A stretch of DNA of 64,000 bases, from positions 3,450,179 to 3,514,178 of the forward strand of contig CP126121.1 in NCBI GenBank assembly GCA_030123625.1, in the 5' to 3' direction. The position numbers were made by a program, and so were the translations under genes. Each line of letters opens with the position of its first letter. Position 1 is the first letter of the stretch. Positions 1-64,000 of this stretch are shown here, one piece after another. The notes under the pieces were generated by a model. That model did no database searches. It was not told where the DNA came from and worked only from the letters and a program-made list of their open reading frames with translations. The stretch is from Nitrospira sp. (lineage in GTDB: Bacteria > Nitrospirota > Nitrospiria > Nitrospirales > Nitrospiraceae).

Positions 1-234
1 CAAGAACGAAAAATCGCCGTGGTGGAGGAACGATTCACGCGCGATGAAATGTATATTGCCGACGAAGTATTTGTGACGGGAACGGCTGCTGAGTTGACCC
101 CGGTCCGAGAAATCGACAACCGGCGTATCGGAAATGGTACGCCTGGACCGATTACACGCGCCCTTCAAGATGCCTTCTTTTCGATTGTGCGTGGAGAAGA
201 TCGCGCGCACGAGTCCTGGCTGACACGCATCTAG
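1..234 (+). CDS. ilvE: Branched-chain amino acid aminotransferase, C-terminal part (gene starts before the window)
   Basis: The reading frame is open from base 1 and ends at TAG 232-234, so only the last 77 or so residues are present. They contain the fold-type IV PLP aminotransferase C-terminal signature: '[15 protein letters not shown]' followed by '[17 protein letters not shown]'. In the family this part binds the cofactor phosphate and shapes the substrate pocket. The enzyme performs the last step of Val/Leu/Ile synthesis in the cytoplasm. The TAG stop coincides with the first three bases of a dispersed repeat (232-290), so the extreme C-terminus may have been set by that insertion. The family call is secure; the symbol is inferred from the tail alone. 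Confidence 0.85.
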
Positions 235-290
235 TCCGCATTATTACTGAGCGCTTCTACTGCAATCGCCGAGACGCCGCCGAATACGAG
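232..290 (+). repeat. One-ended copy of a dispersed inverted-repeat element
   Basis: The stretch starting TAGTCCGCATTATTACTGA matches the left ends of elements at 10193 and 40132, and similarity runs on through a GCTTCTACTGCAATCGCC-like segment. No matching right end is visible before the next gene, so this is a partial copy. It lies directly on the ilvE stop codon. Confidence 0.55.
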
Positions 291-618
291 CCTTCCGTTT
301 CCACATCTTGTCAGCCTTTTGACGTCCGACCGTCAATGACTCTTCTATAAGCCGGTTGCGATCCTAGAGTCACGTCTCACTTCTCGGTCCACCCCACGTG
401 CGCATTCCCTAAATTGCCCTCTAATAACCAATAATTACACCGCCATCACAATACAGCTAAGCCAAAAGCAACACATGGCGTCCGTTTTGCAAATCCTGCC
501 GAAGCCGGGAACCTTCTAAACATGGCACTTCTTGCGCGAGCCGTACTCCCTGAAACTTAGTTTCAGAATGCCACGGAGCAATGTTCTAGTCGTCAGTTTT
601 GTACCTGCCTAGGGACTC
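291..618. other. Intergenic region before the restriction-modification genes
   Basis: No convincing gene is visible here. Base composition falls relative to ilvE. The only structured element is a 17-base perfect palindrome at 550-566, listed separately. This is probably the left boundary of the accessory restriction-modification segment. Confidence 0.5.
550..566. promoter_or_regulatory. 17-base perfect palindrome upstream of the type III methylase
   Basis: CTGAAACT-T-AGTTTCAG has two perfect 8-base arms around one central base, centred about 60 bases upstream of the methylase ATG. Placement and symmetry suit an operator for a dimeric regulator. No regulator gene is adjacent, so the function is inference. 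Confidence 0.35.
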
Positions 619-2630
619 ATGGCCAAGATAGAAGACTTGATAGCCCAAATCCCAGTTGAACGCCTGCGTAAAGGCATTGCCTCTGAAGTGAAGGCGTTAA
701 AGAAGTCGAAGAAGTTTGGGCTGGTATTTGAGGAGCATTTGCCGGAGACGGTCCGCCTGCCTCTAGTGCCGGTGAGGGCCGGCGACCTTGTAGCGCTGAA
801 GAAAGAGTCAGGGAATCAGCTGTGGCGGGTAACAAGTATTAGGAAAGAGATCGCTACATGCGATCGTGCGGTGCAGGGCTATTCTGAGGCTAAAGATGCG
901 AACCGAGAGTTTCCAGTTGCGGACCTGGTCATGGTTCGTAATTTTGGAGACCCCATCTATCCAGCTCTTGTGCCGGTGGATCGCGTCGAACGAGGCGGAC
1001 CCGACAAACCTTGGCATGTATTGATCAATGCCGATAACTTCCACGCCCTCCAACTCTTGCTCTATTGCTATGAGGGCAAGGTGGATGTGATCTACATCGA
1101 TCCGCCGTACAACACCGGTGCCCGCGACTGGAAATACAACAACGATTATGTGGACAAAAACGACGCCTTTCGCCATTCAAAGTGGCTTTCTATGGTCAAG
1201 AAACGGCTTACGCTAGCAAGAAGATTGTTGAGACCAGATGGGGTTTTAATTGTCACAATAGATGACCACGAACTTAGCCACCTGTTGTGTTTGATTGAGG
1301 AATTATTTCAGGGGTTCAAGCTTTTTACGATAGTGATTGAACATAATAAACGTGGCAGACAAGGAGAGGAATTTGCTCGTAGTCATGAGTATGCCTTATT
1401 CGTAGTTCCGAAAGGCGAAAACATTATCGGCGAAGAACCGCTTGCATCGACCATTGGTGGAGAAACCAGAAACCTACGACGGACTGGGAACAATTCCTTG
1501 CGGGCTGCAAGGCCTGGTCAGTTCTATCCAATCTACGTCAATGAACGGACGCTTGAGATAACGGGATTTGGTGAACCATTACCTAAGCAGGGGAAACGTC
1601 ATGGGACGAAAGTGGGTTCTTCGATTCCCATCTGGCCGCTTGATAAGCAAGGAGTTGAACGCAATTGGCACTACGGGTCTGGCCGTGCGAAGAAGGAATT
1701 TGAAGCTGGAAAAGTTTTCGCAGCACGGCAGAATTATGGAATTCAGATTTACTATACACTCAAGGAAAAACAGTCGAAGCGATGGAAGACGGTCTGGAGC
1801 AAGCCTCCTCTCGACGCAAGTACCTACGGAAGTGAGCTATTGACCGATATACTTGGAGGTCCATCAGGATTTTCATACCCGAAGTCTGTGTATGCTGTTT
1901 GTGAGGCACTCATGCCCATAATGATAAGCCGTAAAACAGCATTAGTTTTAGACTTCTTTGCCGGATCTGGAACAACATTTCATGCCACTGCTTTGTTAAA
2001 TGCAGAGGATGAAGGGGAGAGGAGATGTATTCTCGTAACTAATAATGAAGTTAATGAAAAGCTCAGTGGAGAACTGAACGCGAAAGGGCTTTTCTCTGGT
2101 GACGAGGATTATGAAAGGCATGGCATTGCAGATAGCGTCACGTGGCCTCGGTGTAAATATATCGTTGCGGGAAAGCGTGACAGCGGAACGAATTTGCCAG
2201 GCACCTATTTAAACGGTCGTGAGTTAAAAGATGGTTTCGAGGAAAGTATAGAGTACTTCCATCTCGACTTTCTGGACCCTGCAGAAGTCGCCCGCGGCGA
2301 TGCTTTCCAGGCCATCTTGCCAATCTTATGGATGATGGCAGGATGTCAAGGGGCACAGGAAGATTCCAAAGGTTCGCAACCTTGGTTTATCCCAAGCACT
2401 CACCGTTTGCTGTGCTAATCCTAGAAAAAGAATTTCGTGCCTTTCGTGAAAGGCTCTCTGAGCGCAAAGACATTGGCTGGATATTCTTGGTCACGGACTC
2501 CGAAGAGAACTTTACCCTCATGCGCCGTGCTCTGGGCAGAAAAGTGGAATGCATCCAGCTCTACAAGAGCTATCTCGAAAATTTCCGGCTCAATACACCT
2601 GAAGCACTTCGTCAGATCGAGGCGGCATGA
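619..2630 (+). CDS. mod: Type III restriction-modification DNA methyltransferase (Mod), frameshifted near 2395
   Basis: This is an N6-adenine DNA methyltransferase, the recognition and modification subunit of a type III system. The catalytic motif DPPYNTG lies at about residues 161-167 and the AdoMet motif FFAGSGTT at about 448-455. That order is the beta-class arrangement typical of Mod. The first frame stops at 2418 after 'PWFIP'. The expected continuation 'KHSPFAVLI...LNTPEALRQIEAA' is present in another frame up to 2630. A single missing base near 2395 (CCAAGC instead of CCAAAGC) explains the break. About 70 C-terminal residues are lost without a shift. The res gene begins inside the restored stop (ATGA at 2627), which supports the restored frame as the native end. 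Decay, phase variation or a sequence error are all possible. Confidence 0.9.
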
Positions 2631-5101
2631 AACTGGAGCTGAAACCGTTTCAAGAGAACGCTGCGCGTGAAATCATCTGTGATCTTGATGAGGCTCGGGC
2701 TTCTATTGCCAAGGGTAAGCTTCAGGCCGTTGTCCTGAGCGCTCCCACAGGTTCAGGAAAAACGATTACGCTGGCCCAGGTGATCGATCTCACGTTTGGT
2801 GGAGGCGACGGCATCCCAGCCAGACCCCAAACCACGTTTCTCTGGCTCTCCGATTCTCCAGAGTTGAATGTGCAAAGCGGTAACAAGCTTCTCGGTGCAT
2901 GCGATTTTTTACCTTATTACAAGATGGTCCGAATCGAGAGCGATGTATTCGATGATGACTACTTACAACCAGGATATTTGTATTTCATCAACACACAACT
3001 CCTCGGTAAGGACAAGCTTCTTACGAAGGAGCCCGGGGATCGACGAAAGTTTACGTTTTGGCAAACCATCACCAATACCATTGTGCGTGCTCCCCAAGAT
3101 TTCGTCCTGATCATTGACGAAGCACACCGAGGGGCGACTGCTAATGATAGAAATCGAACCACGATCATGCAGAAGTTCATTGTGGGTTCAGAAACCGACG
3201 GGTTGGTGCCCGTCCCGCTCGTTCTTGGTATGAGCGCCACGCCCCAACGATTTACCACGTTGTCGGGCAATACCAACCGTATACAACGTCCCATCGATAT
3301 TTCTCCCGATGACGTGCGGTCGAGTGGCTTGCTCAAGGATTGGATTGTTGTTCGCCATCCAAAAGCTGCTGTTGCCGGCGATCTCACTCTTCTTGAAAGT
3401 GCCATGGTGAGCTGGAAGAACTTTACCAAACTTTGGGAAGACTATTGTAAGCAGGAGAAGGAAAAGGAAATTGTCCGTCCCATTCTCGTAGTACAGATTG
3501 AGGATGGAAGTGGAAATTCGGTAACGCGTACGCCTCTTGACGATGTGATACGCGTCATAGAACGTCACAGCGGACCGCTAGGGAGCAATGAGATCGTTCA
3601 TTGCCTCCAAGATCAGACAGATCTTGAGGCGGGTGGGCGAATTATTCAAAAGCTCGAGGCCTCGCGAATCCAAGAAAGTCAGGATGTCAAAGTCGTTATC
3701 TTCAAAACAGCGTTGTCCACAGGGTGGGACTGCCCGCGCGCAGAAGTCATGATGAGCTTCCGTCATGCGCAAGACCAAACCAGCATCGCACAACTCGTGG
3801 GGCGGATGATTCGAACTCCATTAGCTCGACGGATTGGCACGAACGAAGTGCTCGACACAGTCGAACTCTACTTGCCGCATTATGACGCGGAAGCGCTGGA
3901 AGCCGTGTTGGAGAGATTGCGAAATCCTGATGCGCAGGATGGCGTGCCCACGCGCATTGAGACATCCGTAGAAATGTATGGCCGAAACTCAGCAATGGAA
4001 AAGGTTTTCGCTCTTCTAGGAAAGTTGCCGACCTACTCCGTGGATCGTGTTCCACGAATGAGCGAGGTGAAACGGGCTTTGCGTCTAGCTGGGCTGCTGG
4101 TTCATGAGGGAATCGATGTTGACGCCGATGAGCAGGTTCGTGATGAGTTGGTCAAGAAGCTTAAGGAACTGCGCGACAAATGTGCTGCCGAGCGGGACGA
4201 TTGGGACATCCTCATTCGCGAAGGGGGAGAGATCGAAGTGGATGTCTCCAAAATTGCAACAGGTGGAATGCAGGTTGCGGGGAAGACATCAAGCCGAGTG
4301 TCGTTAGTTGAGGAGAACATTGACCAGTTGTTTGACGAAGCGGGCCGTATATTGGCATCTGGAGAAGGTCTGCATCGAACCTATTGGAAGCGCTACCACG
4401 ATAGACGGTACCCGAACCAAGCGAAGCTGGAGTTGTTTACCGTTCTTAACCAGCCTGAAACCCTCCCTGTTATGGAGCGCCTCAGCAAACAATTGTTCGA
4501 TGCGATGTGGGATAAGCACAAAGCTGCCATTCAGGAATTGCCCGCTTCAACCCAGAAGCGGTTTCATTCGCTCATCCAAGCAGCCGGTGAGGCGGCACTC
4601 CAAGCGTGGGAATTGCCAAAACAGATTGTAGAGAAAAAGGAAGAAGATGTTTGGGAGAAACATCTCTACTGTACGGCAAGTGGCGGGTTTAGCGCGAAGC
4701 TGAATGGATGGGAAAAGGAGCTACTGGAATTAGAAATGAAGAAAGAGGGCTTTGTCGCTTGGCTGCGGAATCTGCCACGACGAGAATGGGCGCTCTGCAT
4801 CCCATATGAGTTGGCAGGTAAAAAGCCTTTCTACCCGGATTTCATCATTATTCGAAAGAGTGGTAAAGGGTTGATTGCTGATGTGCTGGAACCGCACGAC
4901 GATAGCCATACCGATACCTGGGCCAAAGCCAAAGGGCTCGCTGAATTTGCCGATAAACGCGGCATGGAGTTCGGGCAGCTCATCATTGCCAGAAAGAAAG
5001 ATAAAACTTGGCAAATGGCAGATATGAATGAAATGCTAACTCGGGCTAAGGCTCGGAAGATGCAGTCAGGTAGCGATCTAGAGAGTCTGTTTGGTTCATA
5101 A
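2627..5101 (+). CDS. res: Type III restriction enzyme, helicase/endonuclease subunit (Res)
   Basis: This 824-residue protein is the ATP-dependent translocating and cleaving subunit of a type III system. It has Walker A 'APTGSGKT' at about 39-46, a DEAH box at about 164-167 (LIIDEAHRG), a SAT motif 'GMSATPQRF' near 203-211 and a helicase C-terminal segment 'QLVGRMIRTP'. Near residues 735-757 there is a PD-(D/E)xK-like nuclease motif, 'YPDFIII' then 'ADVLEPH', with a Glu in place of the usual final Lys as is common in this family. It overlaps mod by four bases (ATGA), so translation is probably coupled. The frame is intact, in contrast to mod. A working Res with a damaged Mod would be hazardous, so the mod frameshift matters functionally. 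Confidence 0.93.
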   Translation: MKLELKPFQENAAREIICDLDEARASIAKGKLQAVVLSAPTGSGKTITLAQVIDLTFGGGDGIPARPQTTFLWLSDSPELNVQSGNKLLGACDFLPYYKMVRIESDVFDDDYLQPGYLYFINTQLLGKDKLLTKEPGDRRKFTFWQTITNTIVRAPQDFVLIIDEAHRGATANDRNRTTIMQKFIVGSETDGLVPVPLVLGMSATPQRFTTLSGNTNRIQRPIDISPDDVRSSGLLKDWIVVRHPKAAVAGDLTLLESAMVSWKNFTKLWEDYCKQEKEKEIVRPILVVQIEDGSGNSVTRTPLDDVIRVIERHSGPLGSNEIVHCLQDQTDLEAGGRIIQKLEASRIQESQDVKVVIFKTALSTGWDCPRAEVMMSFRHAQDQTSIAQLVGRMIRTPLARRIGTNEVLDTVELYLPHYDAEALEAVLERLRNPDAQDGVPTRIETSVEMYGRNSAMEKVFALLGKLPTYSVDRVPRMSEVKRALRLAGLLVHEGIDVDADEQVRDELVKKLKELRDKCAAERDDWDILIREGGEIEVDVSKIATGGMQVAGKTSSRVSLVEENIDQLFDEAGRILASGEGLHRTYWKRYHDRRYPNQAKLELFTVLNQPETLPVMERLSKQLFDAMWDKHKAAIQELPASTQKRFHSLIQAAGEAALQAWELPKQIVEKKEEDVWEKHLYCTASGGFSAKLNGWEKELLELEMKKEGFVAWLRNLPRREWALCIPYELAGKKPFYPDFIIIRKSGKGLIADVLEPHDDSHTDTWAKAKGLAEFADKRGMEFGQLIIARKKDKTWQMADMNEMLTRAKARKMQSGSDLESLFGS

Positions 5102-5342
5102 GGCAAGGCACGAGAGTCAGGTTCGCGTTAAGCTTCTTTCACGGGTAGACAATGAACAGCTTACCTTGATATTAAAGTCATCAACCACTACGGAGACGAA
5201 GTGCACGCCGAAAGCCGCTGTTGGCCTTGATATCGGGGAAGGGGTCGTCGTTCGATACGATGAACAGGCTAAGGAAGTGGTGGGGCTGACAATTGTCGGC
5301 GTCGGACGCCGATTGGAAGAATATGTGAAAAGTAAGCCGTGA
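5091..5342 (+). CDS. Small DUF2283-like protein
   Basis: The frame gives 83 residues from a TTG start that overlaps the end of res. The C-terminal part 'GLDIGEGVVVRYDEQAKEVVGL' resembles the DUF2283 pattern of a glycine turn, a charged strand ending in 'YD' and then a 'VVGL/I' strand. These small proteins are often next to toxin-antitoxin or mobile genes and have no established role. The start is uncertain because no good Shine-Dalgarno sequence is visible, and the true protein may be shorter. Confidence 0.5.
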   Translation: MVHKARHESQVRVKLLSRVDNEQLTLILKSSTTTETKCTPKAAVGLDIGEGVVVRYDEQAKEVVGLTIVGVGRRLEEYVKSKP

Positions 5343-5360
5343 AGGCTAAGCGATGGTGAC

Positions 5361-5519
5361 ATGAGCAATCAACGCTCAGTGGATAAGGCGGCATTACAGA
5401 TGATCGTGCAGAGGAGCTTCGACGCGCATCAGGCTACCGAAAAATCGATCAAACCCATCACCAACTACGACATCAAATATCGTATGGGACAAGATGCAGA
5501 AGAGAACGGGGATTCATGA
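5361..5519 (+). CDS. Hypothetical 52-residue protein
   Basis: ATG at 5361 opens a 52-residue frame (MSNQRSVDKAAL...) ending at TGA 5517-5519. It is hydrophilic, with no cysteine and no membrane segment. It sits between the DUF2283-like and HicB-like genes in the same direction, 18 bases after the former. I recognise no family. Its position suggests an accessory small protein, possibly an antitoxin-like partner. Confidence 0.3.
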   Translation: MSNQRSVDKAALQMIVQRSFDAHQATEKSIKPITNYDIKYRMGQDAEENGDS

Positions 5520-5548
5520 CGGTATCTTTGCTCTAATGCGTCCCGAGG

Positions 5549-5755
5549 ATGCCGCTAATGAAGTTCTATACCTTTGAAATCGTAGTCGAGAAAGAGCAGG
5601 AGGATGAAGGCTATTCCGTCTATAGTCCAACCCTACCTGGGTGCTTTAGCAACGGAAAGACTATTGAAGAAGCAAAACGAAACATCCGAGAGGCGATACA
5701 GCAACATATCGCTTCGCTCTTGGCACATGACCAGCCTATTCCGGCTTCTCGGTAG
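5549..5755 (+). CDS. HicB-family antitoxin-like protein, apparently shortened
   Basis: The 68 residues (start 5549, or more likely ATG 5558 giving MKFYTFEIVV) carry the HicB partial RNase-H-like fold signature 'EGYSVYSPTLPGCFSNGKT' and 'EEAKRNIREAIQQHI'. HicB proteins neutralise the RNA-cleaving toxin HicA. The frame stops right after 'PIPASR', where family members usually have more residues, so the C-terminus may be truncated. No HicA frame is visible next to it. It therefore looks like an orphan antitoxin. Confidence 0.7.
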   Translation: MPLMKFYTFEIVVEKEQEDEGYSVYSPTLPGCFSNGKTIEEAKRNIREAIQQHIASLLAHDQPIPASR

Positions 5756-5813
5756 AAGAGTTTCTTGCTTCGGTAAGGAAGGCGTGGAGTTGACGCAACG
5801 GGAACCAGGCGAA

Positions 5814-6137
5814 CTAATGGATTGGCTTACCGTGGGTGAGCAGATATCCAAAAAAATTGGTAGGCCGAGCTTCGGCGAATTGATTGGCTCCGTATAAATG
5901 CAGTTCGACCGATGCACCTATTTGCCGTTCCACGTCTACAATTAACTCTATCCTCTTGGTGGCATCCATTACATCTGCGGCTGGGCTAAAGGCTGCAATA
6001 TCAATGTCGCTGTTCTCATCGGGAACGCCCTCAACCTGGGATCCGAAGAGGTAGGCCTGTGTCACCGGGATTCGCTCTCGTAAGAGCGATAGGGTTCGGC
6101 TTGCGATTGTCTCTATCTCGGCAAGGCTTCGAGCCAT
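5814..6137 (-). CDS. MNT-type nucleotidyltransferase (antitoxin of a HEPN/MNT pair)
   Basis: The 107-residue protein has the minimal nucleotidyltransferase motif: G32-S33 in 'LFGSQVEG' followed by D44-x-D46 in 'NSDIDI'. In HEPN/MNT modules the MNT protein neutralises the HEPN toxin, in characterised cases by AMPylating it. Its start overlaps the 3' end of the HEPN gene by 25 bases, the usual HEPN-first order. The gene is intact, unlike its partner. Confidence 0.85.
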   Translation of the reverse strand: MARSLAEIETIASRTLSLLRERIPVTQAYLFGSQVEGVPDENSDIDIAAFSPAADVMDATKRIELIVDVERQIGASVELHLYGANQFAEARPTNFFGYLLTHGKPIH

Positions 6138-6494
6138 CGGAGGAGGTCCTTTGTCTGTGTCAATAAACGTGTTGCCAATTCCCTTGTTGCTTCATCCGAC
6201 AGTGTGCGTACTTCTTCTGGATATCGCGTACCGACATAATATTTCGTTAATGTTCTGAGAAACAGGTCTTGGCTATCGTCCGGAGTGACCTTGGCCACAT
6301 GAGCCAACTTGACCAGATCGTGCGTGCGGCGGGAACGTACTGCAGCGCTCGACGATAAGCCCTTTCAGATGTTTCTCTGCTGCCTGTTGACAGCAAAACA
6401 ACACATATAGGTAGCGACCAGCGGCCAGCATCGCATCGGCTGTTCCGAGGTCATACGCAGCGAGTTCTCGCCATCGCTCGGCGTCAGGATTCAT
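6113..6494 (-). pseudogene. HEPN-domain toxin gene, frameshifted
   Basis: The N-terminal frame from 6494 reads MNPDAERWRELAAYDLGTAD and later 'CCQQAAEKHLKGLIVER', the first HEPN helices. The C-terminal half is in another frame, with 'HDLVKLAHVAKV' and 'YYVGTRYPEE' continuing to 6113. The frame changes at about 6331-6342, where the family has a 'PPRTHDLV'-like motif; one extra or two missing bases would restore it. Intact proteins of this family are about 130 residues HEPN RNases or ribosome-associated toxins. As read the toxin is inactive while its MNT partner is intact. Confidence 0.75.
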
Positions 6495-6595
6495 GAACGG
6501 CAGTATAGGCAGGATCTTTCGTCAATTCAACGAAACACAAGCCTTGGATGTACTCTCTCGGTTGAAGGGGCGGCTGGTGACCTGACGAAAAACGG

Positions 6596-6952
6596 TCAGT
6601 GGTCAGTTGCGGGAGTCTCTCCCGAAGGATGCGAATCCCCTGAAGACTGAGCGGGTGGGGCAGCCGAGGGAGCTGTCGGTTCGCTCTTGGGCTGCATATC
6701 GATGACGGTCGAAGAGAAGTTTCGTTGTTTGGCTAAAATGGCCAGACTGAGCGATGTCACCATGAACACGGCCGCCACAACGACCGTCAGCTTGCTCAAA
6801 AAATTCGCGGGGCCACGGCTGCCGAACACCGTCTGACTGGATCCGCCGAAAGCGGCGCCGATCTCCGCCCCCTTCCCAGACTGGAGAAGAATTGCCCCGA
6901 TCATCAGAAAGCAAATAAAGACATGGACAATAACAATCAAGGTATACAGCAT
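6596..6952 (-). CDS. secG: Protein translocase subunit SecG
   Basis: The 118-residue protein (ATG at 6952, MLYTLIVIVHVFICFLMIGA) is a SecYEG translocon subunit. It shows two membrane helices, at about 1-20 and 52-72, separated by the SecG signature 'LLQSGKGAEIGAAFGGSSQTVFG'. The long Pro/Ser/Ala-rich tail (about 85-118) is typical of the bacterial family. A longer frame starting at 7069 exists but would overlap tpiA; the ATG at 6952 begins exactly at the first helix. It lies 7 bases after tpiA, in the common gap-pgk-tpiA-secG order. Confidence 0.93.
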   Translation of the reverse strand: MLYTLIVIVHVFICFLMIGAILLQSGKGAEIGAAFGGSSQTVFGSRGPANFLSKLTVVVAAVFMVTSLSLAILAKQRNFSSTVIDMQPKSEPTAPSAAPPAQSSGDSHPSGETPATDH

Positions 6953-6959
6953 GAAATTT

Positions 6960-7742
6960 TTAGACTCCGATTGATCGGGCAGCGGAAGCGACCTTTGCAA
7001 TTGTAGCAAAGGATTCGACATGGAGACAAGCGCCGCCGATGAGTGCCCCGTCAACCTGGTCCGAGGCAAGTAGCGATTCTATGTTCTGGGGCGTGACGCT
7101 CCCTCCATAGAGAATCTTCGTGCAGTCGGCAATCGCGGGAGAAGCTGTGGAGGCAAGGACTCGCCGAATAGTCCGGTGGGCGGCGACGGCTTGCTCGGTC
7201 GTCGCCGACTTACCCGTGCCGATGGCCCATATCGGTTCATAGGCGACGGTGACTCCAGCCAGTGCTTCACCGGTCAAACCGGACAAGCTCTCGTGCAGTT
7301 GTTGCGTGAGCACGTCGTCGGTCGAACCGTTGTTGCGCTGAGCGAGCGACTCACCGATGCAGAGAATCGGACGGAGGCCGTGTTTGAGCGCTGCTTGGAT
7401 TTTTTTCCGGATGCCGGCATTCTGTTCGCCGAAGAGGGTTCGCCGTTCCGAATGGCCCAGAATCACATAGCGACAACCGAGGTCTTTCAGCATCGGTGCA
7501 GAAATTTCTCCTGTATAGGCACCCTGATCCTCCCAGAACATGTTCTGCGCTCCCAGCTGAATCGGTGACCGGGAGCCCAGTACGTGGCGGACAGATTCCA
7601 GGGCGGTAAAAGGGGGAGCTATGACAAATTCAACGCCTGTGGAGGTACCAGGCAGGCGTTGATTCAGCTCACGAACGAAGGTCGCCGCTTCAGACGCCGT
7701 CTTGTTCATCTTCCAATTGCCGACGATCAGGAGTGTACGCAC
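6960..7742 (-). CDS. tpiA: Triosephosphate isomerase
   Basis: The 260-residue TIM-barrel enzyme interconverts dihydroxyacetone phosphate and glyceraldehyde 3-phosphate in the cytoplasm. It has the substrate-binding Asn/Lys in 'VGNWKMNKT', the electrophilic His in 'ILGHSERR', the catalytic Glu in 'VAYEPIWAIGTGKSAT' (flexible loop) and the phosphate-binding 'LYGGSV'. Its length is normal. It is third in the gap-pgk-tpiA-secG operon, 41 bases after pgk. Confidence 0.97.
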   Translation of the reverse strand: MRTLLIVGNWKMNKTASEAATFVRELNQRLPGTSTGVEFVIAPPFTALESVRHVLGSRSPIQLGAQNMFWEDQGAYTGEISAPMLKDLGCRYVILGHSERRTLFGEQNAGIRKKIQAALKHGLRPILCIGESLAQRNNGSTDDVLTQQLHESLSGLTGEALAGVTVAYEPIWAIGTGKSATTEQAVAAHRTIRRVLASTASPAIADCTKILYGGSVTPQNIESLLASDQVDGALIGGACLHVESFATIAKVASAARSIGV

Positions 7743-7783
7743 GGGCTTCTGCTTTCCGGTTCAGGTTTCGTTGAGGAATTTGA

Positions 7784-8983
7784 TCAGTTGGTGCGGTCAG
7801 GCAGCGCTGCTAGACCAGGAAGTGTTTTGCCTTCCAGTAATTCAAGGGCGGCGCCGCCTCCGGTCGAGATAAACGATATGTTCTCAGATTCACCGGCCCG
7901 ATGAACGGCCAGTGACGTCTCACCGCCGCCCACGATCGTGAGCGCGTACGCATCGGCGATTGCATGGGCCATGGCCAAGGTGCCTCTGGCGTAGGCATCG
8001 ATTTCAAACACGCCCATCGGTCCGTTCCACAGGATGGTTTTTGCATTTTGGACCGCCTCATTGAACAGCTTGACGGAGGCCGGTCCAATATCGAGGGCAT
8101 ACCATCCCTTAGGAATCTCCTGTACCGGAACAATCTTGGTTTCAGCCCCCACCTCTCGGCTGGCTGCGACGACACAATCGACGGGCAGGTAAAATTTGAC
8201 CCCTCGTGAGAGGGCATGATCTTCGATCCCTCGGGCAAAATCCAGCATATCCATTTCGCAGAGAGAATTGCCGATCTCCATGCCTTTCGCCTTCAAGAAC
8301 GTAAACGCCATGCCCCCGCCGATGATGACTTTATCGACCTTCTTCCCCAGGTTTTCGATGACGCCGATTTTCCCGGAAACCTTCGCTCCCCCTAGGACAG
8401 CGGCAAACGGCCGCACGGGATTGGCGACGGCCCCTTCGAGGTATTCGATTTCTTTCTTGAGCAGCGCGCCTGCCGCCGCATCTTTTATGTATTGGGTGAT
8501 GCCGACGGTCGAAGCATGGGCCCGGTGGGCCGCCCCGAAGGCATCATTGATGAAGACATCGCCCAGCGAGGCGAGCGCCTTGGCGAAGGCGTCGTCATTT
8601 TTTTCCTCGCCGGCATGGAAACGAAGGTTTTCCAGCAAGAGGACATCGCCGTCCTTCATCTTGGCGACCAGTTTTTCGACGGCCGGCCCTATGCAGTCCG
8701 GAGCGAAGACCACGTCTTTCCCGAGCAGTCGTCCCAGTCGTTTTGCAACAGGCGCGAGGCTGTATTTGGGGTCGAAGGTTCCCTTGGGCCGGCCGAGGTG
8801 AGAGCAAAGAATGACTTTCGCTCCTTCGTCGACGACGCGATTGATCGTCGGCAGCGTTGAGCGAATACGGGTGTCATCGGTAATTTGAAGCGATTCATCG
8901 AGCGGGACGTTGAAATCGGCGCGGATGATGACCCGCTTGCCACGAAGTTGCACATCGTCGATCGTTTTCTTGCGCAAATTCAT
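7784..8983 (-). CDS. pgk: Phosphoglycerate kinase
   Basis: The 399-residue enzyme transfers phosphate between 1,3-bisphosphoglycerate and ADP. The N-domain substrate motif 'RADFNVPLD', the triphosphoglycerate-binding 'HLGRPKG', the hinge region and the nucleotide-binding 'GGGETSLAV' with 'STGGGAALELL' are all present. The ATG at 8983 follows a strong GGAGGAG Shine-Dalgarno sequence and begins MNLRKKTIDD. The frame stays open upstream, but that extension would run into gap and lacks family similarity. It is second gene of the operon. Confidence 0.97.
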   Translation of the reverse strand: MNLRKKTIDDVQLRGKRVIIRADFNVPLDESLQITDDTRIRSTLPTINRVVDEGAKVILCSHLGRPKGTFDPKYSLAPVAKRLGRLLGKDVVFAPDCIGPAVEKLVAKMKDGDVLLLENLRFHAGEEKNDDAFAKALASLGDVFINDAFGAAHRAHASTVGITQYIKDAAAGALLKKEIEYLEGAVANPVRPFAAVLGGAKVSGKIGVIENLGKKVDKVIIGGGMAFTFLKAKGMEIGNSLCEMDMLDFARGIEDHALSRGVKFYLPVDCVVAASREVGAETKIVPVQEIPKGWYALDIGPASVKLFNEAVQNAKTILWNGPMGVFEIDAYARGTLAMAHAIADAYALTIVGGGETSLAVHRAGESENISFISTGGGAALELLEGKTLPGLAALPDRTN

Positions 8984-9074
8984 GGGGCGCTCCTCCAGTA
9001 TTCTATTGAACTGTGAAATGAAGTGAGTGAGAAGAGTGAGTCTGAAGCCTGTCCGATCATCTCCAACGCGGTCA

Positions 9075-10178
<1,104 letters not shown>

Positions 10179-10192
10179 TCAAGACACTTGGT

Positions 10193-10513
10193 TAGCGCGC
10201 ATTATTCACGAACGCTTCTGCTGTAATCGCGGATTCGCCGCTACGATAGATAGCCCTGGACGCGATTCGAGAGCGTCCAGGCAGGCGGGCTCGCCGCTCG
10301 GTTTCGGGAAAGGCGCATCCTGGTGCGCCGGGGTGGGTGGGTGCGATGGGAGACATACTGTTTGGGTCTGGCTCCGTCGTCCGCGCGCTAAGACACCGCC
10401 GGCTCACCATCTCGCCGGCGTCCGCAGGCGTGGCTCGACTTATTCGTCGAGCCGCGGACCTCGCCTGGCGACTGCGCGATTTCGCGACGAATCGTCGTAA
10501 ATAATGCGCGCTG
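10193..10513. mobile_element. MITE-like element with 19-base terminal inverted repeats
   Basis: The left end TAGCGCGCATTATTCACGA (10193-10211) is the near-perfect inverse of the right end (10495-10513), matching at 17 of 19 positions. The roughly 321-base interior has no transposase and no supported gene. The left end is homologous to repeats at 232 and 40132. It fills the divergent space between gap and mutS2, and its right end contains an ATG at 10504 that could mislead start prediction for mutS2. The name is by structure only; the parent element is unknown. Confidence 0.65.
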
Positions 10514-10551
10514 GAGTCCAAAATGGAGTAGGGAGGGGAGAGGAGGCTCAT

Positions 10552-12969
10552 GTGAGCGACTCATTATCTGAACATGCGGCACAGGCGTTGGAGTGGCCCC
10601 GGTTATTGGAAATTCTCGCAAGACATGCACAATCGTCGATGGGAATTGCTCAATGCCGGTCGCTTGCCATGTCGAACGACCTCGCGAATGCCTGCCTGCG
10701 TCAACAAGAGACGACCGAGATGGTGAGTTTGCTGGAGGGAAGTAATCCGATGCCGGCGCTCGCCTTTCCCGATATTCGTGAACAACTGACTCGATCCAGG
10801 AAGGGAGGAATGCTTGAGGCCGGTGAGTTACGAGACTGTGCGGTTGTGTTGGCTCTCATGGCGGAAGTAGGGCGATATGCCGAGTCTCATACAGTCGAGA
10901 TTCAGGCACTGGTTCGGGTCTTGGCTCCGCTTCATGATACAACAAGTTTGCGCGGACTTCTGAGAGCTATCGAAGGCGCGATCCAATCCGACGGTTCCAT
11001 AAAAGATACGGCTTCACCGGAGCTGCGACGCCTGACTCACCAAGCTCAGGGGCTGAAGCAGGAGATGCGGCAGCATCTGGAGCAGATCCTCCATTCCAAG
11101 CGCTATGAGGAGGTGCTTCAAGAGTTCTATTTCGCCCAGCGAGAGGGACGCTATGTTGTGCCGGTGAAGGCGGACATGCGGGGGAGAGTTCCCGGGATCG
11201 TCCATGATGTGTCGGCCAGCGGGGCGACCGTCTTTCTGGAGCCGCGGGAGTTGGTCGAGCTGAACAATTCCATCAAGGTGGCGGATTTGGAGATTGAACG
11301 CGAGGTGCAGCGCATCTTACGGGAACTGACCGCGCTGGTGGCCTCCGACGCGGATAAGATTGAACAAGGGATCGAGGTGTTGGCCGAATGTGATGTGATT
11401 AAAGCAAGAGCTGAGATGAGTCGCCGACTGAAGTGCAACCCTGTCGCATTGAACAGCGATGGCCGCATTCTGCTCAAGCAGGCGCGGCATCCGCTGTTGC
11501 TCGTCGCGAAAGATCAAGTTGTGGCAAATGACATTCAGTTGGATGAAACAGTCCGCGTCCTCGTGATTTCCGGGCCGAATACGGGGGGAAAGACCGTCAC
11601 GCTCAAAATCGTCGGGTTGTTCGCTCTCATGGTGCGGGCTGGACTGCATCTTCCCTGTGCTCCTCAGTCCGAGATGGCCATCTTTACCGATCTCTATGCC
11701 GACATCGGTGATGCACAGGACTTGAGCCGCGATCTGTCCAGCTTTTCCGCTCATATGATGTACATGATCCGACTCCTTTCCGAGAGCAGCTCCATGCCGA
11801 GGTCGCTCGCATGTTCATCGCCGAACGCACTCGTGCTCCTCGATGAACCGGTGACCTCAACTGATCCGCAAGAAGGGGCGGCGCTGGCAGAGTCGCTTCT
11901 CTGCCGTCTCGCCCAGTTGAACATGAAAGTCGTGGCGACCACGCATTACGGAGCGCTTAAGAAACTGGCGCAAACGACACCCGGTTTTGTGAATGCCAGC
12001 GTGGAGTTCGATGTGGCTCGGTTGGCGCCGACCTACCGATTGTTCATGGGTATTCCCGGCGGTTCATCGGCCTTGGAGATCGCCGGCCGTCTGGGCATGG
12101 ATCACAGCATTTTGAATGATGCACGGAAGCGGTTACTGCACGAAGACCGGCGGCTCGACGAGCTAATGGTGGATTTGCAGCGGAGGCAATGCCAATTGGT
12201 TGAAGATAGCGAGAAGGCCCAGCAAGCCAGGCAAGAAGCCGAACAAGCCGCTCGGGACGCCCACGTGCTTCGAGCTCAACTGCAAGAAACTGAGCAGGAA
12301 ACTCGGCGGGGGCTCAAGAAGAAACTCGGCGAGCAATTTCAACGGGCTCGAGCGGAGGTTCAGGCCACTGTCGACTCCTTCAAACGCGAACAGAAGCTGA
12401 TCAAAGCCAAGGAGACGAAACAGCGGTTGCATGAGTTGGAGACAAAAGTCAGACAGGAGTTTGAGCCGTCAAGCAAACCGATTCCACTTGAACAACTTGG
12501 TATCGGCGACCAGGTGGAAATAACCGGCTTGGGCATGACGGGGAATTTATTGGAAACGCCACAGGGGAAGAAACGCGTGCGGGTCAAGGTTGGGGATGGT
12601 GAAATTTCAGCTACAGTTTCGAACCTCATCGGTCTCGCGCATGAAGCGAGTACAGAAATAGCGGCACCGGCTTCAGCGTCTGCAATTCAACGACGAGTTT
12701 CGCCGAGCAATGGGTTAGGGCTCGATGAGCAGACAGTGGTGGATGTGCGAGGTCAGACTGTAGACGAAGCGCTCGATCAGGTCGTCGCGGCGCTCGATCG
12801 GGCGGCTCTTCAAGGCGCACCGTACCTTCGTATCATCCATGGGCATGGAACCGGCCGTCTCAAATCGGCCTTGCGAGGATATCTCAAAGATTCGCCCTAT
12901 GTGGCGGAATTTCGCGCTGGTGACCGGGCCGAGGGAGGGGATGGGATGACGGTGGTGCGATTGCGGTGA
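10552..12969 (+). CDS. mutS2: Endonuclease MutS2
   Basis: The 805-residue protein has a MutS-type core, a Walker A 'SGPNTGGKT', a Walker B region 'ALVLLDEP', a long charged coiled coil (about 510-640), and a C-terminal Smr domain with 'VDVRGQTVDEALDQV' and 'IIHGHGTGRLKSAL'. MutS2 proteins suppress recombination or act in ribosome-collision rescue, and the Smr domain supplies nuclease activity. I chose GTG 10552 because GGGAGAGGAGG precedes it; the earlier in-frame ATG (10504) lies inside an inverted-repeat element. The Walker B neighbourhood reads DEPVTSTDP where the family normally has DE(L/I)G(A/S)GTDP. A degenerate copy of its 3' end lies at 15256. Confidence 0.93.
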   Translation: MSDSLSEHAAQALEWPRLLEILARHAQSSMGIAQCRSLAMSNDLANACLRQQETTEMVSLLEGSNPMPALAFPDIREQLTRSRKGGMLEAGELRDCAVVLALMAEVGRYAESHTVEIQALVRVLAPLHDTTSLRGLLRAIEGAIQSDGSIKDTASPELRRLTHQAQGLKQEMRQHLEQILHSKRYEEVLQEFYFAQREGRYVVPVKADMRGRVPGIVHDVSASGATVFLEPRELVELNNSIKVADLEIEREVQRILRELTALVASDADKIEQGIEVLAECDVIKARAEMSRRLKCNPVALNSDGRILLKQARHPLLLVAKDQVVANDIQLDETVRVLVISGPNTGGKTVTLKIVGLFALMVRAGLHLPCAPQSEMAIFTDLYADIGDAQDLSRDLSSFSAHMMYMIRLLSESSSMPRSLACSSPNALVLLDEPVTSTDPQEGAALAESLLCRLAQLNMKVVATTHYGALKKLAQTTPGFVNASVEFDVARLAPTYRLFMGIPGGSSALEIAGRLGMDHSILNDARKRLLHEDRRLDELMVDLQRRQCQLVEDSEKAQQARQEAEQAARDAHVLRAQLQETEQETRRGLKKKLGEQFQRARAEVQATVDSFKREQKLIKAKETKQRLHELETKVRQEFEPSSKPIPLEQLGIGDQVEITGLGMTGNLLETPQGKKRVRVKVGDGEISATVSNLIGLAHEASTEIAAPASASAIQRRVSPSNGLGLDEQTVVDVRGQTVDEALDQVVAALDRAALQGAPYLRIIHGHGTGRLKSALRGYLKDSPYVAEFRAGDRAEGGDGMTVVRLR

Positions 12970-13263
12970 TTATTTTGGCGTGTCATTCTCATGTAGTAGT
13001 AGGGACTTTTTTCAAAATATCCCGTACTCGCCTGTATCGTTTCTGATTCACCTAGTATCTAACCCGATACCGCAGCTGATTCATCCATCGATCCATTCCA
13101 TACCTCCGTCTTCTATTGAGTGCTGTAACGGCCTGCGCTTACAGTGGTTTGGTGTATCACGGCCTCTGTATCTTTATCTGGTATCGAGTTTGCTCAATCC
13201 TTGTATGTCTCTGTTCTTGAGAAATTTATTGTACACGAATCACGTCTAGCCAGGAGGTCCATT
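12970..13263. other. Intergenic region with no supported gene
   Basis: No gene is supported here. The open frame 12980-13249 has unusual composition and no recognisable motif. This begins the accessory island between mutS2 and the cytochrome operon. Confidence 0.4.
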
Positions 13264-13431
13264 ATGCGCAGCTCGAAATGCATCGAGACGGAGAGCGTGA
13301 AGGTATCCGACGCGAAACGCCTCAGTGAATTGCAGTCCGAGAACGATTTGCTCAAACTTCTCTATACGGATCTGTTGGCGAAAACTGTGGTGATAAGGGG
13401 CTGTCTCGCAAGAGGTATGAGGGACTGCTGA
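13264..13431 (+). pseudogene. Possible IS3-type OrfA C-terminal fragment
   Basis: A 55-residue frame from ATG 13264 contains 'DAKRLSELQSENDLLKLLYTDL'. This resembles the leucine-zipper/coiled-coil end of IS3-family OrfA proteins, where 'RL..LE.EN..LK.L' precedes the frameshift into OrfB. No helix-turn-helix part and no OrfB are visible. It is a short coiled-coil match, so the assignment is tentative. Confidence 0.35.
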
Positions 13432-13566
13432 GCGGTGGGAGGATCAGTCGCCTGGATATAGAAGCTGACGAACTGAGGAGCCCACATGTGCCCTTCGCAA
13501 TGATAGAGCCGCTCAGCACTGTTTACTTCGACCTTGGGCGTGATGTACCGAGAAGGGAGATCACCG

Positions 13567-15186
13567 ATGCCTAAGAAAGAGAAGTCCGACACTGGTCTCA
13601 AGGTGACGGTCAAGCCGTTCGGCCCGACGCGTGAAGAGCTACAAGCGATCGGCGAACGCGTGCTGACACTGGAGAGCGTGCGCAAGTACATCGGCCGCGG
13701 TAAGGCTCGGCTGCTGTACGTCGAGACGCTCCATGATGACGGAGCCAAGGAAAGAAAGCCGCGGCCGCCGAGCCGCTTTCGCGCTACCCTCTATGACGAT
13801 ACAAACCACCGCACGATCCTCGTCGACGGCGACCTGCGTGATGTGCGGCGCGTGGACATCACCGAATCGGCGCTGCCACCGCACCCGTCAAATGAAGAAT
13901 TCGCCGCAGCCGTGAAGATGCTCCGTGGCGATGCGATGTTTGCCGCGAGGTTCGACTCGCAACAGATCGAGACCTACCAACCTATCCCATCGCTCGCGTT
14001 GAACGAATTGCCGGATGGCCGCATCGAACGCCGCATCGCGGTCGGGCTATTGCCTCGCGGCGGCGACGCGCAACATGAGATCGTTGCCGTTGACCTCGCG
14101 CGTAAGCGGATCATCCGCTTCGAAGAGCACCTGCCGCCCAACGCCCATCCGCGCAACCGGGATTTGTGCGGCGTACCGCACGGCGCCGGTCAGACCACGG
14201 CCTCGAAAGGGACTGCCGGGCAGGTATGGGTGACGGTGACGCAAGGAGGGCAGACGCTCTGGCGTTTTCTTGCGGTGCGGCCGGCTGCTTCGAGCGGCAC
14301 CAACGGCTCCGGTATCGAGCTGCGCTATGTCGATTACAAAGGCAAACGGGTTCTGTATCGTGCGCACGTGCCGATTTTGAACGTCAAGTACGATGGCAAT
14401 GCCTGTGGGCCCTATCGCGACTGGCAGTACCAGGAGGGTATGATCCAAGCGACCGGCACGGATGTCGCGCCGGGCTTCCGTTTCTGCCAAGCGCCGGCTA
14501 TGACGATCATTGATACCGGATCGGATACCGGTAACTTCCTTGGTGTCGGCATCTATGTCTTGTTCAACGAGGTCGTGTTTGTGAGCGAAATAGAGGCCGG
14601 CTGGTACCGCTATATCAGCCAGTGGCGGCTGCACGCCAACGGCATGATCCGCCCACGGTTTGCGTTCGCCGCCGTCGAGAGCCCGTGCGTGTGCAACGTC
14701 CACCACCATCATGTCTACTGGCGATTCGACTTCGACATTCGCACCGCCGGCAATAATCGCGTGCGCGAGTTCAACGATCCGCCGCTCATCGGCGCCGGCA
14801 AGTGGCACGATAAACGCTTTGAAATCCGCCGCCCGAGAGATTTCGCCCGCAAGCGTAAATGGCGTGTGGAGAACACCCTCACGGGCGAGGGCTATGAGAT
14901 CGTGCCGAATGCCGATGACGGTGTGGCCACCGCCATGTCCGACTCACCGTTCGGCCGGGGTGATGTCTGGGTCCTGCGTTATCGCGGCAATGAGATCGAC
15001 GACGGCGTGGTCGCAGTGGGGCCGCCGTATGAGGCCGATATCGACCGCTGGGTCAATGGCGAGGCGATCAACGATCATGATGTCGTGATCTGGTACGGAG
15101 GACATTTTACACACGACGTGAACCACGAAGGCCCGGCGCAGCACGGCCACATCGTCGGGCCGGATTTGAAGCCGGTGAACTGGTAG
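13567..15186 (+). CDS. Divergent copper-amine-oxidase-like protein
   Basis: The 539-residue protein (ATG 13567 after AAGGGAG) resembles the C-terminal catalytic domain of copper amine oxidases, which oxidise primary amines using Cu and a tyrosine-derived topaquinone. Visible counterparts are the HxH copper pair in 'CNVHHHHVYWRFDFDI' (about 377-391), a third histidine in 'VIWYGGHFTHDVNHEG' near the C-terminus, and a candidate topaquinone tyrosine in 'AGWYRYISQW' (about 351-360). The canonical motif around that tyrosine is N-Y-(D/E)-Y; here it reads W-Y-R-Y, so the acidic neighbour is lost. No signal peptide is visible. It may be a distinct subfamily or non-catalytic. It sits between mutS2 and a degenerate copy of the mutS2 tail. 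Confidence 0.7.
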   Translation: MPKKEKSDTGLKVTVKPFGPTREELQAIGERVLTLESVRKYIGRGKARLLYVETLHDDGAKERKPRPPSRFRATLYDDTNHRTILVDGDLRDVRRVDITESALPPHPSNEEFAAAVKMLRGDAMFAARFDSQQIETYQPIPSLALNELPDGRIERRIAVGLLPRGGDAQHEIVAVDLARKRIIRFEEHLPPNAHPRNRDLCGVPHGAGQTTASKGTAGQVWVTVTQGGQTLWRFLAVRPAASSGTNGSGIELRYVDYKGKRVLYRAHVPILNVKYDGNACGPYRDWQYQEGMIQATGTDVAPGFRFCQAPAMTIIDTGSDTGNFLGVGIYVLFNEVVFVSEIEAGWYRYISQWRLHANGMIRPRFAFAAVESPCVCNVHHHHVYWRFDFDIRTAGNNRVREFNDPPLIGAGKWHDKRFEIRRPRDFARKRKWRVENTLTGEGYEIVPNADDGVATAMSDSPFGRGDVWVLRYRGNEIDDGVVAVGPPYEADIDRWVNGEAINDHDVVIWYGGHFTHDVNHEGPAQHGHIVGPDLKPVNW

Positions 15187-15255
15187 CACGGATGGGTTGA
15201 TGACCCGCTTGGCGACGTTGGATTCAGACTGGCCTCGCCCAATGGCTAAACGGCC

Positions 15256-15355
15256 TGGTGACCGATCGGCTCGAAACCGCTTGTGCGAATATCTGAAGGA
15301 TTCGTCCTATGTGGCAAAGTTTCTTCAAGGCGAGCAAGCCGAGAGAGAGAATTGA
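15256..15355 (+). pseudogene. Degenerate copy of the mutS2 3' end (Smr domain tail)
   Basis: About 65 bases closely match mutS2 (roughly 12853-12920), including a nearly identical run TCCTATGTGGC and a translated tail 'CEYLKDSSYVAKF' matching mutS2 'RGYLKDSPYVAEF'. It ends at TGA 15353-15355. A one-base indel separates 'DRLETACA' from the rest, and nothing upstream codes for the remaining MutS2. This is a remnant lying 2.3 kb downstream of the intact gene, with the copper-amine-oxidase-like gene between them. Confidence 0.65.
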
Positions 15356-15573
15356 GGCAACGGAGGTGGGTAGGCTGATCCAGTAAGTCTTCCCAGAGAG
15401 CCAGAGAATGTCTTCGGTCCAATGGATAAGCGATGAACTCATTGAATCGAAAATGAGATGGGTATTGTTCTCGGAGAATTCGATGGGGGATTACACTGGC
15501 GGTAACTGGCAAATCCGGTTCTTGCACGGCTCGGCCTAAACATTGTTAGGACGAGACAAAGAATGGAAAGTAT
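15356..15573. other. Intergenic region with a short inverted repeat before the ART-like gene
   Basis: No gene is supported. GCCTAA at 15536-15541 is mirrored by TTAGGAC at about 15547-15553, giving a small hairpin 20 bases upstream of the next start. It resembles neither a complete integron attC site nor an intrinsic terminator. Confidence 0.3.
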
Positions 15574-17064
15574 ATGGCTATTGAAGTTGTTCGAACAACT
15601 GATGAATTCAGTGAGATACTCTGGATCCTTACGGAGCTTGGGCAACGCCTTCCACAATTGCGTGATAACGCAATTTACCGCAACTCTATTCCCCATTACC
15701 TGGAGAACGGAACATATAAATTTATCACGGCAGGGCCGCGTATAACATCTGACCGGCTTGAGAGCCAGACTGCGTTCGGATTTGTCACTTTCTATCAATC
15801 ATGGATGCCAAACGGGATTGTTATGGCCGTTGAGGCGTTCTGGTTCAAGGATGACAATCTCGACAGTCAATTGTCGGTATTGTCTTATTTGAGATCGCTC
15901 GCTAGGAAGATGGGCTTTCATGGTGTATGCATTGCCAGGAGCAGTGTTAACACGCCGACCAGTTTGGAGAAACTGTTAAGGCGCGATGAACTCGATGGAG
16001 ATCCAATTCTCCCCGACTCTGTTGCCTTGCAGCCCAAGGTAGAGGGAATTTACTCAGCTTTCTATGATGGGCAACGGTCGAAAAAGCTCTTTCTGGCCTC
16101 ATGTGTCCGTATTTTCCCGCAAGAGTTCTTCGGCTCTTTCACGGGTTTTCCGAATGCTGGAAATGCAGTCCTTTACCGTGGCGAGGGTAGGAAAAAGAAC
16201 GAACCATACTGGAATTGTGGAAATCTACAGGAACTCGCCGCCCTTTTCATGGAACGCGGTTTTCCAGCTCGAGCATCTGGGAGCTTCACTGGAACCGTAC
16301 AGGACCAGATCCTGCAACAGGGTTACATAAATCAACCGACCATATCTTTAACAAAGTCGTTCCGCATTGCGGCCGACTATGCCACGCACAATGGGAAGCA
16401 GGAAGGAGTCGTCTTCAAGATCGACGTGGCACGTCTGCGTAAGCAGGGCGAGGTTTTCGACGCGTACGCGACCATGGTGAGCCACTGCGAACCAATGTTC
16501 AGTGAAAGTGATCTCGAGACATTGCGTGAGGTCGTAAAGGTGCTTCGCCCCCTCAAGGCCGGTCGATTTCTCGAACGCTGCAACGAAGAGGCCATGCGAA
16601 ACGCAGTTAGGTATGGCGGCCTACGTCGGACTCCTGAAAGCGTCGACTGGATGGCCTATATTGGTGAAGATGAACGGAGTCTATTGTCACGGGCTGACAT
16701 CAATGAGAGCGCCCTCGGCCAACTAGTTCACGCGCTTGAATCGTTTTGGATGATGGCGGTCACTCCGATGGGATCGGCTGTTGCCGTGGGAGTGAAGAGT
16801 GACGGGACCGTCGAAGAAGAACCATTGCGGCTGGGGTACTACATCGCTTTCCGTCAGGTACAGGGCAAACTCAAGGCAGCGCTAGAAGGTCACACTGAGG
16901 ACTATCGCCAGCACGGCTGGGATCTAACACCGTTTGGATACATCGCCAAAACGTGCCGGGACGAAGAAGCTTTCTCAAGCGGGTCGATACCGGGTGACTG
17001 TATTGTCGAGGCGGTACATGTCAATCAGGCCGGAGAACAAGGACCGGTATTCGCCAGCCGATAA
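15574..17064 (+). CDS. 496-residue protein with possible GNAT-like N-terminal part and ADP-ribosyltransferase-like middle part
   Basis: I do not recognise this gene as a named family. The first 150 residues look like an acyl-CoA N-acetyltransferase (GNAT) fold: 'TAFGFVTFYQSW', 'GIVMAVEAFWF', then a helix 'LSYLRSLARKMGFHGVCIAR'. Residues about 198-290 show a pattern seen in ADP-ribosyltransferase (ART) folds: 'VLYRGEG' with R202, then 'TISLTKSFRIAADYAT' with S258-x-T260 and a following helix, then a strand 'GVVFKIDVARL'. A Glu such as E293 could complete an R-S-E triad, but I cannot verify this. The last 200 residues are unassigned. There is no signal peptide or membrane helix, so it acts in the cytoplasm or as an effector. 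It lies alone in an accessory island and may be a defence or toxin protein. Confidence 0.5.
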   Translation: MAIEVVRTTDEFSEILWILTELGQRLPQLRDNAIYRNSIPHYLENGTYKFITAGPRITSDRLESQTAFGFVTFYQSWMPNGIVMAVEAFWFKDDNLDSQLSVLSYLRSLARKMGFHGVCIARSSVNTPTSLEKLLRRDELDGDPILPDSVALQPKVEGIYSAFYDGQRSKKLFLASCVRIFPQEFFGSFTGFPNAGNAVLYRGEGRKKNEPYWNCGNLQELAALFMERGFPARASGSFTGTVQDQILQQGYINQPTISLTKSFRIAADYATHNGKQEGVVFKIDVARLRKQGEVFDAYATMVSHCEPMFSESDLETLREVVKVLRPLKAGRFLERCNEEAMRNAVRYGGLRRTPESVDWMAYIGEDERSLLSRADINESALGQLVHALESFWMMAVTPMGSAVAVGVKSDGTVEEEPLRLGYYIAFRQVQGKLKAALEGHTEDYRQHGWDLTPFGYIAKTCRDEEAFSSGSIPGDCIVEAVHVNQAGEQGPVFASR

Positions 17065-17164
17065 TCCGTTTTATTTGGCTTCAGTTTGGAAATGAAAAGG
17101 TGACGCGACTCTCTTACTCCTTATGGCATAATGGCCTAACCAAGACATGCCGGCTCGGATGCCC

Positions 17165-17400
17165 TCACAGCGTCTTCAGGTACTCTACCAATGCATCCTT
17201 GTCTTTGTCCGGTAGGTCGGTCCCGAACGTGTGACCCTGGTTGTGCTGTTGGCGCGTTGGCTGACGTCGAACCTCACGCAATTTCTCACGTTCGCGTTCA
17301 TCTGTCAGTCCAATCGTATCGGCCTCCTGCTTGGTCGTCACGAAGCCTACTTTGACTGGGTTATAGACGCCGTACCCGCGGAAGAAGACTTTGGACTGTT
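17165..17400 (-). pseudogene. Degenerate copy of the 3' end of the neighbouring cytochrome gene
   Basis: This stretch is clearly similar to 18090-18340, the last 80 or so codons of the 541-residue cytochrome gene. It keeps the terminal 'VEYLKTL' and stop (TGA as TCA at 17165-17167) and the 'FRGYGVYNPVKVGFVTTKQEA'-like segment, but has an internal deletion of about two dozen bases. No haem motif or start is present. The MazEF-like pair lies between this remnant and the intact gene. Confidence 0.75.
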
Positions 17401-17443
17401 AGGCTTGGTGGTTTCATTAACGAACGTTTGTGAAGAATGTGTG

Positions 17444-17782
17444 TTAGGGGCCGATGATTTCAGTAAGCCCGTCGATGACTTGTGCTAGCTCTTCAGGGCT
17501 CGCCTTCCCAAGCCGCTGACCGATTCGTTCGGCGGCCAATGTGCGGATTTGGCTAATCTTGACCCATGATTTTTTCGGGAGGTCTTTTGATTGTAGTTCG
17601 AGAGTGAGCGGAAATTCTGCTCGTTGTGGTTGGCTTGTGAGCGCGACGGCGATCACGGTTCCGGAACGCTCATTGAATACGTCGTGACTGAGGATAAGAA
17701 CAGGGCGCAGCCCCGCCTGCTCATTACCACGGACTGGATTCAGCTCTGCCCAACGAATCTCCCCCCTCAATATTCTGGCCAT
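17444..17782 (-). CDS. MazF/PemK-family endoribonuclease toxin
   Basis: The 112-residue protein shows the MazF/PemK SH3-like barrel pattern: '[27 protein letters not shown]', 'VIAVALTSQ', and '[16 protein letters not shown]'. The Arg in the first loop and the Ser/Thr of the 'QIRT' strand correspond to positions used for RNA cleavage in MazF-type toxins, which cut single-stranded mRNA. Its start overlaps the antitoxin gene by 16 bases, so the two are translated together. The frame is intact and the length normal. Confidence 0.9.
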
Positions 17783-18009
17783 TCGGCGGCATCCTTAGAC
17801 AATCCCTCTTCGGCAAGTGCCTTCTCAAAAGCCGGATCAAGCTTTGCGCATTCCCTGGCCAAGCGGCTTCGGTTGAGTCGCGCCAGCTTTTCTTCTACGG
17901 CTTCCTGAATTGCCTGACTGCGGCTGGTAAAGGCAGCTTTCTCGACGAGTTTATCGATGCGGCCCAATGTGGATTCATCAAGGGAGATCGCGACTTTTGA
18001 CTTGGCCAT
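17767..18009 (-). CDS. Ribbon-helix-helix antitoxin of the MazF-like toxin
   Basis: The 80-residue protein begins [23 protein letters not shown] and continues '[16 protein letters not shown]', a classic ribbon-helix-helix (CopG/MetJ-like) DNA-binding domain. The acidic C-terminal tail ([19 protein letters not shown]) would bind the toxin. Antitoxins of this kind repress their own operon. A palindrome fitting an operator lies 11 bases upstream of the start (18021-18041). Confidence 0.88.
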
Positions 18010-18020
18010 TTCACCCCTAT

Positions 18021-18041
18021 GGTATGAGCATACGTCATACC
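18021..18041 (-). promoter_or_regulatory. Palindromic operator candidate for the mazEF-like operon
   Basis: GGTATGA and TCATACC form 7-base inverted arms around a 7-base centre (GCATACG), immediately upstream of the ribbon-helix-helix antitoxin ATG at 18009. Such sites suit a dimeric ribbon-helix-helix repressor and autoregulation. Binding is inferred from symmetry and position only. Confidence 0.5.
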
Positions 18042-18089
18042 AGAATTCTGATCAAGTGCAAACTCTTCTGGTGTTGGTTTCTCACATGG

Positions 18090-19715
18090 CTACAGCGTCT
18101 TCAAATACTCTACCAATGCATCCTTGTCTTTGTCCGGCAGGTCGGTGCCAAACGTGTGGCCCTGATTGCTGCTGGCGCGTTGACTCACATCGAACCGTGT
18201 CCCGATTCGCTCCACGTCCTCGCGCAATCTTTCCCGTTCCTGTTCATCCGTAAGCCCGATGGTATTGGCCTCCTGTTTGCTCGTTACGAAACCAACTTTG
18301 ACGGGATTGTAGACATTGTAGCCGCGGAAGAAGATCTTGGGTCGCTTGTCGACCGGCTCCAACAGATCGCGCAGCGTCGGAACAGCCCCATGATGCAGGT
18401 ATGGAGCTCGGAGCCAAATGCCGTCGAGAAAAGATGCGACATAGCCGATCAGCGGTTCTTCGACGAGTCCTTTGCGCTCCAGCCCAAACCCACGCACGAC
18501 CTGGTTTGCTTTAATCGCCGCGTCTTTGCTCCAGGTATCGAGCCGCTCTCGGTCGGTTCCCACCTCGGCGATCGGCACACGCGTTCCGGTTCGCTCGCTG
18601 GCGTGGCATGAGGCGCAGGCATGGTCGAATACCGCCTTACCCGCCGCTGCTTTAATCTGATCAATCGGAAAAGGGAATTTGGGTGGAGGATACTTGCCAA
18701 GGTAGTCCTCAAACCAATCGATGTGACCGAGGAATTCCTCTCTGCTCTTGGGCCTGGCTCCGATTACCCCCAAGGCCGAGTCCATGATGACCGATCGGGC
18801 GTCGTGACTGTCACCGGCCAGATTCATGAAGTGGCCCTTCTCCGGTTTGTACTTCTGCAAATTCCAGATGGAGGGCATGTCGGTGGGGCCGACACTATCG
18901 TCCATCGGTTCCTCGATCATGAAGTATTTTGTGAGGTTCATCGCGTCGTCGCGGCCTCGCCCCCATTCCGGAAAATCCTTGCGATAGATCCACGCAAACT
19001 GTTGCTCACGCTCGAGCAGCCGCTTCTTCGTGATGGGAATCAGCAGATAGCGATAGATCAGTTTGTCGGTCCAGCTCAAGTCCGCGACCAATCGGATTTC
19101 ACTCATCAAGACGTCCGAATTGAAGCGGGGGTCCTTCGCGACATCGACGAGCAGGCGAAAGAATGCCTCCAAATCGAGCGAATGATTCGGTCCGGCAATG
19201 ACGAAGGTAGGCTTGTCGCTCGGCTTCGCTCGCCAGGCGGCGACATGGCAGGAGGCGCAGGTATTGCCGATACGCGCGAAACCGATGACACGTTTGGTGA
19301 AGCCGATCGGAATTTCCTGGCCCTCTTCCCACTGGATGCCGAGCGATGCGTAACCGCCCGGCCCCGGAAACTTGTCTGGAAAAACGCGTGGGATGATGTA
19401 CCAGATCCAATAGGGAAGGCCCACTTCGTGTTCGGCGCCGATCGACCCGTACTTAAACCGCATATCCGGATCGTTCGTGATCCATTCAGGAACCCCCTCG
19501 TCGCGGAAGAATTTGTACCAACCGACGTAGGCTCCGATCAGGCCGAGCACGAGCAATAAAAGGAGAATGATCTTCAGCTTGCTTATCTTCTTCGAGATGT
19601 TGCCGGGTGCCGGCATTTTCCCCTGCGGAGGAAGCTGATCAACCGCAGAAGAAAAGCTCAAGGAGTCGAGAGGGTCTAGAGTATTCGTCTCTATACTGGC
19701 AACATCCTTCGCCAT
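18090..19715 (-). CDS. Membrane-anchored di-haem c-type cytochrome (541 residues)
   Basis: A single membrane helix at about 47-67 anchors the protein, with the bulk in the periplasm. Two covalent haem motifs are visible: C153-A-S-C156-H157 and C367-A-S-C370-H371. A C-terminal segment 'DGIWLRAPYLHHGAVPTLRDLLEP' at 431-453 is shared with di-haem oxidoreductases of the MauG/RoxA type and with the 508-residue neighbour. The two proteins also share 'FKYGS(I/L)G' and 'GLPYWIW'-like N-terminal segments, so they are paralogues. This is the last gene of a five-gene operon, 16 bases after the previous one. Its 3' end is duplicated as a remnant at 17165. Electron transfer or a peroxidase/oxygenase-like role is possible; the substrate is unknown. 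Confidence 0.85.
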   Translation of the reverse strand: MAKDVASIETNTLDPLDSLSFSSAVDQLPPQGKMPAPGNISKKISKLKIILLLLLVLGLIGAYVGWYKFFRDEGVPEWITNDPDMRFKYGSIGAEHEVGLPYWIWYIIPRVFPDKFPGPGGYASLGIQWEEGQEIPIGFTKRVIGFARIGNTCASCHVAAWRAKPSDKPTFVIAGPNHSLDLEAFFRLLVDVAKDPRFNSDVLMSEIRLVADLSWTDKLIYRYLLIPITKKRLLEREQQFAWIYRKDFPEWGRGRDDAMNLTKYFMIEEPMDDSVGPTDMPSIWNLQKYKPEKGHFMNLAGDSHDARSVIMDSALGVIGARPKSREEFLGHIDWFEDYLGKYPPPKFPFPIDQIKAAAGKAVFDHACASCHASERTGTRVPIAEVGTDRERLDTWSKDAAIKANQVVRGFGLERKGLVEEPLIGYVASFLDGIWLRAPYLHHGAVPTLRDLLEPVDKRPKIFFRGYNVYNPVKVGFVTSKQEANTIGLTDEQERERLREDVERIGTRFDVSQRASSNQGHTFGTDLPDKDKDALVEYLKTL

Positions 19716-19731
19716 GACCGATCTCCTTTCC

Positions 19732-21258
19732 TCAGAAGGTCTTCAGGTACTCGATCAGAGCGACCTTGTCCGCTTCTGGCAGCTCGGTCCCGTACCGCGC
19801 GCCTTCATGTCCATCACGGCCATTGCCCGGCAGCGACCGTCCCTTTTCGTCGGTGGTGTCGAATAGAAAAAATCGTCGCCCCTCTTCTTCGCTCACGGTT
19901 GAAACGAACCCCATCCGCTGTTGATCGTACACGTCATATCCACGATAGAATCTGGTGGGTCGCTTACCGCGAGGCTCCAAAAGATCTCTCAGCGTGGGCA
20001 CCGACCCGTTGTGGAGGTAGGGGGCCCGCAGCCAGATGCCGTCCAACGGCATATTGGCGTAGCCGTTCGTTTTGCGGAAATGGGAGAACCGTTCGTCGGG
20101 ATTGTCGTTGCCCGCGTACAGAAGATTTTGATTCACGGCCAGCTCGTACGTGTAAGAATCTAATCGGTAGGGATCGGTCTTGATGTGCGAGATCGGCACC
20201 ACTTTGCCGACGGTGTCGCCGGTAAAGTCTCTGCCGCTCGCACCATGACAGTCCGCGCAGTACCGCCGATAGATCGGCGCTCCTTTCGCCGCGACCTGCC
20301 GATCGATAGGAAAGGGGTAGGGTGGCGGTTCCCTGGTCAGGAGCCAATGTTCCACTCGTTTCATCGCCGCACGATCGAGAGTGGGTGGTGTGGCGCCGGC
20401 CCCGAATGCCGCACTTCGATTCCGTTCTTCCACGCTGGTATTGTTGCCGTCCCAATGGAGCTGCATGCCGATCCGCGGTTTCTGCAGCCAAATGGAGGGA
20501 AAATCGACGACGCCCACCTGTTCGCGAAGCGGGATGTCGTCCATTCGAAAGTTCAGCAGCGCCTTCGCAAAGGCAAAGGTATCGACTCGGCCAGGTCCCC
20601 ATTCGCGCGTCGGTCCCTTGTCGAGCATGAACGACAGCCGTTGATCCAACATGACGAGTCTCGACCTCATGAGATGCACGGCTAGGGGATACACGACCAA
20701 TTGATCAAAGAGACCGAGGTTGCCGCCTACTTCCTGGATTGAGGGGACAATCAGATCGGGTGAGAAGGCGGCGCTTTTGGCGCAGTCAAAGAGAAATCGC
20801 TCGAAGGCCATGAGGTTGAGCCTGTGGGCCGGCATGCCGGTATAGAGCCGAGGCTGACCGGTCGGTATTTCGCGTACCGTACTCGCGTGACAAGCTGCGC
20901 AGTTCAGAAAGACGCGATCGAGCCCCACATGTCGTCGCATGGACATGCCGACGGGCAACGGCTTCTTTTCCTCATACACAAACCCCAGCGCCTTGTACTC
21001 CTGCCCCGGAAAGCGTCGCCCATCCGGTAACTGTGCGGCACACACACGGGGCAGAACCTTCCAGATCCAATAGGGAAATCCCGCTTCGCGCTCGCCCCCC
21101 AGAGATCCGTACTTAAAGTGATCCTCGTCATCGGCATAGCGGACCGGCTCATCCACCAGAAATCGTGACGCCAGCAAGCCACTTATTGCTACGAATAGAA
21201 ACAGTGCGGTGAGGCACATCACCTTCCACCAATGGCGACGGTTGGAGTTGATATTCAT
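19732..21258 (-). CDS. Membrane-anchored di-haem c-type cytochrome (508 residues)
   Basis: This paralogue of the 541-residue protein has a membrane helix at about 13-32 and haem motifs C120-A-A-C123-H124 and C334-A-D-C337-H338. It shares 'GFPYWIW', 'RVDTFAFAKALLNF' (RDDAMNLTKYF in the partner), 'VDFPSIW' and 'LDGIWLRAPYLHNGSVPTLRDLLEP'. The last segment is characteristic of di-haem oxidoreductases related to MauG and RoxA. The gene is fourth in the operon, with 17-base spacers on both sides. Two adjacent diverged paralogues may form a heterodimer, which is inference. Confidence 0.85.
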   Translation of the reverse strand: MNINSNRRHWWKVMCLTALFLFVAISGLLASRFLVDEPVRYADDEDHFKYGSLGGEREAGFPYWIWKVLPRVCAAQLPDGRRFPGQEYKALGFVYEEKKPLPVGMSMRRHVGLDRVFLNCAACHASTVREIPTGQPRLYTGMPAHRLNLMAFERFLFDCAKSAAFSPDLIVPSIQEVGGNLGLFDQLVVYPLAVHLMRSRLVMLDQRLSFMLDKGPTREWGPGRVDTFAFAKALLNFRMDDIPLREQVGVVDFPSIWLQKPRIGMQLHWDGNNTSVEERNRSAAFGAGATPPTLDRAAMKRVEHWLLTREPPPYPFPIDRQVAAKGAPIYRRYCADCHGASGRDFTGDTVGKVVPISHIKTDPYRLDSYTYELAVNQNLLYAGNDNPDERFSHFRKTNGYANMPLDGIWLRAPYLHNGSVPTLRDLLEPRGKRPTRFYRGYDVYDQQRMGFVSTVSEEEGRRFFLFDTTDEKGRSLPGNGRDGHEGARYGTELPEADKVALIEYLKTF

Positions 21259-21275
21259 GGCCTCACCTCATTCCG

Positions 21276-23237
21276 TCATTCACGGCTTGCTCTTGCCAAG
21301 GTCTGAGTCGGTTTCCCGGGCGCTATGCAGGCCGGTAAGGTGTCATAATCTTGCCGGAGTAAATCCTCCGGTGTGAACGCAGAGCCCCGTTTTCTCCGAA
21401 CTGCGGCCGCCGCTTCCCGACGAAGAGCCTGAAAGTCCGGATGAGCCGTCCATTGGTCAAGGCCGATCCGGTGCTGCAGCACATGCATGGCCGGCGGCAT
21501 CGGCGCCTCCAGCTGCTCGCGATCAGCCACATTCCACATACTCAACCGCACGAACATGCGATCCGCGCATTGCGCCAAATTGGTCTCGACTTCATCAGGT
21601 GACCCATGGAGAAAGTTCGGGGGGAAACCGTCCGTTCCATGATGACAAGCGCCGCAATACTCATGGAAAATCTTCAGCATGCCGGCCGGCGGGACTTCTC
21701 GTTTCTCCCCATCGGTCGAGTGATGGGACTCAACGACCTCGTCCACCGGCGGCGGCATGCCGCGATTATCCAGACAGCAGCGAGTGATTACCGGAGTTCC
21801 CAATTGCTCATCGAGGGCGGTCAAGAACGTCACCCGACGGAACGTCTGGTTTGCGAATACATCTGTCTGCCCCATGAATGTTTTCTGCGCCAAAGCGCTC
21901 AAGGCTTGATGGAACCGCTCAGGTTGCTGACGGATCAATCGCTCCAGTCGATTGAGATCCGCCTTGGTGAAAAATTGCACGAACGAAGCCAGGATTCGCT
22001 CCAGTGCCTCTGGAGTATCGGGGACGGTCCACACCTCCAATGGGTCGCGAGGCAGTGTCGGTTCGTGTGGTCCGCGAAACAAGGATCGTGGTTCTCTTCC
22101 CTCAAGGGCAGTGGCTTCCACCTCACTGAGTCCGGGGAACTCGCTCACCGCCACATATCGAAAGGGGTTGCGATTGGGAATATCCGGATTGGGAATGGCC
22201 AACCCATGCGGCCAGCGCGCGCGCCACGCGGCAAGAAAAGATGGCGGCTCCACACCGGCCTCGCCCGTGTGCCAACCCTGGACTAATCTTTTTAACAGTG
22301 CATATTGAAGCATCCACTCGATCAGTTCGGCTCGACACCTGATCGACAGCTCAGGTCGACCGGCCTGTTCACATCCCTCGCGCCAGAGCAGTTGGACGAG
22401 TGAGATGTCATTCGCTCGGTCGGTGGCGTCATCGAAGGCTTGGAGCACGCTCACCCCTTGTCGAATGGGAAAGCCGTGATATGGTCGGTGTTGATGGGCG
22501 AGCAAGGCGGCGATCTTGGGATTCACGTTGGTTTCGTCCCACATGGGACGCGAAAAGATGGGGCTGTGATTCTGATGACAAGCGATGCAGAGCGCACGAT
22601 TGGCATACCGAACGGTCGGCGTTCCGCCGGAACGATAGTCGCTCACCACCTGAAATTCGAACCGGCCGGCCGCCTCGTTATAGCTAATGACCTCCAATAC
22701 ACCGGTTTTTTCGTGGTAGCCGATGAAAAGCCTGTCTTTGAGATACATGCCTGATAGGCTCAAAGCCGAATCAGCGTCTGTATCGACGGCCAGCACAGCC
22801 CGCGGATAGACAAAAAACGCTCCGTCGCCGGCACGCCGTTGCAGCGAGCGATTGACGGGGATCAGCAATCGTTTAAGGACCGACTGTGTCCGTTCGGAGT
22901 GAAGACGGGATTCGATACGGGCTACCAGAGAGGAGAACGGGAATGGAATGTCATAGATCTTCTTGCCGTTTACGTCTTTTGTGATGAGGAAGTCAAATAG
23001 GGATCGTCCGACCGGTGGGAGGTTCGCTCCGGGATCACTGGGATCTATGACCCATGGAGGTGCCGTGGAATCAGGAGGCGAGGGGGCGGCTGATTGGGAA
23101 ACTGAGGCAGGCCGTTGGTCGGCAGACGTTCCTGCATCCTGCCGATCACATCCTGAAACCAATGCCATCATCATGGTCAGACATCCCAATCTCGTCGCCC
23201 ACCGCCTTGCCATCCGTTGCACGGTTGATCGGTTCAC
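21276..23237 (-). CDS. Di-haem cytochrome c lipoprotein (653 residues)
   Basis: A signal peptide with lipobox 'LVSGC' puts the lipidated Cys at residue 30, so the protein is anchored to a membrane and exposed to the periplasm. Haem motifs are C217-I-A-C220-H221, in 'RALCIACHQNHSPIFSRPMW', and C528-G-A-C531-H532. Between them lies a 300-residue domain I do not recognise, with 'PFRYVAVSEFPGLSEVEATALEGR'. The spacing of the haem sites differs from the two shorter cytochromes, so this is a separate family. It is third in the operon, 7 bases after the haem-free lipoprotein gene. Confidence 0.8.
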   Translation of the reverse strand: MNRSTVQRMARRWATRLGCLTMMMALVSGCDRQDAGTSADQRPASVSQSAAPSPPDSTAPPWVIDPSDPGANLPPVGRSLFDFLITKDVNGKKIYDIPFPFSSLVARIESRLHSERTQSVLKRLLIPVNRSLQRRAGDGAFFVYPRAVLAVDTDADSALSLSGMYLKDRLFIGYHEKTGVLEVISYNEAAGRFEFQVVSDYRSGGTPTVRYANRALCIACHQNHSPIFSRPMWDETNVNPKIAALLAHQHRPYHGFPIRQGVSVLQAFDDATDRANDISLVQLLWREGCEQAGRPELSIRCRAELIEWMLQYALLKRLVQGWHTGEAGVEPPSFLAAWRARWPHGLAIPNPDIPNRNPFRYVAVSEFPGLSEVEATALEGREPRSLFRGPHEPTLPRDPLEVWTVPDTPEALERILASFVQFFTKADLNRLERLIRQQPERFHQALSALAQKTFMGQTDVFANQTFRRVTFLTALDEQLGTPVITRCCLDNRGMPPPVDEVVESHHSTDGEKREVPPAGMLKIFHEYCGACHHGTDGFPPNFLHGSPDEVETNLAQCADRMFVRLSMWNVADREQLEAPMPPAMHVLQHRIGLDQWTAHPDFQALRREAAAAVRRKRGSAFTPEDLLRQDYDTLPACIAPGKPTQTLARASRE

Positions 23238-23244
23238 ATTCGCT

Positions 23245-24168
23245 TCACTGTGTTTTCGTTAACCGGACCTGTTGGCTGCCCGTCTTGTTGGCCATGGCCG
23301 TCATGCGTTGATTGCCGACCCAACAGTCCTCGTTGATAGCTCCGGAATTGACAAAGCTCGGTGTCTCCTTTTCCGCGACTGCTTTGTTGTAGAGGGTGAA
23401 ATTCAATGCGAAAACCTTCTTGATGTAAGCCCGTCCCAGATAGAACCCGGGACGGACCATGCGAATCTCGTCGCGTATCTCCAATCCTTCCCGTCCGGCC
23501 AACATATCCGGCATTTCCCGGTAGCCCGGCAGGTCATCCGTGAACGCATAGTCGATGATGACCGATTCCCTGCGCCCATCCAGCAGGCTCTGGCCGCAAT
23601 AGAGCTTCGCGGGGAACAATAACCAGGCGTCCTTGCCGTCCACATCCAGCTTTTGGATCTTCTCAACGTTCGGACCGACAATCGGCTTCAGTGCAAGGAG
23701 ATCCTCGATGCGATTTCGGAGCACCCCTTCGCCGCGATAGAAGACTTTCCCTTTCCAGATGAATTCGCCGATGTGCTCGAGTGTGGCGGCTTTGCGATCG
23801 ACGATGAACCCTTTAATGCCTCCTCCGACGATTTCAGCCAGTCGGGCTCGTTCGCTCGTTCCTTTCGGGAAGAACATGTGCCCATCGTAAGCCCCATCCG
23901 GAATGGGACCGGCCGTCAAACGGGCATAGATTTGATCGACCTGTTCCTGCGTGGCACCCTTGAGGTTCTCCGGCGTGATCTTCATGAGATCGGTCGGTGT
24001 GAGGAGCGACTCGTGCTCCAGCCGGGCGAAGTCGATCTTGTCGGAATATCGTTCGCCGCTCTGGGCAAAGGGAATCGGCGGCGGATCTGGGTTACAGCCA
24101 AGGAGGATAGTTTGACTGACCACCAAGCCGACTGACATCAACCATCGTGCGTGTCTCATCATCATCAC
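23245..24168 (-). CDS. Haem-free lipoprotein of the cytochrome operon (307 residues)
   Basis: The N-terminus MMMMRHARWLMSVGLVVSQT leads into a lipobox 'ILLGC' near residue 25. No CxxCH motif is present. The mature part has 'GGGIKGFIVDRKAATLEHIGEFIWKGKVFYRGEG' and ends with a cysteine in 'INEDCWVGNQRM'. I recognise no family. Being second in an operon of four cytochromes suggests an assembly factor, scaffold or substrate-binding partner, but this rests on context alone. Confidence 0.75.
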   Translation of the reverse strand: MMMMRHARWLMSVGLVVSQTILLGCNPDPPPIPFAQSGERYSDKIDFARLEHESLLTPTDLMKITPENLKGATQEQVDQIYARLTAGPIPDGAYDGHMFFPKGTSERARLAEIVGGGIKGFIVDRKAATLEHIGEFIWKGKVFYRGEGVLRNRIEDLLALKPIVGPNVEKIQKLDVDGKDAWLLFPAKLYCGQSLLDGRRESVIIDYAFTDDLPGYREMPDMLAGREGLEIRDEIRMVRPGFYLGRAYIKKVFALNFTLYNKAVAEKETPSFVNSGAINEDCWVGNQRMTAMANKTGSQQVRLTKTQ

Positions 24169-24189
24169 CTCTTCTTTGGATTCATACCA

Positions 24190-26631
24190 TCAGAGTGTCG
24201 CGAGGAACGCTGTCAACGCATCCTTCTCTTTGTCCGAGAGATCCTCGCCGAATCGATGTCCATCGTTTTCGATGACTGCGAGGCTGTTGCTGTACACCTC
24301 GCGCAATTCCGCTCCGGCCTCGAGCATGGTTCCCGGTTTCGCGAGCAACTCCGTGCCCTTGTCTTGGATCGTTTTGGCGATCTGTGCGCCCTTTTCCGTC
24401 CCATATCGGCCGACGTACTTCGCCTTCAGCTTGTCAAAATCCACCCGCGCCGTGACGAGATCCTCCACCAGCTCCTTGTGGCGGAAGTTCCCGATGCGCG
24501 CGGCCGGCGTGCCGACTGGAAAGCGAACGGCCGTGTTGATGAACCGCTCCTGCTTATCGTCACCCAGTTTTGGGAACAGCCGAATGGTCACGTCGGAATT
24601 GAATGCGGTCATTTTGGGAATTCGTTGAGATGGGTTAAGCAACTCTTTCATCGACGCTTTGTAGAGCTTGAATCGCCCCTCTACGCTGGGATCGAATATC
24701 CAGCAGGGCGGGGGATTGACCAGCGGTTTTCCATCCTTATCGTCCTTATCGACATACGGTGAGTGGTAGTGCTCGTCCAATGGGCCGCCGCAGACTTCGG
24801 GGCCCACGGCGTTGTCGTGCATGAAGGGGGCGTAGGCCCACAGGCTGAGCAGCGAGATATTTCGGTAGTAGCCTCGTCCGCCGTCAGAAGGTTCTTTAAG
24901 CTGCGGGTCGCCGGGTTTCGCCCGCAAGGTCTCAGAGCCGTACTCTTCCCAGACATGGCCCTTCATGTGATTCGAATGAAGGGACCGCGAGCGGTTGGTG
25001 CCGACCTCGCTCACAGGAATCGGCTTGTCGTTCCCCAGCCAGTCGATCCGCATGCCCCTATCTTTGGGGTCTGTGGAGACCGCTCGAAAATCACGATTTT
25101 CGAACGGTGGGACCTGGCTGGAATGACACGAGGCGCACTTGCTTGCGAAGATCGTTCTTCCTTGTTCGACCGCGCCCTTGCCGAATTCCTTATTGAGTTG
25201 TTCGACAAGCGCCGAGTAGTTCTTCAATCCCCGTGCCTGGTACAGTTCGGCCGGAGCGCCGGTCTGCAAAAACTTGAATACTTCCTCCAAGCGGTCTTCG
25301 ATCGCTCGGAATTGCGGACAGTCGCGCCGAACCTGACCGATGTCGAACGGAGTCTGGCCGAACCCACGCATCGTGGGATCGAGTTGCCGCATATCCGTGA
25401 GATGATTGACCCATCCTTCCTCCGAACAACTGCCGATATTGAAGTAGACGCGTTGAATCGCCTCAAGCACGCCGATGCTGTCCTCCCCACCTTTCAGAAT
25501 GTGATGGACGATCTCTTTCTTGCGGGTTCGCTCCCAACACTTGCCGTCCTTACCCGGCTCACACCAACAGGTCCTCTCATCTCCGCCAGCCGGACATTGG
25601 TTGGTCTTGCGCCATTTGATGATGTCTTCTTCGAAGGTCGGCCGTTTGGCAAGATTGATGATCGCGTTCATCGTACCGGCGTTGTTGACCTGATCGTTGG
25701 GAATCGCGGAGGTATCGACGGCACCAGGACGAGAATGCCCATAGATTTGATACTCAATGGTGTTCGGCGCCATTCCCGATCCCAAAATCTGCGAAAATCG
25801 CCCGTACTGGTTGCCGACGGTTCCGGACAAATTCTCCCATTTCGGATGGGACGGATCTTTCGGAGGGCGGATCGGATCAAAGGCAATGTGACAGGCGCCG
25901 CATGACATGCCGATGCGATAGGGCGGCTCGATTGAGCCGTCGATCAGATGACTCTTGGCCGGCGCTTCACGGTCCTTGCGCGGCGTCACCTTGGCCGTAT
26001 ACCCGTCCCATGTATCTTGATGTCCGCCGTTGATCTGCAGCCATTTCACTTTGTCGAATTTGGGATTGGGGAATTTGCGCAATCCGAGCGCGCCGGTCGA
26101 GGTCCCGAATTCGAGATCGCAGGCCGACTGTCGTTGATCTTTTGGACCATGGGGATCACGGGGAGCGACGGCCGCATCCTTCAGATCGCAGGCGGGGTCT
26201 CGATAGCCGGCCTTCCCAACATACTTCAGCAATTCGTCGTCGCCGGGACAGTAGTCGAAGCCGTAGGTCTCGCTGTAACTTTTGGCTGGGCAGCCGGGAT
26301 CTCCCGGCTTACAACAATCCGGATCGTTGATCAAACCCCACCGATAGAAGCGCTGATCGCGTAAGTCGCTTCGCAGGACGCGGTACCAATCGATCATGAC
26401 GCCAAGCCGTTGCTGATAGACGTAGGTAAAGAAACGGGAATTGCCTGCTGTCGCGTTGAACCAAATCTCAGCCCCGACCAGCTCGGCATCCGTCAGATTC
26501 TTGCCATAGTGGAATGTCGAGGAGGTGGTCTTATCGTTCGCAGCGAGCGCCGATTCTTCCTTCAAGCCTACATATCCTGCGAATAAAGCCAGGCCAAGAA
26601 TGAGTGAGAGCCCTCTCTGTATCCGTCGCAT
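24190..26631 (-). CDS. Large secreted di-haem c-type cytochrome (813 residues), RoxA-like in layout
   Basis: A signal peptide (about 1-31, ending ALA-A) directs the protein to the periplasm. Haem motifs are C244-G-A-C247-H248, in 'GMSCGACHIAFDPIRPP', and C499-A-S-C502-H503. A C-terminal segment 'LLSLWAYAPFMHDNAVGP' corresponds to the 'APYLHNGSVP' segment of di-haem oxidoreductases. Several extra cysteines (for example 106-114, 346-365) may form disulfides. The arrangement resembles RoxA/RoxB-type or MauG-superfamily proteins, some of which activate oxygen; that relation is inferred from motif order. A strong GAGAGGAGGAT precedes the ATG. It is the first gene of the operon. Confidence 0.82.
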   Translation of the reverse strand: MRRIQRGLSLILGLALFAGYVGLKEESALAANDKTTSSTFHYGKNLTDAELVGAEIWFNATAGNSRFFTYVYQQRLGVMIDWYRVLRSDLRDQRFYRWGLINDPDCCKPGDPGCPAKSYSETYGFDYCPGDDELLKYVGKAGYRDPACDLKDAAVAPRDPHGPKDQRQSACDLEFGTSTGALGLRKFPNPKFDKVKWLQINGGHQDTWDGYTAKVTPRKDREAPAKSHLIDGSIEPPYRIGMSCGACHIAFDPIRPPKDPSHPKWENLSGTVGNQYGRFSQILGSGMAPNTIEYQIYGHSRPGAVDTSAIPNDQVNNAGTMNAIINLAKRPTFEEDIIKWRKTNQCPAGGDERTCWCEPGKDGKCWERTRKKEIVHHILKGGEDSIGVLEAIQRVYFNIGSCSEEGWVNHLTDMRQLDPTMRGFGQTPFDIGQVRRDCPQFRAIEDRLEEVFKFLQTGAPAELYQARGLKNYSALVEQLNKEFGKGAVEQGRTIFASKCASCHSSQVPPFENRDFRAVSTDPKDRGMRIDWLGNDKPIPVSEVGTNRSRSLHSNHMKGHVWEEYGSETLRAKPGDPQLKEPSDGGRGYYRNISLLSLWAYAPFMHDNAVGPEVCGGPLDEHYHSPYVDKDDKDGKPLVNPPPCWIFDPSVEGRFKLYKASMKELLNPSQRIPKMTAFNSDVTIRLFPKLGDDKQERFINTAVRFPVGTPAARIGNFRHKELVEDLVTARVDFDKLKAKYVGRYGTEKGAQIAKTIQDKGTELLAKPGTMLEAGAELREVYSNSLAVIENDGHRFGEDLSDKEKDALTAFLATL

Positions 26632-27238
26632 GACCGATCCTCCTCTCTCTTGACGAGTGCCGTCTCAGCGACGACGGCGCTCTCGTGGCGAAGCTTTCCG
26701 CATTCAGCGAGTCTTTGTGGCGAGAGTGCTAATCTACTGGGACTACTTAGCAAGCAGCTTGCCGAACAAATCTCAAGAGATTGTGCATGAATACCTGCAG
26801 CAAAGGGCCGAGAAGTATCTGATTGGATACCGAGAAGGATCAGAATAGATACAGTTCATCAATTCCTGAGGAAAATATGCCTCTTCTAATGAAAGGTACG
26901 AGTTGGTAAGAAAACGAGAAAATCGGAGAAGAGAACGATTGGTGGAGATCAACCACATCAGGTTTCCAGGCATGTCGTAAAGTGGTCGAGTGGTCGATGG
27001 TATGGATATCGCGATGGTTTGCAGAGACCTGTTGTAAAGGCGAACTCGGTCGCGCTCCTCACGGGCGTAGCGATCGATGCCTCCAGAATCCCTCTAGTTA
27101 TGCTGCCACGGTTCTCAGACTGTAAACGATTGAACTCGTGGGCTTGTTTCTTGACAGGGGAAAACCATTCTTGCTAGCTTGGCTCGATATTTCTGAATTA
27201 ACTATCTAATCATCTCTCCCGACCAGGCTGTCGTTTCT
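26632..27238. other. Divergent intergenic region between the cytochrome operon and glyQS
   Basis: No gene is supported in these 600 bases. The left end carries the ribosome binding site for the 813-residue cytochrome gene, and the right end a candidate promoter for glyQ at 27151-27180. The middle is AT-richer than its surroundings and shows nothing recognisable. Confidence 0.5.
27151..27180 (+). promoter_or_regulatory. Candidate sigma-70-type promoter of glyQ
   Basis: TTGACA at 27151-27156 matches the -35 consensus. An 18-base spacer leads to TAGCTT at 27175-27180, a weak -10. It lies about 60 bases upstream of the glyQ start. No glycine riboswitch or T-box was recognised between it and the gene. 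Confidence 0.4.
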
Positions 27239-28174
27239 GTGACGTTCCAAGAACTTATTCTTGCCCTCCATCGATTCTGGGCCGATCAAGGCTGCGTCGT
27301 TCATCAACCCTATGATATGGAGATGGGGGCCGGGACGTTCCATCCAGCCACATTTCTGCGATCACTCGGACCGGAACCTTGGCGGGCTGCCTATGTGCAG
27401 CCATGCCGCCGTCCGACGGATGGCCGCTATGGTGAAAACCCTAATCGTCTTCAACACTATTACCAATACCAAGTGGTACTGAAGCCTTCTCCAGACAATA
27501 TTCAAGAACTCTATCTAGAGAGTCTGGCCCGGCTGGGTATCAATCCCAAGGAGCACGACATTCGCTTCATCCAAGACGATTGGGAGTCGCCGACGCTGGG
27601 TGCGTGGGGACTTGGGTGGGAAGTGAGGCTGGATGGGATGGAGATCACCCAGTTTACGTACTTTCAGGAAATCGGCGGGATTGAATTGGCTCCGATCACC
27701 GGCGAAATCACTTATGGCACGGAGCGCATTGCCATGTACCTCCAAGGAGTAGACAACGTCTTTGATCTCGCTTGGACCGACAGCGTGACGTATCGGGACA
27801 TACATCACGAGACGGAGGTGCAAGGATCGCGCTACAATTTCGAGGAAGCGGATGTCACGATGCTCATGCAAGCCTTCCAGGCGAATGAAGCGGAGTGCAA
27901 GCGATTGCTGGCACAGACCGACCGGCGTCTGACGCTGCCGGCGTATGACTACTGCATCAAATCATCCCATGTGTTCAATCTTCTCGATGCCCGCGGAGCG
28001 ATCAGTGTCGCCGAACGGACGGGTTACATCGCGCGGGTGCGGGCACTGGCCAGGCAGTGCGCCGAGCGTTATATCGACGAGAGGGCTGCAATGGGCCATC
28101 CGCTGTTGAATCGCGAGAATAGAGCCGTGAAGTCGGTCAGACCCCGATCGAAGGTCGGAGCGGGCCGAGCGTAA
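27239..28174 (+). CDS. glyQ: Glycine--tRNA ligase alpha subunit
   Basis: The 311-residue catalytic subunit of the bacterial alpha2beta2 glycyl-tRNA synthetase activates glycine with ATP. The opening '[18 protein letters not shown]', '[19 protein letters not shown]' and '[25 protein letters not shown]' are family hallmarks, the last containing class II motif 2. The start is GTG 27239. The C-terminal 15-20 residues are basic. glyS follows 6 bases later. Confidence 0.97.
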
Positions 28175-28180
28175 CAGGTT

Positions 28181-30370
28181 ATGGCGACGCAAAAGAAAAC
28201 TGGACGCCGGAGCGCCGTGCCGAAGAAAGGCAAGGTGATCTCCTCACCTACCGTGGCCGAGTTGCTGCTGGAAATCGGCGTTGAAGAACTTCCCTATCAG
28301 TTTATTGCTCCTGCGCTGGCGTCACTCAAGGAATCAGCCGAACGTCTATTCAACGATCAGCGGCTCACCTTTCAGTCTGTCCGCACCATGGGAACGCCGC
28401 GCCGACTCACGATAGTGGTCGATGGTCTGGCGGCGAGACAGGCTTCCATGGTGAAAGAAGCGATGGGGCCATCGAAGGCCGTCGCGTTCGACCAAACCGG
28501 TCAGCCGACCAGGGCTGCCATTGGATTTGCTGCAGGGCAGGGTGTCGCGGTTCAGGAACTCCAAGTACGTCAGACTCCGAAGGGAGAGTACCTTTTTGCC
28601 GTGAAACGTGAAGAAGGTCATCCAGCTGCCGCTGTGCTGATCGATACACTGCCGCAACTGGTGTCGAACCTCGCATTTCCCAAAGCGATGAAATGGAATG
28701 AGACCGGTGTGCGCTTTGCCCGTCCGATCCGGTGGCTAGTGGCGCTCTATGGAGGCTCGGTGCTTCCGATCGAAGCGGCCGGCATTAAAGCATCGAATCA
28801 GACGAAAGGCCATAGGGTCTTGGGCGGCGGGAAGTGGGTATCTATTCGAGATGCTGCCTCCTATATCAGGACGTTGGAGCGCCAGGGCGTCATTGTCGAC
28901 CCGCAGCGCCGCCGCAACCTGATCGAGGAACAGATCGCCGCCATTTGCGATAAGACCGGATTTCAGTTGAACGAAGACGAAGCCCTGCTCGATCAGGCGG
29001 TGTACTCGACGGAGCAGCCCATCTCGGTCATCGGGTCGTTCAAGGACGCTTATCTGGATGTGCCGGAGGAGATTCTGATCACTTCGATGAAGGAACACCA
29101 AGGATTTTTTTCCTTGCGTCAGAAGAATACCGGCAAACTCGCGGCTCATTTCATTGCCGTGGTGAACAACCGTGCTAAGGACATGGCGCTCATTCGCGAA
29201 GGCAACGAGCGAGTGCTGGCGGCCCGATTGGCCGACGCGAAGTTCTTTTTCGACGAAGATCGGAAGGTGCGCCTCGAAGAGCGGACGAAGAAGTTGGGTG
29301 GAGTAACTTTCCACCGGAAGCTCGGTACGATGGCGCAAAAACAGGAGCGAGTGAGGAAACTGGCCGGCTTCATTGTCGGGCTCCTGTATCCTGGGCAAGA
29401 TGAACTTCGACAAGTTTGTAATCGAGCGGCGTCGTTGTCCAAGACCGATCTCGTGACCGGTATTGTGGGTGAGTTTCCAGAGTTGCAAGGCATCATGGGC
29501 GGCGAGTACGCACGTCATGATGGAGAATCTGCTGCGGTGGCTCACGCCATTCGAGAGCAGTATCTTCCCAAGGCGATTGAAGGAGAATTGCCCACAACGC
29601 CGGCGGGACAGATTCTTTCCTTAGCCGATCGGCTGGATACCATTGCTGCGTTTTTTCACGTCGGTATCGTGCCGACCGGATCGGAAGATCCTTTTGCGCT
29701 TCGACGACATGCAACGGCGATTGTTCGGATTATTCTTGAAGCGAATCTTCGAATGGATTTATCGCAATACATTACTCATTCAAGAAATCTCATATCCGAT
29801 GACGGCTTCAAGGGGCTGCCGGATTCTGCGCAACAAGGCGTACGTCGAACCACTGAATTCATCCTGGACCGTGTTCGACATTACGGTCGAATGATTCACC
29901 GCTTGAGAGACGATATTGTCGATGCGGTACTCCAGCCGGTTCGTGACAAGCCGCTGGATCTCGTCGATCTTGTGCAGAAGATGAGAGCCCTCGAAGCCGT
30001 GACGAAGAAGCCGGAATTCGATCCCTTGATCGTCGGTTTCAAGCGGACACATCGGTTGGTGGAAAAGGAACAGTGGGAACGCCGATCAGTCGATGCGGCG
30101 ATGTTTCAGCATCCGTCTGAGTTGGCGCTTCACAAGGCGGTCTCCGACGAGCGAGGGAGGATGGGATCGGCCTTGGAAATGGGCGACTATGACAAGGCGC
30201 TGGATTCCTTGGTAGGGCTCAAGGCTGTCATCGATGACTTTTTTGCGGCAGTGATGGTGAATACGGAAGATCAGGCTATCCGAGGCAATAGACTGTCGCT
30301 GCTCAAAGAGGTCGATGAGTTGTTCATGTCGTTCGCGGACTTTTCTCAGATTATGGTACAAGGGCGGTAG
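28181..30370 (+). CDS. glyS: Glycine--tRNA ligase beta subunit
   Basis: The 729-residue subunit recognises tRNA-Gly and has an HD-like central part and a C-terminal anticodon-binding region. Recognisable motifs are 'LLLEIGVEELPYQFI', 'FPKAMKWNETGVRFARPIRWLVALYG', 'LLADRLDTIAAFF'-like 'SLADRLDTIAAFFHVG' and 'PTGSEDPFALRRHATAIVRI'. About 30 N-terminal residues are basic and precede the conserved start. Length is normal for the family. Confidence 0.97.
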   Translation: MATQKKTGRRSAVPKKGKVISSPTVAELLLEIGVEELPYQFIAPALASLKESAERLFNDQRLTFQSVRTMGTPRRLTIVVDGLAARQASMVKEAMGPSKAVAFDQTGQPTRAAIGFAAGQGVAVQELQVRQTPKGEYLFAVKREEGHPAAAVLIDTLPQLVSNLAFPKAMKWNETGVRFARPIRWLVALYGGSVLPIEAAGIKASNQTKGHRVLGGGKWVSIRDAASYIRTLERQGVIVDPQRRRNLIEEQIAAICDKTGFQLNEDEALLDQAVYSTEQPISVIGSFKDAYLDVPEEILITSMKEHQGFFSLRQKNTGKLAAHFIAVVNNRAKDMALIREGNERVLAARLADAKFFFDEDRKVRLEERTKKLGGVTFHRKLGTMAQKQERVRKLAGFIVGLLYPGQDELRQVCNRAASLSKTDLVTGIVGEFPELQGIMGGEYARHDGESAAVAHAIREQYLPKAIEGELPTTPAGQILSLADRLDTIAAFFHVGIVPTGSEDPFALRRHATAIVRIILEANLRMDLSQYITHSRNLISDDGFKGLPDSAQQGVRRTTEFILDRVRHYGRMIHRLRDDIVDAVLQPVRDKPLDLVDLVQKMRALEAVTKKPEFDPLIVGFKRTHRLVEKEQWERRSVDAAMFQHPSELALHKAVSDERGRMGSALEMGDYDKALDSLVGLKAVIDDFFAAVMVNTEDQAIRGNRLSLLKEVDELFMSFADFSQIMVQGR

Positions 30371-30432
30371 GTCGGATCGGACGGAAGACGGACTGTCTCC
30401 AACAAAGATTGGGAACAACAACGGGGATTGTC

Positions 30433-30924
30433 ATGGATCAGCCGATGACGGACGATCGCCGTCGGGCGGACAAGATCCGACGATTTTCTCTTGCGGTCTC
30501 GCTGGTCCTGATGGTGCTCTGCAATGCCATTCTTCTCGGTGGACTCGCGCTCAGCGGCATTAATCTGGACGACTTGGTCAAGACGCCCGATTTCTTCAAT
30601 GCCAAGCAGGATGTATGTCTTCGGCTCTCATGGCAGTCAGTGCCCGGAGCACATGAACCGGTTCGGCTCTGTTCGGAGTGGCTCAATCTTGCCGATCCCA
30701 GTGGAAAGCCTCATTATCTCCAGCCCGACACGAAGCTTAAGAAGGGGCTTGACGGCCAGTACTACGTCGATCAAGGTATTCAGGCTGACTATCGGTTATT
30801 GATGCTGATGCTGTTTGTCACCGCGATTATTATCGGTGGCGTCAGGGCGAAGTGGTTCTTGGTAAACCGCTATCGGCTCCGTCTGGAATCAACCGACGGC
30901 CGTCGCGCGTCGTCTGCTCATTGA
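30433..30924 (+). CDS. Small two-helix membrane protein
   Basis: The 163-residue protein (MDQPMTDDRRRADKIRRF) has membrane helices at about 19-40 and 119-138, with a 75-residue extracytoplasmic loop between them containing two cysteines (in 'DVCLRLSW' and 'VRLCSEWL'). I recognise no family. ATG 30433 is used instead of the upstream in-frame ATG because the latter begins a low-quality leader. It follows glyS by 62 bases and could be in the same transcript. Confidence 0.7.
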   Translation: MDQPMTDDRRRADKIRRFSLAVSLVLMVLCNAILLGGLALSGINLDDLVKTPDFFNAKQDVCLRLSWQSVPGAHEPVRLCSEWLNLADPSGKPHYLQPDTKLKKGLDGQYYVDQGIQADYRLLMLMLFVTAIIIGGVRAKWFLVNRYRLRLESTDGRRASSAH

Positions 30925-31012
30925 TACGCACTTTTTCTAGGAGGCTACGGAGAACTCGGTAGATGCGGCAATATGGCCGAAGTTTCCGTACGGTGTTAAT
31001 GCCAGATAACGT

Positions 31013-31267
31013 CAGGATGCTCCCAAAGGCTGTCCAGCAAGGCCACAGCGAGGTCCGCGACGCGACGAAGAAGGAGCGTCATGCCTGTGGACGGGCGCCC
31101 TCGGCTTCGCCGCGAGGCGAGCGAGTCGGTGAGCACCCAATGTCTTCGAGGCGAGGCGTAGCCTTTTTTACCCACCCGCCCCGAGCTGCTCCGCAGCTCT
31201 GGCCCGGTGGTACGTTGAGCCGCTGAGCGATGCGAGAACGCCGCCGGCGGACTTTTTCAGCATCCTG
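31013..31267. repeat. Dispersed repeat with inverted ends, upstream of ppdK
   Basis: CAGGATGCTC-CCAAAGG at 31013 is mirrored by CTTTTTCAGCATCCTG ending at 31267, giving imperfect inverted ends about 255 bases apart. The interior is GC-rich with several short self-complementary blocks. The element ends 16 bases before the ppdK start and would be transcribed with it if the promoter lies upstream. An 87-residue frame inside it (30963-31226) has repeat-like composition and is not a supported gene. Confidence 0.5.
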
Positions 31268-31283
31268 CGGGAAGGAGACTCAC

Positions 31284-34082
31284 GTGGCAAAGAAATACGT
31301 CTACTATTTCGGTGACGGCAAAGCCGAGGGCACGTCGAATATGAAGGAACTGCTCGGCGGAAAGGGCGCTGGATTAGCCGAGATGACCAATTTGGGTATC
31401 TCGGTCCCGCCGGGGTTTACGATTTCCACCGAAGCCTGCGTCGAATATTACAGGATCGGCAAACAATTCCCCCCCGGAATGTGGGATGCCACCTTGCAGG
31501 CGCTCAAACGCGTGGAACGTTCGATGGGGATGGGATTCGGCAATCCTGAACGGCCGTTGCTGGTTTCTGTCCGATCCGGCGCGCGCGCCTCGATGCCGGG
31601 CATGATGGACACGGTATTGAACGTGGGTCTTACGACCAAGACGGTCGAGGGTCTCGCGGCCAAGACCCGCAACGATCGCTTTGCGCAGGACAGTTATCGA
31701 CGATTTGTGTCGATGTTCGGCAGTATCGTGATGGGTGTGCCGCGCGAGCATTTCGAAGCGATTCTCAAGCACAAGAAGACAGAAGTCGGTGTCGCGCATG
31801 AAACCCATTTGGATGCCAGGCACCTCCGCGAATTAGTGGCGAGTTTCAAAGCTCTCATCAAAGAGGAAACGAAAAAAGACTTTCCGGATGAACCGCTGGA
31901 ACAGCTGCGGCTGGCGATCAATGCGGTATTTTCCTCCTGGTTCGGCGCCCGCGCCATTACCTATCGCCGGTTGTACGGCATTCCCGATTCCTGGGGAACC
32001 GCGGTCAACGTGGTGGCGATGGTGTTCGGGAACATGGGAGAAACAAGCGGGACCGGCGTCGCGTTTACGCGAAGCCCGAGTTCCGGGGATCGGGCATTCT
32101 TCGGTGAGTGTTTGATGAATGCTCAAGGGGAAGATGTCGTTGCCGGGATCAGAACGCCCCTGCCGGTGAGCGCGTTATCGAAAAACGTTCCGGAAGCCTA
32201 CAAAGAACTCGAACACACCTATAAGAAGCTCGAGAAACACTACCGGGATATGCTTGACCTCGAATTCACGATCCAGGAGGGCAAGCTCTATATGTTGCAG
32301 ACCCGTGTCGGGAAGCGGACGGGAATCGCGGCGGTCAAGATCGCGGTCGACATGGTGAAAGAAGGGTTGATCTCAAAACAGGAAGCCGTGCAGCGCATCG
32401 GGGCCGACCAACTGGCGCAGTATCTTTACCCGATTTTCGACACAAAGGAAGAGTCGAAATCCAACCCGCTCGGCAAGGGGTTGCCGGCCGGGCCCGGCGC
32501 AGCGGCGGGCAAGATTGCATTGAATCCCGACCGTGCGGTTGAACTGAAGACTGCCGGCAATCGCGTCGTGCTCGTCAGGCAGGAGACGAGTCCTGATGAT
32601 ATCCATGGGATGAACGCGGCGGCCGGCTTCTTAACGGCACGCGGCGGGATGACGTCTCATGCAGCCGTGGTGGCGCGGCAGATGGGCAAGGTCTGCGTCG
32701 CGGGATGCGAAGCCGTCGAAGTGCTGGATAGTCAGACCGTGAAGATCGGTGCCAAAACGTTTAAGGAAGGAGATTATCTCTCGATTAATGGATCGACCGG
32801 CAATGTCTATGAGGGCGATATTCCGGTCGTCGAATCCGAAATTATTCAGGTGATTCAAGGGAAACTCGATCCCAAGCAGTCGGACAAGTATCAACGGTTC
32901 GCCACGATTCTGTCCTGGGCCGACAGTTTCCGCAAACTTCGCGTCCGTGCCAACGCCGATGTGCCGGACCAGGCAAATATCGCCAGGGGCTTCGGCGCGG
33001 AAGGTATCGGTCTCTGCCGCACGGAACACATGTTCTTTGCCGAAGATCGCATTCCGATCATGCAGAAGATGATCTTGGCCCGAACGAAAGAGGAGCGTGA
33101 AAAATACCTGGATCAGTTATTGCCGTTGCAGAAACAAGACTTTGTCGGACTCTACCGAGAGATGAAGGGCTATCCTGTCACGATTCGCTTGCTTGACCCA
33201 CCGCTCCATGAGTTTTTGCCCAAGCGGGAAGAACTGATGGTTGAAATCGCGCAGCTGGAATTGACGGGCAATGATGGAGCCAAGCTGGAAGAAAAACGGC
33301 GGCTCCTCGCCCGAGTGGAAGAACTCCATGAGTTTAACCCGATGCTCGGTCTTCGTGGATGCCGGTTGGGCATTACGATGCCGGAGATTACGCGCATGCA
33401 GGCGAGGGCGATCATGGAGGCCGCCTGCGAATTGGCGAAAGAGGGCGCGAAGATTGTACCGGAAATCATGATTCCACTCGTGGGCATGGTCTCGGAGATG
33501 AAGTCCCAGAAAGATCTGATCCGTGAAGTGGCCCAGGAAACGATGAAACGCTGTGACATCAAGCTGCCGTACCTGATCGGGACGATGATCGAATTGCCCC
33601 GCGCAGCCGTCACTGCCGAACATATCGCCGAAGAAGCCGAATTCTTTTCTTTCGGGACCAACGATTTGACGCAAACGACATTCGGGTTTTCGCGCGATGA
33701 CGCGGCCAAATTCATCGATTATTATCGAACCGTCGGCATCATGGAGTCCGACCCGTTTGCCGTGTTGGACAGGGAAGGCGTCGGATCGCTGATGAAACAG
33801 GCTGTTGCCGGAGGTCGTCAGACGCGATCCGATATCAAACTGGGCATATGCGGAGAGCATGGGGGCGATCCAAGCTCAGTAGAGTTCTGTCATGAACTGG
33901 GCCTGGATTATGTGAGTTGTTCTCCGTACCGAGTACCGATCGCCAGGCTGGCCGCCGCCCATGCGGCGCTGGCCGAGGCAGACGCCGAGAAGTCTAAGAA
34001 AGTCGCTACTTCGTCACGAGTGAAGTCGACGAGGACCAAATCAAGTCGCCGTCGATCCCGCGTGGCCCGCAAGGCACGGTGA
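31284..34082 (+). CDS. ppdK: Pyruvate, phosphate dikinase
   Basis: The 932-residue enzyme reversibly converts pyruvate, ATP and phosphate to PEP, AMP and pyrophosphate. It has an N-terminal ATP-grasp domain ('GGKGAGLAEMTNLG', 'SGARASMPGMMDTVLN'), a central phosphohistidine domain with His459 in 'GGMTSHAAVVARQMG', and a C-terminal PEP/pyruvate barrel ('GLCRTEHMFF', 'FSFGTNDLTQTTFGFSRDD', 'GICGEHGGDP'). The start is GTG 31284 after GAAGGAG. The last 35 residues, after the conserved 'RLAAAHAAL', are rich in Lys, Arg and Ser and extend past the usual end. The gene overlaps ribD by four bases. Confidence 0.96.
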   Translation: MAKKYVYYFGDGKAEGTSNMKELLGGKGAGLAEMTNLGISVPPGFTISTEACVEYYRIGKQFPPGMWDATLQALKRVERSMGMGFGNPERPLLVSVRSGARASMPGMMDTVLNVGLTTKTVEGLAAKTRNDRFAQDSYRRFVSMFGSIVMGVPREHFEAILKHKKTEVGVAHETHLDARHLRELVASFKALIKEETKKDFPDEPLEQLRLAINAVFSSWFGARAITYRRLYGIPDSWGTAVNVVAMVFGNMGETSGTGVAFTRSPSSGDRAFFGECLMNAQGEDVVAGIRTPLPVSALSKNVPEAYKELEHTYKKLEKHYRDMLDLEFTIQEGKLYMLQTRVGKRTGIAAVKIAVDMVKEGLISKQEAVQRIGADQLAQYLYPIFDTKEESKSNPLGKGLPAGPGAAAGKIALNPDRAVELKTAGNRVVLVRQETSPDDIHGMNAAAGFLTARGGMTSHAAVVARQMGKVCVAGCEAVEVLDSQTVKIGAKTFKEGDYLSINGSTGNVYEGDIPVVESEIIQVIQGKLDPKQSDKYQRFATILSWADSFRKLRVRANADVPDQANIARGFGAEGIGLCRTEHMFFAEDRIPIMQKMILARTKEEREKYLDQLLPLQKQDFVGLYREMKGYPVTIRLLDPPLHEFLPKREELMVEIAQLELTGNDGAKLEEKRRLLARVEELHEFNPMLGLRGCRLGITMPEITRMQARAIMEAACELAKEGAKIVPEIMIPLVGMVSEMKSQKDLIREVAQETMKRCDIKLPYLIGTMIELPRAAVTAEHIAEEAEFFSFGTNDLTQTTFGFSRDDAAKFIDYYRTVGIMESDPFAVLDREGVGSLMKQAVAGGRQTRSDIKLGICGEHGGDPSSVEFCHELGLDYVSCSPYRVPIARLAAAHAALAEADAEKSKKVATSSRVKSTRTKSSRRRSRVARKAR

Positions 34083-35197
34083 CCAATCGCCCTCAGGACC
34101 TGCGCTACATGACTCTGGCCCTTCGCCTGGCGGCGAAGGGCAGGGGGACGGCTCACCCGAATCCGATGGTCGGCGCGGTGGTCGTCAAGCGAGACAAGAT
34201 CATCGGGCAAGGTTTTCATCTCAGACCCGGCACTCCTCACGCGGAAATTCTCGCGCTACGGCGAGCCGGGAAGCTCGCTCAAGGCGCCACGTTGTACGTG
34301 ACGCTTGAACCCTGCTGTCATCTCAAGAAGCGGACTCCCCCTTGTGTGCCTGAAATCCTTCGCTCCGGCGTCCGCCGTGTGGTGGTCGCGATGCAGGATC
34401 CGAATCCATCGGTAAAGGGAAAAGGTGCCGCAGCGCTTCGGCAGGCTGGACTCGTGGTCACGGTCGGAGTGGCCTGCTCTGAAGCGGAAGCACTGAATAA
34501 GCCGTATTGCCATTGGATGAAAACAGGTCGTCCCTATGTGATCCTCAAGGCAGGCATGACGCTTGATGGAAAGCTAGCCACGGCGACAGGCGAGTCGCGA
34601 TGGATTACCGGTGAACGATCCCGTCGCGAAGTCCATCAACTTCGCGGTGACGTGGATGCCGTTCTCATCGGACTCGGAACAGTTCTGGCTGATGATCCAT
34701 CACTGACGGCGAGGACAGGACCGCGACTGGAACAATTGGCACCGCGACAGCCTCTTCGGATTGTGGTCGATAGCCGACTGCGCATTCCGGTCAAGGCGCA
34801 AGTCTTGGCACAACAAGACAAGGCTAAAACGATTATCGCCACCACTGCAGCAGCATCGGCGGCTCGGCGATCTGTCTTACAAAGGAAAGGCATAGAGATT
34901 CTCACCTTGCCTGTCCTGCAGGGCCGTGTTTCGTTGCCCGCTCTCCTCAAGCAGCTGGGCCGGCGCGGTATCATGTCGCTCCTCGTGGAGGGAGGGAGCG
35001 AGGTCAATGCGGCGATGCTGAAGGCCCAGTTGGTCGATCATATTCGCCTCTACGTGGCGCCGTTGCTTCTCGGCGGTCAGAATGCCAAGGGGGTGATCGG
35101 GGGAACAAGTCCGGCACGACTCGCAGGCGCGATCGAGTTACGACACGTGGTGACGAGGTCCATCGGCAATGATGTTGTGGTGGAAGGAGATCTATGA
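34079..35197 (+). CDS. ribD: Bifunctional riboflavin biosynthesis deaminase/reductase RibD
   Basis: The 372-residue protein deaminates the pyrimidine intermediate and then reduces its ribosyl side chain. The N-terminal deaminase has zinc ligands in 'PHAEILAL' (H54-A-E56) and 'LEPCCHLKKRTPPC'. The C-terminal reductase starts near 'GRPYVILKAGMTLDGKLATATGESRWIT' and ends with 'LLVEGGSEVNAAML'. The start is GTG 34079, overlapping the ppdK stop. Coupling of ribD to ppdK is unusual; ribE lies four genes downstream in the same run. Confidence 0.96.
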   Translation: MTNRPQDLRYMTLALRLAAKGRGTAHPNPMVGAVVVKRDKIIGQGFHLRPGTPHAEILALRRAGKLAQGATLYVTLEPCCHLKKRTPPCVPEILRSGVRRVVVAMQDPNPSVKGKGAAALRQAGLVVTVGVACSEAEALNKPYCHWMKTGRPYVILKAGMTLDGKLATATGESRWITGERSRREVHQLRGDVDAVLIGLGTVLADDPSLTARTGPRLEQLAPRQPLRIVVDSRLRIPVKAQVLAQQDKAKTIIATTAAASAARRSVLQRKGIEILTLPVLQGRVSLPALLKQLGRRGIMSLLVEGGSEVNAAMLKAQLVDHIRLYVAPLLLGGQNAKGVIGGTSPARLAGAIELRHVVTRSIGNDVVVEGDL

Positions 35198-36483
35198 TCG
35201 CCTGGATACGACTCATCAGCTTGGCAGTGGTTCTCGGCGGCGGATTGAAGTCCGGCCTCGCAGAGGTCCCGGCACCGGTCGTCGAGAGTCTTGCCTCACT
35301 CGTGGCCCGGTACCTAGAGACCCGTGACAGTGACGAAGCTGGTCAGTTGCTGCAGCGCATTCTCTCCGACAAGAGCGCGACCGTCGAAACAGTCTCTCGG
35401 ATCATAAGGGACGGACGAACCTATCAGAGCCAACCTGTCGGAAATCTCCCCGATGAGCAGATCGTAATCCGTGGACAGACGTATCCATTGTCCTTGCTCG
35501 TCCCACCGGCGTACCACGCTTCGAAGGCCTATGCGCTCGTCATATGTCTGCATGGATTCGGTTTTACCGGCGAGGAATATTTGGCGCGATGGCGAGCACG
35601 GCTGGGCGAAGACTATTTATTGGCCTGCCCCACCTATCCCTCCGGTGCGTGGTTTACAAGGCGCGCCGAGGAGCTGGTGCTGGAGACGATCCGCGAAGTT
35701 GAACATCGTTACCATATCGATGCCGACCGGGTGTTTCTCACGGGCATGTCGAACGGCGGGATCGGTGCGTGGCTGATCGGGATGCATCATGCGCCATTAT
35801 TTGCCGGCCTCGCGCCGATGGCGAGCGGGTTGGATGATGTGCTGATGCCGTTTTTAGCGAATCTTCGCAACACACCGGTCTATATTATCCATGGAGCCAA
35901 AGATCGGGTGATGCCGGCGGACCTCAGCCGATCAATCGCCCGAGAGCTGGACGCGCTTGGCTACCCGTATGTGTATCGTGAACATCAACGGGAGCATCCC
36001 ATGGCTGGCGGACACTATTTTCCCAGGGAGGAGTTGCCGGATCTTGTCGCCTGGTTCAACCGTCAGCGCCGTGAACCCTTGCCGACCAGACTGACCGTCG
36101 TGCGTGATGGCAGCCATTTTCAATCGTTCAACTGGATCCGCCTCGATGCGACCGATCCGATCGCGGCTTTTTCGGAAGATTTGGTGGACAAACGCGATGA
36201 ACGAATCAAGCGTCGGATGTATGCCAGGCTTGACGCCTCGATTGTCGAAACCAATCGGATCGAAGTGAAAGCCGAGCATGTTCAGCGGTATAGCTTATTC
36301 CTGAACGAACAGTTGATCGATGTTTCCAAACCACTTACGGTGGTGACGAACGGCCGTCTCTCGTTCGAGGGAATCGTGACACCATCGATCGAAACCTTAT
36401 TGAGACAAGCCAGATTGCGACACGATCCTGAACGACTCTTCTCCGTTCATCTCGCGATTGCCATAGCGAAGCCGGCTTCATGA
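35194..36483 (+). CDS. Secreted alpha/beta-hydrolase, esterase/depolymerase type
   Basis: The 429-residue protein has a signal peptide (about 1-23) and an alpha/beta-hydrolase domain from about 90 to 290. The oxyanion segment is 'VICLHGFGFTG', the nucleophile elbow G-M-S186-N-G-G, a candidate acid D237 in 'IHGAKDRVMP', and a candidate His in 'EHPMAGGHYF'. This layout fits the LpqC/PHB-depolymerase-like and feruloyl-esterase-like group. The C-terminal 130 residues form a separate beta-rich part. It overlaps ribD by four bases and the next gene by four. The substrate is unknown. Confidence 0.8.
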   Translation: MIAWIRLISLAVVLGGGLKSGLAEVPAPVVESLASLVARYLETRDSDEAGQLLQRILSDKSATVETVSRIIRDGRTYQSQPVGNLPDEQIVIRGQTYPLSLLVPPAYHASKAYALVICLHGFGFTGEEYLARWRARLGEDYLLACPTYPSGAWFTRRAEELVLETIREVEHRYHIDADRVFLTGMSNGGIGAWLIGMHHAPLFAGLAPMASGLDDVLMPFLANLRNTPVYIIHGAKDRVMPADLSRSIARELDALGYPYVYREHQREHPMAGGHYFPREELPDLVAWFNRQRREPLPTRLTVVRDGSHFQSFNWIRLDATDPIAAFSEDLVDKRDERIKRRMYARLDASIVETNRIEVKAEHVQRYSLFLNEQLIDVSKPLTVVTNGRLSFEGIVTPSIETLLRQARLRHDPERLFSVHLAIAIAKPAS

Positions 36484-37286
36484 TCGCACGGCGGCTCCAT
36501 CCTGTGACGCCCATGCTGGTCGCATGGATTAGTATGGGGATCCTGTCGTCTGTCGGGTATGGCCGGTCCGAAGCATGCACGTTGCCTCCGGATCATGCCG
36601 GACTCACATTTCCCGTCGAACGAGTGAATCCAGTCTGGACATGCCGATTGCAAGCCGTCATCCAGAATCACACGACAGAGAGCAAGCTCGGGCCGATCCG
36701 AACGACCCTATCGGAATCGATGTATCGGCATCTGCTGGATCATCCTCCTGTTACGGCGACGTTGATCCGGCGTCTGAAGCTGGGTCGGTACCAGTCGGAA
36801 GCGCGAGGCCCCGACCGTTTCTGGGGCGATGACGGCGAGGGGACGAAAGGCATCGTTGAGCTTGTGTACGAGGATTCCGCGTCGCGTATTTATTTTCTTG
36901 ATGGCACTCATGAAAGCCGGCTGCTTCCCCACGTGACGGGGAAAGCGGTCGTTTTTCTCAGGATGAATGTGATAGGAGATCCGAACAGGAATGAAGCAAT
37001 GGACAGCACATTAGTGGCATATACCAAGCTGGATAACCGTTTTCTGTCAGGATTGCTTTCCCTCCTGCATCCGCTTGTTGCGGGGATCGTCACCAGCCGG
37101 TTGCAGAAAGGGGTGGAGACGGTCGATCGATTGGGGATGGCGATGAAGCGGGATCCTCAACGGGTGTTGTCTGAAGCGGAGAAGCCGCCGTCTTTGCCGG
37201 AACCTCATGTGGCGTTTCTGAAACGGGTGCTGGGCGGCCGACAGGGCACCGACCAAGCCGGTCCGGACGATCGATTGATCCCATGA
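36480..37286 (+). CDS. Exported protein of unknown function (268 residues)
   Basis: A hydrophobic segment at about 10-28 with a following Cys looks like a signal sequence. The body has 'WTCRLQAVIQNHTTESKLGPIRTTLSE' and a membrane-like patch at about 190-208. I recognise no family. It overlaps its two neighbours by four bases each, so it is translated with the hydrolase and the MFS transporter, which suggests a shared envelope function. Confidence 0.7.
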   Translation: MIARRLHPVTPMLVAWISMGILSSVGYGRSEACTLPPDHAGLTFPVERVNPVWTCRLQAVIQNHTTESKLGPIRTTLSESMYRHLLDHPPVTATLIRRLKLGRYQSEARGPDRFWGDDGEGTKGIVELVYEDSASRIYFLDGTHESRLLPHVTGKAVVFLRMNVIGDPNRNEAMDSTLVAYTKLDNRFLSGLLSLLHPLVAGIVTSRLQKGVETVDRLGMAMKRDPQRVLSEAEKPPSLPEPHVAFLKRVLGGRQGTDQAGPDDRLIP

Positions 37287-38452
37287 CGACCTCCCGCAGT
37301 TTCGTGCTGATCTGCACGGTCGGCACCTTTTGCTTCATCAGCTACAACATGGTGCGGATGCCCGCACTTTCATTATTCGCCGAATCGCTCGGCGCGAGCC
37401 CGGAACGCATCGGGTTGATCGTGTCCGTTTCAACCCTCACGGGCGTCTTGCTGAAACTGCCTTCCGGCGCCCTCTCCGATATCTATGGAAGGCGGTTCTT
37501 GCTGCGGATCGGCGTGGTGGCGTTCGGGCTGCCCCCGTTTCTCTATCCCTTCATGACGAACTTGGATGCGCTGACGGCGCTACGGTTTCTGCACGGCTTC
37601 GCGACCGCCATCTTCGCTCCGAGCGCTCTGGCCACAGTGGCGGAGCTCTATCGGGAACGGCGCGGTGCCGCGTTGGGGACCTATACGGCCTGTACGCAGT
37701 CCGGTTCACTCTTGGGCCCCTTTCTCGGGGGATATCTCGTCCATGCGGCAGGGTTCTCCACCGCGTTCGTCGTGGCGGGCATTTTCGGCTGCATCGGTAT
37801 GGTGTTGTTCTACAGTCTCCATCTCGATGTCTCAGTGCCGCATAGGAAGGAACAGGGGACGGCTGTTGTATTGTCCGAAATGTGGAAGGGATTTGCCGCC
37901 GTCGCTAAAAATAAGAAGGTGCTGATTACCAGTATGACCGATGCTGCGAAGATGATCGCGAACGGAGCCTTGATGGCGTTTCTCCCACTGTATGGCGTCT
38001 CTGTCGGTCTGAACCCAGGAGAGGTAGGGATACTGTTCACTGTGCAGGCGTTCACATCCTTTTTTTCCAAGCCAGTCATGGGACGGATATCGGATCGAGT
38101 GGGTCGTCAGCCGCTGATTATTCTTGGCCTATTCATATGTGCCGCAACCTTTGTCTGTATCCCGCAGGTATCGATGTTTCCTGTCCTGCTCCTGTTGTCT
38201 GCCGGATTCGGGTTTGGCGAGGCGGTTGTCTCTTCTTCTTCCTCTGCGCTGGTTGCCGACAGTTCCGAGTTCAAGACGCTGGGAGCCGGTATGGGGATGC
38301 AGGGGACGATCATGGATATCGGGCACGCCAGCGGACCCTTGTTGGCCGGCCTGCTGATTGCGCGCATGAGTTATGGAGGCGCCTTCATGATCATTGCCGG
38401 TGTGCAGGTCGCCGCAGCGGTCATCTTCTGGCTGGCTATGAAGAAGAAATAG
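37283..38452 (+). CDS. Major facilitator superfamily transporter
   Basis: The 389-residue protein has about 12 hydrophobic helices. The MFS signature loop between helices 2 and 3 reads 'GALSDIYGRRFLLRIG', and the second-half counterpart is 'MGRISDRVGRQPLIILG'. It is likely a drug/metabolite:proton antiporter or sugar-type exporter in the inner membrane; the substrate cannot be read from the sequence. It overlaps the previous gene by four bases. Its position between rib genes raises the possibility of flavin-related transport, which is speculation. Confidence 0.88.
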   Translation: MTTSRSFVLICTVGTFCFISYNMVRMPALSLFAESLGASPERIGLIVSVSTLTGVLLKLPSGALSDIYGRRFLLRIGVVAFGLPPFLYPFMTNLDALTALRFLHGFATAIFAPSALATVAELYRERRGAALGTYTACTQSGSLLGPFLGGYLVHAAGFSTAFVVAGIFGCIGMVLFYSLHLDVSVPHRKEQGTAVVLSEMWKGFAAVAKNKKVLITSMTDAAKMIANGALMAFLPLYGVSVGLNPGEVGILFTVQAFTSFFSKPVMGRISDRVGRQPLIILGLFICAATFVCIPQVSMFPVLLLLSAGFGFGEAVVSSSSSALVADSSEFKTLGAGMGMQGTIMDIGHASGPLLAGLLIARMSYGGAFMIIAGVQVAAAVIFWLAMKKK

Positions 38453-38553
38453 GACAAAGTGGCTATAATGCAGTGTGAGTGTGAGGGACATTGTTCGGCG
38501 AGCCGGCAGTATCAGATCGAAGTGTCTATGATTCGTATCTGAAGGAGTGGAGG

Positions 38554-39207
38554 ATGTTCACGGGTATCATTGAAGAAATGGGTGCGATTACTGTCCTGAG
38601 AAAAACGCTTGCGGGAACCAAGCTTACGATTCTGGCCTCGACGGTGATGGACGATCTCAAGATCGGTGATAGTGTAAGTGTGGATGGAATTTGTCTCACG
38701 GTCGTCTCGAGAAGCGAGCGCGACTTTTCCGTGGAGGTTTCTCCAGAAACACTCTCGGTGACGACGCTCGGTAACTTCGCCGTGGGACTGCCGGTCAATC
38801 TAGAAAGGGCCATGAGGCTCAACGAACGCATCGGCGGGCATCTGGTGGCCGGGCATGTGGATGGGGTCGGTGTCATTCGCAGCCGGCATCAGGACAGCAA
38901 TGCCATCGTGTTCACCATCGGCGCGCCTCCGGAGATTCTGCGCTATTGCGTCGCAAAGGGTTCAATTACCGTCGATGGGATCAGCTTGACGATCAATGAC
39001 GTGAGCGAAAAGGGCTTTTCCGTCGCCATCATTCCGCACACGGCAAAGGCGACGACAATCGGCCTCAAACAGGTGAATGATCCCGTCAACCTTGAATCGG
39101 ACCTCATCGGCAAATACGTTGAGCGCCTGCTCCAAGAGCGCGGCCAGCTTCCTAAACCCACCATCAGCATCGATAAAGACTACCTGCAGAAACGCGGGCT
39201 GATCTGA
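38554..39207 (+). CDS. ribE: Riboflavin synthase alpha chain
   Basis: The 217-residue enzyme dismutates two 6,7-dimethyl-8-ribityllumazine molecules to riboflavin. It shows the duplicated lumazine-binding fold: first half starting MFTGIIEEMG with 'DGICLTV' and 'NLERAM', second half starting 'GGHLVAGHVDGVG' with 'DGISLTIN' and 'VNLESDLIGKYVERL'. ATG 38554 follows GAAGGAGTGGAGG. The frame upstream to 38491 lacks similarity. It is the last gene of the ppdK-ribE run. No FMN riboswitch was recognised upstream. Confidence 0.96.
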   Translation: MFTGIIEEMGAITVLRKTLAGTKLTILASTVMDDLKIGDSVSVDGICLTVVSRSERDFSVEVSPETLSVTTLGNFAVGLPVNLERAMRLNERIGGHLVAGHVDGVGVIRSRHQDSNAIVFTIGAPPEILRYCVAKGSITVDGISLTINDVSEKGFSVAIIPHTAKATTIGLKQVNDPVNLESDLIGKYVERLLQERGQLPKPTISIDKDYLQKRGLI

Positions 39208-39231
39208 AGAAGTTTTAGGAAAGAGTAGGGG

Positions 39232-39253
39232 GCGATCGCAAGCTTACGATCGC
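39232..39253 (+). terminator. Stem-loop after ribE
   Basis: GCGATCG and CGATCGC form a perfect 7-base stem with an 8-base loop, 25 bases after the ribE stop. There is no U-run, so it is at best a Rho-assisted or mRNA-stabilising hairpin. Confidence 0.3.
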
Positions 39254-39293
39254 GGCCTTGATCTTTCCTGTTTCCCAGGCTACCCTTCATCCT

Positions 39294-39521
39294 ATGGATT
39301 GGAAGAGCCGCATAACCTTCGATCCCGAGAAGCGTGGCGGCAAGCCTTGCATCCGTGACCTCCGCATGACCGTGTACGATGTGCTGGAATACCTTGCCTC
39401 CGGAATGAGCGAAGATGAAATTCTCAAGGACTTTCCCGACCTGACACGCGAAGACATCCGCGCCTGTCTTGCTTTTGCGGCTGACCGGGAGCGGAAACTG
39501 GTGTCTATTCCCCCATCGTGA
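39294..39521 (+). CDS. DUF433-family antitoxin
   Basis: The 75-residue protein (MDWKSRITFDPEKRGGKPCIRDLRM) has the DUF433 helix-turn-helix pattern: 'GGKPCIRDLRMTVYDVLEYLASGMSEDEIL' and 'FPDLTREDIRACLAFA'. These proteins are usually encoded just before a DUF5615 PIN-like toxin, as here. ATG 39294 is the first start inside the conserved domain. The stop overlaps the toxin start (GTGA at 39518). Confidence 0.88.
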   Translation: MDWKSRITFDPEKRGGKPCIRDLRMTVYDVLEYLASGMSEDEILKDFPDLTREDIRACLAFAADRERKLVSIPPS

Positions 39522-39849
39522 AGTTTCTCTTCGATCAGAATCTCTCCCACGTCTCATTGAATCCCTGCAGAAGGAATATCCTGGCTCCCGGCACGTTCGC
39601 GAAGTTGGGTTGCAGAAGGCGTCTGATGCAGTTGTCTGGCAGTATGCCGCACAGCAGGGCTTTGCCATCGTGACGAAGGACGCTGATTTCCATCAGCGCA
39701 GTTTTCTGTTCGGTCACCCGCCCAAAGTAATTTAGGTTCGAGTCGGCAATGCCACTACAACCATGATCGAAACATTGCTCCGCCGCCGTGCCGGGGATGT
39801 GGCCGCTTTCGGCTCTGATCCAGAGAGTGCGTTCCTGATCCTCGACTAG
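39518..39849 (+). pseudogene. DUF5615 PIN-like toxin, broken by frameshift and stop codon
   Basis: The start GTG 39518 gives 'KFLFDQNLSH', then the frame is lost near 39550 where one C is missing. The rest, 'RLIESLQKEYPGSRHVREVG' and 'FAIVTKDADFHQRS', continues in another frame. After 'GHPPKVI' an in-frame TAG at 39733 stands where the family has Trp. Similarity continues past it ('VRVGNATTTMIETLL') to 39849. At least two independent lesions make the toxin dead while the DUF433 partner is intact. Confidence 0.8.
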
Positions 39850-40131
39850 CGAAGGAATAAAGATGTGACCGAGACATTAGCTGCGCATGGACCGCTTGCA
39901 GGGTCTGACGGCGCTATCTGCAAAAAGTAGCGAATCAATTCTCTGGACTCCCCCTCGGTGATACTTGACGAGTCTGTAGATTGGTAGACAATATGTCGCG
40001 CTGATTCTGGTTTCCCGTGATCCCCGGGTAAGATGAGGGTCAGACCTTGAATCTTGCACGCGGGATGGTTAACGCGGTCTACCAAGTCTCTGCACGATAT
40101 CCTCATACACCGTCTTGCGATGCTGAATTCT
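39850..40131. other. Intergenic region with no supported gene
   Basis: No gene is supported. A segment near 40021-40070 has a layout sometimes seen upstream of REP-associated Y1 transposase genes, but no transposase motif can be read in any frame. Confidence 0.35.
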
Positions 40132-40345
40132 TAGCCCGCATTATTCATGAGCGCTTCTACTGCAACCGCCGATACGCCGCTGCGAGAAGCCTGGCGCCAG
40201 CTGTCTATGGCCAGGCAGGCAGGCTCGCCCTTCGTGACCTCCACATACTGTTTCAAGTATGCGTCTGTCTCTCAGGGCTCCGCGTGCCCGTCTCGCATGG
40301 CGTCTTGGCGGTTTCGCTACGAGCCATCATGAACAATGCGGGCTA
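40132..40345. mobile_element. MITE-like element with 19-base terminal inverted repeats
   Basis: The left end TAGCCCGCATTATTCATGA (40132-40150) and the inverse right end (40327-40345) match at 18 of 19 positions. The 214-base element has no transposase. It is homologous at its left end to the copies at 232 and 10193. It abuts the 3' end of a relE remnant. No clear target duplication is visible. Confidence 0.7.
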
Positions 40346-40349
40346 GGCC

Positions 40350-40545
40350 CTACACTTCATCTCCTTCGATCTTATACACGACGCGATAATCCCCGACGCG
40401 AAGCTTCCAGTAGCCTCTCAATGTCTTGCGAAGAGGTGTGCCGTATTGGTGTGAGGTGCGAGTCAGCGCGACGCAATGGCTCCAGCAATCCGGAATGGAG
40501 GTTTTGGGAATGCGTGGGATACCTTCGTCGGCGATGGCAGATGAT
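40350..40545 (-). pseudogene. RelE/ParE-type toxin remnant
   Basis: The C-terminal part in one frame reads 'HQYGTPLRKTLRGYWKLRVGDYRVVYKI', the conserved RelE/ParE core strands. Upstream the similarity continues in shifted frames ('FRIAGAIASR', then 'DEGIPRIPKT'), so two compensating indels are present. The frame stops after 'EGDEV', where the family continues for about 15 residues, next to the MITE-like element. It is not expected to make an active toxin. No antitoxin is visible. Confidence 0.6.
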
Positions 40546-40640
40546 AAGGGTCCGCGTGTCATCGCCCTCTCCTGTGGGGGAAGGTCAGGGCGAGGGTGTT
40601 GCCACGTTTTTGACACCCCTCGCCCCGTTGCCCAATGGTC

Positions 40641-42056
40641 TTATCTCCCGCACCGCTCCTCGCCAGGATGGAGGGTGACGGGCTGGTGCTGCGAATGGAC
40701 GCGCACCATGCACCCGACATACACCGCGCCGGCATTGTGTGCGCTGTTATCGACTCCGGCGCCGCTGTCGATCCCTCGGCCGTTGCTGGACTCCCCAGTT
40801 GCCCCGGACGCAAGGGTGTTGCCGCTCAAGGCCATGCTAATGCCAAAACCATCATTCGGGTCCGCATTGAAGGCTTTGACGAAGGTCTGCTCGTACCAGG
40901 CGCCTCCGCTCTGAGTGAAGAGATAGATCGCGCCACTGACGTTCAGTAGGGTGGCTCCAACAGCCAAGGTATGGTTGTCCAGAGCTAGTCTGGAACCAAA
41001 GCCATCACCAGCCATCGCATTGGAGGCCTTGATATAGGTCTGCTGCTGCCAGGTGCCGTTGTGCCGCGTGAAGACGTACACCGCGCCACTGCCGGGCGCA
41101 CTGTTATCGGCTTCGGCGCCGCTGTTGACGCCTCGTCCATTGCTGGACTCTCCGTTTGCCCCGACCGCCAGCGTGTCACCGTCCAGGGCCACACTGACGC
41201 CGAAGAGATCATTGGCTTCTGCATTGGAGGCTTTGATGTAGGCCTGCTGCTGCCACGTGCCGCTGTGACGCGTGAAGACGTACACCGCGCCGCTGGCGAA
41301 CGCACTATTGTCGGCTTCGGTGGCGCTGTTAATTCCTCGGCCGTTGCTGGCCTCTTCAAAGGCTCCGACCGCCAGCGTGTCGCCATCCAGATCTAGGCTT
41401 GCGCCAAAGCCATCACCTTGATCTGTATTGGAGGCTTTGATGTACGCCTGCTGCTGCCAGGTGTCGCCGTGCCGTGTGAAGACGTACACCGCGCCTGCAG
41501 CGGGTGCGCTGTCGTCAGTTTGAGTGTCACTATTGATGCCTCGCCCATTGCTGCCCTCTCCAGGCGCTCCGACTGCGAGGGTATCGCCGTCCAAGGCTAC
41601 ACTGAAGCCAAAGAGATCACCGGCCCCTGTATTGGAAGCCTTGATATAGGCTTCATGGGCGAGGCGATGAGCGGTGATGGTATACGTAGCGGTGCCGGTA
41701 CTTGACGTGACCGCCACGGTAATAGCCCGGTGACCTGATGGCAGTGAAATGGCGTTCGACGCCGTGCCGCTCACGACCGGCGTGCCATTCACAGTGATCG
41801 TCGTGCCTGGTCCGGCAGTTGGGGTGACAGTGATGCTCGGTGTGTCGATGGTCATAGTGGTATAGCGCGTGACGTGCGCCGCAAAGCTCGGCTTCAATGT
41901 TCCGGTTGACAGCATGAGCCCGGTCAAGGTCGGCAGTATCGCTGGGCGTAGCGATAGCAGGCTGTCCCGTGCCGAACACGCGGTCAAGGCCAGAAGAGCC
42001 ATACTCAAGGCGAGAATACGGACCTGGACATGGACGCCATGGACACCTGCATTCAT
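40641..42056 (-). CDS. FG-GAP repeat lipoprotein with truncated C-terminus
   Basis: The 471-residue protein has a lipobox (LLALTAC, Cys near residue 27), a cadherin-like beta-sandwich segment (about 45-130, 'AAHVTRYTTMTI'), and then about five FG-GAP/beta-propeller repeats of about 70 residues. Each repeat has 'YIKASN', 'DGFG.SLALDGDTLAVGA', 'SSNGRGINS' and 'GAVYVFTRH.GTWQQQ'. The repeats are nearly identical at DNA level. The last repeat breaks off after 'GAVYV' and runs into unrelated residues to 40641, so the original gene was longer. It would be a surface adhesin-like protein. Confidence 0.75.
   Translation of the reverse strand: MNAGVHGVHVQVRILALSMALLALTACSARDSLLSLRPAILPTLTGLMLSTGTLKPSFAAHVTRYTTMTIDTPSITVTPTAGPGTTITVNGTPVVSGTASNAISLPSGHRAITVAVTSSTGTATYTITAHRLAHEAYIKASNTGAGDLFGFSVALDGDTLAVGAPGEGSNGRGINSDTQTDDSAPAAGAVYVFTRHGDTWQQQAYIKASNTDQGDGFGASLDLDGDTLAVGAFEEASNGRGINSATEADNSAFASGAVYVFTRHSGTWQQQAYIKASNAEANDLFGVSVALDGDTLAVGANGESSNGRGVNSGAEADNSAPGSGAVYVFTRHNGTWQQQTYIKASNAMAGDGFGSRLALDNHTLAVGATLLNVSGAIYLFTQSGGAWYEQTFVKAFNADPNDGFGISMALSGNTLASGATGESSNGRGIDSGAGVDNSAHNAGAVYVGCMVRVHSQHQPVTLHPGEERCGR
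40745..41650 (-). repeat. Intragenic tandem repeats of about 200-220 bases
   Basis: Successive blocks within the FG-GAP gene share long near-identical segments, such as those around the 'TRHxGTWQQQ' and 'SNGRG' codons. Such arrays readily expand or contract by recombination, so repeat number may vary between strains. Confidence 0.6.
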
Positions 42057-42413
42057 AATGAACCCTCCTTATGAAAAGGCCTCTACGTACTATGGGTTGG
42101 GGCACATGGTGAAATATGTGAGCAACACAACACCGAAACCCCTAGGAGTGTCGGTACCAAGCGAACGCAGACACATCAGTTCCCGTGCAGTCAGACAGAA
42201 ACGTGTAAGTCGAGGCCATGCAGTAATACCTTGGTGCAGAACGGGTGAGGCGTGGGCGTCATCCATACTATGGCGAGAATGGGGAGGCCAGAAGGTCCTT
42301 TGTATCAACGAATCGAACAGCACAGCGACCATTCTCTATCCTATCTTGGCTCGAATTAGCGTATCGCTGAACCGATCTTCGGTCGCCTCTCCAACTTACA
42401 CGCGCTCATTTCT
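42057..42413. other. Intergenic region with no supported gene
   Basis: No gene is supported in any frame. It separates the FG-GAP gene from the transposase remnant and may contain the lost 3' part of the IS element in unrecognisable form. Confidence 0.35.
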
Positions 42414-42985
42414 TTATAGCAATCTGCTGTCATCAAGGAAATTCGGGGCATAGTACTCCCAGCGTACAAGGAGACGTCGCTTCCACTGCAGCCAGGCAAA
42501 GAAGCGTTCGACGAGCCAGCGGCGTTGATATCGACGTAAGTGATGCCCATCCTGAGTCTTAAGTTTGCGCGTAGAGCGGTGTGGGGCGATCCTATTCACT
42601 CTGTCGCACTTGAGGTCGTCATCGAGGCCGTCGCTGTCATACGCGCGATCGCCGATGAGATGCTCGGGCTTGGCCTCCAGCATGTAGAAGTCGAAGCTGA
42701 GTTGCACCAAGGTGACCTCATGATGGTTGGCCAAATGGGTACCGACGGAGAGGGGCAGCCCATGCCGATCAACAATCGCGACAATCTTCACGCACTTGCC
42801 GCGTTTGGTGAGACCGACGGCGTCCCCCCGCCCTTGGCCGCCGCAAACGTCGCATCAATGAAACTCTCGCGTTCGTCCAACGCGCCTTCCTCCCGTAGCG
42901 TATTGGCCAATTGGGTGAGGATGTCACGCAGGACTTCTCGTTGATGGTCAGGTCGAACGCATGAACCGAACTCTAAAAGAGGCAA
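42414..42985 (-). pseudogene. IS5-family DDE transposase remnant with a -1 frame change at a G6 run
   Basis: The 5' frame (42985-42788) holds the first catalytic Asp in 'SFIDATFAAAKGGG'. The 3' frame (42791-42414) holds 'VAIVDRHGLPLSV', the second Asp in 'LIGDRAYDSD' and the Glu region 'RRWLVERFFAW'. The two join by a -1 shift on six G residues (C-run 42824-42829 on the plus strand), which restores 'GGGDAVGLTKRGK'. Both ends are truncated: the start runs into an IS481 fragment, and the C-terminus diverges after 'YYAPNFL'. The slippery run could have been a programmed frameshift site in the intact element. Confidence 0.75.
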
Positions 42986-43130
42986 CCGTCAAACACTACT
43001 ACTACGAAAATCACCGGCAGCTCAGAGAACATCTGCACCACCCTATGAATACATCATCAAATGCTGGCAAAACGAACCGAAACGCTTTATCGTCAACCCC
43101 ACCCATCACAAAGTGGGACTAAACAGCTAG
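42943..43130 (+). pseudogene. IS481-type transposase C-terminal remnant
   Basis: The frame begins 'DGQVERMNRTLKEATVKHYY' and 'RQLREHL', the end of the integrase core of IS481-type transposases. It then jumps, in another frame, to 'PYEYIIKCWQNEPKRF' and 'HHKVGLNS' before TAG 43128-43130. About 25 residues between the two parts are missing. Its left end overlaps the start of the inverted IS5 remnant by about 40 bases, marking an old recombination or insertion junction. Confidence 0.65.
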
Positions 43131-43231
43131 GAACTTTACAGTGATAGTGGGCGTCGCGTCCGCCGGCGCTAATCGCTGTCGTTGGTCATGAAAGGAATAT
43201 GGTATCTTCGTGATCAAATGAGGATGACTTC

Positions 43232-43432
43232 ATGACAAGTATCGAGACAATAGAGCGCGCTATTGAGCAGCTCCCACCGGACGAACTTGCGAAGTTGCGA
43301 CGCTGGTTCTTGGAGTTCGATGCCGCTGCTTGGGATGCCCAGATCGAGACCGATGCTGCTGCCGGAAAATTCGATGCATTAGCCGAAGAGACACTCAATG
43401 AGTATCGCAGCGGTAAGGCGCGTGAGATTTGA
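43232..43432 (+). CDS. Small antitoxin of a RelE-type pair
   Basis: The 66-residue protein (MTSIETIERAIEQLPPDELAKLR) has the 'LP.EE(L)AKL..WF.EFDA..WD.QIE.D...GKLD.L..EAL..Y..GKA' pattern of small antitoxins found upstream of RelE-like toxins. It is intact, and its stop overlaps the toxin start at 43429. Confidence 0.75.
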   Translation: MTSIETIERAIEQLPPDELAKLRRWFLEFDAAAWDAQIETDAAAGKFDALAEETLNEYRSGKAREI

Positions 43433-43687
43433 GGCATTTCACGTCAAGTCAGTTTTGGCGCTGCTTCAATGCTCTGCCAACCGACACTCAGGGCCTTGCT
43501 AGACGCAATTACGCTCTTCTCAAGCAGAATCCAACGCATCCTTCCCTACGATTCAAATCCGTACATGGCGGACGCTTTCGCAGCGTCCGGGTCGGTGTTC
43601 ATTACCGCCCTTGGCGTTCCAGTTCCAGAGGGAGTCCAGTGGTTCTGGATCGGACCGCATGCCGAGTATGATGAATTCTTTGGCTAA
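43429..43687 (+). pseudogene. RelE-like toxin, frameshifted
   Basis: The first frame reads MRHFTSSQFWRCFNALPTDT and reaches 'RFRSVRVGVHYR' near 43611. The remaining 'ALGVPVPEGVQWFWIGPHAEYDEFFG' lies in another frame ending at TAA 43685-43687. Loss of two bases in a CGCGCC context near 43612 would explain this. Without correction the protein ends in unrelated residues at 43671. Its antitoxin is intact. Confidence 0.7.
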
Positions 43688-43781
43688 CCATTCGCTCAAC
43701 CAGATGCCCGAACGATCTGCTCCTGCCTTTGCTGCACGGTGGGGCTGTTCACCGTGACAGGGCGCGCCGATTGAGAAGCTG

Positions 43782-44003
43782 TTATCGCTGGTTCTGAGCG
43801 GACGATCGGTAGGTGTAGTAGAGAATGATTCCGGCCAGGATTGAAACGAGAATCCCAAATCCCATCTGTGCCCCGAAGCTCACCGGGCCCACGTAAATCT
43901 TATACAGTTGCAACAGAACAACTGGCAGGCTCACCGCCAAGGCGAGACTCAGGAGGTGTCGTCTCAGATAAATAGGCTCGCCTGGTTTTCTCGTCCACTT
44001 CAT
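43782..44003 (-). CDS. Small two-helix membrane protein
   Basis: The 73-residue protein (MKWTRKPGEPIYLRRHLLSL) has membrane helices at about 16-34 and 44-64 with a short loop between. No family was recognised. It lies 22 bases after the IPT/TIG-domain gene on the same strand and may share its transcript. Confidence 0.55.
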   Translation of the reverse strand: MKWTRKPGEPIYLRRHLLSLALAVSLPVVLLQLYKIYVGPVSFGAQMGFGILVSILAGIILYYTYRSSAQNQR

Positions 44004-44025
44004 ACTGAAACCGGAAGGAGTTCTC

Positions 44026-44628
44026 CTATTTCACCATGAACACTTTGGAATCTTCTCCGGAAGCCGTGGTGACGGTGACCATGACGAGGCCCTTATGGCT
44101 ATCGGTTGGGACTGTTGCTACGATGGTGGATTCGTCTTTCATGGTGAAGTCGGAAGCATGGCCTGGACCGAAGGATACGCCTCGCAAGCAGTCCGGCGAG
44201 CCGAACTCGGTCCCTTTGATCGCGACTTTCACACCGGGTTCTCCTTCATCGGGGACAAGGCTTTCGATCTGTGGAGCAACACCGAAACAGGCGCCGCTCT
44301 CCGCCGCAGTTTCAGGTGTTTGGAGTTTCGGTTCGATATTGGGTTGGACGACCTTGGGTTCTACAGTCTTGGGTTGGACGGCCTCGGGCCGGACAGTCTC
44401 GGGTTCGGCGGTTTTGGGTTTGGCGATCTCGGGTTTCTCGATCTTGGGTTTGACGGTCTTTGGTTTGACAGCCTTGGGCTTGACGGTTTTTGGTTTGACG
44501 GTCTTGGAGTGCGGTTTGGTCTTTGGTTCCTGATCCGCTGCAAACGTGAGTGCGGGACCGATTATCTGTAAGAACAGGGTCATGATACCGATCGAAATCG
44601 CCGCAGCGAAAATCGTTGGTTTCTTCAT
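44026..44628 (-). CDS. Secreted IPT/TIG-domain protein with KPKTV-type repeats
   Basis: The 200-residue protein has a signal peptide (about 1-31), then about 60 residues of five-residue repeats (KPKTV, KPKAV, EPKVV variants), then an IPT/TIG immunoglobulin-like domain ('PQIESLVPDEGEPGVKVAIKGTEFG' to the end). The repeat tract is Lys/Pro/Glu-rich and probably extended, like a TonB-style spacer across the periplasm or cell wall. The ATG at 44628 follows GGAG. It lies 53 bases after acs. Its role is unknown. Confidence 0.7.
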   Translation of the reverse strand: MKKPTIFAAAISIGIMTLFLQIIGPALTFAADQEPKTKPHSKTVKPKTVKPKAVKPKTVKPKIEKPEIAKPKTAEPETVRPEAVQPKTVEPKVVQPNIEPKLQTPETAAESGACFGVAPQIESLVPDEGEPGVKVAIKGTEFGSPDCLRGVSFGPGHASDFTMKDESTIVATVPTDSHKGLVMVTVTTASGEDSKVFMVK

Positions 44629-44681
44629 ATGTTGTCTCCTTCGCTCGGTTAGGCCCATATCGAGTCTAACTGCTCTGTACG

Positions 44682-46571
44682 CTACTCTTCGATCGTCGAG
44701 ATATCTCCCGGGTCTTGCCCGAGCTCTTTCGCTTTGAGTACGCGGCGCATGATTTTCCCTGACCGAGTCTTGGGGAGAGACGAGACGATATCGATCTCAG
44801 CCGGGACGCCGATCTTGCCCAATTCTTTCAGGACCTGGTCCTTGATCGACTTGATCAGCGCCGGACTTTCCTGCTCTCCCTGTTTCAAGATGATGAAGGC
44901 TTTAATGGATTCACCGACTGTCTTATGCGGCTTGCCGATCACGGCAGCCTCCGCGACGGCTGGGTGACTGACCAATGCGCTTTCCACTTCAGCGGTGCCG
45001 AGCCGATTGCCTGCGACTTTGATCACGTCATCCGCTCGGCCCATGAACCAAAAGTAGCCGTCTGCGTCTTTATGACAGACGTCGCCGGCCGTATAGCAAT
45101 TGGGAATGGTGGACCAGTAGGCCTTATAACGATCAGGATCCTTGTAAATGGTGCGCATCATGGCCGGCCAGGGTTTTTTAATGACGGCAAAGCCGCCGGC
45201 GTTCGGGGGGAGGCTCTTTCCCTCGCGATCGACGACATCGGCTTCAATGCCAAGAAATGGGCGGGTGGCCGAGCCGGGTTTCAGCGGTACGGTGGGAAGC
45301 GGGGTGATCAAGATCGATCCCGTTTCCGTCTGCCACCAGGTGTCCATGATGGGTTTGTCTTCGCCGGTCACTCGATGAAACCATTCCCAGGCTTCCGGAT
45401 TGATCGGTTCTCCGACGCTCCCCAGGATACGGAGCGTCGAGAGATCGAATTTCTTCGGCCAGTCTTCGCCGTAGCGCATGAGCAGTCGGATCGCGGTCGG
45501 GGTCGTATAGAAAATCGAAACCCCATACCGTTCGATGAGATCCCACCAGCGGCCAGGATTCGGATAATCCGGCTTCCCTTCCGCCGTCAGGATCGTTGCG
45601 CCGTTGAGGAGTGGACCGTAGACAATGTAGCTGTGGCCTGTGACCCACCCCGGGTCAGCCACGCAGAAGTACACGTCATCATCTTTCAGGTCAAACACAT
45701 ACTTGGTCGTCGTATAGGTACCGACCATGTATCCTCCATGGACATGGACAACGCCCTTCGGCCGACCGGTCGTGCCGGACGTATAGAGAATATAGAGCGG
45801 TGCTTCGGCATCCAGCTGTTCTGCTTCGCAAACCGCTCGCTCATTGTCGATCCACTCCTTCCAATCAATTTCCTTTGGAAGGGAAAGGGGTGGACCGTCA
45901 ATCTGGCGGCGTACGACCACCACGTGGTCGATCGTCGGGCAGGTCTTGATCGCCTCGTCCACGACCGATTTCAGTTGGATAGCCTTGCCGCGGTCGAACC
46001 CGACATCGGCGGTAATCACAACTTTGGATTCCGCATCGTTGATGCGGCTGGCGAGGGCAGGGGCGCTGAAACCTGAATAGACGACGCTATGGATGACGCC
46101 GATCCTGGCGCAAGCCAGCATGGCGATGACTTGTTCGGGTATCTTCGGCAAATAGATGGTGACGCGATCGCCTCGCCGGAGGCCGAGCTTTTTGAGAGCG
46201 TTGGCACAGCGGTTCACTTGCCGGTACAGGTCCGCATAGGTGAAGATTCGTTCCTGATCGTTTTCGCCGACCCAGATCAGCGCCACCTTGTTCTTGCGCC
46301 AGGTCGTGATATGGCGGTCCAGGCAGTTGTAGGCGATGTTGCATCGTGCGCCGACAAACCATTTCGCCCATGGATACTCCCACTCCAGGACCTTATCCCA
46401 AGGAGAAAACCACTCCAGCTCCTTGGCTTCAGTGCTCCAAAATGTTTCAGGGTCTGCGATGGATTGTTTGTACTCGGTCTCGTAGTCTTTGATGGAGGAA
46501 GCGGCGATCGTCTTCGCGGTCGGCTGGTATGTCCGACTTTCCTTCAACAGGGTCTCAATCTTTTCGCTCAT
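44682..46571 (-). CDS. acs: Acetate--CoA ligase (acetyl-CoA synthetase)
   Basis: The 629-residue adenylate-forming enzyme converts acetate, ATP and CoA to acetyl-CoA. It has the P-loop-like 'YILYTSGTTGRPKGVVH', the 'DTWWQTETGS' motif, the hinge 'YFWFMGRADDVIKVAGNRLG', and the C-terminal catalytic Lys in 'PKTRSGKIMRR', the usual site of acetylation control. ATG 46571 starts MSEKIETLLKES; a longer frame upstream has no similarity. It is transcribed divergently from the caspase-like gene with 169 bases between them. Confidence 0.95.
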   Translation of the reverse strand: MSEKIETLLKESRTYQPTAKTIAASSIKDYETEYKQSIADPETFWSTEAKELEWFSPWDKVLEWEYPWAKWFVGARCNIAYNCLDRHITTWRKNKVALIWVGENDQERIFTYADLYRQVNRCANALKKLGLRRGDRVTIYLPKIPEQVIAMLACARIGVIHSVVYSGFSAPALASRINDAESKVVITADVGFDRGKAIQLKSVVDEAIKTCPTIDHVVVVRRQIDGPPLSLPKEIDWKEWIDNERAVCEAEQLDAEAPLYILYTSGTTGRPKGVVHVHGGYMVGTYTTTKYVFDLKDDDVYFCVADPGWVTGHSYIVYGPLLNGATILTAEGKPDYPNPGRWWDLIERYGVSIFYTTPTAIRLLMRYGEDWPKKFDLSTLRILGSVGEPINPEAWEWFHRVTGEDKPIMDTWWQTETGSILITPLPTVPLKPGSATRPFLGIEADVVDREGKSLPPNAGGFAVIKKPWPAMMRTIYKDPDRYKAYWSTIPNCYTAGDVCHKDADGYFWFMGRADDVIKVAGNRLGTAEVESALVSHPAVAEAAVIGKPHKTVGESIKAFIILKQGEQESPALIKSIKDQVLKELGKIGVPAEIDIVSSLPKTRSGKIMRRVLKAKELGQDPGDISTIEE

Positions 46572-46740
46572 GGCGGCAGCCTCTCCTTCTTCAATGCAGT
46601 CGCTTGCGGATGCGCAATTATGGAGAAAGTCGAGGACACCTGCAACCATACCGTTGCATCGAAGCTGTCCCGGCGGACGCTGCGGACTCCTCTCGACTCC
46701 ATTCCTTGACACCTGTCTAGGCCGGAGATAGGCTGACCCG

Positions 46741-48129
46741 ATGAACAGTGCAAGGCATTGTGGGAAAAATCTGTTGCGAATGTCCTTATGCCTGCTTCTC
46801 TTGGACGCTCAAGTGCTCGGCACTTTCTCGGTTATCCCGACCGCTGAGGCCCAATTGGGAAAGCCGGACGGCCTGTACTACAAATCTTGGGCGATCATTA
46901 TTGGGATCGAAAACTATGTCCTGGCTCCTCCCATCCCCGGGGCGGTTAGCGATGCCAAGAAGGTTGCCGAGACGTTTCGGCGGTTGGGGTTCGACGAGGT
47001 GATCGAGTTCTATGACAAGGACGCAAGCTCACGACGTCTCCATCAGCTTTTGGACGACATGTTGCCGAGAAAAGTTGGACGCATGGACCGGCTTGTCATC
47101 TTCTACGTGGGCCATGCCGGATCCATGCAGGATGCCGAGGGTCAAGATCGCGGATATCTTGTGCCGTTTGACGCACAGGTCAACAACGCAACGAAATCTA
47201 TCACGGTTGAGCATTTAAAAGAATTTACAAGACGGTCGGCTTCCAAACATACACTCCTGATTCTGGATGCGCCGGTATTCGGATGGGAGACCACTGTGCC
47301 TCCGCAGCTTTCATTGGAAGGGCGGCTGGCCCCGGAGTCGGATACGGATCGGCGCGCGGTTCAAGTCATCAGTGTGGCTGGTAAAGGTGAGGCCGCCGTT
47401 CGCGTCGAGAAGAGCAGTCGTTTTGTTGAGGCCTTGCTGGACGGACTGTCTGGCTTTGCCGATCTGGATGGAAACGGCTGGCTCATGGCTTCCGAGTTGG
47501 GGACCTATCTCATGCGACAGGTCGAAGCGGCTTCCAATGGTATGCAGCATCCATTGAGTTTACGGATCGACGGCGATGGAGACACGGCGTTGATCGAAGG
47601 ACGGAAGTCCGCCTTTACACTGGGTGCGGGTCCTCAGACTCCTTCTGAACGCCGACAGGAGGCGAGGGCTCAATACGAACGCGCCTTTGCGCTGCTCCAG
47701 GAAGGGAAATCCGTGGAAGAAGCGTTGGAGCGGTTGGATCGCGCCATCGGTTACGATGCCGCCTACGGTGATGCATACGTTCTCAAGAGTTATATTCGGC
47801 TGGAAGTTATGCCGAATCTCGATGAGGCCTTGGCGACCGGCCTTCTTGCTGTGAAATATGCGCCGGAGAATCCCGATTCATTTTATCTATTGGGATTGAT
47901 TCACGAAAAACGCGGCAAGTTCGTGGAAGCTGAGGCCGCTCTCCGACAAGCCTTGCTTGTGAACAATACCAATCCGGATGTCTATTTCGCGTTGGGGGTT
48001 CTGTATGCCGATCATCTCCATGATCAACCGAAGGCGGTGGAGGCGTTTCGCCGGTGCTTGGAACTCGGCGGCACACATGCACGGGCTCGAGCAGCCGTCA
48101 GCCAAGCCGATCGCGCTCCAGCGCCTTAG
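46741..48129 (+). CDS. Secreted caspase-fold (C14) protein with TPR domain, catalytic Cys missing
   Basis: The 462-residue protein has a signal peptide (about 1-37), a caspase-like p20 domain (about 45-260), an EF-hand-like loop 'DLDGNGWLMASEL', and TPR repeats (about 300-455). The catalytic His is present as H125 in 'IFYVGHAG'. The cysteine strand, normally 'LLILDAC(F/Y)SG', reads LLILDAPVFG (172-181), with Pro178 in place of Cys. It is therefore probably a pseudo-peptidase that binds partners. It precedes four lipoprotein genes on the same strand. Confidence 0.85.
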   Translation: MNSARHCGKNLLRMSLCLLLLDAQVLGTFSVIPTAEAQLGKPDGLYYKSWAIIIGIENYVLAPPIPGAVSDAKKVAETFRRLGFDEVIEFYDKDASSRRLHQLLDDMLPRKVGRMDRLVIFYVGHAGSMQDAEGQDRGYLVPFDAQVNNATKSITVEHLKEFTRRSASKHTLLILDAPVFGWETTVPPQLSLEGRLAPESDTDRRAVQVISVAGKGEAAVRVEKSSRFVEALLDGLSGFADLDGNGWLMASELGTYLMRQVEAASNGMQHPLSLRIDGDGDTALIEGRKSAFTLGAGPQTPSERRQEARAQYERAFALLQEGKSVEEALERLDRAIGYDAAYGDAYVLKSYIRLEVMPNLDEALATGLLAVKYAPENPDSFYLLGLIHEKRGKFVEAEAALRQALLVNNTNPDVYFALGVLYADHLHDQPKAVEAFRRCLELGGTHARARAAVSQADRAPAP

Positions 48130-48296
48130 TCTGATTCGCCACCTTTCAGGTATCCAAGGCCGATCTTGACCGCTCGACGGGTGATTTCCGCCCAACGTGC
48201 TTGAGGGTAGGCTGCAAGTACCGCCGCGGCCTTGAGATCTTGGATGTCAAGGTTCTGAATTCTAATGATGCCGTCGTCAATCCGAATGTCTGCCAC
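48126..48296 (-). CDS. Small hypothetical protein (56 residues)
   Basis: From GTG 48296, preceded by GGAAGGGGG, the frame gives VADIRIDDGIIRIQNLDIQDL and 'WAEITRRAVKIGLGYLKGG'. It resembles a small ribbon-helix-type or adaptor protein, but no family is certain. It lies antisense between the caspase-like gene, whose stop it overlaps by 4 bases, and the first LPP20 gene. A longer frame to 48371 also exists. Confidence 0.45.
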   Translation of the reverse strand: MADIRIDDGIIRIQNLDIQDLKAAAVLAAYPQARWAEITRRAVKIGLGYLKGGESD

Positions 48297-48439
48297 GGAT
48301 CCCCCTTCCATGATGAAGAGACTGCTCGAAGCGTCCGTTGCGTTGACTGCCTTTAGAACCCATGTTAGCATGACTGCAACGATTTTTCTCGGGACATTCT
48401 ACGTACGGTACATATACTTATTTACCCAAGGAGGATTGT

Positions 48440-49006
48440 ATGATCCGGTCACACGAGATTCATTCAAGGCTGGTCGGTCCTGGTCTTGCCGTCCTTCTCG
48501 TCATGGGACTGGCCGCTTGCGGCGGCCCTCCTAAATGGGTTGAAAAAGGTTCCGGAGCCTATAACGAAAAAGACAGCAAAGCTTTTTATGGGGTGGGGTC
48601 GGTCGTTGGGGTCCGTAATGCGCCGCTCGCTTGGGATACGGCCGAGAATCGCGGGAGGGCTGAGATCGCCAAGACCTTCGATACCTACACCGGGTATCTG
48701 ATGAGAGACTATGCGGCCTCAACGACCGCCGGAGATTTTACCCGTAATACGGAAGAGCAGAATGTCGAACGAGCCATCAAGACCATTACGACGACGACGC
48801 TCAGCGGAGTTCGGAAAATCGATCAGTACATGGATCCCAAGACCAATACCTATTACGTGTTGACCAAGTTGAGCTTGGAGGACATGAAGAATAACTTGGA
48901 GCAGGCCAAAGAGCTGAATGCGCAAGTACGGGACTTTGTACGGAAGAATGCCGACCGTCTGTTCGAGCGGTTGGAGCAGGAAGAGGAAAGGCGAGGCGTT
49001 CGCTGA
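48440..49006 (+). CDS. LPP20-family lipoprotein
   Basis: The 188-residue protein has a lipobox (GLAAC, Cys27) and an LPP20-type domain: 'PKWVEKGSGAY', 'FYGVGSVVGVRNAPLAWDTAENRGRAEIAK', 'YYVLTKLSLEDM'. LPP20 proteins are outer-membrane lipoproteins, including flagellar and outer-membrane-integrity factors, and often occur with LpoB and COG3014 proteins as here. The C-terminal helix (about 150-188) is highly charged. Confidence 0.85.
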   Translation: MIRSHEIHSRLVGPGLAVLLVMGLAACGGPPKWVEKGSGAYNEKDSKAFYGVGSVVGVRNAPLAWDTAENRGRAEIAKTFDTYTGYLMRDYAASTTAGDFTRNTEEQNVERAIKTITTTTLSGVRKIDQYMDPKTNTYYVLTKLSLEDMKNNLEQAKELNAQVRDFVRKNADRLFERLEQEEERRGVR

Positions 49007-49010
49007 CCAT

Positions 49011-49658
49011 ATGAAAATGATGTCCACCTCTTTCCGGGGGTTCATAGTGATCCGGAAGCATCGTCCTTCGCTTGTCGCTATGGCGAGTGTCGTCCTTGCT
49101 TTGTCAGGATGCGGACACGAAACAAAGGTCACCCGTGTCGATGCAGGAATCGTGACTGATTTAAGCGGCCGGTGGAATGATACCGATTCCCGGATGGTCG
49201 CCGAAGCGATGGTCAAGGAGGCGCTGCAATATCCCTGGTTGGGAAATTTTGAAAAGGCGAACCAACGTCAGCCCGTCGTCGTCGTCGGGACGGTCTTGAA
49301 CAGCAGTCATGAACATATCAACGTGCAAACCTTCATCACGGATTTGGAACGAGAACTCACTAATTCCCAGAAAGTCACGTTCGTGGCCGGCAAAGGCGAG
49401 CGAGACGAGGTTCGAAGCGAACGGAAAGAGCAAGCTATCTATGCGCGAGAAGAGACCCAGAAAGCCCCCGGAAAAGAAATCGGGGCGGATTTCATGATGA
49501 AGGGCACGATCGCCACCATCCTTGATGAAGCCGAGGGGACCAAAGCGGTCTTTTATCAAGTGGATCTTCAGATGGTCGATCTGGAGAACAATGCCAAAGT
49601 TTGGTACGGGCAGAAGAAGATCAAGAAGGTGGTTGAAAAGAGACGCACCGTGTTCTAG
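49011..49658 (+). CDS. LpoB-like outer-membrane lipoprotein
   Basis: The 215-residue protein (MKMMSTSFRGF) has a lipobox 'LALSGC' with Cys34, then 'DLSGRWNDTDSRMVAEAMVKEAL' and 'VVVVGTVLNSSHEHINVQTFITDLERELTNS'. It ends with 'VYQVDLQMVDLENNAKVWYGQKKIKK'-like strands, the fold of LpoB penicillin-binding-protein activators. In enterobacteria LpoB stimulates PBP1b from the outer membrane. The gene begins 4 bases after the LPP20 gene. Confidence 0.85.
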   Translation: MKMMSTSFRGFIVIRKHRPSLVAMASVVLALSGCGHETKVTRVDAGIVTDLSGRWNDTDSRMVAEAMVKEALQYPWLGNFEKANQRQPVVVVGTVLNSSHEHINVQTFITDLERELTNSQKVTFVAGKGERDEVRSERKEQAIYAREETQKAPGKEIGADFMMKGTIATILDEAEGTKAVFYQVDLQMVDLENNAKVWYGQKKIKKVVEKRRTVF

Positions 49659-49673
49659 GTTCCGCTGACGCTG

Positions 49674-51140
49674 TTGAACCCCATCCTCCCACGCATTGCC
49701 CACGGGCCGATCTCGTCGCTGCTGTTTCTTGCCGTTCTCGTGCTGTTGACCGGGTGTGGTCCTTCCGTCAATCGCTACCTCCTCATAGAACAAAGCCTCT
49801 TTGCCGGTGATTCGCAACAGGCCGCCGCGATCGTCGAGCAGGCCGAGAAAGAGTATGGGGCGAAGGAGCGGTTGTTGTATGAAATGGATCGCGGAATGGT
49901 GCTGCAGCTGGCCGGCCGATATCAGCAAAGCAGTATGGCATTGGAGCGAGCGGAAGAGGAGGTCGAGCGGCTCTATACCAGGAGCATTCGTTCGGAAACC
50001 GCTGCATTTCTCACCAATGACAATGCCTTGCCGTACGAAGGCGAGGCCTACGAACATGTCATGATCAACGTGATCAATGCCTTGAACTATGCGGCTCAGG
50101 GACAACTTCAGGAAGCATTGGTGGAGGCGCGACGTATCGACCACCGTTTGAATGTGCTTAGCGACAGAGTGACGGATGCCAATAAGTATCGGAACGACGG
50201 GTTTGCGCGGTATGTGAGCGGTATTCTGTACGAGGCAACCGGCGATCTCAATAACGCGTTTATCGCCTATCGCAACGCCTATGAAGCGTATGGATCGATG
50301 AGCGGATGGTCGAAGATGTCCGCTCCTCCGTCCCTGCGCTCCGATCTCTTGCGCACAGCGGAGGCGCTCAACTTCAGAACGGAGTTTACCACGTACCGAC
50401 AGGCTTTCCCTGATGTGGAATGGCAGTCAAGTTCATCCCAAGAGCAACTCGCCCAAGTCGTGATGATCAGCTATAATGGGCGCGCTCCGCGGAAAGAGGA
50501 TTTCTATTTGGACCTACCAATTAGTCTGGATGCGCTCCAGCTGGTCTTGCTCAATCGTGGGGTCTTTCAGCCGCCCTATCCCTATCGAAGAAGTCGTGTC
50601 GCGGACAGCATGTTGTATGGACTTAACGGGCGGGTCGTCCGCGTGGCGCTGCCGCGATTGGTCCACCAAAGAACACGCGTTCCGTTCGAAAACATGACGC
50701 TGACGAACTCGCTCGGTCGTTCGGTTACCGTTCAGTCTGAATTGGCGCAAAATGTGACTGCGTTGGCGGATAAAAGCCTTTCCGAACGTCTGCCGGCGAT
50801 CACTGTGAAGGCAGTTGCCCGAGCTGCGACTAAATTCGCGATGGCCGAAGGAGCCATGATAGGAGCGCAACATGCTGTTGGAAGAGATGCTGCTCCCTGG
50901 GTCGGACTTTTGATCGGGCTTGTGACTCATGGGTTGGCCGTGGCCTCCGAAGAAGCCGACAAGCGAAGCTGGCAGACCTTGCCCGACGAAATTCACGTGG
51001 CTCGGGCATGGGTGCCGCCTGGTCGGCATCACATATCCATTCGACCGTCTGGACAAGGGATAACGACGGAAAAGGATGGACAAACAATAGCGCTGTCTGC
51101 AGGTCAGACGATGTTCATCATCCAGCGTGTGATGCAATGA
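49674..51140 (+). CDS. COG3014-like outer-membrane lipoprotein
   Basis: The 488-residue protein has a lipobox (LLTGC, Cys28) and an alpha-helical repeat part (about 40-230) with 'YEHVMINVINALNYAAQGQLQEALVEARRID'. The C-terminal half has 'VRVALPRLV', 'AVARAATKFAMAEG' and 'HISIRPSG'. This layout fits the uncharacterised COG3014 group found with LpoB and LPP20. The start is a TTG at 49674; no ATG or GTG lies before the lipobox, so the assignment is forced by the signal peptide. The stop overlaps the next gene (ATGA). Confidence 0.75.
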   Translation: MNPILPRIAHGPISSLLFLAVLVLLTGCGPSVNRYLLIEQSLFAGDSQQAAAIVEQAEKEYGAKERLLYEMDRGMVLQLAGRYQQSSMALERAEEEVERLYTRSIRSETAAFLTNDNALPYEGEAYEHVMINVINALNYAAQGQLQEALVEARRIDHRLNVLSDRVTDANKYRNDGFARYVSGILYEATGDLNNAFIAYRNAYEAYGSMSGWSKMSAPPSLRSDLLRTAEALNFRTEFTTYRQAFPDVEWQSSSSQEQLAQVVMISYNGRAPRKEDFYLDLPISLDALQLVLLNRGVFQPPYPYRRSRVADSMLYGLNGRVVRVALPRLVHQRTRVPFENMTLTNSLGRSVTVQSELAQNVTALADKSLSERLPAITVKAVARAATKFAMAEGAMIGAQHAVGRDAAPWVGLLIGLVTHGLAVASEEADKRSWQTLPDEIHVARAWVPPGRHHISIRPSGQGITTEKDGQTIALSAGQTMFIIQRVMQ

Positions 51141-52273
51141 TGCGCGTCGGTAGGTCTTCTTTCAGGCGGGGTGCCGCGGTTTTCCTATGCCTGTTGATGG
51201 TGCTCACATCGACTGCCTGTACCTGGTTCACCGGAAAAGGGAAACCGAGGTGGGTCGATGGCCGAAGCGCGGAATATCCATTGACTCAATACCTGACCGG
51301 TGTTGGACAGGCAGACACTCGAAGCAATGCAGAAGATCAGGCATACGCGGCCGTGGCCCGCATCTTCAAGGCGAAAGTCGCGGCGCAAGCCAAGGACTGG
51401 GAATCGTATGTGGTCGTTGAGAATCACGGCGTCTCCAACGCCGAGCGACGACTCAGGATCGATAATGTGACGAAAGTATCGACCGAGAAAGTGCTTGAAA
51501 ACGTCAAGATCGCGGATGTGTGGTACGACGCGGACAGCCGGTCGTACTATGCTCTGGGTGTGATGAATCGTTCACAGGCCGAAACCGCGTTGATGGAGAA
51601 GGTATCGGCGTTGGATCGCGCGATCGATGCGGATGTCGTCGAATCGCGGCACACGACCGACAAGCTTGCCAAGGTTCGTGCCCTTCGGCGGGCCGGCAAA
51701 AATCTCGTGTTGCGTGAAGCGTACAACACGGATTTGCGGGTGATCCGTCTCAGCGGGCAAGGTTCTCCATCCGCCTATCAGGTAAACGAATTATCAGGTG
51801 AATTGGAGCAATTTCTTGCCACGAATCTGGTGATTGCGGTACAAGTGTCCGGCGACCATGCGGAACCGGTCGGACGCGCTCTGACGGAAGGACTTATCCG
51901 CGAAGGCCTTCAGGTCACCACAAATCCGGAAGGTGATGAAACCGGTTCCCCGGAATTGATCGTCCGAGGCACTGTCCGTCTGTTTCCCATCGAGGTGCGG
52001 GACCCGAATTTCAAGTACGTTCGGTGGTGCAGTGATTTCGAGATCGTCGAGCCGGGAACGCGGCGGGTCGTTGGAGCGACGGCGCACGGAGGAAGAGAAG
52101 GACACCTGACGGAGCGTGAAGCAACGGCGAAGACGCTGCGTGTGATGCAACAAGAGTTGTCGACGGATGTCGCGAAGGCGATTGCCGCCCATATCTTCGG
52201 CGAGGCCGCGTTGCCAGAGACGGCCACGATGCCGGCGAGTTGCCCACGAGAAGGTTCAAGGGTGAGTCGGTAA
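51137..52273 (+). CDS. LPP20-domain lipoprotein (378 residues)
   Basis: The protein has a lipobox near 'TSTAC' (Cys28), then an LPP20-type segment: 'PRWVDGRSAEYPLTQYLTGVGQADTRSNAEDQAYAAVARIF' and 'WYDADSRSYYALGVMNR'. A second half (about 190-360) with 'LIVRGTVRLFPIEV' and 'WCSDFEIVEPGTRRVVG' resembles a FlgO/LpoB-like nucleotide-fold region. ATG 51137 overlaps the stop of the COG3014-like gene. It ends the lipoprotein run. Confidence 0.75.
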   Translation: MMRVGRSSFRRGAAVFLCLLMVLTSTACTWFTGKGKPRWVDGRSAEYPLTQYLTGVGQADTRSNAEDQAYAAVARIFKAKVAAQAKDWESYVVVENHGVSNAERRLRIDNVTKVSTEKVLENVKIADVWYDADSRSYYALGVMNRSQAETALMEKVSALDRAIDADVVESRHTTDKLAKVRALRRAGKNLVLREAYNTDLRVIRLSGQGSPSAYQVNELSGELEQFLATNLVIAVQVSGDHAEPVGRALTEGLIREGLQVTTNPEGDETGSPELIVRGTVRLFPIEVRDPNFKYVRWCSDFEIVEPGTRRVVGATAHGGREGHLTEREATAKTLRVMQQELSTDVAKAIAAHIFGEAALPETATMPASCPREGSRVSR

Positions 52274-52304
52274 CTGAACGTTCTTTCATGAGGAGGTATC
52301 GATC

Positions 52305-52574
52305 GTGAAAAAGACAGACGAACTATCCGTCAGCCGAGCTCCACGCAGTAGGGGGCGCGGGTTGACCAAGGCAGGGCAAAAGATTTCAAGCCGCCTGGCC
52401 AAGCGGCGATTGAACGACCGACTGAAGGAAGACACCTCGTCTTTCAATAGAGGAAATCTCGCCGACACCTTGCGAAAAGAAGGGTATGAAGAGGTGCCGC
52501 TCGATGAACTGCAAGACAGGCTCTCCAAGCTCCAAGGGCCGCTCGCGGAAATCATTCTCAAGGGGAGGGCGTAA
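52305..52574 (+). CDS. Putative antitoxin of a PIN-domain toxin
   Basis: The 89-residue protein starts at GTG 52305 after AGGAGGT. The first 50 residues are very basic ('APRSRGRGLTKAGQKISSRL'), and the rest is acidic ('LADTLRKEGYEEVPLDELQDRLSKL'). That split suits DNA binding and toxin binding. I recognise no named family. It precedes the PIN gene by 4 bases. Confidence 0.6.
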   Translation: MKKTDELSVSRAPRSRGRGLTKAGQKISSRLAKRRLNDRLKEDTSSFNRGNLADTLRKEGYEEVPLDELQDRLSKLQGPLAEIILKGRA

Positions 52575-52578
52575 AGGA

Positions 52579-53022
52579 ATGCCATATTACTATTTCGACT
52601 CAACCGCACTCATCAAGCGCTACAGTATGGAGCGGGGTACGAGGATTGTGAATAAGCTGATGGTAAAGCGTGGAAAGGTTGCGATCGTCCCGACATGGAG
52701 CGTCACGGACGTGTATTCGGTTCTATGCGCACGCGCACAAGAGGGACAGATTACCCGGGATGATTGTTATTCGGTTCTCTATAAGTTCGAGATCGAGTCC
52801 AAGCAGGGACTCTACCAGTTTATCGCGCCGACGATGGATACCTACTTGTCCACTAAAGAATTAGTGTTGGAGTATCCGTTTCTGCGATCGCCTCAAGTGA
52901 TGCATCTGGCATTGGCATTGGAGCTGAAGCCGTTGCGATTGACCGTTGTCAGCGCGGATTCCCAATTGTTGGCGGCATCAAAAACGGCGGGGTTGCATAT
53001 TATCAATCCGGCGGAAGACTAG
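52579..53022 (+). CDS. PIN-domain ribonuclease toxin (VapC-like)
   Basis: The 147-residue protein (MPYYYFDSTALIKRY) has PIN acidic residues: Asp in 'YFDSTALIKRY', Asp/Glu in 'SVTDVYSVLCARAQEG', and Asp in 'VSADSQLLAASKTAGL'. PIN toxins cleave tRNA or rRNA with Mg2+. The frame is intact. It is the only intact PIN-type pair in the window. Confidence 0.8.
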   Translation: MPYYYFDSTALIKRYSMERGTRIVNKLMVKRGKVAIVPTWSVTDVYSVLCARAQEGQITRDDCYSVLYKFEIESKQGLYQFIAPTMDTYLSTKELVLEYPFLRSPQVMHLALALELKPLRLTVVSADSQLLAASKTAGLHIINPAED

Positions 53023-53053
53023 CATGGCCGAGTCGTTCGGCGACCAAGAACGA

Positions 53054-53929
53054 TCATGTGGCTCGGATGTTGGCTGATCGGCCTGGCGATGTTTCTTCCG
53101 AGGCCTGTTTGAGCAATTCTATGACGGCCCAATTCCACCCGGCAGGGCCGATGCCCGGCGCGCGAATGAGGTTCGGGAGGTTGATGTCAGGATCGTACGA
53201 GCCGTCGGGCTTTTGCACCAACACCGGACGATCGACCGTCAACAGAAGAGGGAGATCGTTCAGGCTGTCGCCGATACCGATGGTTTCTATATCGTCCGGC
53301 AGGTCAGTCAATCGCCCCTGCCGTTTGTAGCAGCGGAGAAGAATTTCTGCGGCCCGACCTTTGTCGTTGTTTCCCGTCAAGTGAAAGAAACGCCCCCCTC
53401 TTGTCCAACTCAGACCTCGCGTCACGATCTGGCGGCAAATCTCCTCGATTAACTTGGGGGGGCCGTTCACCAGAAACGGCTCATCGAATTCCCGCAGCAT
53501 GGCCCGCAGCGCATCTTCTCGGGAGAGTCCTGTGTTCGCCATGACTTCGTCAACCGACAGGTCGCCGAACCCTTGGAGCGGCGTGCCTACCGCTTCTTCG
53601 ATTTGCCGGAGTACATCCCGTAGGAGCGCATAGGGCGTCCCCAGTTCGATGATGTGATAACTGGAGCGGCGTCGTGACCGCTCCAGAGGGAAGTCAAAGG
53701 TATTGAGAGGCACAAACACCGCGGCGCCGTTCTCGACGATGAAGGGATTGTGGTGGTCGAGGCGCTCTCGAAGCGGTTCGATTTCCGCGCGGGTCTTTCC
53801 GGAGACGAGAATGACCGGAATGTTCTCCGAACGGAGGGCCTCGAGCGCCGGCCTCGCCTCGTCAAAGGAATAGGTGTCGTTGTCCAAAAGACTGCCGTCC
53901 AGGTCTGTGAACAGGATATAGCGTGACAT
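53054..53929 (-). CDS. HAD phosphatase, mannosyl/glucosyl-3-phosphoglycerate phosphatase type
   Basis: The 291-residue protein has HAD motif I 'LFTDLDGSLLDND', motif II 'VSGKT', a cap region, and motifs III/IV in 'NNDKGRA' and 'GIGDSLNDLPLL'. It fits the family that dephosphorylates mannosyl- or glucosyl-3-phosphoglycerate to the free glycoside. It is last in the operon with the GpgS-like synthase, which supports glucosyl-3-phosphoglycerate as substrate. It lies 3 bases after the channel gene. Confidence 0.85.
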   Translation of the reverse strand: MSRYILFTDLDGSLLDNDTYSFDEARPALEALRSENIPVILVSGKTRAEIEPLRERLDHHNPFIVENGAAVFVPLNTFDFPLERSRRRSSYHIIELGTPYALLRDVLRQIEEAVGTPLQGFGDLSVDEVMANTGLSREDALRAMLREFDEPFLVNGPPKLIEEICRQIVTRGLSWTRGGRFFHLTGNNDKGRAAEILLRCYKRQGRLTDLPDDIETIGIGDSLNDLPLLLTVDRPVLVQKPDGSYDPDINLPNLIRAPGIGPAGWNWAVIELLKQASEETSPGRSANIRAT

Positions 53930-53932
53930 AGG

Positions 53933-54640
53933 TTAGAGATGCCGTAGATCTTCGTTGACCTGCGACCGTGAATGTCCGGCCAGACGGCGCTCCAGGAAAT
54001 CCTTCGCCAGGTCCTTGCCACCCAAGCCCAGCGCCAGTGCGGCGGCGAGAACGAGGCCTCCCCAGGTAATACCGAATCCAACGACGACGATGTGTTGGGC
54101 AATCCCTAACTGTTCGAGTGCCATGGCCACCGTCAGGAGCTGAATGCCCCAACGTGTTCCGGCTGCGATCCATCGGGCCGGAGGCAACCCCGCATTCACG
54201 GCGGCGATGAGAACGGCCTGCGACACAAAATTCGAGACGAGATAGCCGATAACTCCAATGACGGCTGCTGTAACTAAATGGGGAATATAGGATAAAAACG
54301 ACTGAGCGGCTTGATTGATAGGAGCAACATCGAGCGCGCCCAGCGACGCGGTGGTGGCGAAGATCACAATCAGCCAGTAAGTAATGCGGCCGATGATGTA
54401 GGACGGATCGGCCTTGATGCCTCCCCTCAACAATGCGCCGGCGATACCGATCCGATCGCACAGTCGATCCAGGCCGATGACGCGAAGCAGCCGTTCCGTC
54501 AAATGCCCCATGCCCCAGGCGACCCCCAGACCGACCAGCAAGAGAATGATCATAGCCAGCACATTGGGAAGAATGGCGAGGACGCGTTCGCCGAGAGCAG
54601 CGACCGGACCGAGTAATGTATGTTCCCAGTTTGAAGTCAT
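53933..54640 (-). CDS. Membrane protein with TM-helix repeats, mechanosensitive-channel related
   Basis: The 235-residue protein has about five hydrophobic helices and two copies of a 'LP.(V/L).A..I(L/I)..(V/G)G' helix repeat ('ILPNVLAMIILLLVG' and 'YIPHLVTAAVIGVIGYLV'). It ends in a glycine-rich pore-lining-like helix 'LVLAAALALGLGGKDLA', resembling MscS-type TM3. It lacks the large MscS cytoplasmic cage. Within a compatible-solute operon it may release solute or sense tension. It overlaps the upstream glycosyltransferase by four bases. Confidence 0.75.
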   Translation of the reverse strand: MTSNWEHTLLGPVAALGERVLAILPNVLAMIILLLVGLGVAWGMGHLTERLLRVIGLDRLCDRIGIAGALLRGGIKADPSYIIGRITYWLIVIFATTASLGALDVAPINQAAQSFLSYIPHLVTAAVIGVIGYLVSNFVSQAVLIAAVNAGLPPARWIAAGTRWGIQLLTVAMALEQLGIAQHIVVVGFGITWGGLVLAAALALGLGGKDLAKDFLERRLAGHSRSQVNEDLRHL

Positions 54641-55962
54641 GGCTGGCTCCTTTCAGGCCTCGCGCGAGCGGCACCGATGACGTCGCGCGTGTCATGAGAC
54701 TGAGGCCAACGTGCGACCAGATATTCTTTCTGCTTCTCGAACGTACGGCAGAGCGCTTCGATGAGGTGTTCGGCTTCCGCCGACGTCAAGCCCTGGCTAT
54801 CCAGCACGAATGATGCGGTCTTCCCCAAATAAAGAGGAGTCAGAGCTTTCAGGAGATGTTCTTGTGGGAGCACGCTCCGATGATGCGCAAGGGCGGCATC
54901 ATAAATAATTTGGGCCCACAGCGAATCGGGAATGCGGAAATCCCGTATGGGGACGTCCCGAAGACGGGACAGCTGATCCAGCGCGTCTTCAGAGAGAATG
55001 CGCGCCCAAATAGAGTGCAGGTCCGTAAGCCCGAGATGAAACAAATCCACCATTCGTTCGACATTGACATTCACCGGCTCGACTCCTACCTCATACTGGA
55101 AACCGAAGAGGGGCACCTTCCGTGAGTCTATGACGGGGAGCCAGCCAGGGGCATGGGCTTCCATTAAGGCGAACAAGGCACCCACCACCTGCCGCAACAT
55201 GGAGGAGAGGTCGGCGGCGGGGTCTTTGGGATCGTGAATCTTGGCCCCCAGAAAACTCTGACACACCTTGGCCCCGCTCGTAATGGCCTCGGTCGTCATC
55301 CAAATGTCGATCCCGAAGCGTGCCACGTCGGACTCCCAGACATGCTTTTCGAGATAGTGTTGGGCCAGTTCTCCGGTGAACCCGAAATCTCCGCCGATCG
55401 GCTGACGAACCTCCTGCCCGTAGAGGGCTCGCGTCAGGGGATAGGCGATGCTGTTGGTGATCGTCCCGTCGTACTTGTGGCGTCGATAGTAGGGGGCTAC
55501 ATAGTCGTAGCCTTCTTTGATGATCGGATGAAGGAGCAACTCCATCCACTCGGGTGTGATGCTTCGGACGTCCGAATCGACGACGGCACAGGCTTTGACT
55601 TTGAGTCGTCGAGCGATCTCGAAAATCGTACGAAACGCGCTGCCTTTTCCGGGGATGCCGTGATAGGGCGTGACAATCCGGTGGAGTGTGCTCTGCCGAT
55701 CGCTGATAAAGAGAGGCTCGAGATCGACCATGGTATGGGCGACGATGGCCGGGGTGTCGTCGGAAGAGCCGCCGTCGGCATTCACCAGGACGGCGCGATG
55801 GCCATGAAAGTATTTGGCCAGTCCCGCTCCCACAGCGCGAACGACATGCCCGACAGTCCCCGCATTATTGAAGCTGGGAATGCCGACCAGAATGTCGGCG
55901 CTTCGCACCGCTTCCAGCAGCTCTTCGGTTTCAGGCGTGAGTGGGATCAGGCCGTTGTTCAT
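54637..55962 (-). CDS. Family-2-like glycosyltransferase, candidate second glycosyl-transfer step of a glycerate glycoside
   Basis: The 441-residue protein has a GT-A fold: 'DILVGIPSFNNAGTVGHVV', 'NADGGSSDDT', 'GIPGKGSAFRTIFE', the DxD-like 'AVVDSDVRSITPEW', and 'QPIGGDFGFTGELA'. It has no membrane helix. Placed between gpgS-like and phosphatase genes, it may add a second sugar, as MggA-type or glucosylglucosylglycerate synthases do. This assignment is by context. It overlaps both neighbours by four bases. Confidence 0.75.
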   Translation of the reverse strand: MNNGLIPLTPETEELLEAVRSADILVGIPSFNNAGTVGHVVRAVGAGLAKYFHGHRAVLVNADGGSSDDTPAIVAHTMVDLEPLFISDRQSTLHRIVTPYHGIPGKGSAFRTIFEIARRLKVKACAVVDSDVRSITPEWMELLLHPIIKEGYDYVAPYYRRHKYDGTITNSIAYPLTRALYGQEVRQPIGGDFGFTGELAQHYLEKHVWESDVARFGIDIWMTTEAITSGAKVCQSFLGAKIHDPKDPAADLSSMLRQVVGALFALMEAHAPGWLPVIDSRKVPLFGFQYEVGVEPVNVNVERMVDLFHLGLTDLHSIWARILSEDALDQLSRLRDVPIRDFRIPDSLWAQIIYDAALAHHRSVLPQEHLLKALTPLYLGKTASFVLDSQGLTSAEAEHLIEALCRTFEKQKEYLVARWPQSHDTRDVIGAARARPERSQP

Positions 55963-57203
55963 GAGACCGGTTGCCGTGTTTCCGCCGCGGGGTCCCAGGC
56001 ATGGTCTTGTTCCACGGCGTCCATGAGCCGATGAAAAATATCGGGTACGGCGTGAGTGACGCGGCTCCAGTTCGAAATCATGGGGACGCCCAACGGGTCT
56101 CCGAGGAAACTGTCCGTCGCCAACGTCATTCCGCGCAGAAACACTTCGACGGCACGCCGCTCTTCATGACGGTCAAAGAACAAACTGTTGATCGCGGCGT
56201 CGTTTTCGTACCGACTGATGGCTTCTTGCGCAGCCTGGAGATACGTGGCCCGCAATGTCTTGAGGGTGCTTTCCGAGAGGACCAGTCCTTCACTCGCCAG
56301 GTTGCGGAACAGCGATTTCGTGATGTCGACGCACATTTTCAACAAGCCTGCATCGGGATTGTGTGTCGACAGTGTTTGATGCTTGTGGTCATACGCATCG
56401 GCGATATCCGCCTGGCAGATTCGCCTGAGGGCGCAATTGCGGTACACCTCCGCCAGCATGCCGATCTCCAACCCCCAGTCGCCGGGAATACGGGTGATCC
56501 AGGCCAGATCCCGCACCATCGCGAATTCACCGGCAAGCGGGTACCGAAAACTGTCCAGAAACGAGAGCAGGGGATGCGACCCGACCAGCAGTTGCAGACT
56601 GCGGATCAGCGGAGTGATGAAGAGACGTGTCACACGTCCATGCATGCGGTCCGTCACGCGGCTGTAATATCCCTTACAAAATTCGTAGGCGAGGTTCGGA
56701 TTGGCGACAGGGTAACAGAGACGAGCGAGGTACTGGCGGTCGTAACTCACGATGTCGCAGTCATGAAGGGCGATGACCTGGCTCTGGCCTCTGGCCAACA
56801 CATAGCCATAGGCCGTCCAACATCCGCGTCCTTTGCCCTGAAGCCCGATGTCGATTTCATGCGAGACGAGGGTGTTCAACAGTGCCTGAATTCGAGAGCC
56901 GTCGTTCCAAATGACGCGGACTCGTTGAGGGAGCTGGGAAAAAAATTGCTTGGCCAGTCTGAATTCCAACGCGGAGGCTTGGTCCAAAGAAATGACGATT
57001 TCGTTGATATATCGAACCTCGCTGAGAATCTCGACGATTCGCTTCAGTGCCGGTCTCTCCAATTCCGCATAGAGCGATGGGAGGACCAAGGCGATCGGAG
57101 CCGTCCTCGCGTACCGTTCGAGCTCCTGCTCGAGCTGCTCGATATTGGACTGGCCGAGACGGTGGAGAACCGTCACGACCCCATTTTGATAAAAGTCAGA
57201 CAC
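55959..57203 (-). CDS. gpgS: Glucosyl-3-phosphoglycerate synthase (GT81 type)
   Basis: The 414-residue GT-A enzyme transfers glucose from an NDP-glucose to 3-phosphoglycerate, the committed step to glucosylglycerate. Typical motifs are 'LPSLYAELERPALKRIVE', 'GKGRGCWTAYGYVLARG', the metal-binding 'ALHDCDIVSYDR', and 'FCKGYYSRVTDRMHGRVTRL'. The start is GTG 57203 after GAGGATAGC. It is first gene of a four-gene operon. Confidence 0.85.
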   Translation of the reverse strand: MSDFYQNGVVTVLHRLGQSNIEQLEQELERYARTAPIALVLPSLYAELERPALKRIVEILSEVRYINEIVISLDQASALEFRLAKQFFSQLPQRVRVIWNDGSRIQALLNTLVSHEIDIGLQGKGRGCWTAYGYVLARGQSQVIALHDCDIVSYDRQYLARLCYPVANPNLAYEFCKGYYSRVTDRMHGRVTRLFITPLIRSLQLLVGSHPLLSFLDSFRYPLAGEFAMVRDLAWITRIPGDWGLEIGMLAEVYRNCALRRICQADIADAYDHKHQTLSTHNPDAGLLKMCVDITKSLFRNLASEGLVLSESTLKTLRATYLQAAQEAISRYENDAAINSLFFDRHEERRAVEVFLRGMTLATDSFLGDPLGVPMISNWSRVTHAVPDIFHRLMDAVEQDHAWDPAAETRQPVS

Positions 57204-57278
57204 GCTATCCTCTTTGCGGATCCCTGATTATTGCTGAATGTCGATCTCGCGTAAAGTCAGAGAGACGAGAAGAGTCGG

Positions 57279-57306
57279 ATTATACCCCGACTATGCTCAA
57301 CACAAA
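57279..57306 (-). promoter_or_regulatory. Candidate promoter of the compatible-solute operon
   Basis: On the minus strand a perfect TATAAT (57284-57279) is preceded 16 bases upstream by a weak -35 TTTGTG (57306-57301). It lies about 75 bases before the gpgS start. No osmotic-control motif was recognised. Confidence 0.4.
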
Positions 57307-57454
57307 TAGGGGAAAGAGTGCAGGGAGTATACCATCACTCACCAGGGCAAAAAACCCTAGCCTCTCATCGCTTCACGCGTATGATTTACCCGAAAGCTAA
57401 GAAAACATCCTTATGGAGATGTAGGGAAAAGCAGGCAGGGATGGAGGGTTTTCC

Positions 57455-59116
57455 CTATGGTTTATCAGTGGAAAGCTTCTTGCCCAAGCGCCGTGCCAAG
57501 CGCACCATGCCGGGTGATCGATCGCTGGGGCTCAAGAGAACATTGAGGACGTGCAGCTGATGATGGTCTGCAAAGGCGGCGGCAAGGCTTTGTTCGAACT
57601 CTCGCTGTGTGCTTACGCGCGAACCCCTTCCGCCCCCGATCAGGTCGCATACTTTGTCATATTGCCACTCATGCACGTCGTTAAAGGGGCCTTCCAAGAT
57701 TTCTCGCTCAGTCGAATAGCCGCGATTATTCAACAGTATGACAATCGGGGTTTGTCCATAGCGCACACAGCTCGCCAATTCAGTCCCGGTCATCTGAAAG
57801 GCGCCGTCTCCTACCAGGACGATGGATCGCAGGCCGGGGTCGGCGAACGAGGCTCCTAAGGCGGCGGGAACGGCGAATCCCATCGACGTGTAATAGGCGG
57901 GCGACAGAAACTCGAATCGATGGCGTACGTGCAGGTCGGCTGCCGCAAAGAGCGATTCACCAACGTCGGCAATCACGACCGTCTTTTCGGTCAGCACGGT
58001 ATCGAGATGGCGAAACAGTCCTTCGAGGGTCACTGGTGCGTCCAAGTCGGGCGCCGATGGTGCCGGCACGGCCAGGGTTGGGAGGGGACGTTGGGAATGA
58101 GAGAAGGACGGGAGCGGCGATCGCACGAGACTTCGGACAAAGTCCTGAAACTTGATCGACTCATACCGATGGTGTTTGATGGCGACCCGGTCTGCGGTGG
58201 CGTGAATGGTCCGTCCCTCCGAGAGTAAGGGTGACGTGGCATCCAGATCTTCCACGTCCGACAGAATGGACCCCAGGATCAACAGGCAGTCGGAATCATT
58301 GATGAACTGCTGGACTTCTTCCCGCCCGATCAGTCCTCCATACACGCCGACATAGAGCGGGTGATCTTCACGAATGATTGATTTCCCGAGCAGAGTCGAT
58401 GCAATGGGGATGTTCAATCGCTCCACCAGGCGGGCCAAGTCATCCTGAAGGCCGAACCGACCCACTTCCGCTCCGACAAGCATGGCCGGTCGTTTGGCCG
58501 AGGCGAGCATGATCCGCACTTCACTGATCGCCTCTTCCAGGGCGGCCGGGTCACTCGGCGTATCCTCAATGCAGAACGGTTTCATGCCTCCTGTCAGTGG
58601 ACAGTGAACCATGTCCCTTGGAATTTCGATATAAATAGGACGGCGGTAGCGCAGCAAGGCGGCAAAGGCCCGATCCATCTCCCGCTCTGCAGTCAAGGGA
58701 TCATCCAGCGTCACCGCGGCAACGGTCATTCGCTCGAAGACCTCTCGTTGCGTGCCGAAGTCGCGAACCATATGATGCAGATAGGGCGTGCGAGTCCGTT
58801 CGGAGAGCCCCGGTGATCCGGTCAACAGAACCACCGGCGACCGCTCGGCATAGGCGCAGGCAATGGCGTTGACGGTGTTGAGCCCGCCGACGCAATAGGT
58901 GACGCAGACCGCTCCGATGCCATTGATGCGGGCATACGCGTCCGCCGCAAAGCCGGCGCAATCTTCTCTGGTTGTCCCGATATGCTTGATCGGTGAGGCT
59001 TCGATCAGTTGGTAGAGGGACAGCACGTAATCGCCGGGAATGCCGAAGATATGGCGGACGCCGAGGCGATGCAGGCGATTCAAGACCGCTGACCCAATCG
59101 TCGCTTTGTCGCTCAT
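57455..59116 (-). CDS. ThDP-dependent 2-oxo acid decarboxylase (pyruvate/indolepyruvate decarboxylase type)
   Basis: The 553-residue protein has the three-domain ThDP layout: N-terminal PYR domain with the cofactor-activating Glu in 'TTREDCAGFAADAYAR', a central domain, and a C-terminal PP domain with 'VGDGAFQMTGTELAS...NN', the diphosphate/Mg motif. Similarity is to pyruvate, indolepyruvate and branched-chain 2-keto acid decarboxylases, which give aldehydes and CO2. ATG 59116 begins MSDKATIGSAVL; the longer frame overlaps the divergent gene. The substrate is not certain. Confidence 0.85.
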   Translation of the reverse strand: MSDKATIGSAVLNRLHRLGVRHIFGIPGDYVLSLYQLIEASPIKHIGTTREDCAGFAADAYARINGIGAVCVTYCVGGLNTVNAIACAYAERSPVVLLTGSPGLSERTRTPYLHHMVRDFGTQREVFERMTVAAVTLDDPLTAEREMDRAFAALLRYRRPIYIEIPRDMVHCPLTGGMKPFCIEDTPSDPAALEEAISEVRIMLASAKRPAMLVGAEVGRFGLQDDLARLVERLNIPIASTLLGKSIIREDHPLYVGVYGGLIGREEVQQFINDSDCLLILGSILSDVEDLDATSPLLSEGRTIHATADRVAIKHHRYESIKFQDFVRSLVRSPLPSFSHSQRPLPTLAVPAPSAPDLDAPVTLEGLFRHLDTVLTEKTVVIADVGESLFAAADLHVRHRFEFLSPAYYTSMGFAVPAALGASFADPGLRSIVLVGDGAFQMTGTELASCVRYGQTPIVILLNNRGYSTEREILEGPFNDVHEWQYDKVCDLIGGGRGSRVSTQREFEQSLAAAFADHHQLHVLNVLLSPSDRSPGMVRLARRLGKKLSTDKP

Positions 59117-59279
59117 GTGCGTGCTCTCGATAGTGACTAATCGATCATGACTCAATGGTCTCGACTTCAGGAAAACATACTGACGACACTTCGTCAAGAA
59201 CAACCGGGTCCACGATATTCCCCATCCGGTACTTGACTGTTCACTCATCGAGTCGGGTACAACATGCAGGGGAACCGGT

Positions 59280-60455
59280 ATGACGCAGACCGCACAAGTT
59301 CGCCTCACGGCATCACGTGGGCCTGAGAGCCGGCATCTCTGGCTCTATGCCGGCCACTTAGGATCGGTGGTCGGTGAACCGGTAGCCGGCGACCTGATCG
59401 ATGTCCTCACTTCCGACGGCCGATTCTACGGCCGTGGCTTCTATAATCCCGCCTCGAAAATCAGAGTTCGCCTGCTGACGTTCCAAGATGAACCAATCGA
59501 CGAAACCTTCTGGCTGGGGAGAATTCAGCAGGCGATCCGTTTGCGGAAACGAGTTGTCGTTCAGTCCAATGCCTATCGGCTGATCTATGGAGAAGCCGAT
59601 CGCCTGCCGGGATTGATCGTGGACCGGTATGGTCAGTTGCTGGTCATGCAGACTCTGTCTGCTGGGATGGACCGTAGAAAAGAGCTGTTGGCCGACTTCC
59701 TGATGAAGGAATTGAGTATTGCGGATATCTATCTCCGGAACGATGCCAAGAGTCGGCAACTCGAAGGACTGTCGCTGGAACGCGGATTTCTTCGCGGCAG
59801 TGGTCCGACGCAGGTTGAGATTCACGAGGGGCCCGCGAAGTTTCTCGTCGATGTCGAACGTGGGCAGAAGACCGGCTGGTTTTGCGATCAACGGGAAAAT
59901 CGGTTGGCAGCGGCGAGGTTGGGGGCGGGAGCCGAGGTATTGGAAGTGTTTTGTCATACCGGCGCTTTCGGCATTCATGCGACCCTGGCTGGAGCGATAT
60001 CCGTGGAGAGCCTCGATGTCAGCCAAGAGACGTTGGAGATCGCACGACGGCATGCGGTGATGAACCACGTCGAAAATCGCTGTATTTATCGCCAAGCTGA
60101 TGCGTTCGAAGAAATGCGGTATCTTGTGAAAGCGGGACGACGGTATGATGTGGTAATCCTCGATCCTCCGGCTTTTGCTCGTAGCAAACCAGCCTTGCCC
60201 GGTGCGCTCGCTGGTTACAAGGATATCAATTTGTTGGGTTTGAAGTTGCTGAAGCCGGACGGGTTTCTGGTTACATGTAGTTGTTCCCATCCTGTGTCCG
60301 AAGCTGATTTTTGGAACAGCATCCGGCTTGCAGCCCGCGATGCCAGACGAGATATTCGATTGATCGAGCAGCGAGGTCAAAGCGCCGATCATCCGATCCT
60401 CGCCAGCATGCCGGAGACGCGGTATCTGAAGTGTTTCATCGTGCAGGTGTTGTAA
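59280..60455 (+). CDS. rlmI: Class I SAM-dependent rRNA methyltransferase, RlmI type
   Basis: The 391-residue protein has an N-terminal PUA domain ('HLWLYAGHLGSVVGEPVAGDLIDV', 'GRGFYNPASKIRVRLL'), a middle 'EADRLPGLIVDRYGQLLVMQ' segment, and a Rossmann methyltransferase domain with 'FLVDVERGQKTGWFCDQR', 'VLEVFCHTGAFG' and 'DVVILDPPAFARSK'. The family makes 5-methylcytosine in 23S rRNA (C1962 in E. coli). The target here is inferred. Confidence 0.88.
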   Translation: MTQTAQVRLTASRGPESRHLWLYAGHLGSVVGEPVAGDLIDVLTSDGRFYGRGFYNPASKIRVRLLTFQDEPIDETFWLGRIQQAIRLRKRVVVQSNAYRLIYGEADRLPGLIVDRYGQLLVMQTLSAGMDRRKELLADFLMKELSIADIYLRNDAKSRQLEGLSLERGFLRGSGPTQVEIHEGPAKFLVDVERGQKTGWFCDQRENRLAAARLGAGAEVLEVFCHTGAFGIHATLAGAISVESLDVSQETLEIARRHAVMNHVENRCIYRQADAFEEMRYLVKAGRRYDVVILDPPAFARSKPALPGALAGYKDINLLGLKLLKPDGFLVTCSCSHPVSEADFWNSIRLAARDARRDIRLIEQRGQSADHPILASMPETRYLKCFIVQVL

Positions 60456-60581
60456 CAGGTCTTGGCGCGAATATGAATATCTTGTTGCGTCCGAGCCTGC
60501 ATAAGAGGTCAACGGGCAATCTATTGTCAACAGGGTCTCATGTTGATCATCGGCAGAGACCTCTATTCGTGGGAGGCCAGC

Positions 60582-61022
60582 ATGGAGAAAGAAACGATAC
60601 GCAGCAAGGTCAAGGCCGCTCGGCTCGAGAAGAACCTCACGATCGCCGACGTCGCGAAAGCCGTCGGCAAGAACCCTGCGTTCGTGGCGGCGGCGTTGAA
60701 CGGCAATCACCGGTTGACCGCGGACGAAGCGGGGAAGGTCGGCAAGCTTTTGGAGTTGGACAATGAGATCGTTCAGTCCTTGAGCCGCTGTCCGGTCCGC
60801 ACGGATCTGCCGAACATGACGGATCCCTTCAAGTACCGGTTGCTCGAAATTGTCGGCGTGTACGGCGACTCCTTACGGGAGATGGCAAACGAGATGTTCG
60901 GCGACGGCATCATGAGCGCGATCGATTTTACGGTGGACATGGAAAAGGTCACCGGCAGCGAGGGTGAAACCCGCTGTAAAATCACGCTGAACGGCAAATG
61001 GCTTGAGTATAAGTCGTTCTGA
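60582..61022 (+). CDS. cynS: Cyanate hydratase (cyanase)
   Basis: The 146-residue enzyme converts cyanate and bicarbonate to ammonia and CO2. The N-terminal helix-turn-helix-like domain is followed by the catalytic domain, with R86, E89 and S112 in 'YRLLEIVGVYGDS' and 'IMSAIDF', matching the E. coli Arg96/Glu99/Ser122 triad. ATG 60582 follows GGGAGG. Cyanase is known in some nitrite oxidisers, where it supplies ammonia. No cyanate transporter or cynR is adjacent. A deleted second copy lies at 62919. Confidence 0.96.
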   Translation: MEKETIRSKVKAARLEKNLTIADVAKAVGKNPAFVAAALNGNHRLTADEAGKVGKLLELDNEIVQSLSRCPVRTDLPNMTDPFKYRLLEIVGVYGDSLREMANEMFGDGIMSAIDFTVDMEKVTGSEGETRCKITLNGKWLEYKSF

Positions 61023-61114
61023 CGAGAGGGATGCTTTCCGGCCTTTACCGGATTGGAAGCCGAGACATTGACAGGTCCCGCTCATGCTCGACCTGACATT
61101 ACTCGGATTCACCG

Positions 61115-62266
61115 TCATCTGACGAACATCCTGAGAGGTACTCCGTTATGCCTGACGGTCAACTGTGCCGGGAGCGTGACCGGATCAGACCAGCTTCCGA
61201 CCGGTCGATCATCGGATTCCATGATTTGATCACCCGGCTTGAGTCCGGCATGGAAGCCCGGTCCCCCTTGAAGGACGTCCAGAACTTTTACGCCCTCTCC
61301 TGACCAACCGTGGTCCGGCACCAGTCCTAACGGATTATCGCCGAAGGCAGCCGTGAACGCAGCTAAGCCATAGGCGGCGGCTTCTTGGAGCAAAGGACGA
61401 CGGGTGAGCGAGTCGGGTTTGGCGGATCGCTGGACTGTGGTCACGCCCGGTACCGGCGATACCTGACTTGCCGAAACCGTTTGGCGGAATAAGGTGGTGC
61501 CGCTTTCAACCTTGAAGAGGCGGAGTTCGAACGCCGCCGACAGCGGCATGTCCTCCGGCACGATCATCCGATAGGTCAGCAAACTGTCCGCGCCGACAAG
61601 TCTCCCGATATGGATCGACGTCTCGTCATCGACATGCCCGCCGTATTGAATGCCCATCTCATTCAGCACCGCCGTCAGGTCCTCTCGTTCCACCAGCACC
61701 AAGTCTCGATGGCGTGTGCGCAGGAAATTCAAAGTCAGATCGAGCCATGAGCTGATTTCGAAGTCAGATGACCCGTCGACAGGTATGACGGCCAGGCGCT
61801 GCGGCAGGGGAACGATGGGAGGAGGCATGAATACCGGAATCACTGAAATGCGAAGGCCTCCATGGACATGCTCTTTTCGATCGAGCGGAACCATAGTAGG
61901 CCCGCAGACGAGCCCAAGCAGGGGCCGGACGACATCAGGCGTTCCCCACAGGCACAATTGATTATCCTGCAATACGACATAATGGGGGTGCCCCGCTTCG
62001 CCCGGAAAGTAGCAGTTTGGAAAAAATGGACAATGGATCAGATAGGCGGTCCAATCGCCCTGTGGATAGAGCCGATACTCCAAAATGATTTGCCGCCCCT
62101 CGTCCAGAACGACACGATTCGGTTTGCCCAACTGCTTGAGAACTTGCTCCTTCGGCATCGACACGATCAACCGATCTAATGTTTGGGCATCATACATATA
62201 CGGAATAAGGACACCACACCCCCCCAGCCACAGAACCGACAGAAGAGCGGTCACAGTTCGTTTCAT
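61115..62266 (-). CDS. Lipoprotein with C-terminal PDZ domain
   Basis: The 383-residue protein (MKRTVTALLSVLWLGGC) has a lipobox with Cys17. Next comes a SmpA/OmlA-like segment 'LIVSMPKEQVLKQLGKPNRVVLDEG', then a GNA1162/LpoB-like middle part ('RLAVIPVDGSSDFEI', 'REDLTAVLNEMG'), and finally a PDZ domain (about 310-383) with 'VKVLDVLQGGPGFHAGLKPGDQI'. ATG 62266 follows GGAGG. It may be an envelope sensor or assembly factor. The three-part layout is unusual. Confidence 0.7.
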   Translation of the reverse strand: MKRTVTALLSVLWLGGCGVLIPYMYDAQTLDRLIVSMPKEQVLKQLGKPNRVVLDEGRQIILEYRLYPQGDWTAYLIHCPFFPNCYFPGEAGHPHYVVLQDNQLCLWGTPDVVRPLLGLVCGPTMVPLDRKEHVHGGLRISVIPVFMPPPIVPLPQRLAVIPVDGSSDFEISSWLDLTLNFLRTRHRDLVLVEREDLTAVLNEMGIQYGGHVDDETSIHIGRLVGADSLLTYRMIVPEDMPLSAAFELRLFKVESGTTLFRQTVSASQVSPVPGVTTVQRSAKPDSLTRRPLLQEAAAYGLAAFTAAFGDNPLGLVPDHGWSGEGVKVLDVLQGGPGFHAGLKPGDQIMESDDRPVGSWSDPVTLPAQLTVRHNGVPLRMFVR

Positions 62267-62462
62267 GGCGGTTCCTCCGGTCCGGCACGGCCTTCCCACT
62301 CAATGAAGAGTTATTGTACGCCGGACTGTGGAGCTTGAGCTAGCCAGCCTACGGGCTAAAGAAATCAATGCCAGAAGGGTGGCATGATGAGGTGGGGAAG
62401 CACCTTTGTTGATCGCGCAGGCGTGCGGTAGCATAATACGGGCTGACGAAAGGCTGGATAGT

Positions 62463-62798
62463 ATGCAGACTGTAACGCTCCTGTTCTTAGCCGGTCTCCT
62501 CTTCGCAAGCGGATGCAATCGAGGCCTGGGGGGACCGCTTGATGCTGCCTCACTTGACCCAGGCCAGGACCACGTGAAAATCGCCTCCTTTTATTCCCGA
62601 GAGGCGATGCTGTCCCGCCAAAAGGCGGCGGAACATGCCAGTCGCGCCTTGACCTATGAACAGCTCTTCGGACGTGATTCGGATTGGGTGGCCGGTGCCC
62701 AGATGCTCACGCGGTTTTATGAGGACGCGGCGAGAGAACAGGACCGACAAGCCAGCCTGCATCTGGAACTGGCCGGCAGACGACCATCGAATCGTTAG
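62463..62798 (+). CDS. Small lipoprotein (111 residues)
   Basis: The protein MQTVTLLFLAGLLFASGC has a lipobox with Cys18. The mature part is helical and rich in Ala, Glu and Arg ('SREAMLSRQKAAEHASRALTYEQLFG'), like small periplasmic coiled-coil lipoproteins of the DUF4398/Lpp type. ATG 62463 is chosen because the signal peptide starts there. Confidence 0.7.
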   Translation: MQTVTLLFLAGLLFASGCNRGLGGPLDAASLDPGQDHVKIASFYSREAMLSRQKAAEHASRALTYEQLFGRDSDWVAGAQMLTRFYEDAAREQDRQASLHLELAGRRPSNR

Positions 62799-62918
62799 GT
62801 TGACCAGGTTGTATGGGTCCTGGGGACCTAGGCATCAGCGCTTGCCATGTGTCCCGCCGCCCGGAGCAACTCCGTCCCGAGTTCTCCGGGCAGTGTCATC
62901 TGAAAGATTCTCTGGAAA

Positions 62919-63060
62919 AACATGGAATAGAAACGATACCGGGCGTCTTTTCTTGCCATTACGTACCGGTTGCTCGAAATTGTCGGCGTGTACGGCGATT
63001 CGTTGCGTGAAATGGCAAATGAGATGTTCGGCGACGGCAGTACAATGAAGAGCGGCGCAC
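62919..63060 (+). pseudogene. Deleted second copy of cynS
   Basis: CATGGAATAGAAACGATAC at about 62919 matches the cynS start (CATGGAGAAAGAAACGATAC), with a stop codon after the second codon. After about 25 bases the similarity resumes at 62963, corresponding to cynS 60836-60908, coding 'YRLLEIVGVYGDSLREMANE'. So about 235 bases of the gene are missing. After 'MFGDG' it diverges. The remaining DNA is about 90% identical to cynS. Confidence 0.8.
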
Positions 63061-63262
63061 AGTGCCATCGGAAATCTGACACCTATGGAGTTCATCAGCC
63101 ACCATCACAACCTGCCCCAGACAGCGCAGGAGTCAACTTCGTTGATCGTGGTGTAACAAATGGGGGAAGTTCAGGATGCGGAGGCACCGACGGCCACATT
63201 TTGCCCTCACGCGCGCATGCAAGGCAGGCGGTCTTGGCGCTCCAGGCGATAGCGCGTCGAAA

Positions 63263-64000
63263 TCACAGCTCACGTCGCATCAACCGCTGTAAGGCTATAG
63301 AGAGAGTCTGTCGTACTCCTCTTTGACCTAAAGAATCAAACACCCGATTAACAATGTTCTTATTCTCGGATGAGGGAAGCGCAATATCATGAGTCATTGC
63401 ATAATCGTAAAGCTCCTTCATAAAATAATCGCGTTCTCTCTTCTGAACAATCATTCTCAGATATGTGTCTCTGTTTTTGAAATATTCATCTAAATCAAAA
63501 CAGGCTCGGTAAAGTTCAAGTTTGCCAACAAAATCTAACCCCAACATAGTCCGAATGCATTTTCCGCACTTTCCGCAATTTGGTTTATGTCGCCAGCATA
63601 CCAATAGCCATTCATAACTCTGCTCAAAGTCGGAGATTAGGCGCTCTTTTTCAATCCGACTCATCGCTTGGTTGGAGCTGTAAAAACTTGTCGTTTCTGT
63701 GGATAACATTGGGAGCAGAACATGCTCGTAATGAGCTGCATCCTTTTTTACATCCACAAAGAACTCATCAAGACAATAGGTTGAAGAATAATAATATCGA
63801 TTAAATAGTTTCTGCAGTTGCAGAACGGTTCCGGCGTTCACATACGAATGAAACTGTTCATAATTATAGAAACCGAACAGACGATCTATTATTTCTGTAA
63901 GGTTGGACTCCATTACGAGAAGCTTGTATCCGTACCGAATGCAGAATGCCTTGGCATGTGATAATTGAGATTGGAAAAGGCCTTCCTGCACTTCTTTGTC
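63263..64000 (-). CDS. QueC-like/N-type ATP pyrophosphatase fragment (gene continues beyond the window)
   Basis: The frame is open to base 64000, so the N-terminus is outside. The 245 visible residues contain a four-cysteine zinc-like site 'CWRHKPNCGKCGKCIRTM', as in QueC-type and related amidotransferase/ATP-pyrophosphatase proteins often found in surface-polysaccharide clusters. The region is visibly AT-rich compared with its neighbours, suggesting transfer from outside. Without the PP-loop the exact family cannot be fixed. Confidence 0.55.
   Translation of the reverse strand, partial: DKEVQEGLFQSQLSHAKAFCIRYGYKLLVMESNLTEIIDRLFGFYNYEQFHSYVNAGTVLQLQKLFNRYYYSSTYCLDEFFVDVKKDAAHYEHVLLPMLSTETTSFYSSNQAMSRIEKERLISDFEQSYEWLLVCWRHKPNCGKCGKCIRTMLGLDFVGKLELYRACFDLDEYFKNRDTYLRMIVQKRERDYFMKELYDYAMTHDIALPSSENKNIVNRVFDSLGQRGVRQTLSIALQRLMRREL

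Follow-up and report, generated by a model that had tools for sequence, protein, structure and literature searches.

Which process would call for four di-haem cytochromes and a haem-free lipoprotein, encoded side by side in a nitrifier? The window analysed here, a stretch of 64,000 nucleotides from Nitrospira sp., contains such a set at positions 18090–26631. It comprises five minus-strand open reading frames, arranged in the order E-D-C-B-A (Table 1). A, B, C and E each carry two CXXCH motifs and D carries none; these counts, with the coordinates and strand of the reading frames, bear out a preliminary description of the locus as four di-haem proteins and one haem-free lipoprotein. Its estimate of 7–21 bases for the spacers also holds, as they measure 21, 7, 17 and 16 bp along E-D-C-B-A. 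Both C and D start with GTG and have in-frame ATGs just 3' of it, so that the 7-bp value hinges on the start chosen.

Table 1. Features of the five-gene locus; positions are those of the window
Feature	Position	Strand	Description
A	18090..19715	-	541-aa di-haem paralogue of B, predicted to be membrane-anchored; haem ligands kept
B	19732..21258	-	508-aa di-haem protein, predicted to be membrane-anchored; NF040606, RoxA-like
B HWDG	20446..20457	-	Equivalent of the inter-haem Trp (sequence motif)
C	21276..23237	-	653-aa di-haem lipoprotein, lipobox VSGC
D	23245..24168	-	307-aa haem-free lipoprotein, lipobox LLGC
E	24190..26631	-	Secreted di-haem protein of 813 aa; leading gene of the cluster
E haem-2 motif CASCH	25123..25137	-	Sequence motif
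E LKGGED	25480..25497	-	Contains Lys380 (alignment by eye)
E haem-1 motif CGACH	25888..25902	-	Sequence motif
Intergenic region E/glyQ	26632..27238		607 bp, divergent; presumed promoter site for the operon, by spacing

We infer cotranscription of the five genes solely from their spacing and conserved order. A promoter scan of the E/glyQ gap, which has little power here, found no promoter-like match upstream of E. Purifying selection acts on each of the five genes (dN/dS 0.04–0.25 against three congeners), and therefore none of them is a decaying reading frame.

A and B, already described as tandem paralogues, share about 36–40% identity. Both lie above the curated cut-off of 150 bits for the NCBIfam model NF040606 (A, 151.9 bits; B, 171.5 bits), and they are only marginal members of this uncharacterised subfamily. 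In the tree, its canonical members (up to 588 bits) form a clade separate from A and B with 100/100 support. The RoxA-like domain PF21419 is matched at 60.9 bits by B and 54.8 bits by A, and the best solved relative is RoxA (PDB 4b2n), with E-values of 1.7e-7 for B alone and 1.9e-16 for an A/B profile. B retains both RoxA active-site marks, the equivalents of Trp302 (Trp269 of B, in HWDG) and Phe317 (AAFG, the Phe being placed by eye). In A the inter-haem Trp site is occupied by Leu (Leu299, in NLAGD), as in every Nitrospirota A, and Leu also takes the place of the Phe.

The PF21419 domain, the haem motifs and the C-terminal His ligand are features that A and B have in common with RoxA and RoxB/RoxC. 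They differ from these enzymes in having no known link to rubber, in being apparently membrane-anchored and in belonging to a multi-gene cluster, and they reach 48–67 bits (best 67.2) with the NCBIfam RoxA, RoxB and RoxC models, far below the cut-offs of 900–1000.

A different function is suggested by the NCBI name of NF040606, di-heme cytochrome C peroxidase, and by the inter-haem Trp kept in B. A and B, together with E, would then detoxify peroxides in the periplasm, reducing H2O2 or organic hydroperoxides with electrons from cytochrome c as bacterial cytochrome c peroxidase does. The two c-type haems and the MauG-type motif are shared with bacterial cytochrome c peroxidase and MauG, but the classical domain of these proteins (PF03150) was not matched by any of the five; its only matches in the genome lie beyond the window, at about 2.62 Mb. 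The closest solved relative, RoxA, is moreover an oxygenase. We consider peroxide detoxification unlikely.

A second parallel is provided by the tandem pair PA2077/PA2078 of Pseudomonas aeruginosa (FadCcp), an oleate 10S-dioxygenase and a 7,10-diol synthase; the dioxygenase PA2077 has an inter-haem Trp (W251), and the diol synthase PA2078 has Ser243 at this site (PMC4496055). We drew the comparison from the residues and features published there. Both systems contain tandem extracytoplasmic di-haem paralogues in which two CXXCH motifs are combined with a motif of the PY[FL]HNGSV type and a C-terminal His ligand; the Trp is present in one partner (PA2077; here B) and missing from the other (PA2078; here A). 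The features by which FadCcp proteins are recognised, namely tandem di-haem paralogues with a MauG-type motif and a C-terminal His ligand, are all found in A and B. These are shorter (508–541 residues) than PA2077/PA2078 (624–634 residues), and the Nitrospira locus encodes three such proteins (A, B and E) plus the di-haem lipoprotein C and the haem-free lipoprotein D. RoxA and PA2077/PA2078 are the nearest characterised systems. We found no literature linking Nitrospira to rubber oxygenase or FadCcp.

E has a cleavable-looking signal peptide, CXXCH motifs at residues 244 and 499, an APFMHDNAV segment at 601–609 and a C-terminal GH at 791–792. Its NF040606 score of 26.9 bits is under the 150-bit cut-off, and in a profile comparison it matches the A/B family at 96.8% over residues 489–609. 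By these measures, E is a remote relative within the RoxA/CcP-like superfamily. The "RoxA-like haem placement" previously ascribed to E was not upheld: its motif spacing of 255 is not specifically RoxA-like (199), a value fitted better by A and B (both 214), and is nearer to the 245 of PA2077 and 235 of PA2078 (PMC4496055). The APYLHNGSVP-type segment does link three proteins, as had been proposed: A, B and E contain it, and C lacks it. Structure prediction of E (17 sequences) was of low confidence, with a mean pLDDT of 41.6.

At the position of the inter-haem Trp of B, alignment by eye places Lys380, which is invariant in the E family, and some relatives of E lack the MauG-motif His. Both observations would suit an electron-transfer module, in which E receives electrons from an extracytoplasmic dehydrogenase (GMC type in relatives) and A, B and C relay them to O2 or cytochromes; in the Nitrospira version, D and C would hold another donor. 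The oxygenase-type active-site residues kept in B argue against such a module.

The lipobox and two CXXCH motifs of C agree with its earlier description as a distinct lipid-anchored di-haem protein. C does not match NF040606, and its profile aligns with those of A/B and E only in the CXXCH region; we therefore leave it outside the RoxA superfamily. Even at an E-value of 10, Pfam searches with C and D returned nothing beyond cytochrome fragments and noise; neither protein matches a known family, and D has no match in Pfam or NCBIfam. An assignment of C as the fatty acid cis-trans isomerase Cti is unsupported, as there is no such Pfam match. For D, structure prediction (7 sequences) was again of low confidence (mean pLDDT 35.9).

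In 246 Nitrospirota genomes, homologues of D occur only beside E; in Nitrospira-type clusters D is always directly 3' of E, and the two are inseparable in every such cluster. The E–D pairing is reminiscent of MbnH/MbnP, where the gene for a di-haem enzyme lies beside that for a haem-free partner. A MauG/MbnH-like enzyme might accordingly oxidise residues of D, turning it into a functional cofactor-bearing protein, and the invariant Trp138 and Trp283 of D, together with one genome that has E-D alone, are compatible with this. The MbnH model TIGR04039, however, gives 12.8 bits for B against a cut-off of 362.85 and lists neither E nor D, and D is missing from rhizobial and other distant relatives of E. 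We regard maturation of this kind as very improbable.

The order E-D-C-B-A was found again in eight other Nitrospirota genomes. Six more retain E-D-C and encode, in place of B-A, a 433-residue protein, a DyP-type peroxidase and a catalase-like protein; scraps of A persist in two of the six. This replacement preserves a peroxide or hydroperoxide theme, and it counts in favour of peroxide detoxification too. The preliminary description had proposed comparing gene order across relatives; the order is conserved in Nitrospirota, with A, B and E also clustered in rhizobia. Nor do the five proteins all fall into characterised families, C and D matching none and A and B being marginal in an uncharacterised one.

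Plasmids of Rhizobium and Sinorhizobium carry clustered homologues of A, B and E, accompanied by a GMC oxidoreductase and, usually, by a patatin-like phospholipase. The order, in pRL11 and others, is flavin oxidoreductase, B, a 143-residue membrane protein, A, E, GMC and patatin. We know of no characterisation of this cluster. It shares A, B and E with the Nitrospira locus and differs in its GMC oxidoreductase, 143-residue protein and phospholipase, all absent from the latter, and in the absence of C and D, neither of which was found in the plasmids. Because A, B and E also cluster there, they are, on present genome comparisons, a module occurring in two phyla, to which Nitrospira has added C and D. 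The A proteins of the two phyla fall into a single clade of the tree with 100/100 support, subject to a long-branch warning. Rhizobial A retains the inter-haem Trp, which confines the dioxygenase/isomerase parallel to Nitrospirota A, and rhizobial B has Leu at Phe317.

Among 15 genomes searched whole, all six GMC homologues are directly downstream of an E homologue, and each catalase-like homologue (in seven genomes) adjoins a di-haem gene or its relic. Elsewhere, family members adjoin animal-type haem peroxidases, catalase-like proteins and patatin. The GMC linkage, likewise seen in rhizobia, favours electron transfer through E, but the Nitrospira cluster contains no dehydrogenase and the genome no homologue of that GMC; an electron-transfer module is, in our judgement, distinctly unlikely. 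Patatin and GMC neighbours would also be unexpected for H2O2 scavenging.

Because relatives elsewhere adjoin lipid-cutting and peroxide-handling genes, the cluster probably acts outside the inner membrane to oxidise lipids. We favour, with a probability of about 0.45, an extracytoplasmic or periplasmic pathway that oxygenates a hydrophobic unsaturated substrate (lipid or alkene), most likely fatty acids or lipids. By analogy, its chemistry would be of the type of RoxA and the PA2077/PA2078 oleate diol synthase, at slightly less than even odds. The "new periplasmic redox system" proposed earlier is too vague a description; what the relatives and the neighbouring genes indicate is oxygenation or peroxide chemistry acting on lipids, similar in kind to that of RoxA and the oleate diol synthase pair.

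In such a lipid-oxygenation pathway, B would bind O2 at its N-terminal haem and form a hydroperoxide or cleave a C=C bond, its Trp linking the two haems. A, without this Trp, could turn over the hydroperoxide or relay electrons. E might donate or accept electrons, as its relatives may with the adjoining GMC oxidoreductase, and the lipoproteins C and D may serve to tether the system or to present its substrate.

In weighing lipid oxygenation, we counted in its favour the NF040606 and PF21419 matches of A and B, RoxA as closest solved relative, the Trp/Phe of B, the Leu of Nitrospirota A set beside the Trp/Ser difference of PA2077/PA2078, the patatin, GMC and peroxidase neighbours, the catalase-like and GMC linkage and the B-A swap. 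Counted against it were the lack of any lipase, GMC or other lipid enzyme in the Nitrospira cluster, the lack of GMC and catalase-like homologues in the host genome, the Trp of rhizobial A, the Leu at Phe317 of rhizobial B and the family label "peroxidase".

To our knowledge, di-haem oxygenases of the RoxA/oleate type have been characterised in few bacteria only (RoxA/RoxB, PA2077/PA2078). If Nitrospira has a conserved multi-gene version, with a core common to plant-associated rhizobia, this would suggest that periplasmic haem lipid oxygenation is more widespread and more modular than currently recognised, and would be unexpected lipid chemistry for nitrifiers. More speculatively, and on balance doubtful, this may be a novel pathway of chemolithoautotrophic nitrifiers, in which three RoxA-like enzymes and the new-family lipoproteins C and D convert membrane or environmental lipids, perhaps to oxylipins, with a B-A step interchangeable with the DyP/catalase-like set. 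C and D each represent a protein family for which no relative has been described, and both accompany E in Nitrospira. We gave no weight to a Thr-His mark at the distal haem side, reportedly typical of fatty-acid-hydroperoxide catalases, which is present in the catalase-like protein of Nitrospira but was not found in several others. A direct genetic test of the roles of B and A is offered by their natural replacement with the DyP/catalase-like set.

The positions assigned to genes A-E in the preliminary description are borne out, and all five genes lie on the minus strand. They are transcribed in the order E-D-C-B-A, with spacers of 21, 7, 17 and 16 bp. A, B, C and E each contain exactly two CXXCH motifs and D contains none. 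Lipoboxes are present in C and D. The N-termini of A and B are hydrophobic stretches without a lipobox; from their sequences, these two proteins look membrane-anchored, and E looks like a secreted protein with a cleaved signal. The host genome is a single contig of 4.69 Mb, and its closest relatives bear Nitrospira names. Against three congeners, dN/dS is 0.04-0.25 across the five genes.

Genes of the di-haem cluster in the window
Gene	Position	Strand	Product (aa)
E	24190-26631	minus	813
D	23245-24168	minus	307
C	21276-23237	minus	653
B	19732-21258	minus	508
A	18090-19715	minus	541

Directly downstream of the cluster is a MazF/PemK-like toxin gene (17444-18010, minus strand); immediately upstream of that gene lies one for a ribbon-helix-helix-like antitoxin. 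A short copper amine oxidase-like protein, in which PF01179 covers the C-terminal part only, is encoded nearby (13534-15186, plus strand), and 46741-48129 (plus strand) encodes a secreted-looking protein that combines a caspase domain (Peptidase_C14) with TPR repeats.

A and B narrowly pass the NCBIfam cut-off of 150 for NF040606, the di-heme-cytochrome C peroxidase subfamily (151.9 and 171.5, respectively), and both contain the Pfam RoxA-like domain PF21419 (54.8 and 60.9 bits). Both fall far below the NCBIfam cut-offs for RoxA, RoxB and RoxC. Among solved structures, only that of the rubber oxygenase RoxA (PDB 4b2n) is a convincing relative of B (E-value 1.7e-7; 1.9e-16 with an A/B profile). 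E matches the A/B profile with 96.8% probability over its second haem and APFMHDNAV segment, scores 26.9 bits against NF040606, and shares a C-terminal GH with A, B and RoxA, suggesting that it belongs, if only remotely, to the same superfamily. The alignment of C with A, B and E is limited to a haem motif, and neither C nor D has a useful match in Pfam, NCBIfam or the PDB. A MauG-like modification of the haem-free D is an alternative, less likely function of the cluster.

In RoxA, the inter-haem residue is Trp302, and Phe317 has the role of stabilising O2 (PMC10837239; PMC4496055). In our alignment, every B protein from either phylum has the Trp302 equivalent, as do rhizobial A and most NF040606 members; some of the latter have Tyr instead. 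All the Nitrospirota A proteins examined have Leu at this site. At the Phe317 position, read by eye where the automatic alignment is 1-2 residues off, Nitrospirota B has Phe (AAFG), and both A and rhizobial B have Leu. Also aligned by eye, E has LKGGED at the Trp-equivalent stretch, with an invariant Lys. In the Pseudomonas tandem, the residues are W251 and F269 in the oleate dioxygenase PA2077, which requires both haem histidines, and S243 and F260 in the diol synthase PA2078, which requires neither (PMC4496055). A thus resembles PA2078, the partner without the inter-haem Trp. Because it is strongly conserved (dN/dS 0.04-0.07), A is not decaying.

From family, residues and gene neighbours, we infer that the cluster acts outside the inner membrane on lipids or other hydrophobic, unsaturated compounds, either by oxygenating them or through hydroperoxide chemistry. 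Anatomy and conservation are observed directly; every catalytic step is inferred. B would be the O2-activating enzyme, and A would perform a second step or serve as its electron partner; an electron-transfer module is a less likely reading of the cluster. E may be a third di-haem component, paired in relatives with a GMC oxidoreductase, and C and D would be lipoproteins specific to Nitrospira. RoxA-like di-haem enzymes and tandem di-haem oxygenases are already known; in the literature searched, we found no description of the five-protein arrangement, the cross-phylum core or the orphan families C and D.

This core recurs on Rhizobium and Sinorhizobium plasmids, where tblastn hits include B (41-45% identity) with A adjacent, as well as E (about 25%). 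As annotated, the cluster runs flavin oxidoreductase, B, a 143-aa protein, A, E, GMC oxidoreductase and patatin-like phospholipase. Rhizobium sp. Pop5 and R. johnstonii pRL11 have it in full, as does S. fredii pSF45436e, in which the final gene is labelled hypothetical but matches the patatin at about 60%; Sinorhizobium sp. B11 has this order without patatin. In a phylogenetic tree, Nitrospira and rhizobial A form one clade (100/100, with a program warning of long branches), and canonical NF040606 proteins lie in a separate clade, so the A/B duplication is probably older than the module's spread between phyla.

Within Nitrospirota, the window and eight more genomes share the order E-D-C-B-A. 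One of the eight is a metagenome assembly in which a frame change at about codon 433 divides B (L054:15372-16945); its other four genes are intact. Another six Nitrospira genomes have, in place of B-A after E-D-C, three tightly spaced genes: one for a 433-aa protein without a family, one for a DyP-type peroxidase and one for a catalase-like protein. This count includes locus L052, though its contig ends inside the DyP region. Peroxide detoxification is a further, less likely alternative to lipid oxygenation. Scraps of A persist downstream in two of the six (L046 and L053), and locus L037 has E-D only. Flanked by glyQS and mutS2, a relic in the genome of L042 and L058 (L042:9341-9654) has the first 84 codons of E joined to the final 30 codons of the catalase-like gene; it records the deletion of a whole cluster. 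Wherever flanks are visible within Nitrospira, both versions adjoin glyQS and/or mutS2, indicating a single ancestral slot in which the cluster was repeatedly lost or altered. Across a phylum sample of 246 genomes, an E homologue or remnant occurs in 13 and C in 7.

Six distant Nitrospirota E homologues are always followed by a GMC oxidoreductase gene, with a catalase-like gene also in two, and with an animal-type haem peroxidase and a B-like gene nearby at locus L041. In 15 genomes searched whole, chosen for carrying E or an NF040606 protein, so that presence is biased and position is not, all six GMC homologues lie directly downstream of an E homologue, and catalase-like homologues (7/15 genomes) each time adjoin a di-haem gene or its relic. 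Other family members adjoin animal-type haem peroxidases, catalase-like genes or patatin. One Rhizobium phaseoli protein is a fusion of a catalase-like part and an animal-type haem peroxidase domain, and its gene lies immediately upstream of one for a di-haem protein (L123:5024-7852); pNGR234a carries consecutive genes for a catalase-like protein, a hypothetical protein, a di-haem peroxidase and a patatin-like phospholipase (L128:8019-14939).
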